Below are positions 1 through 64,000 of a stretch of 64,000 nt of DNA, in pieces. The notes beneath the pieces are model-generated. The model made no database searches and was not told where the DNA came from. It saw only the letters and a list, made by a program, of their open reading frames with translations. The translations under genes were made by a program, and so were the position numbers. The first letter of the stretch is position 1, and every line of letters starts with the position of its first letter. Source of the stretch: Cruorifilaria tuberocauda (lineage: Eukaryota; Nematoda; Chromadorea; Rhabditida; Onchocercidae); the NCBI GenBank assembly GCA_013365365.1, contig JABVXU010000043.1, positions 1-64,000 of the forward strand, in the 5' to 3' direction.

Positions 1-1874
1 CACACACACATATACATACAGATAGAAACATTTTATTCGTTCCAGAAATTCCAATTTCCAATTTAAATGACATTTGAAAAGTTTTCATCGTTACTTTCTG
101 ATTAATGCTACCACGCTACTGTTATCATTCAATTATTTGTTTAAAAGCAGCACAAACTCTCTATAAATCAAAATGGTTGAGTATCGATCGATGTATGTTC
201 GATTAATTTAGCTAAATCTCATTATTTAATTCTTTCATTCTGCAAACCGATTGAATGAGCAACGAATTAATTATGCATCGAAGGAATTTAATTTAGTGAA
301 CACATATATAAAATTTTTTTGGAATGAAAAAGGTTATTATTTTTCGAAATTTCCTTTGAAGGAGTTGTATTTCGAAACTCACAAAATCAATGTTTTCCAC
401 TGCGTTGTATCTCACGATATTTTATTTTGTAGCATTTAAATTCTTGAAGTTAGTGAAGTTTTCGCCCGATTTTTTCATCAAAGCAATGCATTTCCAAATC
501 TATAGATCAATCATTCTATCGAAAGTTTCTCATAAAGTTTACGCTTGTTTTAGGCTGATTCAAGGTCAGTTGAAACGATTCTTCTCTAATTTGGAAGCGA
601 AAAGTTTTTTCTTGCTCGTACCGAAAAAAAGGATTATTATTTTTGACTTCAAAATATCCTTTTCTCGAAACTCTCAAAAAAATGAAGTTTTTGACGTGTT
701 CATTCTCTTCCTTCTACTAATTACTTTTTCTTTAAGTAAATTCATTTTATTTATAAAAAAACTTCCATCTTCTCCACTACTCAGTTTGTGTCACAATGCT
801 GTCATTGTTCTCCTTGCCCAAATTATAACGTTTCTACTTGCCTCTATTTCTTTCATACTTTCTATTATTTTCTACAACGAATGATGATTTTCACTATTTT
901 TTTATAATTATGGAAGTATTTAAATTTTAGATCTCTGAAATTAAATAGAGATTTTAAAATAATTAATGAATTTGTTAACCGTATTTGTTAAAATATTTTA
1001 GATGCGCGAATAATTTATAATCATCAAATTTTCCCTATTATGCGGTTTCTGTCTGCCACTCTCTTAATAATGTATTCTGCTAATCGTCAGATCGTTCGTT
1101 TAATCAATCAGGCGTCAATAGTGAAAATTATTCTGTTTTAAATTTTCGTGAAGATTCAGAGCTATGTGAAGTGGTGATTATCGCTCCCTGATTGTAGTTA
1201 GCATATCTTTTCCTCATCTGGTTAGATTCTAGTGGTTATATATCTAATTGTGAAGTTCTGAATAATATTTCATTCATGCGATTCATTTCTGTATTCGAAT
1301 TTCTTTGATTTAATTTTTTTCGATTCATTTTTTTCCTGATGACAACGACATCATTCTTTAACATTTATATACTTTAACTTTTCGGTTTTATCAGTCCGGA
1401 TTCGGGAAATATTTGAGTTAACTGAGCTAGCTTTCTTATCAACCGAAATCTTAATAGAAAATCATTTACATTGAACTTTTTGAAGAAATTATTCTTGGAA
1501 TTTAATAGAACGTGTAATATAAATATTTTGCTCTGGCAGGAAAATGGTTGTACAAAAAAAAGAAATCATAGTTTCAAAATAATGGTAATAATTAACTGTT
1601 TAGACGATGAACTGCAAAAATTGTTAACATCTCTCTTTGTTAATCATTATACAATAAATCTTTCGCGAAAATTGTTTTTCTTCGGAGAAGACTTTTTTCT
1701 CATTGTTATTTTAATCTCTTTAACTTTTATTTAACTAAAAGTTTTAAATTACCTCCGCTTGTTTACCAAAAGTTGTATTCAGTTGTACTAATCATTTAAA
1801 TTTCAAATTTGGATTACTTATTAAAATTCCTTTAGCACCGTCAAAGTTTTGCATCAGAGCAACGCAGTTCCGAT
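1..1874. other. Upstream region of the ajm-1-like gene
   Basis: AT-rich DNA that opens with a short CA repeat (1-10) and has no convincing spliced coding exon. A T-rich open frame at 393-884 (+) is discussed as a finding. An AG at about 1850, followed by 'caacgcagttccgat' and the first ATG at 1875, could be a cis- or trans-splice acceptor for the downstream gene. Promoter elements were not recognisable. Confidence 0.5.
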
Positions 1875-4800
1875 ATGTCACGCGATGACGACCTTTATGG
1901 CCAGCGATCTGGTTATTTTATTTTTGTTATTTTCAAAAAATTGCCTTTCATTTGCTTTCAAAATTTATTTCAAATAAAAAATTGAGATAAATTTTCAACG
2001 TTTGTTTCAATTTTAACTTACTCAATTATTTAGAATGCAATAGTGGTGATTGTTGATACAGTTAATTCGTGAAATGAAAGGAAATAATTGTTTATCATAT
2101 TATTGGTAATTTGAAGTTTTCTCCGGTTTTCCTTTGTATTTATTTATTTATTTAGACCAATTTCAGAAACTCGATCTCGGACAGTTCGCGAAATACCGGT
2201 ACAGCGTACTACATCATCCATTCCGTCAACAACTGCAGCAGCGATCGACTATCGTCTATCCACAACACCATTTAATGATTATCACCAGGAAGAGTATTAT
2301 CGAAAAGAGATACGAACTAGAACTTTCGTTACACGCTCTTCCGAAACTCTCTCTGCACCACCGCTATCTCGTTCCTCACCGATTCATATTGAACGTGAAC
2401 GATATTCTTCTACTGATAATAAATATTATCCGAGGGAAGAACGTACTGTTGATTATAATTACAAATATTTAAGGTAAAAAAATTTTTATAGATTTTATTT
2501 ACTTAAGAATGATAGTAAAATTTTGAATGAAGATAATAAAATTGAACTTTTTGCTTTTTTACTGTCGTATTTCAGTTATAAATTATATTACAAAATGGAT
2601 CAATCAAGTTTCTTCTGACTTTGTCATGTCTTACAGAAGTTTGGAGGAAGAGGAGCGTCGTATCAAAAAAGGTCAAGAAGAACGACAACGTGAAGAGGAA
2701 GATCGTAGAAGACGAGCTGAGGAGGAACGAAACCTATGGGAAAAAAAGGAACATGAATATTTAGAAAGAAAACGACGTGAACGTGAAATAAAAGTATTAT
2801 ATTCCATGATTTCATATTTAGAAAGAAAACGATGTAAGTGAGAGATAAAAATACTATATTCCATGATTTACTTAAAAGATCAATGATTTGTCCTATTAAT
2901 AAAATAAATATCGTTATCATAAAGGAATCAAAACGTTGAATTGTGATCTTTCACCTTAGATTATATTTTATGATGATAGAGAAACTAATATTAATTATTT
3001 TATAGACAAAATATTCATTATATACTTTTTTCATAAAAAAGATAATGTTGTTTAAAATTAAATCGAAAAAAAATCTGGAATGCATGATTTTTTCATCGTT
3101 TTGCATGCATCGTTTAATCGATTATTATCTGACATGGATGAACTGTCAAAAATTCTCATATCACCATTCTTCAACTTGAACATTTCCTCTCTCATACAAT
3201 TTTCCATCATTCAGTGCCAACGACGGTATACGGAAAAAATCAAATCTTAAGCTGATATGAAAATTTCCGTTTACACTTTTAGCATTTAACATTTCACCAC
3301 ATCTGAAATAAGTTATTTTGTTGAACTGGAATGTTTTCATTGAAGTGTATTTCAAAATAATTAAAGTCACTATTCAGCTCATACTCTCACCCACTTGGAT
3401 ATTATGCAAATTTGGAATACTTAGCTTTGGTTCTATCTTCAAATGAAATGATTCTTGAAGCATCGAGAATTGGAAAGTGAGCGTTTGGAACGTGAACGAT
3501 TGGAGAAACAACGATTAGACAAAGAACGAGCAGCACGTGAAAATGTTGAGTTGCAGCGTAGAGCGGAATGGGAGCGAATCGAAAGAGCCCGAAGGGAACA
3601 CGAAGAACGCGAATTGCAGAGATGGCGAGAGATAGAAAAAAATCGACTAGAACAGGAAAGGTTCGTACTTTTTTAAAACATCTTCATCTGAAATTATCAT
3701 GCGCAACTGTAATATTTGTTATTGGAAAAGACAAACTTGCAGGAGTATTTTTGATTTTAGATTTTAGATTTTAGACTTGAATTTTAGTAAATTTTAGACG
3801 TGAAGAGGAGCGACGTGAACGTGAACGCTTGGACCGTGAGCGTGCAGAGCGCGAACGTGAAAGATTAGCACGTGAGCAGGCGGAAAGAGAACGCATGGAA
3901 CGTGAGCGTTTAGAACGTGAGAGGATTGAAATTGAACGATTGGAAATTGAACGAATTGAACGAATCAAACGTGAACGTCAGGAAAGGGAGAGACAGGAAC
4001 GAGAAAGAGAAAAAGAAGAACAAGAACGACTTCAGAAGGAACATCAGGAACAGGAACGTATTGCACGTGAAAAGCAGGAACTTATGAGGTACTGAATACT
4101 TTAACTTTTTAAAATATTATTTAATTTCTCGAAGTCTTTTTTCAGGAATTTAAAAGTTGTTGACATTTTTCAAAATAATTTAATGTTTGATTCTTAATGA
4201 TAATTTAGTTATTTGACTTTTTAGAATGGAAGAAGAACTACTGGAGATACAAAGGCGGGAAGCGCAAATGCGTGAAGCGGAAAGAATTGAAGAAGAAAAC
4301 CGTGAAGCTCGTCGGAGGGAACAGGAAAGAAGGTTATAATCCAGCTTTTCTCTTAAACTTTCTTACTCCTTTTCCTACACTGAGTTATTGTTTGTGGTCA
4401 TTTTTGTAATTTCTTTTTTGAAAGAAATTTAACGATGTTGTTTTATATTCTTTGAAAAAATTCGATTTCTGTCAATTTAAGTTTTCATTTTTCAAAAGTT
4501 CGCAACAAATTTTTCAGGGAAGCTGAAATCATAGCTGAAATGCAACGGAAAGCGGAAGAAAGAGAAGCACAGCGACGACTTAGTGAGCGTCTAGAAAAAG
4601 AACGTTTAGAAAATTTACGTCGTGAGCAGGAGCGACTAGCTATGGAGAAGCAAGAAGCGGAATTAAAAGAACTTCAGCGTCAAGTAATAAAATTTTCCAA
4701 ATTTACCGGGAGTCTGAATTTCAATTTGAAAAAGTCAAGTATTAGAAGGCATGGTTTGTCTAAATACTTTCTTTTCAGGAAGAGGAGCGACGCGAGAAGG

Positions 4801-7800
4801 AACTGTTTGAAGCACAGAAACGTGCAGCAGAAAAACGTGAGCGGGAAAGACGGGAGGATGAGGAACGGGAGCGTCAAAGACAGGAAGAGGAACGAATTGA
4901 GGCTGAAAAACGTGAACGTGAAAGGCGTGAAGCGATGCATCGGGAACATGAGCGTCAATTAGAAGAAAAGATGGAACGAGAGAAATTGGCAGCTATCAGA
5001 AATGCTGCTCAAGAAAGGTATCGGTTAGGTCACGCGGGCGTTTTCACAAAACAATTAAATAAAGAAGTGGATGTTCTTCCTCTTTAACAAATCAAGCATT
5101 AACTAAAGAGTGCGGAAGTTCCATGAAAAACTTCTGCTGTGATATTTGTGCCTTTAGCGGATTTCTTTTTTACAGACAGGCTGCACGATTAGCTGAAATG
5201 CAACGAGATGAGCAAAGACAAGCCTTGGAACGTGAAGCTAATGAATTAAAGGAACGTGAACAACAGGAAGCAGAAAGAAGGAAACGTGAGCGGTTAGTTA
5301 CAACATTCATGTGATTCCGTTAAAGTGGATCAAACTTTTGAAAGTGAAAAAAGCATAGAGCTAATGCCAAAAAATAATTATCTAAAAATTTGAAATACCA
5401 AGAAATTTTTGTATTCATACTTTTCTATGCTTTCATCCATGAGGGAAGTAGTGGATGAGGAATTGATAATTCATCGAATTAAAATTTTTGAAAGACGTTA
5501 ATTTGTATAATACTTGTAAAATATGTAAGATTTTAGATTAGAAGAGGATCGCCGTTTGAAAGAGCTACTTGAGCAAGAAAAACGTAATTCAGAATTGCGG
5601 GAAAAAGAACGTCAAGAAGCGTTGGAACGTGAGGCACAACGTCGTCTCGAAGATCGTCGAAGTCGTGATAAGCTTGATCAAATAGCACGTGAAATAGAAG
5701 AAAAAGAGAAGATGGAAATGGAAAAGCGACGTTTACTGGCACAGATAATAAATCGCGATCGCCGCAAAGATGTGCTGACATCTCGAGAAACATTGGAAAA
5801 ATTGACCAAACCGCCTTATTATTCACGAGAAAATTTGGCAGCACTTACATATGGTTCTCGAGAAAACTTAAGTACTGCTGGAGGCGAAGTAACAACAAAA
5901 GTGGAGCGACAAGTGATCGAGCGTATTGATCGTACTATTTGGTCCGACGATCCTAGGTATATTTTGTAAATAAACTATTGTATGAATTTCTTTATTGCTT
6001 TCTCATAAATAGAAAATTTACCCGTTTTTCTAAAAATATAATCCTGAAAATTTGTATGTTATTTGAGTTTTAGGCAACGTATCCATCTTACTAAGTTTTA
6101 CTGAAAAAATTTTTGATTGCCTCTAGTGTAACTCTTGCGAAAATTTTTTAGTTGTTTATTTTTTCTCGAATATACTTTTTTAGAAACAGTTGTAAATTTT
6201 GAACTATTTTAATGCTCAGTCCATTTCATCTAATAAAGATTTATTCGATATAAAATATAAAATAAGTATTTTCCAGCTGGTTAAGATCAGATTTTCTATC
6301 TTGTTTTTAATATGTAGTGGAATGAGAATTGAGAGAAGAGAATGAGAAATAGTGGTGAACGAGATGTTTCAAGTATTAATTAATCTAAAATCAATTTAGC
6401 TTCATCAAAATTAATTTTTCTGATCTAATCAGCTTGAAATGTTTTGGCGAGAATATGCATTTTGCCTGCAGGAATTTTTTCCAAATTTTGTGTTTAATTT
6501 TCAGCATTTCAATTTTTTAATACTTCCCAGCTTTTTGTTCAGTGCTTATTTAATACACAAATTACATAATTTGTGATATCATATACTCAGTTCTTACTTC
6601 CCTCTTCTTTTGCTTTCTTTTACGTCCGCTTTATTTTTGAATGTTTTTTGGACTGTTCCATTTTTCAAAAAACTTTGTTTCACCGTTTTCTAAATTCTTA
6701 AAGTTCTTTTTGACTTTGATCTGCGGATGCAATGAATTAATAATTATCCTCGGGGTCGTGAAATTACCAGTTTATTCTTATCTTTTTTTTAATTTTAAAT
6801 AAGTATAAGGGACCTTCTTAGATACTTCTCAGATAAAGAAAAATATGGAAATTTGTTCGAAATTTGGACCATAATTTTTCTCAAAAATATAAATCTTCTT
6901 AATATTTACGTTAACATTTCCATTACATTTGCAAAAAAATCTTTATATGCTGCATTGTATGCTTTTCTCACAATTTTATTGGATAACTGACACCGTGATG
7001 GTATTATTATTTTAATATAATGTTGCCTGCATGAATCAGCCAAATTTTAAGAATCATTATTCGTTTTCACTTACTAACGAGTAAATTATATCTCTTTCTT
7101 GCTTTTTTGTAAATTTCATTCTTTGGTTTCAAAATTTCAAATTATGGAATAAAATTTTTGTTCTTTTTGCGGATAGTTGCCGTGTAGTAGCGAAAAAATA
7201 CCATCACGATATCAATTCCTGAAAAGCTAGGAGAAGCATGCAAGAAATTTACTGTGTATGAACCCTACGTTGTTAAGTTTTGAGTTGATAAAATTAAAAT
7301 CAAAATGAAAAATGATTGATCCATAGTGAATAAGTTGATTGTACTAAGAGGACAAGTGACGCAATTTCAGACGACCTAATTTGAGCTTTCAGCATTTCGT
7401 AAGAAAGGTCATTATCGAGAAATGATAACTTTTAGATAGTATTTACAGATGGAGTGCTTTCAAAAAGTCTTTTGATTAGTGGTTGTGCAGCCCTCAGAAT
7501 GTTTTCAGCTGATTTATGGATTAGAACAAAAGCAAAAATAAAAAAGAGAAGAAAGAATAATTTGAATATTAAGATGAGGAAATTTCGATATAAGAATAAA
7601 TTTGTGACTTCATTGTTGAAAAAACTCAAGAAATACGCCAAAATTTTTTTGTAATTGTAATCCGATTTGCTGAAATTTTCTAGAAACTTTTAGATATTTT
7701 CGAATATTAGCATTTGATTAAATTACAAATATATCTTAGAAGAATTTACAAAAGCATAAGCTTCTAAACGTCAACTGATTCATTTTTCTAGATTTTAGTC

Positions 7801-10800
7801 GAAAATTCCAAAATTTTTAGATACACACAAAATAGTGTATCAAACGGTTCCGATTCAAGTATATTGGCACGTGAACGTTTGTATAATCGACGCTCCACTG
7901 ATGATGATGATTTTAATCGATCATCAAATCGTCGTACAAGTCGATATCGGTCGAAGTTGGAAAAGGCAAGAAAAGAATTCCTTTCAAGTGATACTAACAG
8001 CACACCTGGTTGGTACTTACTTCCTCAAAGAAATTTTCCAATATTGTAAAGATGTCTGTTTTCGGAAAGTATCATTCTTCATCAGTAAAGTATCATTCAG
8101 CTGAGAAAAGAAAATTTAGAGAATAACAGGAAAATTACTTCAAAATTAAATTGTTGGTGGTGTTGAGAGGATGGATGCTTTGACTTGGATGAGAAATGGA
8201 CACTGAAATTTCTTTAATATAAATCTAAAATGCAATTAATTAAATCCATATTATGTACTTAGATGCAGTAAATGAACGTTTTCGCCAGACATCGGATGAT
8301 ATATTACGATCACGACCGATATATCACGGACAACTGTTTAAAAAATCCCAAAAGAATGAATTTAATTCAAAATATGAATTAAATCAATTGCCATATAGTA
8401 GTATTGGTCCCAGTCCATATGATCAGGTTTTGATTTTAAATTTATAAAATTTGCAGAAGTGCTTCAAGAGAATTGGAAATCTGAAGGCAAACATAATTCG
8501 TAAATGAAAGATTTGAATGAAAATAATGCAATGAGTTTTGAAGAAAAAACAAGAAATTCTGTAATTTTGCTTGAATGTTTTTTGCTTTGCATCCGCTTTT
8601 TTCTTTCAATTCGAATTTGCTTCGGCTATTCTCTTTTATCTCGAAGATGTGATGATAGCTGTCCACCTCTTCATTTACTTAGATATTTCTCGAAAATTCA
8701 AACCTAAGATTCGCCACAGTTTTCTCAAAATTATTGGATGGTTATCGCTCTTTTTCATATCTCCACTTTTATAAGAATTTTGATGAGAAAATTTAACCCT
8801 TCGTTAAAAACTTTTCCACTGCTTGATTAATTCAAAATTGCTAAATCAGTGAAGAAAAACAAATCAATAGCAGGAATACAATCGTTTGTATGAACGAGCC
8901 GAGCGCTATTGGATGCCCTACAAACAACGTCTTTCACAACCAAATCTGTATAGTCGAACTCGAGGTTACTCCACATCATATCTGGAAACAAACTTGGATA
9001 CTGGAATTGGGGATATTGTTTCAGCGCAACGACAGGTTCCACATATGTCGTATTCTCTGACCCTTTCCGTACTTTTCTATCCAGTGCCTTTCAATACTGT
9101 GATAATCTATTAAATAGATCGAAAAACTGTTTTGCTAAGCTTAATTAATGCTTCTAATTGAGAGGTTTACTTCACATTTTCTGGCGGACTTTTTTCAATA
9201 AAGTCACAACATCAATATTTAATTTGATATTATTATAGTTAATATGTATGAAATTATCTGGAAAAAATCTATATTGTAATCACTTCAGGACAAACATCTG
9301 AGCCTATGTTTTATTTGCTATAAAAAATTGCTATCAAATAACTTAATTTCTTATGAACAGTGTTTCATTATTGAATTTTTAGCAATTCATATTTAATAGA
9401 GAGATGTTAACTTTGACGTATAATCTCTAGTTGTATAATATACATGTCTGATAGTTGTATAATATACATGTCTGAAAGACATAAGTTATCAAGTAAACTT
9501 TTATGGAACAAAATAATGCTCTTGACTGATTAAACAAAATTTAAGTAAAATATCTTAACCGCATGCTGAGTTTCCTCTTGAAGGATTCAAGTATACATGC
9601 CTTATCCTCTTTCTATATAAAGAAAAAGATAAATCTAAAAACTATGACGAAATGAGAAACTTTCTCTGATTTCTAATATTTGTTTTTGGAGCTTTCGAGA
9701 ATAAAGATACTTGAAAATTAATCCATAATCAGTATTTTGATGCCATATAATTTTTAAAATTCATATGAAGCATGTAAAAGTATGTTGATTTCTGAACAAA
9801 CGAAATTTTGATAGTTCATGATTAGGTTAATCAAACCAAATAGATAAGATAAACACATCTTTGCTTCATTGCTTTAATATTTATGTGTCCTTTTGCTTAT
9901 TTTCGATCAATATTTTCTTGTTGGGTAAATTGGTACTAGTGAGATAGTTAGTTTTGAATTCAAAACATTTTCAGGCCAATTTAACATTTTTTTGAATATA
10001 CTATCTGTTATTCTATTCTTTAGAAATATTTCAGGTTGAGGAAACCAATTTGGATGATGTACATCGCTCTGGTTCAATGACCGATTACAATCGATTTAGT
10101 CGACGTGATGTACCAGATAGTAGCGTTATACACGTACGTTCGAAAAGCGCCGATTATTTGATGGATCGAAAGTATGTTGGTTATGAAAATAATATGCAAA
10201 AGCTTGATATAGAACTGACGCATAAAATCAGTTCGACTATAATTTTTTTTTAAATAATGTAGACTTTTATCGGGAATTTGAAACTATTATTGATAAGAAC
10301 TATTTGGTAACTAAAAATGCATGAGCGATACATGTCAAAATGAGTTTGAAATAATCAGAAGAACAGTTTTCATTAACACTTTTTGCTTGATCATACATTA
10401 TTTTTAGAATGCGTGAAGAATCGGCACCACCGGAAAATGAACTTCGGAAATTCAACGAAAAAAGTCCAAATTTCTCGGAACATGAGTTACGGTTTCGAAA
10501 GTCTACGGAAAAACTACATGTACCGGATTGGTATCGTGAACGAAATGCAGGACACAGTAATGGTTGTGAGAGAAGAGTAATATCAGGTGATACTGCCTTC
10601 AGTCCTTCATTATCATTGCCTTACAATGGTATCCGTACAACAACTCAGTATGAAACTCGATATACTGCTCCCTTTTCCTATGAACAAGGTCGATACAGTA
10701 CTTCACCTCAGGCAATTCCCGTCTCAGGGTCATCGTCAACAAGCGGTACTGCCGCTGTGATACCGTACGGTATGTTCGACAAATATAAAGATGAAATTGA

Positions 10801-13800
10801 AGAAATGCGCAAAAGTCGAACATCACTAAATCAAATTGGCACCAACGACGATAAAAGAAAGGTTTGCATTGTGTAGTATATGTCAGCTAATGCATTATCA
10901 ATATCTTTATTATCAGAACTTATGTTTTAATTCATCTTGAAGATTAAATTAAAGGCAGAATTGCATGTGTTGGTAAAAGTTTGATAGAATAGAAATTCAT
11001 TTATTGAGGAAATCAACGAATTACGCAGAGAAGAATCAAAAATAGTATGATAACCATAACTATTGCTATATCTTTCAAAACATTTTAAATCATGGTGAAT
11101 AAAATTTTTGATCAGGAGATCAGTGTCACGGAATATTAGCTGAACATTAGCTGTAAAATTAGCTTGTATGCAAATCTAATTGCTAGCTAAACTTTATCTT
11201 AGATTTTTTCCTCCGAAAAAATAATTCAATTCCTCCCTCTTGTATTAAATTATTTTAATAGGAATTACCATCAATTTTTACCTGTGCTTTTTTAGCATCT
11301 TAAATTTGTGCCTGCTCATAATTGGTGTCTTATTTTTCTTCTTTTGTTATTTTTTTCGTGGTTTCCGTATTCTTCTTGATTTGTTACTGAGAGATTTGCA
11401 TAAAGTGCCTAAATGAAAATTTTTTTTTGATATATTTTAAGGGTTATCATAACCTTATTGGTGGATCATGCAAAAGCTCACCCATACGACTTACATGATT
11501 TCTTTACTAAAAAATATGCTACACAAAATAACAGGAAGTTTTCTTGGAGGAATACAAGAGGAATACCACTACGCAAATTTGTATTTGCTCTGCTATATAA
11601 TTGAAGAAATTTTCGAATTATTTGCAATCTTATAAAAGTATTCCTGTCATAAAAATGTTTTTGTTTAAAAATTTTTAAATTTCTACCTTTTCTATATTTT
11701 CTGTGATTTTATTTCCTCTGCTTGATTTATTGCTCGCATTTTCTTAGTTTCTAAGCTCTTCTCTGAAAAAACTTTCATTCTAATATGATTTTAATTTTCC
11801 TTTCTTTATCAACGACATGTATGAATCCATATAATGATTTATTTTTCATTCAATGAATTATTTCTAATTTAATTCGTTTCGTCTAACCGAAATCTGTTTG
11901 GTATCTCTCGCAATAACTGATTTATTCTAAGTGTATGGGAGCCTCCCGCAAAATGGTTTTGCAATTTAAAAATTTCGAGAAAATTAAAAGAATAGGTAAT
12001 TTGCTACATTCCAATTTTGTGCTTTTATATGAGGGTTGTGATAATTTATATCAATTTTTTATCGTTTTTTTATAAATTTTAAAATTTGATTGTAGCACTG
12101 CTTCATATTCTAAATTTTCTTATTGATATTGCTTTAGCCTATCGCTTCTCTTAGCCGAGCGAATTTTAACGGATAAAAAGAGTGGGAAACGTACAAGATA
12201 TACACTACGTCGAATTATTTGTTGATAAAAATGTTTTGATCACTTGCTTTCTATCTGCAATTTTCTGTGTTTGTGAATTTAAAGCGTTCAATTTTTTGTT
12301 TTTGTTAAGGATAAAAGTTATTATTTTTGTCAAGGTGCTGTTTGACCTGTTGCTTCCTTCTACCTTTCTTGCATGTTTACCGCATGGATGTGTTTTCTAT
12401 TTTGAGAAAAGGAAAACGACAAAATGTTAAATTGCAGAATGAAATAAATACCTTAGAATGAATGAATGGAAATTTCTGTACGATATAAATGATAAATAAT
12501 GGAATAATTCTCGTTGGTCGGAGTTTTCTTTTTGCTTGTATATATCTATCGAAACAAGTAAACTGGTAGTAAGGTTTTTCCTGAACCATTCTCACTCAAC
12601 CGTTTCATCTGCAGATGTCGAGACAAACTTTCGCTGCATAAAGACTAAAAAGCTTCTATTCTTTAAAATGTTATTTAAATAAGTTTAAATTTGAATAAAA
12701 CGAAATTCATCACCAGCTACCTCCTGTAAGTTAACAGTGTGTTTCACATAATTGAGAGACCTAATAATTAAAATAATTAAACAAAGTGGTAGAAAACCTA
12801 TGAATTATTTCATCTAAAATCAGTTTAGTTGAATTAAAACAATTTATGGAAAATTTCATGCACTGAACTGCATTCTTGAGTTTGTTTTTCAGGAACAAGA
12901 AAACGGCTCCTTTTCCAGTGAGCAAAATTCGACATGCCTTATTTATTTCCATCCATTGACGCCTCCTTAAATTAAAACTACCAAACTTTTCAAAAAAAAA
13001 TAAAAGACTTTCGTTTTTAAAATTACGTCTTTCCTCAGTGCTGAATCACCTAAAATTAATTTAATTAATTTATTAATTTAGATAAATACTTCTTATTTAA
13101 ATGTGTAATAAGTGAGTCATTTAAAGCAATCATCGGTTTTATATTTTAATAAAATTATGTTATAATAGGTACCGGATGATGAAAAATTATCAGCGAGACT
13201 TACGTCCATTAGACAATTGCCTGGTTACAGAGTAACTACAGTACCCTCTAACTGGAATATACCAGATGATCGGTAAGATCTTATTGTTTTAGAAAATCAT
13301 ATACAGTTTATATAGCATCAAAAAAAGGATGTAACTTATAGGCATTCTCGAGTGGTGGAAGTAGCCGACACATTTATTGGTTCAAAGAGAGCTTCTACAT
13401 ATCAAAATGGTTGAAAATTTTTGTTGTAAAATCTTAAATTTACTCTGGATCAAATTTTGTATTACTGTTGTACTACTACAGGCTCGGAAACTTATATGTA
13501 GTTTTCCGTTAGGGATTACTTAAACTTAAGTGTTGAACTTGAATATGTATATTTTATTTATAAATTTTCAATTTTTCAAATTTCAGATACACATCTGCAA
13601 CAATTTTATGGGCGGATTACAATCGAAGAAGTATTGGATTCCATCTTCCAACGTACAAAGCCATCATCATCAAGACATGAAATGAGGTTATGACATTGAG
13701 ATTTATTTATTTACTTTTATTCATCTTTGTTTGTCCATTAGAATGAAGAAATTGTCAATATTGTCAATATTGCAGAATACAATAATTTAAAATAGACTCT

Positions 13801-15550
13801 GTATTATTTAACAATTCTTGTTAAATCAGTAGTATTTTAACAAGAATTGTTAAGTCAGTAGTATTTTCATTTCTATTAAGTAATTAGTGAGACCAGAAAA
13901 TCTTTCTTGATAATTTGGTACATTTGTCTTTGTAATTCTTTTTGCACGTTTATTTTCTCATTCTTTACCTAATTTTTGCCATCTTACTTATTTCAATATT
14001 ATTAATTTTTTACTCATTTGTATGAACGAGCCGAGCGCTATTGGATGGATGTATTTTTTGATATGTATGAATAATTTTTGTTTCAGTCACTCAGAAGATG
14101 GACTTATTGATGATGAGCAAGAGCGAAAATCGGGAATCTATGTGAAAAGTAATGAATTGATGCAGCAGCTAATGCGAGATCCACATGAAGCTGAAGCTCT
14201 TCTTCAAGTTTTTTACTTTTTCCATATAATTAATGAGTGAAGTGATTAGTATCACATAGAAATTAAAGAATGGAATAATTAATATCACTCTGATTAAGCT
14301 TGTTCTGCCTGAAGGATTTAAATTGAAATGATTTTGAAGATGATAGAGGAGAAGAATAATTTTGCAGTTTAAAATGAAGATCATCATAATTCCTTAATAG
14401 CTGTTCTTCATGTATTAAACGAATATTTCACAATCTTCCATATTCGATTGCGCATTTGCTATCGTCTCATAATGTTTTGGATCAATTTATTCCATTTTAA
14501 ATATTCACTTTATTACAGAATGAGCGATTGTATGTACGATGTGCACGATGTCATCAGACGAGGGAATTGGCGGAAGCTCGAATGCAATATATATCGTGCA
14601 AACACTGCTACGCATATTACTGTAGCCGTCAATGTCGTGAATATGACTGGTCGAAACATCGTGAAGTGTGTTCCTTTTCAAGGATTAATACTCTGTGCAA
14701 AGAAGTTATCATCAAAGTAAGATTTAATACTTTATGTGTAAAGAATAAATTAACATTGAGGTAAATAATAATTACTTCCATAAAAAGTGGCAATTCATGA
14801 ACTGTTAGTTATTTCCATGGAGACAAACAATTTAGTAGATTTGACTATCTTATATTTAAGAAAAGAGAATCAAAAAAACGGACATGATAAATAGGTGATG
14901 TTTTTTTCAAGGTACGCAAAGATCCCCAAGCTCAGTTTTACATGTCAAAGATAGCACGTTATGGTTATTCAGCACTTGGTCGTGGTTCTGTTAATTTAAG
15001 GATAAATTCAGCTCATACTGCGCAAAGTTATGTTGCGGATGGTTGGCAAGCATTAGCAAATTTTCAGCTCAACAAATTACTTCATTATTACACCATTGCA
15101 GCATTAATTGCAGAAGAAAAAGAACCATCATTAATTACATTATGTCGTCAATATAATCCAACGTCAGTTAATCTTTCTTTTTATTTATTCTCTTGAAGCT
15201 ATTTAATTAATTATTTAAATAATTTATTTCAACAAAATGATTAGGATTCAAATTTGATGAAATTATTAAGAGAACAATTTGTAAATATAGAAATTTTTAG
15301 TCCACTTCCCCGTCAATGCGATTTATTCCATTGCAGTGATAAATTCATCCTCAGTGTCAGTATCATTGCTGACATCGAGCAGTGTCCACAGACGCCACCA
15401 CCAGAACCGGTGATGATCCGACGAACTTTCTCACCATTATCACAATATGCCCAACAGTCATCATCATCCTCTCAACAACTTGTTGAACAGGAAAGTGCAA
15501 ATTTTATACAATCTGATGAGTTTCGTTCTGCAGTGCCCACTGAAGTTTAG
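1875..15550 (+). CDS. ajm-1: Coiled-coil apical junction protein, AJM-1-like, with C-terminal MYND zinc finger
   Basis: Twenty-two exons join in frame to 4305 nt (1434 residues): 1875-1911, 2167-2473, 2637-2793, 3458-3660, 3798-4088, 4225-4332, 4518-4683, 4779-5017, 5176-5292, 5537-5956, 7821-8008, 8263-8426, 8871-9035, 10035-10171, 10408-10861, 13169-13272, 13342-13409, 13587-13686, 14087-14207, 14519-14716, 14912-15166, 15245-15550. The start is [12 protein letters not shown]. Residues about 15-115 are Ser/Thr/Arg-rich. About 115-640 is a very long Glu/Arg-rich coiled coil (many ERER and REEE runs). About 640-1180 is low-complexity, rich in Ser, Arg and Tyr. A MYND finger follows, with ligands C1190, C1193, C1209, C1212, C1217, C1221, H1229 and C1233, and then a ~200-residue tail. 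In C. elegans AJM-1 (about 1480 residues by memory) is a coiled-coil protein of epithelial apical junctions in the DLG-1 complex. Length and layout fit, but the name is inferred from architecture. The exons are seen directly; the extreme 5' end and alternative exons are uncertain. Confidence 0.75.
2757..2870 (+). repeat. 57-bp imperfect tandem duplication across an exon-intron edge
   Basis: Two copies, 2757-2813 and 2814-2870, are separated by exactly 57 bases (19 codons). Both begin 'atatttagaaagaaaacga' and end near 'tattccatgattt'. The first copy contains the end of ajm-1 exon 3 and its donor (aaa|gtatta). The second carries a stronger-looking donor, gat|gtaagt, which is not used in the chosen model because its phase does not fit exon 4. 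Confidence 0.85.
3746..3797 (+). promoter_or_regulatory. Cluster of repeated TTTTAG splice-acceptor-like sites
   Basis: Just before ajm-1 exon 5 the intron repeats 'attttag' or 'gattttag' about five times, ending at 3797. The last AG gives the in-frame exon start (R-R-E-E-E-R-R). The earlier AGs would add short extra segments, some with stops. It looks like local slippage duplication of a 3' splice site. Confidence 0.6.
5957..7820 (+). other. Large ajm-1 intron 10
   Basis: An 1.86-kb intron between the end of the coiled coil and the Ser/Arg-rich region. It begins ctag|gtatat and ends tttttag|atac. No additional conserved-looking exon was seen in it. It is AT-rich with no obvious mobile element. 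Confidence 0.6.
8885..8915 (+). repeat. 31-bp segment of ajm-1 exon 13, source copy of an exact duplication
   Basis: This segment encodes [10 protein letters not shown] within exon 13. The same 31 bases occur again at 14017-14047, where they are noncoding in the chosen gene model. Confidence 0.95.
9428..9475 (+). repeat. 24-bp tandem repeat, two copies, in ajm-1 intron 13
   Basis: Two adjacent copies beginning 'tagttgtataatatacatgt' lie at 9428-9451 and 9452-9475. Intron 13 (9036-10034) otherwise shows nothing notable. Confidence 0.9.
10862..13168 (+). other. Large ajm-1 intron 15
   Basis: A 2.3-kb intron beginning aag|gtttgc. If it were retained, the frame would end four codons later (V-C-I-V-stop at 10874-10876). 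No exon with convincing coding character was seen inside; short open frames on both strands look like noise. Confidence 0.55.
13808..13853 (+). repeat. Perfect 18-bp hairpin with 10-base loop in ajm-1 intron 18
   Basis: The left arm 13808-13825 (ttaacaattcttgttaaa) is exactly complementary to the right arm 13836-13853. The loop is 13826-13835 (tcagtagtat). The 13-base string 'tcagtagtatttt' that starts in the loop recurs at 13855-13867. Confidence 0.9.
14017..14047 (+). repeat. Exact 31-bp copy of an ajm-1 exon 13 fragment, in intron 18
   Basis: Identical to 8885-8915. It lies 39 bases before the acceptor of exon 19 (tttcag, ends 14086), in an intron that also holds a perfect hairpin. It is not needed for any splice model that keeps frame. 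Confidence 0.95.
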
Positions 15551-16635
15551 CAGATGTATGATAAAGATTAAAGCTCTATATATTTAGATGGACGGTAGGC
15601 CTCAGTGTCCTTATTCATAGGCCAAAAGGAGATTCAGCAAAAAAGTCGATCTCATCCTGTAATATTTACCTTAAACATCACGAACTTCCGAAATTCTCAC
15701 TTAAAATTCTCAATGATTCACTTCTATTCATTATTTCATTTGATTCAAATTCACATGTGTAATGTCGTTATATTTCCTTGTCCCCACTGTTCGACTGAAT
15801 GTAAGATAAAAAATTATCGCTTTACTTTGTTTATTACTTCCTTTGAAGAAGTTTTCTTCGTTGTATAATGAGAAAAATGAGTGATTCATGATGAAGTTAT
15901 TTTCGCATGAAATAATAATGCAATATTTTAAATCAAATTGATTTAAAGAAAACGTCTCAGACGAATTCAAATTAAATATTCCTGATAAGTCAATATGCAT
16001 TCAGTCATTTAATACCAGAAAAATTTGATTTTCAACCAGCAAACTAATTTATATCGTTTTTTTAATTTTTAAATCAAATTGGAAATGATCCTTAACAATT
16101 CATAAGTTCATATCCCTAAATCTTTCATTATTTCCATGAAGTAAAACATCAGTACATGAAATTTTCGGTTGGTGATAATAACTACGGTTTACTGTTGAAT
16201 TGTAGAACTTGGAGCAATCTGTTAACATATTTCAGCAACAAGCTAAGCCTCCCACCTTAGCATTATGTCCAATGAAATTCCTCCATTTTTAGTTGGTGTC
16301 GTTCCTTCTAATAGTTTACAATGAATTTTGGTGCCCCATATATAGTACTTATTTTAAAAACATCAAACAAATCCACAATTTCGCGATAACTTTATGATTA
16401 ATCTTTATGTCTCTGCCAGGTATCCAACTGAAATGAGACACAAATTTTTCCCAACAAAAACGTATACATTCTGAAATTAGATCAAATACTGCAAAAGTTG
16501 CTGAAAATTCAAGTTCTTTTTAAACAAAAGTTTCAAGACCTAATCCATAAAATTTATAAGTCATGTGATTAATTTGTTCCTGTAATAGGAATATTTTACG
16601 GAATTTTAAGAAAGGTCCCTGAAAAGTGAAAAGAA
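15551..16635. other. Convergent intergenic region between ajm-1-like and DR1 genes
   Basis: Holds the 3' ends of two convergent genes. AT-rich, with open frames that show no recognisable protein character. No terminal repeats or RNA gene were seen. Confidence 0.5.
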
Positions 16636-18495
16636 TCAAGCGGTATCATAATCTTCATCATCTTCATCTTTCGATAGTAATTCGCTTAGCGATCGCTGTA
16701 TCCCTCTATTTTCTTGCTGAAGTCGATTTAGTTCCGCTGTTTCCGCTTCCAGTTGTTCCTGACGTGCCTAAATAACTTCTTTTAATAAATTTTAATCAAT
16801 CTGTTACGACCTTTATCGAATATTAATCCACCGTAAATAAAATGGAAATAATGGAAATTGCGTAAACTGATAAAATTACTTAGAAAAACGATTTTTCATG
16901 AATCCCTAATATAATGTACTTTTCAAGACCTCCATAGGAAATATTTCGAAATTTTTACATAACATGATAAAAGCTTGTATACCTTTTCAATAAGCTTTTG
17001 CTGCATTAAATATAACTGATCTTCCGGAATGCCACACTTATCAAGTCGTGAATTTTTTCGCTTCAATTTATTTTCCGCAGCTATTTTACACTCACTAAGC
17101 ACACTATCCGCTGCTTCGACATAATCATATGGAAATGTCAAATTTATTAAAGCTGCAAAAAGTATTAATGAAATATAATTCAACAGAAATCTTATGATCA
17201 TTTCCAAAATGTCAGAGTAGGTCGTAAAGATTAATAACAAAGAAAATTAAGTCAAATACTAATGCAAATGATTTAATTTAATATGCTTCTGACAATATAA
17301 CATTTATAGAGTTATCAAAAGAAGAAGAAAATAGCGATTTAATCATGTTAAAAACAAAAATCAATTCTCTACAAAAGATATCACAATAAAAAAGCTGATT
17401 TCTAATTTATATTATAAAAGTTCGCATTAAAGATTTCCCACGAACATATTTCTACAAACTGGAGTTCTGAATAGTCTATAACTGATTACTGCTCTACAGT
17501 TTGTTTAATATTATACTAAATCCATTTCGAACAATGTAATATATTTTATGTGTTATTAACATTCAGTGGTTTTATATCTTTGTTAAATGAGCATTTTGAA
17601 TTTGATATATTTCGAGCACTTTCTTCCAGTGAGTTTCAAAATTTTTTATTTCTTATATTTCAAATTGTACAACTCACTATACATATTTACGTTGAAAATC
17701 GCGAAAAATTAATTCATTGGTGAGAGTATTTCCTAAAGCTTACTTTTTCGTATGCGCTCATTTTCATTAATGGATAAATGAAAATCTCTGGCATTTCTTT
17801 CTGATTTTTGAAACAAAATGCAGTGTCAAAAATTTTCGAAATTAATCCTTGAGGGAGGATGAAATCTATGACCTGACAAAATAATCAACGTAAAAATTAA
17901 GACATATACGAAATATTCTTTTTCTAGTTCTGTTTTTTAACGAAATATTAATCTCTGTATTAAATGATGCAATTATGGTGCAAAAAATGAATATATATTA
18001 CTTTAAAAAACTTTTCTAGATACGATTAACCTCGCACCAATTAATGCTGATGACGAAATAAGGTTCAATGCTCTCATTGCTGATTTAAGATCCGATTTTT
18101 TTTGCATTTCTTCACAAAAGACTTTTGCCCATCTTATTCGAATAACTTATAAGCTTTCAGTTTTAAATTATTTAAAATATTGTGATATGTTATACAGGCG
18201 TATTGCAACTGCAGTAACATTTGATATCGTACATTACTTCAGTTTAAAGTTAATTCCTGAAAGAAACATTAAAATATAACAAACCTTTCTGAACATGTTC
18301 GTGATAAATCGTTTTGCGCTGATCATCCGCTGAAATCCGCTGGGCCTCACGCGACACATGCCTTACAAATTCCACACAACAAGCATTCAGTAATTCACGC
18401 GATTCATTGGCCACCCTCATTTCCGGTATTACATCTTTGATTATCATATTTAGACCCTTCTGAGGTAAGCCAACTTCGTTATCTTCATCACCCAT
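16636..18495 (-). CDS. DR1: Negative cofactor 2 beta (NC2-beta / DR1)
   Basis: Three exons (18285-18495, 16983-17152, 16636-16767) join with matching phases to 513 nt, 170 residues; human DR1 has 176. The protein starts MGDEDNEVGLPQK. A histone fold follows at about residues 8-95, with the family hallmarks VANESRELLNACCVEF and the KTIYHEHV motif near the end of helix 2/loop 2. A basic stretch (KLKRKNSRLDKCGIPEDQL) corresponds to KRRKASSRLENLGIPEEEL in the human protein. The tail ends in a short acidic run (DEDDEDYD). NC2-beta pairs with NC2-alpha/DRAP1 through the histone fold, binds TBP on promoter DNA and blocks TFIIA/TFIIB entry. The human protein has a longer Gln/Ala-rich tail, which is much reduced here. 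The exons and family match are seen directly; the function is known from the family. Confidence 0.95.
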
Positions 18496-19935
18496 TGTCT
18501 GTAAAATCTGTGAAAGTTTTTCAAAAATTATTTGAAAGTGTAGACCGCCACTTCTGCACTTACATAGTTTGATAAATGAAAATTATGAAAAGGAGTCATA
18601 GAATGCGAGATATCAAGACTTTACTTCCGTACTTTTACACCCCCTACTTCATTTATAATTCTCTTACATGAAATTTCATCTTTTCTCATTCAAATCACAG
18701 CTAAAGCGTCCTGTTTAGATTATCTTTTTAAAAGACAATATGCTACTACAAAACTCACTGGCCATCTTAACAATAAATATCTGGCACAACATTATAGTAA
18801 AAACTTAGAAATACGGATTGCTTTCTTTAATATAACAGTATTTAAAAAAAATGTTATCAAAAATTAGACGAAGACACATGCAATGAATGTAATCACATCC
18901 TTCATGATGTCTACACCGAACACGATTATTCCGTAACAACATAAATAATATTGAAAAATAAAGAAATATAAATGATTTGTTTTCAATACGAAGATGAAAC
19001 ACGAATACGAACTATTGTATGGTCCGGTAAATTAAGATTAATTAATTTACTGTTTATTTACAACAACTTTCACATTCCGATTAATTTCCTTAATTAACTA
19101 AAATTTAGAAAGACAGGAAGAAAAGAACTTAGAAAGAATTGATCGTCTCTTCATTGATAATTTAAAAATAACTCCACGTACAGTAACAGTGGATGTATGG
19201 AACATGATCACACGAGATGTTTCCAAAACACATCTTTTTGATTATTAAGTATTGTTACTGTTCTTCCATATAGTTGAGAATTTCAATTTTTTTTATGAAT
19301 AATATCAGCCTTATGAACAGAAAATTCATCAACTCATTTCCGATATCCTAAATTTTGCTCGGGGCGAGAATCTCAAATAATGAAAATTTGTTCTGATCTT
19401 TCGTTTCCTCACCTAAAATTCTTAATTTCCAGATTTTCTTCTTGTACTTTTACATTATTCAGATAAAAAAACAACTTGAGATCTTATATTTTATTTTTCT
19501 CCACATTTCTTCTTTTTCTCTCTCTATAATATACCATACGATGTCAAAGTTATGGAAAGACAAATAACACGACGCAAATCCCTAGTATTAATCATTCGCT
19601 GGAGCGTAAAAGACTACAAGTTCTTCACAAGTTGTTAAACATCAAGCGCACAATAACCTATTGACCAAATATATAAAAAGAAAAAATCTGATGTGCGCTG
19701 TCAAGTTCCAATAAAGATAATTACATGTATATTGATTATTCTACTCATTCAATTACAGACAAAAATTCACAGTTGTAATGAAATCTTTATGAAAAAAATT
19801 GAAACAAACCAGTATAGATCTCTTTGCGATTTAAGATCCTGAAATCCTTGTTAGTTCCAATCGTATCTTATCAGTATCCATAAACCAGCAAATCCGTTAT
19901 TTAAAACCTATATCTTTAAATTGCACAGAAATTTA
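18496..19935. other. Intergenic region upstream of DR1
   Basis: AT-rich DNA without a supported gene. Short open frames on both strands have no protein-like composition or fitting splice sites. Confidence 0.45.
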
Positions 19936-21320
19936 TTAAGTGCGCGGTCCAAATATGTTTCCGATACTTCCAATTAGCGAACAATTTTTCTTTCTTCTTC
20001 CCCTGAGTGATTTTATACTCCATAAAACCACATCTCCTGAGGAAGATTTATATCGCTTGTATTCAAGATAATCCGAGAAATATTGAAATTGGAAGGATAA
20101 AATGGATTCCATTATACAGAACTCTAATAACAACCATCTTCGGTTCCTTTAGCAAAACAAAAGAAAAAAATTTGCTTCAATCAATGTTCAGAAAGAACAT
20201 TTCAGATAAAGACGAAACTAATCGGTTTAATCAAATGTGAATACAAATATAAAAATTTATGACGAGGTATAAAGTAAACTTGATGTAATATTAACAACAT
20301 AACAAAATTTAAGAATTTTAAAACAAATTTGCACTCACAATGGAAAACGCAAAAAAGCAAAGAACTACTTGAATTAAATAAATAGATACCAAAACGAACC
20401 GTCCTCCAAAGAATAAATTTACAGCTTCTAAAGCACAAATAAATGACATAACTGTAGTTAAAGTATTGCATATAGCACAGCACGGATAAATTTCTGATTT
20501 GTTTGACAACACTTAAGTCACAGGTCAAGTTTGAGCCGAATTCTAATACATGTGGTACGGATCTCTTTTGCTATCTTAGAACCTAAGAGTAAACATACAC
20601 CGACAAAATGCCATCAACTTCATTCATTTGATAACTTAGAAATCTTTGAAATCACGAAAAGTATAACTGAAATACAAATACTTGTGAACATGTTCATCCA
20701 ACAGTAAATGTTTCTTTGAAATTATTTCAAAAAGGACATCCACTGAATTAAAAATGTACCACAGATATTTCTTTCAAACATATGGTATAGAATTGATTTT
20801 TCTCATTACTCTCACTATATGAAACACGGAATTTGAACTAAAATATTTCGTCATGTCTCTCAATAATTTTTTATTCTCTTGACTTAACTACAAATGATTA
20901 AAGATTAAGGTAAATATAATTCAGGAACAATGTGGACTAATACATTGCTCCCTAAAAATACCTTAAAGCAGAACTAATCAAAAATAATTTCTTTCATATA
21001 TCAAAGCGAGTTCTGAAAATAGAAATGAGAAGCGAACTTTGGAATTCCAACTCAATGATTTATCATTCAATTATTTCCACATCCATTATGGATTACAGAA
21101 ACAAATTTTTTATATATAATATTGCAGATAACAACACAATGAAATACAACAATACTGTACCCAAATTTGCCACTAAGAATAGGATTAAGTAACGAGAATA
21201 AGAAATAGTAATGATGAGTTGGAAAGCCCAAAAATAATATCCTGAAAATTTCCAACAACTTATGACTAAAACTTTGACCTGAAACGAATAGAACTTTACC
21301 AACTTTACCATTGCTGCCAT
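19936..21320 (-). CDS. Possible small multi-pass membrane protein (unrecognised)
   Basis: I do not recognise a family. The best-supported exon is about 20318-20505. It follows a caaatcag acceptor, reads IYPCCAICNTLTTVMS and on through two strongly hydrophobic stretches (LEAVNLFF, then YLIQVVLCFFAFSI), and stops exactly at a consensus gtgagt donor. A downstream piece (about 19936-20085) can join in phase at a weak acceptor (tacaag) and gives a basic tail (RYKSSSGDVVLW to FGPRT-stop). An upstream hydrophobic frame at 21093-21320 starts MAAMVKLVKF and contains further membrane-like segments; a gtacag donor after VANL would fit the phase. Taken together this could be a three- or four-pass protein. 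Exon borders are guesses, and chance hydrophobic frames are common in T-rich DNA. Confidence 0.3.
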
Positions 21321-22878
21321 GCTGCCATATTAGTTCGAGGCATCAAAAAAAAATTTTTTTATGAAAAATTAAAATAATGTAGGACTTACAATTTTAGAGC
21401 TAGCAGACCATCCGATTTGAAATACAGAAGGATCAAAAACATCTCTAATACAAAACATTTAATCATCTATATTTATATCATTATTATTTCTCGAAAACAA
21501 CTACCGATATGGCTATTGTTCTCAAGTAGAATCAAATGAAAAATCTAATACTTGCTTGCTTGCAACCAATCACGAACCAATAAATTATATTAAAAACTTA
21601 CATTTCATTTCTCTAACAATTTTAAGATGCAGCACTTCCTTATATAGCGATAAAAATTGATAATGCTACTTCATCGTGGATAACTTCAATAATGTTTCCA
21701 AGTCCAGACATATTAAAGCATACTATTAAATCTTTCACGATAAATACCTGCAATAAATGCCCAAAACACATTAATGCGCAGAAACTTAACTATCCAGAAT
21801 CCTTGCAAACCAGAAATCTTATACATCTGGTAAAAATAGTATAAAGTTTCTTCGAAATAACTGAATTAAATGCATATTAAGCCTATATCAACATCTTCGC
21901 TAACGATTAATGTCCCATTATTACTTACTCAAAATCATGGAAATTTCTGCTAAAACTAAAAAATCTTTAAAACAAAGAACCTCGTCTATTTTTTTGTCAA
22001 GATTGTTACCGAACCTGATTTCCACATCATTTTCTCTAAACTTTCCCGTCAGCTTCGCTACTACTATTTAAAATGACCACCATGAAACTGTAAAAATCGA
22101 TCCTTCTAGCTTGTGCTTTCTCGGGATGCACAATTTCATTGTTGGATTAGTAGGGCCACGTTTTTGATCTTTTCAATTGTGATGATGAAGGGTCAGACCG
22201 ATCGAGATTGAAACTAGTCAAGACCGGAACTGGTGGAGTTGTTCATGTATTGGTCCGTTATAAAGATTGTGGTTGTACTGTTGCCAGAAAAGTAGAAAAT
22301 TTTCCACATTATCAGTTCCTGAACTCAAAAGATTCTCATGAAATTTGTTTAAATATTGGAAAACACAAGAGACGATTTCTTATCCTTTTCTAAAGATGAA
22401 AACTGATAATAAAGAAGCATCCTTCATATAGCACAGACAATCAATATAGTGGAGTGGTGGACGTTTTATAATGTATTCACAGCTGACGAATTATTCTGCA
22501 GTTCTGTAAGGAGCGATTTCCATAGACCTATAACTGTTCGTCTTAAAATATTTAAACTACATCAATAAAAATTCAATCGCAGAGACAAGTACAAAATTAA
22601 ATAATTCGTATATATTGCTTATAAAAATTATCTATTATGAAGTAATTATCGTACAGTTCTGTTCTAAAAAATTTCAATTGCTTTGATATGTCTGCAACTT
22701 TGGTCGCAATTAAAACTTTTTCTTATACAACTAGTGATGAGTACAAGATAATACATACATTCATCATATTAGTTTTGTGTGCAATATAAATGAACCTTTC
22801 GTTTTTTACAATCCATCTATGTCAGAATTAAAATATTCTCATTTGAAATAAGAAGCAACTTCAGTAATTCATTATTAC
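21321..22878. other. Intergenic region, with a locally less AT-rich open frame at about 22140-22292
   Basis: Mostly AT-rich and featureless. On the + strand about 22208-22292 reads KLVKTGTGGVVHVLVRYKDC and on, with more balanced base use than its surroundings. No start, acceptor or partner exon could be linked to it. Confidence 0.4.
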
Positions 22879-25800
22879 CTTCTCACAGTTCCCGTTGATT
22901 ACTTTCATCGAAATTTCCGGACAAATGCATCAACCACCTTGGCACTTAGAAACAACCGGTACAATTCTTATTCGTGCAATTTCTACCAAGTAATATTTGC
23001 ACTGTTTCCTTGTCTAGGAATTAAAATAAGTAAAGAGTTAAAAATAATTATAGATACTTTCGCATATTTTTACTGAAAATTAGTGTGGAATAAGTGAAAA
23101 ATTGAATTGGACGCACATGTGTAGTCTGAACTAGTCGGAAACTGGCATCAAAATCACTCTTCAAAATAGTATCTTTCTTCTGATCTGCAGTTATCAGCAA
23201 ACAATTTCCAAGTCACTCTTTTAATGATAGCTGAATATCGATTAACCAGGACTTAGATAGCGAAATTGCTAATGCAAAATTGGATATGAGCATATTACTT
23301 CTCGAATTTCTGAATTTCTATTAACAATATCTAGTATTACTGTTACAAATTTCTTATCTTACAAGAATTATAATTATTCCAATATTTAAATAAACCAGTT
23401 TCTGTGCATTGCTCTTTCACTGCTAACTCTGATCAGTGAGTTAAGAAGGAAAGCTGATGGATGCAATGACCAATGACAAATTGGAATGCAGTATTGAAGT
23501 TTCTTGATCTGTTAATCATCTTTAACATTGCGCTAATATGCAATTTGCAAGCAAAACCTACTAATGATATAAACACCAAATTAGCAATGAACTGAATAAT
23601 TCAGGAAAAAATATGTTAAATTCAGTACTATAGAATTCAGCAATGAATGGCTACTCATAAAATTGTTATATAAAAAGTAGGAATGGATTCATTATGGAAA
23701 GCTTGCCTAGTTGATGGCAAGGAAATTTATAAATTTTATACGATATTGTAAAATGAAAAACTTATTTTTTCTAATTTTAATTTTCATATTTACTAAGCCT
23801 TTTTGAGCAGTATCACAAAATTTTGGGACAGGTAATATTTATCGTGTTAATTAGCACATTTATCATTTGTTAATGCTAAGCCCAAAAGCTTAAGAAGAGC
23901 AAAACTGACTAATCAGTCAATGCTGGCATATAATCATATGTGAGAATGAAAATGAAATTTATAAGAACCTAATTAATCTTCATTACCTGGGGCAATTAAT
24001 GAGCAAGAGTTTTCTTGAAGGACAAATGCCAGATGCATACAGAAATTATTGGATGACATATCGATCTACGAAAACATATTGACTTCTATTACACATTTCA
24101 CCAGGACCTGCCAAAATTATCAAATGGTATCAAAAATTTAATCATCTCAGATTTTGAAAATTATATATGTATTTCCATGAACAGCATAAAAAATAGAACA
24201 TTTCGGTTGAGTAAGAAAAAACAACTTACCAACTCTGATTTGTGATAGTTTGTCCACATACTGACCACCGATACATCTCATACCCTTTTGACAATGTACT
24301 GTATCGATACAATTATCACCTAAATCCATAATCATGCTCCTCTTTCCAATTTCAAAAATAAAAATAAAGCCAAAATAGTAAAATTTATTTTTTTTAAATT
24401 AATACTTGAAAGATAATATTTTTAAAGAAAAGGATATAAATTAGCAGTTCTATCGGTATTTTGGATAATTCATCGTGCCAATATTTGTTATTTCAGTTTA
24501 ATAATAATTCACCCTTTCGAACTCCGAATTTCACAAAATAAATTCCACTAAATCAGTCGTAAAAATCTTTTAAATTGTTTTACAGAATTTTGTAGATTTC
24601 GTCAGTTTCATCGCACCTTCAACATATCTAAAACCTATTAGCGATATGTTGAACAGCAGATGATACTTATTTCTAGCAGTTAGTTTCAGCAAAGTTTACC
24701 TGCTGCTGGAATGATAGGTTGGTCAGATTTCCGGCACTGACCTTCGAAATCTTCCATATTATCGAGACGGAAGCAAAATTTTATTGGAAGTTTACAAAAT
24801 GAACCACTGCCACATATTTGATTGTTTGAACAGCTATTTCCCGGAGGTACTCGCACTACAATTATCGCAATTACTCTTGTGGATTATTCGAAAGAAAAGC
24901 TAAGTTTAACTTGTTTCATTAAGATGTAGCCGATACGCCTGGAAACGATGTACTTTAAACAGCGCACGCAAAATTATTATCGAATAGAGTATTCGATGGC
25001 ATGTAGTTAATCGATCACTAATTGATCAAGAAAGATATCAGTAATATCGTCATTTTTGCATATTTTAGAGCTAGTTGAAAGTTTAAACGGATAAACATGG
25101 AAACTGAACGGAAGTGAAGAGGAAAAAGGGAAATCAATTCACCCTGAAAAACATTTGGCAATATATTGCTTCCAGCAGTTACTATTATTTCGCGTTCATT
25201 TGATGAGTTTGCATTATTATTCTGAAAGACCAAAATTTTAACGAATTTGCAATCTACGAAATGTGAGATGGTTGCCTCTATTTGCTATTTGCCATTTAAC
25301 TTAATTATTTGTTATTTAATTTTCAACATTGATTTAATTGTAGGAAATAGATAACATTGTTATTTTAGAATCATAGAGGCTCGAGAAAAAATGACAAGCA
25401 TTAAATTCAGATTTATTTTGCTGTAAACTAAATTTTACATTCAATCCATATTCTTCTCAACTTTTATCAATTAATGAATTCTACTTCCGATTTATTCGAA
25501 GCTATCCAATCAATATAAAGATTGAAAATATAACTTTTATTAGCTTTACATTTAGCAATGTATAAATGGAAAAATGATAATATGACTAATTTTCATTCCT
25601 AATTTATTTCGTTTTCATTTCTACCTTAAGTTTAATTAATTTTCCTTCTTTGAACTTTATTTAATGAAACAACGGTTAGAAATTCAAAGGAGAGAATTAA
25701 TTGATAGGAAAAATATTTGGGAATATATTATTGAAAATGAGAATGGCCGAGAAATTAAACTGGAAAAATTATTGTAAAAATTGTACTCAGTAATTGTTTC

Positions 25801-25978
25801 AAAATTGTACAAAACCTGATGAAATGATTTGAATGAAGACCGTACCGGAATACATGATGGACTATTCACGTCAAATGTCATGCCAATAGGGCATAAACAT
25901 CGCATACTGTTTGAATCGAACTTGTTCCACCAACACCCACACATTCTTTACCATTTGCGCAGCTACCGTTGAGAATTG
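22879..25978 (-). pseudogene. EB-module cysteine-rich secreted-type gene, frames broken
   Basis: Five exon-like blocks lie in order: A 25846-25978, B 25143-25221, C 24700-24849, D 24229-24319, E 22879-23013, with splice phases that fit across A-B-C-D-E. Block A carries NGSCANGKECVG in one frame and RCLCPIGMTFDVNSPSCIP in another. Block C has NSCSNNQICGSGSFC. Block D has NCIDTVHCQKGMRC. Block E has GRNCTNKNCTGC and then, in a different frame, KCQGG-stop-CICPEI and VINGNCEK. Spaced cysteines with a CxCP signature and a closing NGxC are typical of nematode EB modules, found in secreted proteins. Two frame shifts (A and E) and one in-frame TGA (E) argue that the gene is decayed, or that the assembly has errors. 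No signal peptide exon was found. The function is unknown. Confidence 0.5.
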
Positions 25979-27068
25979 CTATAAATGATTTAAATTTATG
26001 ATAAAATTTTTTAGGCAATTATAAAATTTCATTCACTGTGCAAAATTTTCCAGCGGTCTTTGTCGGGAAACCCGAGTATTTAAATTCTTTTCAAAAATTC
26101 ATCATTTGTTATAAAATTAAGAAAGTTTAATGTTGTCTTTAGTTAGCATATTTCGTCATAAAGCTGTTTTATTGAAGTCGTTCTATTTTATCATTTATCC
26201 ATTGGCAGTCGAATGTAACTCACTCAAAAGAAAAATGTTAAATCCATCGGTGATGAAATTATATGTTGGGAAATCTCATTCATAGTGAAGCTCAGTTAAA
26301 GCAGATCGTATGCTCTCAAATCATTATCATTTCCCTCCATTATTTCATCATTATCCTTAAGGATGATGGAGGACTTACCATCCATACAATTCTTATTCTA
26401 GTTGTCTCATTAACTCATATATCCTATGACCTTTATTCTTTATGCCATATCGGTTCATATTGTACACTTGTCCTGCCAAAAAAATCATCCGTAAATCACT
26501 CCTCAAGTACAATACCTTTTAACTGGTTGCTTTTAATCAACTTGCCTACTGAATAAAGCATTACGTTGATTCGTATCACAAATCAAATTTTCAAATAAAC
26601 GAGAAACTGTTCTACCAACTTCATTCAAGGAACAAAACCTCTTAAATAAATTATCTGTGAATCAAACTCAAAAAAGAAATCAAAGAACTTTCCACAACAG
26701 TCTCATAAATTTATTTCGAACAATTTTGAACAATTATATTTTGATTTTCTAATAGCATTAGAGAAATTATTACCTTTTCATGTCATCACCATGATCTTTT
26801 TAGCTGCAATCATTATTCTATTCCTTTGTTTGTTTAGAAATTTTTAACTGTCACTTGCCTGCCAATTTTTTGCTGGTTAAAAACTTGAAGAAATATGAAA
26901 AAATTATGGATAGAATAAATGTGTGCTAAATTTGTTCAAAAAACCAAACGGTAATAATTATTTGGGAAATATTTGCAGAAATTCAGCGTGATCGTCACTT
27001 TAATTAAATAAAGAAATTATATTATTTTCAAATTTTGTTAACTGTTTGATCACCGAAAAATCTATTAC
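25979..27068. other. Region between EB blocks and chitin-binding-like piece
   Basis: AT-rich with no supported exon. A 97-codon + strand frame at 26263-26556 lacks protein-like features. Earlier EB exons could lie here but were not identified. Confidence 0.4.
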
Positions 27069-27342
27069 TTATAACGGTGCTGGTTGCTTAGGTACACATC
27101 TCTTTTCACTGGTTTGAAAAGTATAGCCAAGTAAACAAGATTCCAGTTTCCACAAGCCAAATGTTCTGCAATAACAAACTAATTCTTCGTAGCCATTTTT
27201 TCAACTTTTGTCGGGAAAAATAAAACTGACCTAAGTCCAATAGATATGCAACGCGTGTATAAGTCGGGATTCCCATCCGGACTTTCGATCATTCCTCTGT
27301 CCCTTGCGATATCACAACTCATACCTAGGTTTGCTGTCATCG
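27069..27342 (-). CDS. Chitin-binding (peritrophin-like) module, partial or very small gene
   Basis: Two exons, 27231-27342 and 27069-27165, join with matching phase (..CISIGLR / TFGLWKLESC..) and end at a stop after KRCVPKQPAPL. The order C, G, P, YTRC, W, C, GYTF, C resembles a CBM14 chitin-binding type-2 domain, though only four of the usual six cysteines are visible. The first exon has an ATG at 27340 (MTANLGMSC) but also an AG acceptor two bases before it, so it may be internal to a longer gene whose signal-peptide exon I could not find. It could alternatively be the 5' part of the EB-module gene downstream on the same strand. The family assignment is tentative. Confidence 0.4.
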
Positions 27343-30300
27343 CTGCTGTTCTGAATTAAATCTAATTCTATGCTTCAATTCATTTAGCTTCTCTAAATTT
27401 AATAATAAGCAGAACCGAACAGGAATACAGTTCCAGAAATACAATATATCAAGCATTTCGTTATGATTTGTGTTTTTTAATATTTTGCATTTTTTTAGAA
27501 GTCCAGCTAATCGAAATAGTTTATCAATAGATTAGCGACCTAATTAATATGGCATTAATAATAATGTTAATTAACGAATAGAAATATACCGAAAGGGTTT
27601 GATAACCAAGATATTGAGATGATAGCAAATGACAGTAACATTTCTGATCTTTTAATGTATTTGTCCACTTAAAATCTGTTTTCAGTTAACAAATTCCTGG
27701 AAAAAGAATAATGATTAGGAAAATTTAAAAGCAAAAAGGATGGAGAAGATGACGTAAGCGACTCAACTTGCATATTGTCTAAGACTATCAATGTTGTTAT
27801 TACAAAAGGAAGTTTTCAAGTTTAAAATAACTGAAATGTTTCTGACTTGCCAGTTTTGGCGGTAAGAACATTAAATACTGAACTATATGATTTACAAATC
27901 TTGAAATATTTGAAACATTTTCCCTCTTTGTGATGGTTACTTCCTGTCCCAAATCTTCTGTACAATTTTTTTAATGAACTTCGAGTATTTGGTTTCAAAT
28001 AAAAAATCAATCAAAAAATATTAGTTGAAAATTATATTTTTTTATAAAAATTTACTATGTACGTTTATTTCGGAATTCGAAGTATTTCGGATGAGCTAAT
28101 TAGTGTGATTTTTCGTTTGATTGGTTCTGATGTATCCTTTTGATACTCATTGAATGATCTTTTAAATATTTGGGGGAATGAACTGTCGCTAAAAAGGGTA
28201 CATAAATAGTTCGCAAATTTGCGATATTTATAAGTTAAATAATCATAATTTATTAAGAGGATTTGTTAGGAATTTCAATCATCATTTCATTTGTAACTAT
28301 AATATGAAACTTAGGTATTATACAGTAAATTTTATATAGATTGAAGATTAAAATCAAAAGCTTAATTAATGACGCATTTCTTTACAAGCTATATTCACAT
28401 ACATAAAATTAGAAAGAGATTTCAATTAATTGACATATTTCTGCCTTAAATATAGTTAATTTGATTTTCAAATGTAAATTATAGAGCCAAAAGATTGATT
28501 AGGGCCAAAAATAACGTAAATAAATCCAGAAATAGAATATTGGATTTCTCGAGGATATAAAATCCAAATAACATTATACAATAATGAAAACAGGACCGAG
28601 AATAAGATGCTGCAGAAATAGCTGAAGTGGTGATTGCGTACTAAAATTGCTAATTACTAGTTTGGTGCATATAGTGAACCAATATCCTAAATCTTTCTCC
28701 TTAATCTTACTTGTTTACATTTTGGTAATCAAATTCTTTTACTTTATCAGTTTTTGCTGTTCTTCGACTTCAGTTCAACGAGGATAGAAGACGAATAACA
28801 AATCACTCAGATGAAATTGAAAGTTTTATTTACCATATATCTTTATTTCGGAATTATGCAGAACCATACTGTCACACAAAATACTTAAAGTGGATCAGGC
28901 ACTTTTTGGAAATTTACAAATCGTGAAGGAAATGGCATGATCGTTAAGGGTCAACGACAGGTGTTATTAGCACTGGTCAGTTTCCATCAATACATTTTAA
29001 AAATCACATGAATGGCTGATAAAAAAAATGAACGGCTGATATCTGTTAAGAGAGCATGGTAGGTAAGCTGAAGCATTACTCTCCTTATGTCATCGGGTTT
29101 GAATAAACTATGAAGCTTAAAAGAATTTCGTTCATACAGTTTTGTTTAAAAATTCATTTTATTCCAGTTTGTCGCTTTCCAATTTATATTTTCGGAATTT
29201 AACACTGATTATAGAATGTAATAAGAATTTTTGTTGTAGTATTAAAATTCATAAAGCTCGCTTTTATGCTAGACTAGTCTACCATTCAAAATGAACTAAA
29301 CTAATTTAGAATAGATCGGATATATCTGACTCCAGTCACGAATTTCCTAAAATTTGCAGCATAATTATTTTGTATACTACATTTTTGGCTAAATTTTTTT
29401 CTCAAACAATATCAAACTTAAAACAAAGAACTTTGATCCAAGATTTTTTACTCTAACACTTTCAATATTTTCATAATTTTGGAAAAAAAATCATGAGAAA
29501 AAGAAAGTTTGATTTTCCAAAACAAAATCAATGATAACTTCCAAAAACTTCTTACCTTTCAATCATTCTTAAGAAATTCTTTATGGTCCAATTTTGCTAA
29601 TACTTGTCGGTCCTTTTCCATCTTTTCTACACTCTGATGTGAAAGTGATGCGTTACTGTACACAGTTTGATTATAAATACTGAATTATTCCTGATGCAAT
29701 TTGTTTCTTTCATTTCGTCTCACCGTTCAGATGTAAATTGCTGTTATTAAACTTTCAAAATTGCTCCTGCCAACCACATTAATCCAATTGTTTAAAAAAG
29801 TTAACAAAATCACATTGAAAAAAATTGCTTTTATTTGTTCATTTTCAGAGGGTGTTTAACGAAGTTAAGTTTTTAACAATGTTACAATAAAAATGGACAT
29901 TTTTTGGCTAATTTAAATTAGACAACAATCGATCATGAATGTTAAAACAGCCATTTAATTTATCTTAGCTTTAACATTCTTCAATATTTTCGATCAATCT
30001 TATCACTGATAAGACAACAATAATTTGTCACTGATAAATTATTGTTGTCTCATTCGCTCACGTATTTAATTTGCTATTTGAGCGTAAGAAATGTATTAAA
30101 AATATAATTGACAAAAAAAATCTTCACTTGCTTTTCGTTTTTCCTAATGATAACATTAAAAGGAGCATAAAATATGAGATGTTTAAATAAACAGGTTTGA
30201 AAAGACGGAATTGTCGAAGTATTGCTGTTCAATTTTCTCTTTCATTTTTTCTTCACATTTACGTCACATTTACGTGTCGCCTATTCAACCCATTTTTGTC

Positions 30301-30411
30301 CATTCCTTAATCTTCCCTTGTATTTACAATGAAATTGTTTTTAGTGATATCACTGCACGAAATATTTTTTTCTTTTTCTTCAGTTAGAAAATTTCGCTTA
30401 ATCATTTCGTG
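27343..30411. other. 3-kb intergenic region upstream of the SWEET gene
   Basis: No supported coding exon on either strand. It is AT-rich throughout and contains a strong 15-bp hairpin near its right end (30012-30050). Confidence 0.5.
30012..30050 (+). repeat. 15-bp perfect hairpin upstream of the SWEET gene
   Basis: The arms 30012-30026 (agacaacaataattt) and 30036-30050 are exactly complementary, with a 9-base loop gtcactgat. The string 'tcactgataa' occurs both just before the stem (30003-30012) and through the loop (30028-30037). It lies about 360 bases before the SWEET start. Confidence 0.9.
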
Positions 30412-32268
30412 ATGATTTATTTGGTGATACTCTGCCAGGAGAATGTTAGGCTGAAAAAAAATCCCTTTTTACCTTCTTCAACTTTCTTTTCCGAATTCCT
30501 CTCGAAAGAGATGCCTGAACATGTCGACACTGACACATGGATATTGCTGACTGTTGAATTTTTAAAAGAGATTTACAATTCTTATACAGACAATCTCTTA
30601 TGGAATTTATTCTTGACATCTACTGGTATTGCCTATATCCTCTTCATTTCTATCCCGTTGTAAGTAATAGTAAAATTTTGAGTGGAATAAATAAATGGAT
30701 TATATAGTGTTTAACGAAAAAGAAAATTTCTAATGATAATTACTTTTCTGATGGTGAATTTTGAAGAGTTTGAAAACCTCAACAATAAATCAAGCTGATA
30801 ATTTGAAGGAAATAAAACTTAAACTGATATATTACCAATTATAAATTATAGCATAAAAAAAGATTTATTTCCTAGTTTATTCTTAAATTATAGACAAACA
30901 GTTTATAAATGGTATCGACAAAAAACCAGCGATGACGATTCTCCGATTCCCTATCTTGCCACATATTTTGGGTAACATTATGTTAATTAAATTATCATCC
31001 CAAATTTTTGTAGAGGATTGTTAAAAAAACCAAGACAAACTTTACTTTTATCGTATTCTTTTTTTGATGTATTTTAAATCAGTTTGTTTTAAAGTAATGA
31101 TTTTGTTTTAACTGATTTTATTCAGATGTTCTAGTCAATATTTATTTTAAATTTATCTAAAAAGTATGCTTATAAAATTATGAATTTTGAATCGCTTATT
31201 TTATCGCCCAGCATTTGCATTGAATTTCAGGGCAACTTTATGGCTTCGCTATTCGATGTATAACTCAAATTTGAAAGTGATCCTTTTGCAGGCCTATTCA
31301 GTTCTCATGCAAATATTTTTTCTTGCAGCAATGTTATTTTATAAAACTAAAAAAGTATATTACTACCATTTTTAATTATTATTTTAAAATAAGAACCACT
31401 TTTAAACAATTGGACTATTTAAAATAAAAAAAAATGAAAATTCCAGAATAAACTGCTCCAATTATTTTGTTTAATTACAACGGTGCTGGCAACATTATTT
31501 CTTTGGGCTCAGATGTTACAAGCTGAAACTGGTAGAACATTAATTGGTAACGTAGCAGCTTGCACTCAGACCATCGGATCATTAGCTTGCTTATTTCTGA
31601 TTGTATGTCGTTTCAAAATTTAACATTTCTGTGATTTCACCAGAAACAAAAAATCATAAAGAAATAGGTTAGAAGATTAAAGTTCAGATATACATTTAGA
31701 TGAATTGGTAATGAATTATTTTTGAAGTAATAAAATACGATTGTATCAAATGCATAATTAATCTCGTCGTAATTTTTAATTCCTACGATTTTTCTTTCTA
31801 AAAGGACGAGGAAAATTAGGCAGAATGGATTAACTAAAAGGAAAATAAATTTTATAGCACAAAGCGGTGAAACGGAAAGTGATAGACTTCATACCATTTA
31901 TATCAGTGGCACTTGCATGGCTTGTGGAAGTGCATATTGTTATCTACAGCATTGCAATCATGGACTTCCATTTATTGGTTGGTTATGATATTAAACGTTA
32001 ATTTTAAAAATGTAAAATTTCATTTTAAGATAAAAGCTTTGAAATAGTTATTTTCCATCTTGATATTTCTGGAAAAGAAGTAAAAGTTCGTTGAAGAATT
32101 AAAATTGCAGATTTATGATTAAAAACAATTTATTTTTATTTCCCCTTGCAGGTAGCGAATGCAATATTTATGGTAACGAATGGCTTGCTTTTGTTAATGT
32201 TTTGCATTTATCCTACTAAAGTACCCGAAACAAAACCAAAAATCTCTCCTATCAACATAACGCAGTAA
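30412..32268 (+). CDS. SWEET-family (MtN3/saliva) sugar transporter
   Basis: Six exons (30412-30659, 30894-30971, 31231-31354, 31447-31602, 31858-31977, 32152-32268) join in frame to 843 nt, 280 residues if the first ATG is used. An ATG at 30511 ([10 protein letters not shown]) would give 247 and also sits just after an AG. Two MtN3 repeats are visible. Repeat 1 is [15 protein letters not shown], then [20 protein letters not shown], then a membrane helix around [14 protein letters not shown]. Repeat 2 is [17 protein letters not shown], then [17 protein letters not shown], then [22 protein letters not shown] proteins are seven-helix sugar uniporters, and C. elegans has several (swt genes). The Pro in SPIP and FIPF and the TLW motif are seen; the Asn expected near the third helix of repeat 1 is not (LLQAYSVLM), while the Asn in repeat 2 (VANA) is. 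Substrate cannot be predicted. Confidence 0.85.
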
Positions 32269-32609
32269 GCACTAATTAATTATTAATTGATTGTAACTTA
32301 TTAAAACACGTGAAATTTGTAATTTTCTACTGAATAATTTTCTAGATCCATAATTAATATTTCTTCACTTTACTATATGTGATTTACTGTATATGTGTGA
32401 GCATTACTTATGTGATAGTATGATTTTCAAAATATGTCACTATACGATGATTATTTATTTATAGATATGTATCATAATGGAAGTACATCGAGATATTTTG
32501 TTACAATATAAAAGAGTAATTTAAAAAGTAATATAAAGATTAAATTTTACATTGAAGTTTTCTTTTACTAAAACTTATATCACTATTCTTTCCATATTTT
32601 TCTCTATGT

Positions 32610-40667
<8,058 letters not shown>

Positions 40668-41881
40668 TTTATCTTTGAGCGAATGGCTGGAATTCAACTA
40701 CTGAAACTGAAAAATTAAAATGCAGTTATAAAATATTATATAAAATAACTAGCTACGTAATGTAAATATTATAGCAACTTTCTCTAAACTAAAGTTTAGA
40801 GTACTCTCTTCGATTTAATAAAACTTAATTTAATTGCAAAAAAACTTTAATTTGATTAAGATTGGCGCACAAGTAAATAAAAAGGACGGAAGAAGTTCAA
40901 TATCGCTTTTCGACGTCTCAATAACTGCATTAACCTCATCTTCTATTACATCAAAGACTTTTCTAAATGAAGCTTATCTTTCAATAAAGTTTAAGATGGT
41001 GAATGAGAGTTTCCATAGATCATCTATGATCCTAGATCATCGTTTTCATCTATGATCTTAGTAACGGAGAAATTTTCCTATCTTCATTCTTACTGCCTGT
41101 AAAGGCATTTTTTCTATTCATTCACTCTTGTGCTCTTTAGGGGTATTTTTACTGACAATAGAATTCACTTTCTCGTTCCTTCTTATTCCCGTTTCACTTC
41201 ATCCCCTCTTATTTAACCACAGAAATTCGTAACTAACCTATCCCTTCCTGCAACACCTATCTACATTTCTGTCCGATTGACCTATGTCACATTCCATACG
41301 TATAGCACCGCATCCATAACATTACCCATCTTTTCCGTTACCCATATTCTGTTTACCCACCCTTCCCCGTCATCTATTTTCCATTTCCCTGCAATTCTTT
41401 CCTCACTGGTCTATTTTGAATTTATGTCTCATTTTCGACAAATGAATCAGACGACATTAGATGTCCACCGCTCATTAATTACAGCAATCAATTTCATCTC
41501 TATAACATCAATTTGATTTTGCTATATTTCTAACCAAAATAGGTTTTATTTGTAGAAAAAGAATATTTCTGCAAAACCGTACATAAGTAAGTACTCGTTG
41601 ACATTTTTATAATTTTCATTATTTTATATCTAAGATATCTAGGGAGAACAAATGAAACGAATTTGCTAAGCAATAAAATATTGATTGGAGCGAATAGAAA
41701 ATTAAAAATATAGATGAATTATAACAAATTTTATATATGCCTAGGAAACATTAACAGAAGCCTTCTGCAATCACAGTAAATCAATTTTAGTTTATTTGGC
41801 TTCATTTAATTCCTAACTAATTTTTCATTTATTGATCATAATTGGTATGTTTCTCCATCGAAACAGGAATTTTGATTGTAA

Positions 41882-41937
41882 TGTAATAAAACGAATAGCA
41901 AGTCATATTCAGATGACTTGCTGTTCATTTTATTACA
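41882..41937. repeat. 25-bp near-perfect hairpin with 6-base loop
   Basis: The left arm 41882-41906 pairs with 41913-41937, except for one C/A mismatch (41892/41927) and one T/G wobble (41896/41923). The loop is attcag. The stem centre reads 'agcaagtcat'. It lies in intergenic DNA between two minus-strand genes. It could be a folded-back element remnant or a short hairpin RNA precursor; neither is shown. Confidence 0.85.
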
Positions 41938-43290
41938 ATACGATGGTTTCCGATGAGTAATGAAATGCATATGAAGTGTGTTAGAACTGTTTAATCCATT
42001 TAATTATAGGGTCATCAAACTTGCCGAAAGACTGCAATATATACAGTTATTGTTCTGCATTTCATTACAAAACTTGTTTAAATCAGATTTTTAACACATC
42101 TTTAACACCGCTCTTTAAAGTTAAGAAGTTGTTTAAAAATATCGGATTTTTGTTTTTGGCAACTAATTTAAATAACTTTTACAAAGAATTATTTATCAGT
42201 ATGGGAGACAAAAAACAATAAAAGGATGGGAAAATGTAAATGAACGAAAAAAATTTTTTAAGATGATAAACAGCATCGATTCGTTTTTGAAGGTTTTATA
42301 TAATGTTTTATACAATTTTCATGCTTGAGTCCCAATACTTGTCAAAAGTTTTCATTTTTTGTTCTATCATAATTTCGGCTTTAATTCTTCGGCAGAATTT
42401 TCAAGTTCAGCAAACAGTATCGAAAGAAAAGTATAAGGATTTGCTTTAAAAACGTGAAATACTGCGATACATAAAGAAATTTTCTCAAAGAAATTCTCAG
42501 ACCCTATCATAAAGACAGGAAACCTATAGATCAACTAGGACTCCAACCCTTTACTGACTTCCAAAAAGCAGCTATCTAGAAAAAATTTTTAATTTCAAGT
42601 ATCTATTATATTTACAGCAATTATCACATCATTACGCATGATGCTAATATTTATCATTAGCATGACTTAATGGAGCGTATGAGCAGGTTTTAAACATGGG
42701 AACGTGGCAATCCGTTAAGATAACTATTTTCATCTATTCTTTCATCTCCTTTCTGCTTAACACTTCTTTTTTATTCCTTTCGATCCATATCGCGCCATGT
42801 ATATTTTTTATTACTCGCTTTTCTCAATTTGACTTTAATCTCTTTCTTTCATAAAAAGGAAAAAGTTGCTCGTAGATTTGTATTAAAAGTTTCCTGAAGA
42901 AAGTGCAGATTCTACATTCTCAATAAATAAACAATCCATAACAAGATTAAATACCTTCTATTAGCAACAATTCCAAGGAAGGTTACATATGAAAAAGGTT
43001 CAAGAATTCATATCAATATCAGACAAATGAAAACTCATTTCAGAAAGAGAAATATTTATACTTAATAGCTGAATAATCCGATTAATGATACCAATAAACA
43101 ATTTCTGTAAATAAAGATAATGCGTGATTAAAAAAATCAAAAACCTAATTCAAATTTCAGGTCAAATTTCACAACTTAATACATATTGGATATTTTGAAG
43201 GAACTCAATGTATCCAGTTTTGAAGTAAACATTACACACGGCTGCAAAAGCAGCGCACTATCATTGAAACAACTACGCAAATATTACAAT

Positions 43291-43351
43291 ATTGTAATAT
43301 AAGAAATTGTAATATAAGATATTGCAATATAAGACAATATTGTAATATAAG
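43291..43351. repeat. Four copies of a 13-bp ATTGTAATATAAG motif
   Basis: Copies lie at 43291-43303, 43306-43318, 43321-43333 (one change) and 43339-43351, just downstream of the PrimPol stop codon on the minus strand. On the minus strand they fall in the probable 3' UTR or polyadenylation area. Confidence 0.9.
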
Positions 43352-43368
43352 TGACAACTAGATTATAA

Positions 43369-46300
43369 TTAATTCTTGACTAAAGCAAAAGCACTCAGCA
43401 ATTCTTCATCTGTCAATTCAAACAGTTTCCGATTATTTAGCACTTCTTTCATTTCTAGAATTTCACTTCGATTACGTGTTGTTAACGTACACTTTTGAAC
43501 TTTAGTCTTATTTATTGCTCTCGCTTCTCTTATTACATCCAACAGTAACTGCTTTGATATACTGTCTCTTTCAACTATTTTCTCTTCAGCTTCTGTGCTT
43601 GATAAATGCACCGCAATTTTATTGGTTTTCAACATCAAATCAACAAAGGTAGTTGCTGAAAAAATTGATAAATTGAAAAAAAATTAAGAAAAATTGAAGA
43701 AAAAACAATTCGAAACTTTCCTATATATATGCTATCCGCTCTTGAAAGATTTCCATCGAAAAATTATGGGATGGTTCTGCTTGAACGAGAATTAAAAAAA
43801 ACACCGTAATTTGTAGATATATAACGAGTTATGTGCAAATAGAAAAATCTCGATTTAGATGAAAGTGATTAGCTAAGAAATTAGCATTGTAGCAGTGATG
43901 TAACAGAAAAAAATTTAACTGAATTTTGACCTTTCGTAGATATTAAGGAACTGCGAACAAAATCTGGCAAAGGAAAGTAGTTCGAACTGATTCCGTTACA
44001 ATCTACATCGAAACATTTTTGGAAACAATGTAATTTAACTAAGTCCACAATCCAATATATTCCGTTACTTCGATGCTCGCGACTAATATTGAAACAATAA
44101 CGACAATTTGCAATCTAAAAATGTAGGTACTACTTAAAAACATTTTTTTGTAGATTCTAATCAGTTTTTCCCACAGTGATGCTTATGAAAGTAATGAAAT
44201 ATTAATAACTTTAATTTCTTTCACTAAATAAATGAAGTAATACTGGGAAGAAAAAGCGCCTCTAAACTATACATAATAAATAATACATAATACACTATAC
44301 ATAATAATAATAATAAACATACATAATAAATGATATGTCGGGACATCGTAAATTTATTCATTGATAACTTCCACTGTCGAATGGATGCATTATTCTTCCA
44401 TCGTCTAAAGCATATTCTATTAATCCAAAAGGATAAACGGATTAATTACTGGCAAGTAATTGAAACCTGTTTATAGAGATGATATGTTGGTCCAATACAG
44501 GAAAAGGTGAAGTTGCTCCATAGCCAATCATGTAAACTACGTTTTCATTTGATGCAGGAACTGAATTACTGATAATTAGTCGATAATAACTGGCGATTGG
44601 AAAACTAATAAAATCGCATTTCTAGACTAAATGTGTCCTAACATTCTCACATCAAATCAAATTAGATAGTTAAAAAAAACGACATAAGATATTCGGCAAT
44701 CAAATGTTTAGATTCTAAAACTTCTACAAATAAGGTTTTGTAAAGTTAAAGTTGTGAAATTAAACAAGTTTAATGAATGAATAATTATTCCAACCACTTA
44801 GTTAAATTTCAAAACATACTTCGCGCAGGAAGTGTAAGGATTTTTGGTTCTTTACCGTAGGTAATCGAATATTCGCCATTTTTAGCCGTTCGGGCATGAA
44901 AGATTTCGGCAGTATCATACTTGGCAGGTACAATTAATGAATCAAGGAAAATTTGTTGTCTTGAATAGCATTTCTTATGAGCATAGAAATGACAACGCTG
45001 TGCAAGTACTAAAGGATTATTTTTTCCCAATTTTGATGACAGATACAAACGAAAGTTACGATTCCTGGAAGGTCAAATGAAAATAGAACTGAGAATTGAC
45101 AGCAATGGTCAGCATTTAAGAAGATTGCCAAATTGTAGCATAAAAAGAATTTTAAGACTAGCTAATATAAAGAAAACGTAATTTCGATTAAGATGACATC
45201 TAGATAATTCAAGAAATGATAGTTTCTGTTAGTTTTGAGGATCAAAAATTTGAATTAGAAATTCTATTAATGGAAAACATTTTTTTAATCCAATTACATC
45301 GCAGGGAGTTTAAAGCCACGCTTCAGTAATCCGTAATGAATGGTCAAAAGTCATAACGAAAATTTTCATTTCTAGTCCAGCTTTTTTAAAGCAAATTAAT
45401 TTCAAAATTTATTTTAACTAAAATAGTACCGCAACCAAATACCTCTTATCAGCTCAAATTATGGTATATGAAAAAATGAAAAAAAAAATTTACACAGAAT
45501 AAACAGTCGTATCAAACAATGTCGTCAATTTGGTTGCATCCGCGTTCCAAACTAAACATCGACCAGATGATACCATTTTTTCCTTCAGCTGTTGTATAAA
45601 AAATTTCATAGAAGTATTTGATGGAAATAAATGGCTATCACTTAAATGGACGATAATATGCTCACTAAATTTTGTAGTCGTTGAAGCATCAAGTATCAAC
45701 ATTTCCTGTAAAGTAATGACAATGACTCATCACAAATTGAAACCGCTTATCATTGTTGCATGATAAGGTTTAGGGATTAGTTAGAAATTATCAAATCAGA
45801 ATTATCCTCTTTCTTGCTCAACTTTCTAGATCTGATGCTTTCAATTTCTGAAATTTTAAAAATTTATAGCACTCAATTAGGATAGAATTAAATTGGACGA
45901 AACAGTAAATCTACTTCCTATCTTTTCCGACAAGAAAATTAAAACACCAACTTTTTCTGGATTCAGTTCAATATCAAATATTTCCGTGAACACTTCACTA
46001 ACGCAGTCATTGAAATCCTTAATCAATTTTCCCTCTTCAATATAAGGGTTTGTTTCTCGATAAAATTCGAGATCAAAATAAAGATGCGCGGGACGATTTT
46101 GTAGTATAAGTTCGTAAAATGAAACATCATGTTGTTTTTTATACCAGTACCAGAATCGCTCTACTGTTGATACAAGATACTGCCTTTGTCCTGTACAAAA
46201 TTTAACAAAGAATAAGAAAAATATCAATTTGCACAAATGAATTGTATATAAAGAAACTGCAAACAAAAAAAAATTTATTTTCTCGATAAAGACCGTGCTA

Positions 46301-46974
46301 AATTTCACGATGTACTTGGATGGCTTACAAAAATCTGATGTACCATTTATTTTGAAATATCATTTTGGAACTTACCATTTTGGAACCATTTCATCGACGC
46401 TTAATCATTTTATAAAAAATTTTGAAACTATTTCTGTCTAATACTTCACAAAGAATTTCCTTAGTTTTCAGCTAAAAGTGCATTCAGTTTAACCAGCCTG
46501 GATGATGAATGGAATGTTCGAATGCAAACACTCTTGCCATTGGTCCTTCCTGCTCACATTTGAGTAATGCATCATTCTGTCGCTTGTAAATTGCAAAACA
46601 ACCCAATGATTCGTCGAAAAGATTTTGTTTTGGCTTTTGCTTCTCCGAAAATACCGATTACAATTCAAAATGATAGCATATACCCATTGAAAAATTTGAC
46701 TTCCATTATCGAGTCAAGAAATAGTATTCTGTATGAGGACTAAAGGAACTGATAAACAATAGCTGAAACAATTTGTAAATAATAATTTACAACGCTTCAA
46801 TACTTGATAAATTTACCGTTCATAGTTAAATAACTATTTCATCGGAGTTGACCGAAAATTTTAGAGAAAGGAATTAATTACCAGTGCTTTACTTGGAACA
46901 ATTTGATCTGTAATTTCTGACTGTCCATCCTTACCACATGCTCCATAGAACCATATTTCTTTATCATCGACCAT
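43369..46974 (-). CDS. PRIMPOL: PrimPol: DNA-directed primase/polymerase (AEP family) with UL52-type zinc domain
   Basis: Nine exons (46882-46974, 46498-46642, 45952-46190, 45494-45705, 44820-45064, 44467-44560, 44323-44416, 43931-44114, 43369-43655) join to 1593 nt, 530 residues; human PrimPol has 560. Human-like stretches are RVFAFEH..GQRQYLVST, LYFDLEF, LDASTTTKFSEHIIVHL, NRNFRLYLSSKLGK, SPFPVLDQHIISIN and FPLPDFV. Catalytic motifs: D119-L-E121 (motif I), S173-E-H175 (motif II) and D224 (motif III, LFDTTVYS). The zinc ligands C381, H388, C408 and C413 have the same spacing as human C419, H426, C446 and C451. The C-terminus (FELTDEELLSAF) is acidic-amphipathic like the human RPA-binding motif. 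PrimPol re-primes DNA synthesis beyond lesions in nucleus and mitochondria. Exon 1 and the exon 2 donor are the least certain parts. Confidence 0.93.
44267..44330. repeat. Simple TAATACATAA-type repeat in PrimPol intron 7
   Basis: Irregular repeats of 'acataata' and 'taa' fill this stretch, directly after the donor of exon 7 on the minus strand (gtatgt at 44322-44317). Confidence 0.8.
46496..46497 (-). promoter_or_regulatory. Probable GC splice donor of PrimPol intron 2
   Basis: With donor cca-g|gctgg and acceptor tacag|gacaaagg the junction reads HHP-G-Q-R-Q-Y-L-V, matching human D-G-Q-R-I-Y-L-V. A GT donor two bases downstream (ctg|gttaaa) with a later acceptor (caaag|gcag) is also in frame but would replace GQR with W. 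Confidence 0.55.
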
Positions 46975-47617
46975 TCTGCAATTATTTGACTAAATAAAAT
47001 TCTAAATTTATCAATTCGACTGTCAAATGAGTTGAAATATTGACATAGAGATGATTGAATAAAAAACAGTGACAGTTAAGCCGTATTAAATTTGGAATAA
47101 TGAATTATTTCAGCAATTCATGAATTATTATTTCTCCTGTGTAACACAAATCAAAAAAAAATTTGTAACAAATGTTTTATTGAAATAAATTAGGCTAACA
47201 AATTAATGTAATATTGCTTGATGATTTTTTATACGTCACATTCTCAATTCATATTTTAAAATGTTTTTGCATTAAAAAAAAATATCATCCATCTACAGAT
47301 TGTGTTGATGAATAATCTATGCATGAGATTATTAAATCTGTTGAATCAAACCGAAAGAGAAAGTATTCAGATATGACAAAAAGCATGAACGATATTTCAG
47401 ATTATTTGGATAGTTTACAAAACATCACTGATTTTATCAAATTTCAAGAATCCATACATGAACATTTACGTCATTATCATAACGGATATAAAATATGGTA
47501 GTTCAATATTTACTATCTTTCCTAGCAATGTCATTTTTAATGACATTTTTAATACCCAGTTATTTAATAATATTAAGATACTGTTAATACAAGAACAAAA
47601 GAATCATAATTAATAAT
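46975..47617. other. Short gap between mrpl-23 and PrimPol genes
   Basis: Both flanking genes are on the minus strand, 0.64 kb apart. The ATG of PrimPol follows ttgcag-a, which could serve as a spliced-leader acceptor. A 60-codon + strand frame at 47319-47501 does not look like a gene. Confidence 0.45.
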
Positions 47618-48684
47618 TTAAGGCAAGAATTCTCCCACGCCATAGCGATCGCGATTGATATACTCAGCATTTGTTGCATCCGGCATCTTTTGTTTCATCT
47701 TATCCCACATTTCTTGCTCCTCGCATTTCTCGAACAAATTTGGAAGTTGAAATTCGAATCCTTTCTTCTGCAACAGGCTTTGAAGGAAAAGTACAAGAAA
47801 TTGAAGTTAAAGGTAAAAAAACAGGAAATAGTGGAAGAGAAAAAATAAATACAAGAAAAATTAGTAAACACCGGAAATAATAGTGGGAAAAATAATACCA
47901 ATTTGTCGGAAAAAACAAGGATAAAAACTCGAAATAATTAAATGGTTTAATCCTCCATTAGGTTTATTATGTTATGCAAATATTATGATAATGAATATGA
48001 TGGCTTATTTCGAAATGCAATATAATAGATTTAAAAAAAATTTGGAGTGATATGATTTAAACTTCAAAGCAGATAAAAAATAATAAAAATTACCATAAAA
48101 ACGTAGGCATATTTTTTGTCATCTTCTTTCCACAGAGCTCTTCGCTTCTCCTTATCGAGTGGAAAATCATATGTAACTTGACCAGCTTTTATCTGAAAGC
48201 TTGAAGCGGTGAAAAGAAATCATAAAAGCTTTGAACGTTGCCCTACGATGGATGGTCCAAGAGACGCTTGAACTGCAACTTTAAATAAAGCAAACTAACT
48301 GAACAGTTTGAAAAAAAGGTAATAGTATAAAACATCAAAATAAACGGGTGGAATTGAATGTAGGATACAGATATCTGGAAACTATATGAAAATTTACCAA
48401 AGTGCGAACTTCTCGAACTGGAAGATTGTATATTTTTTCCAAATATTCTCTAACATCGTGCTTTGTCATCCTGCATAAGAATTATTCACTACTCTTCGGC
48501 GCTTCGTTTAAATATCAAAAGAAAAATCACTAAATATAGCAAACCTCTTATCAACTTCGAATTTAACAACATGTTTAGGTAAACGAATAGGGTATGGGTC
48601 GACTACTTTCACCCAAAAGTCGGGCAGAAACACTCTTATCCTCGGATTTCCCGGTTGCCATAAACGATATATTCTCGTCGACAT
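47618..48684 (-). CDS. mrpl-23: Mitochondrial large-subunit ribosomal protein L23 (uL23m)
   Basis: Four exons (48545-48684, 48398-48470, 48094-48192, 47618-47767) join in frame to 462 nt, 153 residues, the same length as human MRPL23. The start MSTRIYRLWQPGNPRIRVF aligns with YPLYRLGGPQLRVF, MTKHDVREYLEKIYNLPV aligns with MTRVDLRNYLEGIYNVPV, and KKYAYVFM..FEFQLPNLF aligns with YKVAYVQL..FTFPDLF. L23 binds 23S-type rRNA at the exit of the polypeptide tunnel. The protein stops at GVGEFLP. The gene lies between UGGT and PrimPol on the same strand. Confidence 0.95.
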
Positions 48685-50093
48685 AAAAAACTAAAGCATA
48701 ATTTCATAAAACTTTAAGGAACGCTAAGTGAATAAAGCAAAATCAAAAGGTAACCTATTGATCTGAAATATAAGAACTACTAAGCTGATGACAGTAGAAA
48801 ACTGGCTTAGTTCTGATCTGATAAATAAATGAATAAAACTGGTTTGAAATACTAATGGAATTCTTCAGAACTTTTTTAAAAGAAATTTCAGCGTGGTAAG
48901 GCAAGAAAACTTCTAATAAATTGGAACTGAAGTTCTTCAGTTATAAAAATTTATCCACTTATTTCAACAATAAAATAAGCTGTAACAACTGCAGCATCCG
49001 AGCATTGTATTATCACTTTCACTGAAGCAAACAAACATCTTACAGTTAGAGTACAATGAATCCTAAAACTTAAAAAGTACATTAATCAAAAGGAAAATCC
49101 GTGAAGATTAGTTAAATTCGATACTAGATCAAGTAAATTCGCAACCCAAAAATATTTTACAAACTGCTTGATAACGTAGCAATAACAAGAAAACAATTTA
49201 GTGAATATCATTCGATAAATCGAGAAGTTCGATTTCAAAAAGTTAATTTATAGTAGTATTCCAATATTAAAAATTCCAGAAAACAGTTACAAGAGGAATT
49301 CTTTCCACAAAATCTGTATATTTTGTGCTTATTGATTTTCAGAATCTGCAAGATCTTACTGATCCAAAAATCTATAAATAATCAGAACAGCTTCAAGAGA
49401 GATGAATGAAAAAGACATACACTTCAAATGATCATTCATAGATTAAAAAACTAAAATGAATGTTTAAAATACGAGTACCATTCATATATATATAAACCAA
49501 TTCATATTACACGCTTGCAAATGCTACAGAAAGAATAAAAAGAACATTTATCAGATCTGAGATATCATTGATACTTAAAATTAGCATAATCAATAATACT
49601 TGAACATTCAATGAGTTTATATTGATGGCACAGCTTCCCAAGGACAGCTTCTTAAATATATATGTTTAAAGTGTCTATTTTATTTAATTCACATTAAGCA
49701 TTATTGGATATATATTCTCTGAGTTAGAAAGAAAAATCCCGTGTTATACAAATATATGAAAAAATAAAGAATCCACTTCATGATTAAAAGGAATGAAAGA
49801 TCTCCACGAGAATATCTGAATTATTCAAACTTAATTCAAAAACAAGAAGTACCTTGATAATTATGAAAGAAAATTGAACTATTGCTATACAACTGAAGCG
49901 TTTTATACGGTAAAACTCAAACATGAAAACAATATATTTTTACTGGTATTTTCACACGTATTGTTCCTTCAGTCTGCCTTAATTTGCATACCTTTCTATC
50001 GCTAAGGAACAACTTTCTGTTCAACAAAAGATTAGAAGAACAGAACAATTCTGATATCACGAACTTTAAACAATATAGAACGGAAAAAGTAAT
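48685..50093. other. Intergenic region between UGGT and mrpl-23
   Basis: 1.4 kb of AT-rich DNA with no supported exon, RNA gene or clear repeat. Confidence 0.5.
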
Positions 50094-53000
50094 TTATAGC
50101 TCGGTATGTTCGTCAGTTGCTTCATGTTCAAACTTCCTTTCTTCTGCATATTTTTTTGCTCTTCCATCAAGCAATGTCTTTATTTCGGAGTCGTAATCTT
50201 TCCACTCGGGAATAATTCGTATGGCTGAGTCGAGTTTCGGTTCTTTCGTCTGGGGATTGTTGCACTAAGAATAAAACCAACATAAAGTGTAGGGATTTTA
50301 TGGTTCAAAATTCATGATATGAAAATCTCGCTAGAATTCCTTTTGGAAAATCACATTAATTAAACTGTATTAATAACTAATACTTTAACTATTTCCTAAA
50401 ATATTTCCATGGCAAAATATTTATATGCATAGAGAAAAGGAGATCAAATAATAAGAAATGAATAATAAAACTATTTTGAAAGGATTGAGTTATAAATATT
50501 TAAATTTATTAACTACAACAGACTGGTTAAAGAAAATTTCAATCGAAAAGATTTGACAACAGACCAAATCAATCGTCTTTGCCTTTTCCTTCGAAGCATC
50601 GTCACACCATGTTTCACACCAAAGCCATTCTTGCGGCAATGATTTAATACGCACTTGGTGAATCATATTATTTGGCAAATCCTGTAAAACAAAGTAAAGC
50701 TAGGGAAAAATAAAAAAATTGGTGAATAAAAATATTATTTGCACTGCAAATCAATTATAGCAGAGAGAAAAAAAGAACCTGATCAAGATTTGAAAGGCTA
50801 TTTGGATCAGCACTCAATCCTTGATACTGACCACGTAAGCGATCACCAGCAGCCACTTGCCGAAATTTAGCCAAATCGATGACATAAAGTGCGCTAAATC
50901 TTTTTTTATTAATTTATTTATTAATGGTTTACAAAGTAGAAATCCCGAATACAAGACACAGAAGAAAATTTGAAAAATTCACCTAATGTGATATTTGCGA
51001 CCAGCAAGATGATTAGCCCAATAACCTTTTTTCCAGAACCTGAAACCATCCATCGATGTTCTGCTATCACAGAATGGAGTAAAACCATAAGGAGCACCTC
51101 CCAAATCCAACTCCATCAATTCCATCAGATCTGTCCGAACTATTTGATCGGCATCAACGAAAATTATTTTTCGTACATTTAACGGGAACAAAACATCCAA
51201 GAAAAGTATTTTGTACCTATAGAGAGATAAAATATGTAAAACAAATACAATGCCAAAAAGATCAGATAAACTGATAAAAGAAATAAGATTTATGTATCAG
51301 TTTCAATAAATTTTAGAAAATCCATTTTCATGAAATTATTTTAAAAAAGCACAAACTTGAACAGTAATTTAAGTGAAATAAATACGAAAAAAGTTGATTG
51401 TTCAGTTAGCATATTTATTTGTTGTAATATACCTCACCCCCACATGACGCGCTGCTTTTCAGTCTGCTGATGTAACCAACGTGGCCAACGATACTCTATA
51501 AATTCATATTTGAAGCCGTAATGCCTAGCCATTTTAGGCAATGTCTCCTGGAATAAATTACGTTCAGAAATCAATTAATATACAATTAACTACATAAATC
51601 TAAAAATATGGTAAAATGGAAGCTCACTAACCTTAAAATTAGGCGACAAGTAATTCTTCAGCAACCAGAAATTAACGGGATGTTTCGTATGTTTCATTAC
51701 ACTCAAAATCATGATCCGCATAAAACGTTCATATAAATGTCCTGATGCCAAGGAAAAAATATTAATTGCGTCATATTTTTCACCACCGCTTCTAGAAAGC
51801 AAAATTTAAGAAATAAGTTGCCAAAAACTTTAGTGCTAAGCTTAATTTTCAAATTTTGGTCGAGATTACGAAGTTTTGGTTGAGTTACGAAGCAAATGAC
51901 CTGATAAGGAAGGTAATTCTAAAAAAGTTTAACTGGAATTCAAGAATAATTTTTAAAAAACTAAAGTATAACGTACGATGATGATATACTGCTCCAAACG
52001 GAGTGATGGTCTTCACTCTCTTCTGATTTTTCCTCATTCAATAAATTTTCCTTTTCTTTCTCCTTTTTTTTGGCGACCCGAATACGAATTGTTCGACCAC
52101 TGAATGAATCTATTAGCACATTTACTCCATTCTCATCCTCTGATTCTGTATTTACATGACTGTAAAAATATTTCAGTTAAGCTATCAAAAATAATTTATT
52201 TCACATTAACGGTGGAAAATCAGATTATAAATAAAATTAATCTGCATTCTTTATTCTTTCATTCGTTATCTAAATTTGTTTGCTGATTTATTCAGCTTTC
52301 AAGAAGATATTTCCAGGTGCAAAATTATTTACGCAACTTTGCATTTTTTATTGCTATAGGCCAACATAACAGGATATCAATATATATGTTTTTAGATAAT
52401 GCAAAAATAAAGATCAATATTGAATAGTGACTTACTTACCTTACAATGTTGTAGATATCCTTCGATTTACCATTACGAAGATTTAAAATCCAAGCACCCG
52501 GATCAGCTTTTAACTGGAAGTAGCCCTGAACAGAACTTATTAAGTGCAAATGACAGCAACAAGCAACAAGTGAAAGTGATAAAACTGATGAGATTAAAAA
52601 TATTGTCGAAACATTATAGTGAACGAAAATCCAAATACAGTTATTATTATCAAACATTTTAATTATTATTATAATATAAATAATTACTGAAGAAACTTTA
52701 TTTTTGATAATCACTTAAATGAATTATTGAGGAAACTATCGATATGCAAATTCATTTAACTCCCATAGCTTCAATGCTTATTCGAAAAACTGAACTGAAC
52801 TGTTGCTTACCAAATTGGCCATAACAATTGTATCATAACGATTCGGGTTTGTTAGTGTACCCAAAGTAAACTGCAGACCACGCGGGGGTGATCCTGTCAT
52901 ATCATCAAAGCAGTGTCCTTCTAGAAGGATATGCTCAAGTTCAAATTTGGCGAGCACGTTTCCTACTACCTGGAAAATCTCCATTTTTATATATAACATA

Positions 53001-56000
53001 TGATAAAAAATCTGATTCTACTTTTTCTAATACTAAAAAACATAATGGAGTCAAAGTCATATGTAACGAAAGATAAAAAATAAATAGCAAAATGTTTAAC
53101 ATGAATGTTATGCTATCATATAAGACTTTGCTTGAAAAATTGACCAAAAATAAAACATGCTGCTTACATTTTCCAATCTAATATTGTCTAAATCATAAAT
53201 GGCATATACAGATTGAACCATCCAAGCATCTGGTGGAACAACTGCAAGAGTTAGTAGTTGTTTGCTTGGTAACGCTGTGAAACGTGCTTCATATGCAGAA
53301 TCAGAGATACGCCCTGAATCGTCGAACATCACCGTAGGTTGTAGTACGAAGCGATAAAACCTATACATTTATACTCTAAACGTTTTATTCATAATTTTGC
53401 AATAATAGGACATTTAGTCAAAGAAATCATCTAAAAATTGAAGTAGCTTCAGAAATTATAAGATATGAATACTTATAAAAGCATCCTTAAGATTTAAAAT
53501 TAATTAATTAATAAATCTGGAATAAAGTTACAAATCTTTACAGTGCTATAATAATAGTACTATAATAGTGACCCATAAAGTTCCGAACAAATTTAAGTAG
53601 CAATATCCATGAAATGGCATCACCAAAATCACCTCTTTAATGGGAGTTCGCTAAGTTTAGCTTTGGGATTCATAACCAATTTCACCTCCACATTTACAAC
53701 TTTTTGTATTACAATTAGCAAGTGGCCAAGTCGTTGAGCTTGAGTAGACAATGGGTCAACAATGCAAAGAGCTAGGATTAAGCCTTCATTTTTATTTCCA
53801 GAGATCGTCAAAACGCTGCAAGATATAAAAAGTATTAAATAAAAAAAAAGTGATGGAAGCACAAAGAAAATTCGGACACATGCAAACAGTATAAGTATAC
53901 AGAATGAGTCTATCCCATTTAATTTCTAAGTAAATAATAAATCAGACTTATAAATAACTCCTATAAGTATTAACTTATCCAAATCAACTACGAATTGACC
54001 CTATTACGAGCTAAAAATTCGCAAAAAAAAGTAATAATATACCTCTCTTTCTCGCCTGAAAGCGAAATGAACCGTCGTTTTTTAGTAACACCGATACTTC
54101 CAATCAAAGACATGATACGTGCAACCATATCTGATGATTCCCCATGTCTCGTTTTTATTTTCCACTTTTCCATATAATCTCCGATGATCTTCAAATTAAG
54201 AGTGGTTAACTTAAGCATTAAATGTTTTATATTGTATTCGATCGAAACAGAGAAAAATTATGACATGAACGATGCCTGTTAGCACAGATTCTGTATTTTG
54301 GAAAATTTTTGATCGAAATACTCTGATGAAAGCTGCTGATTCCAAAAAAAATTAAAATCTATTGAAATATTCCATAGATATCCCATACCTTTCCGCCTCG
54401 AAGTAAAACGACCTTGTCAATTAATTCCATATCAGCAACATCCAAAACTTCACCAGCGCCAAGTGGTCCAATAAGTAAGCCATTGACTACCAATGCTAAC
54501 TGTCCTGGTTTCAAACCAAGAATACGCCTTGAGTATTTGGCATCTGCGAATATTTCATCACTATTTATTTGTTTCGATTCCTTGTAAAAAAGTGTCATAT
54601 TCATATCCTAGAACACATTTACAACAAGATTCAAAAATAAGAGCAGCAATCACACTTTCAAGTTTTTCGACTTACTTCCAAAAGCATAATATAGTCATAT
54701 TATTTTAATACATCATTAACAGCAGCATGCAGCTTTCAAAAATCTCCAGTATCACAACTAAATTTCATAAAAACTATTATACTCACTTTAAAATGTAACT
54801 CATGTTTCTTAAAATAATCAAAGATTTGGGCACGACTATATTTTTTACGAAAAAAAAAAAAACAAACATTTACAGCAAGGTCATCCAATGTAATTTGTTT
54901 ATTTAGCAGTTTTGAGACAATTTCTTCTTTTACAAGCTTTGTTATAAATGATTTCATCTGTCTTGCTGCAAGCAAGCGTGATGCGACATTTACGAGCATT
55001 GTTATACTGCCAGAAGTAGCTGCTATCTCAATCTACAATCTTTTATAATCTTATAATCTAATAATCTGCAGAGATTCAAAGAATTACGTCACTTTTTTAA
55101 TCAAATTTACCAGTTAATAAGACTTGTACTTAAACTACAAAGAAGAACAGTTATTATATTAATCTACTACTTCATATTTATTAAAATTTTAGCTTAATTC
55201 AAAAGAAAAATATTTGTACCAATGTTTGAGTAAACGGTTCATTAAATGGGAATTGTTTTCGCAGAACTTAGAAAATTCCAATATAAAAATTGCACTCACA
55301 TCTCTAGGATTATTAATGATTGCAATACGCATAGTATGAGAACGCTTAAGATATTTAACTGCGTTGTAAGCCAAAAGTCGCCCTTCAGCAGTTTCCAGAT
55401 CGCCCACTACCCAAACAGTAGAGAAATGAGTTTTCATTTCCTCTAAAATAAGAGAAAGGAGTTTTTGCTAATTTCAATGCAGAAAAAGAAAAAACATTAA
55501 AAGGAAAAAATATTAAAATTACCCAATGAATGGTTCCAGGTTCTCTTGCTCTTAACTGAATAATTAATAGCTTTCCAATGATTGTTTTTATTGCAACAAC
55601 CATTATATTTCTAGATTACAATTTTAGAAAAGTTAAACATAAAAATTACAGATCATACTCCATAAAATGCATAATGACTCCTAACGAATAGTAGTAATTA
55701 GCAGTGAATGTTTACCTGTCCTCGTCATGTACCGCATTCTTTTTAGCATGCACTGATTGTGCTTTTCTGGTGGTAGTTGATGATACTGTGGAGGTGCTAT
55801 GTTTGTGCATTTTTCGACAGATGTTAAATCCAGATACAATGCACTGGATGATAACGGTGAATCCAAAATAAGCTTGTTGATTCGTGGCATAACTTCTGGC
55901 TATAATGACCAAATCAAAAAGAATGCAATAAGACTAGAACCGAAACTTAAAAAAACTGGAAATATGAATGTCTACTTCTATTATGTAAAATATGTCCAAT

Positions 56001-59000
56001 TCACTTTGCTTCATCAGTAATTACCATGATTTTTGAAATTTTTGTCAAGTACAATCACACAATCATTCCGGGAATTGAAATGGTCGGCATTTCATATTAA
56101 ACTTCAACATATAAATGTTCTTTGAACACACCTGTGAAAGTATCCAATTCATTACATTATCTTGATCTTTTAGTCTTTTTTCCATAACTGCCTTTTGCAA
56201 ACGTGATGTAACACGCATTATTTCCATCATCACAGTTTCTTCAAAATGGTCCCCAGTTATCTATAAAAAAATCTGTTCAGTAATTGCAACACAAAATTTG
56301 GAAGGAAATTTAGACAATAGTGAAAGCCGTGATGAACACACGAAAACTTTGTGCTCTAATAATAATTTCTCTCTTTTTAAAAGATAACGGAAATGACTGA
56401 AAACTTTCAGCTCTAAACCATAACCTAACTGTGTTAAATCATTGTTTAATCAATATCTCTGACATAACCTGTAGACGTGATAATATATGACAGCAGTTGC
56501 AGAGGTTGAAGAAATTTGTAAACTGCTCGAAAGAAAAATATTTAAAAAGTCAATATCTGTTCATTATTTACAATGAAAAAAAGTCAAAGAATCAAGCTTA
56601 CGCCAGAATCGTCTAGAATAATACCATTCAAAAGCACTTTCGGTGTAAAGCCAAGCCCACTGTCGCGAAGAAATTTATAACCTACTGAACGACCATTACC
56701 ATATTCGGAGCTACCACCAAATACGTCATTTGGATCATGGTTAGGATAATGCACTTCGAAATATGACAAGACATCTTTCGGAGATACAGACTTTTCCTTT
56801 AGAATCTAAAAAAATATGGTGTTAATCATTTCTGAACTAAATTTTGCTTTGATGCTAAACAATTGCAATGTCAAGCAATGAATAACAAAAAACGGATGAA
56901 AACAGAAAAGTTGCTAATATATAAGATAAAGCGGTAATGTGATGAATGGAAAAGAATGAAGTTGCTCAGGGAAGGACTAATATGGAAAAATAGAAAAAGC
57001 AAGGTTTCACGCTACGTCCATAAAAAATTTGACAATTTTTAACCTCAATTAAAACATTCAACGCTTTCTGAATACCATTATTTATTTTGATAAAATTGTA
57101 CAAGTTCAACATGGCGACCGAAGCATCATCAAAGCCAGTTATATCTTTTTCATCATTAGTCACGAAAACAACTCCAAGTCTGAAAATAAGATGGATTGCT
57201 CCAAATACAAAACAAAAAAATTTCACTATCGATTTCAACTTCTTTTGTTCGCGACAACTACATTTCTAAACTTGTATGTGAGAAATAGTTTTTAATGATA
57301 TCAACTATCACTTATTATATATCCAAACACAGAGTAACAGAAAATTAGATGAATCCTACGACTTGAGAATTCTATCATTATATTGTAGAGGATAGTCCGA
57401 ACCGCTAACAGAAAAAAATTACCTTTAACGATTTTATGAAATTTTCTACTTGACAACATAATATTATATGCATAACATCGAATGGAGTTCAACCTTCAGA
57501 AATTAAGAAAGGAAATACCTAACAGGCATCTCATGAGCATAGAATTGCAGCGCATATTGCAATAAATCCCGAGTTTCTTTTTGAGATGGATCAACAACAA
57601 AAATCTGGAAAACAGTCTTATCGCTGAATTTGCTATCTTAAGCATAGAAATACAAATGAGCACAAATGAATGAGAAATGAAAGACTGTAGGAATAATTAC
57701 TAAACAAGTATATCTAAATGAGAAAAAGTTCGAAACATCATCGTTACTCGATATTATGATATCAGAAAAATGCCGGATTTGTAAAGCAAATCAATGTTAC
57801 AATTTACAAATTTGAAATTAAAAATAATCTTTACACAATATATTGTTTTTGATCTTTCAAAAAGTAAATTAGTAAATATTTTTCCTTTACGAATAAATAT
57901 GTTTCAAGAAGTTAGCTTATTATTACTAAACATTAAAAATAAAAGTTCATTGCCATAGAAATCACCAAGGTGAATAAATTCCTCGCAATTGGTCGAAGCA
58001 TTCCAGGAAAATAGGGTTGAAGCAGCAAACCGACACTATTTGCCCATTGTCGATATTGTTTGTCGGTATCCAAATTATTTAGGTACTGAAACAGATAATA
58101 TTTCCATTAAATTTCGGTGATTTAGGCCAGAAACTATTTTTCAGCAGAAATTGAAGTGGAAAGGTAAATGTTTCAAAATATGTTCCCCTTTTAATTACCA
58201 AAACCTCATAAAACTGCAAAAGGCCTAATCATCTATATTTTTAAATACAAAACTAAATATATCTGTAAGATATTGACTGCCAAATTTACCTCTGGAGATG
58301 CTGGTCTGAAATCCAGTGCATAAGATACACGTTCATTGCTTAATTCGAGGTCAATTAACATGGAAATATATTCATTCTAGAACGACATGCTTCACTTCCG
58401 GAGAAAACATATGAAAAATTGCAAAAAGCTTACCGCTTCGGCAATAAAATTATTTATTTATAAAAATGTCATCATGATTCAATACTGTGCACTGGTGTTT
58501 TATACATCAGAAGTTAGAAAAAGTCATGAAAAATATACAATTTAAAGGATAACCGCGATTAAAATGAATATTAACATTGCAAATTTAATAACATTTTCAT
58601 TAAATTAAAACCTGTTAACCTTAATTCCCATACGAAAAAATCCATTTGCCAATTTTTCCTCTTGTTTCAACATATCAAGCACTTGAAACACATCCAGAGC
58701 ATCAACATCCACCATGATGCCATTGATAAAAAAAATTGATTCACCTTCTGACACTCCATATTCCATTAACTGCTCCTGATTTGCATTAACCTGTAAACAA
58801 TTATATTTTCGTAAGTCGAAATAGCTTAATTTCTCCTGTTTTTTATTAAGAAACAAGAAAACTCCTAAACAAAAAAGAACAATCATTATATACAATGTAA
58901 CGTTTACAACTAATTTTATTTCTTATACGTAAAATAACCTCAGATATGAATTCTTTCAGCACCACCTGCCGTGACAGTGACCTGGCAGCAAGCGGGAAAT

Positions 59001-61487
59001 TCTGACTAGAATCCACCATGATATTAAGAGCTTTCTGTGGACCAACTTGAATAATTCTCTGAGCAGCCTGATAGCTAAGTTCTTGCACCTGCCATACTTT
59101 TAGCGGGGTGAGCTCATCGCGTTCTAGCAAATGCAATCGAAACTGCTCAATTGAATCTTTCAAATCACTATATAACCTGCTGCAATGTAAAGAGTTCATT
59201 AAATATTCTCACAATTTCTAAAATTCCAGATTTCGCGATATCACTTTGACCTACAATCATCTGTGATTTTTGATTATATCAATAAGATACACTACAAAAT
59301 GGTACCAACTAGTAATTTTATAGATACTAATCAATAATGTTTTCCATAAATCTTTCTTCAGAGACACGTCCGTATGAATTTGAAAAATTTTGCAAAGTTT
59401 TAAAAAATAGAACAGTCACCGCAATGTACTGAAATTGAATCCAAAGTTATCTTCTTCGTTATCCGCATATTCTTCTGAACTTTCCTCCACTGTTATCTTA
59501 TCTATAAAAGCATTATTTTGGATTTATAATTTCTTGATTCAATAAAGACTGGATTAACTGAAAAAGATTAAAAAATTGCAAAAGACGAACAAATAAAAAG
59601 AAAAAAAAGTTATACAAGAAATCTTCAACTCACCGACTACAGCACTGCTATCATCAACAGCTTTGTATTCTGTGCTTTTGATAGCTAATTCAACACCGTA
59701 ACCCGATAACAAAAGCTTATCATCGCGAACATCCTAAAGCTTGGATTCGGACACAGTAAATAATCGCGGCAATGATTAGTTTATTAATAATTCAACTGTT
59801 GACTTAGGTAAAGTTGAAAACTTACTTTAACAAAGTTTCGAAGGACATATTTAACTTTGCCGCTTCTCGATAGTGCTTTTGCGGCTAAATGAAACTTTCT
59901 CCACATTGCACTGGCAAACTCTCCATATATAATTAAGGTAACATTATGTTCTTTAGTTACTGGAAATACATGATCAATAGAATATATTGTCGGTGCAGGA
60001 CCCCTGAAAACTCAAGAATACGACATAATATATGTCACAATGATGAAAGTGATTTGTAAATACTTGATAATACAAAAAAAAAAATGCACCTCACACCATT
60101 TTCAATAATCTTTTCTAAATCATTTACATCACACGTTATAGTGCCATGAATATCAGCAAACGCAGCACACGACTTCTTCCTTTCGACACCTAACTAAAAC
60201 AAAAAAAAAAAGCACGAAAATATTGAAAATATTAAATTTGTAAAAGAAAACAGTTTCAATATCTTTCCGCTACTTTCTCTCTTTGCGATATTTGGCAAAC
60301 TAAAAAAGATAAGCATGTGATGATGCAAGAGTTAATAATAACATTATTCCTCTTTCAAAACGATAACATTAGTGGCATTCCTGCAGTGTAAAAATTTCTA
60401 AAAAATCTAAATTAGAAGAGAAAATTCTAACGTTCTGAAATAGCAATACGGTTGGTGAATGAGCTCGCAAAGACAAGGCAAATTTTAAAAGATTGACACG
60501 AGCTTCCTGTAACAAATAGCCTGCTAAACGAACAGATAAATCGTACTGTTTAGCATCACTGTCTGAAAGTTAACTTTTAGCTATAATAAAAAAGCTCCGT
60601 AAGTCTAAAATCGTTTTCAAAAATTATTAACCATTGGTATGCAAGTATAATAATGGCTCAAATATCAAAATTTCAAAATGACGAAAATCTATTTAAAAGA
60701 ATTATTAGTATTTAAATTTCAAAATCTTTTTAAAACTACTACTACTAAAAAATTTCTGTCCGGATCAAAATTTAAAAAGTAAAAGAGAGACAAAATACTA
60801 GATTAAATTACATGGTTCAAAAGTTGGTGCGTCAATAGCCATATTTTAACTGTATAATATTGACGGATACACTAGATTAGCCCAGATGGGATTGAACAAC
60901 ATTCACTAAGCAAGGAAGATAATGCTTTCAAGCAAACATAGCATTCATATTTTATGCTTTGATTATAAGATTTGTCACATTTTTTTGATGTTTTAATAAA
61001 TTGTTTAAACACTCGGTAACTTACACGTATGCCACTCGCTAACATTGAGTTTCTCAACAATTTCATCTATATAGGCCCAAAATAAACTGTCACTTTCTTG
61101 AGCCATGAATTCACTACAAATTATAATGCAAAAGAGAAGAAAAATTAGAAACATAATATGCATTCTTTAAATTTCTTGAAAATGGAAGAAATTGATATTA
61201 GAAAGAAACATATGTTTCTCCTGCCAACTTTTATTTATTTTGAATCCATTCATTTCAATTCTAAAATTAACCCAAAACAATCTCCTAATTCATCCCATTC
61301 ACCATGTGCTCATATCTTGAAAAAAATTGAACTGAATTTTCCGATTAACAACATACCTGACTTCTGCAATAAATGAAGTCTGCGACCATTTTGCATGCAG
61401 TGATGTAATGACCGATTTTTTGCTTACTGCGGAATCAATCGCGTAAGGAAATGCTAATAGGGTAATAACTAGCCATAGGCTTTCCAT
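50094..61487 (-). CDS. uggt-1: UDP-glucose:glycoprotein glucosyltransferase
   Basis: About 31 exons can be read from the ATG at 61487 to the stop at 50094, covering the whole family length (~1500 residues). The N-terminus ([20 protein letters not shown]) is a signal peptide. Then come thioredoxin-like folding-sensor regions, for example exons near 59830-60005 ([13 protein letters not shown]), 59630-59735 ([12 protein letters not shown]), 58930-59180 ([13 protein letters not shown]), 56590-56810 and 55290-55440 ([15 protein letters not shown]), and the beta-sandwich part at 52812-53365 ([20 protein letters not shown]). A charged linker follows at 51960-52165. The GT24 catalytic domain starts near 51790 ([15 protein letters not shown]), with the DxD metal site in [12 protein letters not shown] (exon 50985-51218), then HLAGRKYHI and [13 protein letters not shown] re-glucosylates misfolded N-glycoproteins in the ER so that calnexin/calreticulin rebind them. 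The C-terminus HTEL matches an ER-retrieval signal. Exon edges were not all fixed base by base. Confidence 0.97.
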
Positions 61488-64000
61488 ACCCACCTTTAAA
61501 ATATATCAGTCATTACTGCTTGTATAATAAAGAATTCACGAATGAAAGCATGACTGATGAGGTCATACAACCAAACTTATTAATCTCGATATGATCCATT
61601 GATGATTATCAGAAGATTACTTATATTATTTATCAGAAGAGTCGGTAATATGATGCCTACAACTACAAAACAAGAATGTTTTTGATAATTTAAAAGTTCG
61701 AGAAAAAAGATTATTAGAATATGTTGCTATCTTATAAAACAAAACGATAGGGAAACAACAAACTGAACATTAGTATCAACAAAATACTGATAATTTGAAA
61801 AAAGAAAAGATTTTTAAAAAGAAGAGGTACGAGAGACGAGATAGTGTAAAAGTGAATGAAATTTTCTATATAAATAGGACATTCATGAATTTAATGGAGT
61901 TGTTGCCAAAAATTTAGGAGTATTTCTTTCAGTTTTAAGGATCATATTTCTCATTCATTCATAAGTATTTTCAAGTGTTATTCCTTGACAAACGCAGTGA
62001 CGTTTTCAGTCTTTTTCGACAAAATATTTAGAAATCGATTAACCTAGTACGTTCAGAAATAACTTCTAGTCAATAAAATCATTATTACTATATATTAATA
62101 AATATCAAATATACATGCATATATATAAATATATATATAAATGTATATATGTATATACATATCAAAGATAACAAATAGAAAAAATAAATAATATAAACCT
62201 GTATTATATTAAATTAAACTATATAAACCTAAACTATATAAAAGCCATCAGATATAGAAAACAACAAAAATTCAAAAAAAGTAATACGGACAGGGACATT
62301 AAAAAACAACAACATCTCAAAACTATAAAACTAAAATAATCAGAAACAAAGTAAAAAAAACACAACAAACACCTCACTAAAAGAAAAAACCCCTAATGGC
62401 AACAACCAATTAAACGTACTTCCATTATTACTACGAAAATTACGACTGAGAACGATACAATTTACGGATTCACTTCTCTATAAACTGAACTGAACATAAA
62501 AATCGTATAGGGAATGAAGCAACAATTGTTATTAGAAGGGAGCTACAAGAATTCAAACTGAAATACTTGAAAGTAATGGCAAGCTATTTTCGATTCATCT
62601 TGCTTATTATTTTCTATTTTCACAGTATTTTCTACGCTAGATATCAGATATTTGCTTCCAAAAAACAATCAATGAAGCCACATCATTGTTGATGTAACGT
62701 TCCCAACATCAGTCTTAAAAACGTACGTGACTAGACTTCTCTCTTGCAGTAATGCAAATTTGAATGATACGTGACGTAACTTCAACGCAGTCTTAATGAA
62801 AATTATCTAACCCACAGATCGATTTACTGTTCCTACAAATTTGCTCGCAAATTTGAAGGATAGGTTAAGATCCTGGGCTTGTAAAGTGCAGTAATTTTAA
62901 TTCAGGGAAGAATAAAACATCCTTCGTAATTGCGTTGGCTTGAGGTCGAAAAGACAGTGAGGGTATATGGCTTTCTAAGAATAATTCTTAGATAATATAA
63001 AGGAAAAAAGATGTGAAAATCTCGATTTTTAAAACTTTATTCAAAATTGCTTTTTGTGGTGTGACAACGATTAACTGAACTAAGAAAATCAAGCAAAGAT
63101 CGATATCAATTTGAAGAGTACAGAAGAAACATATCTGATCTACCGGAGTGCTCGCAGACATCATTCGTGAACATTTCTTTGATAAGCAAATCATTCCTTT
63201 ATGATAAGTGGGAAGGAAATTATCCATGAAACATCGTAAGATCGTAAGATTTATTGTTTATTCGAAAAGCAATTTAATCTTTCGCAGCAGTTATTCGTAA
63301 TGTAATCAAAGAATTTGATCCGTAATAACAAGTACAATAATTTGGTATAAAATTTGCGGTATTCCAGTTATGAAAATTTACGAACTTAAAAAATGCGTTT
63401 TGAAAAATGACAAATCATAAATATCAAGAAATAAATTGAATTGAGAAACTGTTCTCTATTCTAAATATTTGCTTTTTTTTACAAATAGAATAAAACACTG
63501 ATATGAGAAAAATGTTTTGGATAATCAACTGTTCTCTAAAATTAAGAATTTGACGACTGCGAAAATCACTCTATAGCTAAAAAATCCTTTTTAAAAATTA
63601 TTCCAAGTCTAACCCAAACTTCCACAATGTTAGAACCAAATCATAACTACAGTAAATGTATCGAATAATGAAAGTACCCGAGTCTATGATCATATCAAGA
63701 CGATATTGGGCCAACTTAAACAAATGAGATTTTAATGAACTTTAAGTTCATGAATAGTTTTATCAATTTATCTACATAGAAGCGTGACGTTCCTAAAGTT
63801 CCTAAAGAATAGTTTCCAAAGAATGAGAATAGTTTTTCCATTGACCTTAAGATTGATTCAAACTCTTTTCTTTTGTACTGAACACACAATTAGAACTTAA
63901 TATTCAGCAGTTTACTTTGCAAAACTTCCTCTCTTCTTTAAAAATGATCTGTATTAAAAAAAATGCAAAAAGTAAATCAAGATATGGGAAAAGTTTGCAG
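61488..64000. other. Region upstream of the UGGT gene
   Basis: 2.5 kb of AT-rich DNA with no supported gene. It includes an AT-rich simple repeat at 62089-62163. Open frames such as 62988-63227 (-) have no protein-like features. Confidence 0.5.
62089..62163. repeat. AT-rich simple repeat (TATATA/TACATA type)
   Basis: Irregular alternation of tata, taaa and tacat units over about 75 bases, upstream of UGGT. Confidence 0.8.

What the first reader, a model, noticed from the sequence alone, without database searches (positions are those of the whole stretch)
43369..46974. Full-length PrimPol with intact catalytic triad and zinc domain in a nematode
Seen: motif I D-L-E, motif II S-E-H, motif III Asp, and C-H-C-C zinc ligands spaced 7, 20 and 5 residues apart exactly as in human PrimPol. 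Known: PrimPol re-starts stalled forks and is reported as absent from C. elegans and Drosophila. If this is a nematode genome, the gene was kept in this lineage and lost in Caenorhabditis. That would give this worm a repriming route for damage tolerance and mitochondrial DNA that the model worm lacks.
Basis: partly seen in the sequence, partly recalled or inferred. Interest (0 to 1): 0.75.

Follow-up and report, generated by a model that had tools for sequence, protein, structure and literature searches.

The report
Ordinary PrimPol gene in filarial worm
This is a normal, apparently intact worm copy of PrimPol, the enzyme that restarts stalled DNA copying; related copies are found in many roundworms, so its absence from the model worm C. 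elegans looks like a late loss.

Summary
On the minus strand, nine exons (46974 to 43369) encode a 526-residue PrimPol with motif I DLE, motif II SEH, motif III Asp and C-H-C-C ligands spaced 7/20/5, as in human PrimPol. Searches find one copy in the 71.7 Mb assembly. It is about 71-76% identical to seven filarial orthologues and lies among filarial worms inside a nematode PrimPol group, so contamination or recent transfer is unlikely. Orthologues were found in Trichinella, Plectus, ascarids, pinworms, tylenchs, Strongyloides, strongylids, Pristionchus, Diploscapter and even Caenorhabditis auriculariae, a basal member of that genus. Seven other Caenorhabditis species are in the same database by their replicative primase, but none is named among the 120 listed PrimPol hits. 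Simplest reading: ancestral presence, loss inside Caenorhabditis. Expression and activity are untested. A known kind of gene in one more species; the modest interest is that "nematodes lack PrimPol" should not be inferred from C. elegans.

The parts
46882..46974 (-). exon 1 (N-terminus, WFYG motif); TTGCAG just before the ATG could be a cis 3' splice site or a spliced-leader site
   Evidence: (E 0.004); orthologues have extra N-terminal residues, so the 5' end is uncertain
46498..46642 (-). exon 2; probable GC donor (CCAG|GC). A GT-AG alternative ends at 46494
   Evidence: most filarial orthologues read HHPG[QR]RxYLV, matching the GC-AG splice
45952..46190 (-). exon 3: motif I DLE (D119, E121). 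With the alternative donor it starts at 46183
45494..45705 (-). exon 4: motif II SEH (S173, H175) and motif III Asp (D224)
44820..45064 (-). exon 5: end of the AEP domain (NRNFRLYLSSKLGK)
44467..44560 (-). exon 6: linker, SPFP motif
44323..44404 (-). exon 7: start of the zinc domain region (SIRQW), behind a 62-base intron
43931..44114 (-). exon 8: C-H-C-C zinc ligands (C377, H384, C404, C409), UL52-type domain PF03121
43369..43655 (-). exon 9: C-terminal tail with an acidic-hydrophobic DEELL motif, then TAA

Best explanation
A single-copy, vertically inherited orthologue of eukaryotic PrimPol in a filarial nematode. Shown: gene structure, catalytic and zinc residues, family match, position in the tree. 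Inferred: the AEP domain (D119/E121/D224 binding metal, S173/H175 binding the nucleotide) with the UL52-type zinc domain makes short primers ahead of stalled forks, letting replication restart and leaving a gap; recruitment to RPA-coated single strands may use the C-terminal DEELL motif, which has the same D-x-x-hydrophobic-hydrophobic spacing as D551/I554/I555 of human RBM-B. PrimPol was present in the nematode ancestor and was lost within Caenorhabditis after the C. auriculariae lineage split off.
For: Gene model and residues; PF03121 over cut-off; human PrimPol by sequence and, for the A. viteae orthologue model, by fold (top ten PDB hits all human PrimPol chains, best E 3e-21); all nine key residues in invariant columns of the 24 rows I chose; nematode PrimPols form one side of a branch, SH-aLRT 94, with the window in a starred 9-row filarial group; one copy found; orthologues in many nematodes; the same database holds the replicative primase of 8 Caenorhabditis species among the 120 listed of 3305 hits, but only C. 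auriculariae is named for PrimPol among the 120 listed of 178 hits.
Against: No transcript or activity data. The RPA-like motif is short, its pattern was written after looking at the tails, and it is in 11 of 28 tails examined; it is absent from the strongylid and C. auriculariae tails and also misses the Xenopus tail. In the wider 67-row set six of the nine key residues are only 90% or more conserved; I did not sort out which rows differ, but one (P0009) is a gene model that visibly skips motif II. C. elegans itself is not named among the rows listed, so its absence rests on the papers. The nematode branch (94) is not starred, and Diploscapter does not sit next to C. auriculariae in the quick tree.
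Confidence: 0.93

Rival explanations
1. Contamination or horizontal transfer from a non-nematode (host, plant, virus).
For: Reviews suggest that PrimPol was first acquired by horizontal transfer in an early eukaryote (passages of PMC5295015, PMC4538821).
Against: Nested among filarial orthologues; spliceosomal introns; the own-genome search finds it only on this 259 kb contig; the nearest relatives listed are filarial.
Confidence: 0.02
2. A decaying pseudogene copy that is no longer expressed.
For: Unusual GC donor in intron 2 and an unresolved 5' end; the longest end branch (0.19) of the 9-row filarial group, whose others are 0.095-0.18.
Against: No stop or frameshift in the nine exons as spliced and all nine catalytic and zinc residues kept; C-terminal motif kept; Setaria (0.28) and Thelazia (0.47) have longer branches.
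Confidence: 0.05
3. PrimPol gained separately in several nematode lineages instead of being lost in Caenorhabditis.
For: C. elegans and Drosophila are reported to lack it, so its distribution is patchy.
Against: Nematodes form one side of a branch, with the order Trichinella, Plectus, rest, as expected from descent.
Confidence: 0.02

Closest known systems
Filarial PrimPol orthologues (A. viteae, Cercopithifilaria, Elaeophora, Onchocerca, Litomosoides, Brugia, Loa), named in databases 'DNA-directed primase/polymerase protein' or 'Herpesviridae UL52/UL70 DNA primase family protein'
   Same: 71-76% identity, same domain order; C-terminal D[DE]xLL motif in 6 of these 7 (not in the Loa model)
   Different: Window model lacks 8 or more N-terminal residues and uses a probable GC-AG intron 2; the orthologues' DNA was not seen
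Human PrimPol (5L2X, 7JK1)
   Same: Motifs I-III aligned, zinc ligand spacing 7/20/5, AEP fold for the A. viteae orthologue
   Different: The stretch between motifs II and III is shorter in the nematodes aligned: 49 residues from H175 to D224 here, with a gap that Xenopus, Capitella and Hydra fill; tail diverged
Caenorhabditis auriculariae PrimPol (P0031)
   Same: Catalytic and zinc residues, 39% identity
   Different: Shorter, 445 aa; different C-terminal tail ending WDSLFEQ
Replicative primase PRIM1 (PF01896)
   Same: Same AEP superfamily (recalled)
   Different: A separate gene on contig C336 of this genome, cut by the contig end

Membership tests
Eukaryotic PrimPol | AEP motif I DxE, motif II SxH, motif III Asp | tested here: met
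Eukaryotic PrimPol | UL52-type C-H-C-C zinc domain C-terminal to the AEP domain, spacing 7/20/5 | tested here: met
Eukaryotic PrimPol | Phylogenetic placement with animal PrimPol | tested here: met
   (quick tree of 48 chosen rows)
Eukaryotic PrimPol | AEP fold like human PrimPol | tested here: met
   on the A. viteae orthologue P0001; the spliced window protein itself was not accepted for folding
Eukaryotic PrimPol | C-terminal RPA-binding motif (RBM-A/B) | tested here: inconclusive
   DEELL near the C-terminus; the pattern was chosen after seeing the tails, shuffled window tails match in 1.6%, and it misses the Xenopus tail; no binding data; human residues
Eukaryotic PrimPol | Primase and translesion polymerase activity | not testable with these tools
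   needs recombinant protein
Eukaryotic PrimPol | Expression and nuclear/mitochondrial localisation | not testable with these tools
   no RNA-seq or imaging here

The most novel reading that the evidence does not exclude
PrimPol is ancestral and near-universal in Nematoda and was lost once, inside Caenorhabditis after the C. auriculariae lineage split off, so the model worm's damage tolerance is a derived state that does not represent parasitic nematodes, and the genus holds a natural before-and-after pair for testing what repriming does in an animal.
Probability: 0.75. Interest if true: 0.45.

Novelty: new member of a known kind. Interest (0 to 1): 0.3.

Why it matters
The reviews I saw (passages) give C. 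elegans as an example of an animal without PrimPol. The gene is in fact found in many roundworms, so damage tolerance in parasitic worms may include repriming, which C. elegans work cannot reveal. Its presence in C. auriculariae narrows the loss to within one genus and makes the question of how animals cope without PrimPol testable between close relatives.

Tried and rejected
Tried: PF08996 as a first family search was a wrong guess of mine and irrelevant (one hit on another contig, just over its cut-off). A GT-AG version of intron 2 (525 aa) was used for and later replaced by the GC-AG version (526 aa), because most filarial orthologues read HHPG[QR]RxYLV; my first attempt at that alternative was out of frame. 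A search for an upstream first exon (GT donors, exon at most 75 bases, within about 1.6 kb) gave three candidates, none like the orthologues. Species identification was not achieved: the closest full-length orthologue is 76-77% identical, so none of the listed named species is the source; one paper search (listing only) did not settle it. Contamination and recent transfer were considered and rejected. C. monodelphis and C. sonorae could not be checked: neither is named in the lists. Literature: searches showed, by titles and starts of abstracts, no paper about nematode PrimPol in the held open-access library; most listed papers were not opened. Passages (not whole texts) were read in PMC5295015, PMC4538821, PMC4419789, PMC8136793, PMC7991662, PMC7714529, PMC7613824, PMC4027207 and PMC5457501. 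Subscription papers are not held.

Full report
What is there. On the minus strand of the window, nine exons between 46974 and 43369 join into an open frame of 526 codons plus stop. Introns are 62 to 429 bases. Seven of the eight are GT-AG; intron 2 is best read as GC-AG (CCAG|GC ... ACAG|GA), because this gives HHPGQRQYLV where most filarial orthologues read HHPG[QR]RxYLV or close variants, whereas the GT-AG alternative gives HHPGWQYLV. A search of the own 71.7 Mb assembly with the A. viteae orthologue gives nine matches at E <= 0.01, all at this locus and one per exon, exon 1 being weak at E 0.004, and PF03121 matches only here, so one copy is present as far as these searches show.

Key residues. 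D119 and E121 (LYFDLEF), S173 and H175 (KFSEHII), D224 (LFDTTVY), and C377, H384, C404, C409. The ligand spacing 7, 20, 5 equals that of human C419, H426, C446, C451 (passage of PMC4027207). In an alignment of 24 rows that I chose from the hits (21 nematodes including the window, plus Capitella, Hydra and Xenopus) all nine residues are in invariant columns (numbering there is one lower, from the 525-residue version). In a wider 67-row set motif I D and E and the last zinc Cys are invariant and the other six are at least 90% conserved. I did not sort out which rows differ; one of them (P0009) skips motif II in its gene model. Pfam PF03121 scores 33.6 bits against a cut-off of 21. By sequence the only PDB matches at E <= 0.001 are two human PrimPol sequences, E about 1e-23.

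Fold. The spliced window protein was not accepted for prediction, so the A. viteae orthologue (P0001) was folded in a 67-row alignment: mean pLDDT 78.7, pTM 0.54, most of the catalytic and zinc regions above 90, the N-terminus, linker and parts of the tail below 50. The top ten PDB matches are human PrimPol chains, best E 3e-21, about 32% identity over some 250 residues; herpesvirus primase, poxvirus E5 and ASFV PrimPol follow far behind.

Relatives. Of 159 homologues found (120 listed), the best are proteins of filarial and related worms, many already named DNA-directed primase/polymerase. Orthologues were also listed in ascarids, pinworms, Dracunculus, strongylids, Auanema, Pristionchus, Mesorhabditis, Diploscapter, Steinernema, Strongyloides, Panagrolaimus, tylenchs, Bursaphelenchus, Plectus and Trichinella. 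I did not check which sequenced nematodes lack it. A quick tree of 48 chosen rows (31 nematode, 13 other animal, 4 plant/alga/fungus) puts all nematodes on one side of a branch (SH-aLRT 94, not starred), with Trichinella and then Plectus outside the rest and the window in a 9-row filarial group (98, starred). Five rows have long branches, and the placement of Steinernema, Strongyloides and Diploscapter is unsure.

Caenorhabditis. The search with the C. auriculariae protein lists 120 of 178 hits. As a control, the replicative primase of the same filarial genome was searched: of 3305 hits, the 120 listed name C. auriculariae and seven more species (C. tropicalis, bovis, angaria, briggsae, brenneri, remanei, sp. 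36). Those proteomes are therefore in the database, and a PrimPol of ordinary divergence should have been seen. C. elegans is not itself named's list; its lack of PrimPol rests on the reviews. C. auriculariae belongs, with C. monodelphis and C. sonorae, to the basal clade of the genus (passages of PMC7991662). Its PrimPol sits on a 671 kb contig and groups with rhabditid and strongylid proteins, so it is unlikely to be contamination. I infer one loss inside the genus; C. monodelphis and C. sonorae were not seen in either listing, and synteny in C. elegans was not examined.

Mechanism. From the homology, the enzyme should make primers downstream of stalled forks. In human PrimPol the zinc domain is needed for primase activity (abstract and passages of PMC4027207), and its ligands are intact here. 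Human PrimPol is recruited by RPA through C-terminal motifs in which D519/F522 and D551/I554 are key (passages of PMC5457501). Most filarial tails end in an acidic-hydrophobic motif (LTD[DE]ELL), in a helix predicted with low to moderate confidence in the A. viteae model. The pattern D[DE]x plus two hydrophobics, which I wrote after seeing the tails, is found in the last 45 residues of 11 of 28 proteins examined, and in 1.6% of shuffles of the window tail (1.6-12% for the tails that have it). Strongylid and C. auriculariae tails have a different acidic-aromatic ending, and the pattern misses the Xenopus tail, so the motif is suggestive only. The stretch between motifs II and III is shorter in the nematodes aligned than in Xenopus, Capitella or Hydra. 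I did not test for a mitochondrial targeting signal.

Verdict. Its biological reading holds in outline, but retention is common among nematodes, not an exception of this lineage. Four reviews state that C. elegans lacks PrimPol (passages), and no paper on nematode PrimPol was seen in the listings (most listed papers not opened). The finding is a new member of a known family, with a modest evolutionary point.

Noticed in passing
window 46191-46497 (intron 2): Probable GC-AG intron: orthologue sequence fits the GC donor better than the nearby GT donor.
   Followed up: partly
window 46974-46990: TTGCAG lies just before the ATG (one base between), while orthologues have 8 or more further N-terminal residues; either a spliced-leader site or an unplaced first exon.
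   Followed up: partly
window 50979-51296 and 58846-59208 (-): Exons matching the glucosyltransferase 24 and thioredoxin-like domains (PF18404, PF18401), probably one UDP-glucose:glycoprotein glucosyltransferase gene (inferred).
   Followed up: no
window 35759-36094 (-): PALP-family enzyme exon (PF00291), looks like a cysteine synthase (inferred).
   Followed up: no
window 18253-18492 (-): Histone-fold exon (PF00808), looks like the DR1/NC2-beta repressor subunit (inferred).
   Followed up: no
P0059 (Heterodera schachtii): PrimPol annotated as one 773-residue protein with triosephosphate isomerase (PF00121 + PF03121); fusion or merged gene model.
   Followed up: no
P0012 (A. viteae, 513 aa): A second A. 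viteae entry joins PrimPol with a PF00276 domain, probably a merged gene model with a neighbouring gene.
   Followed up: no
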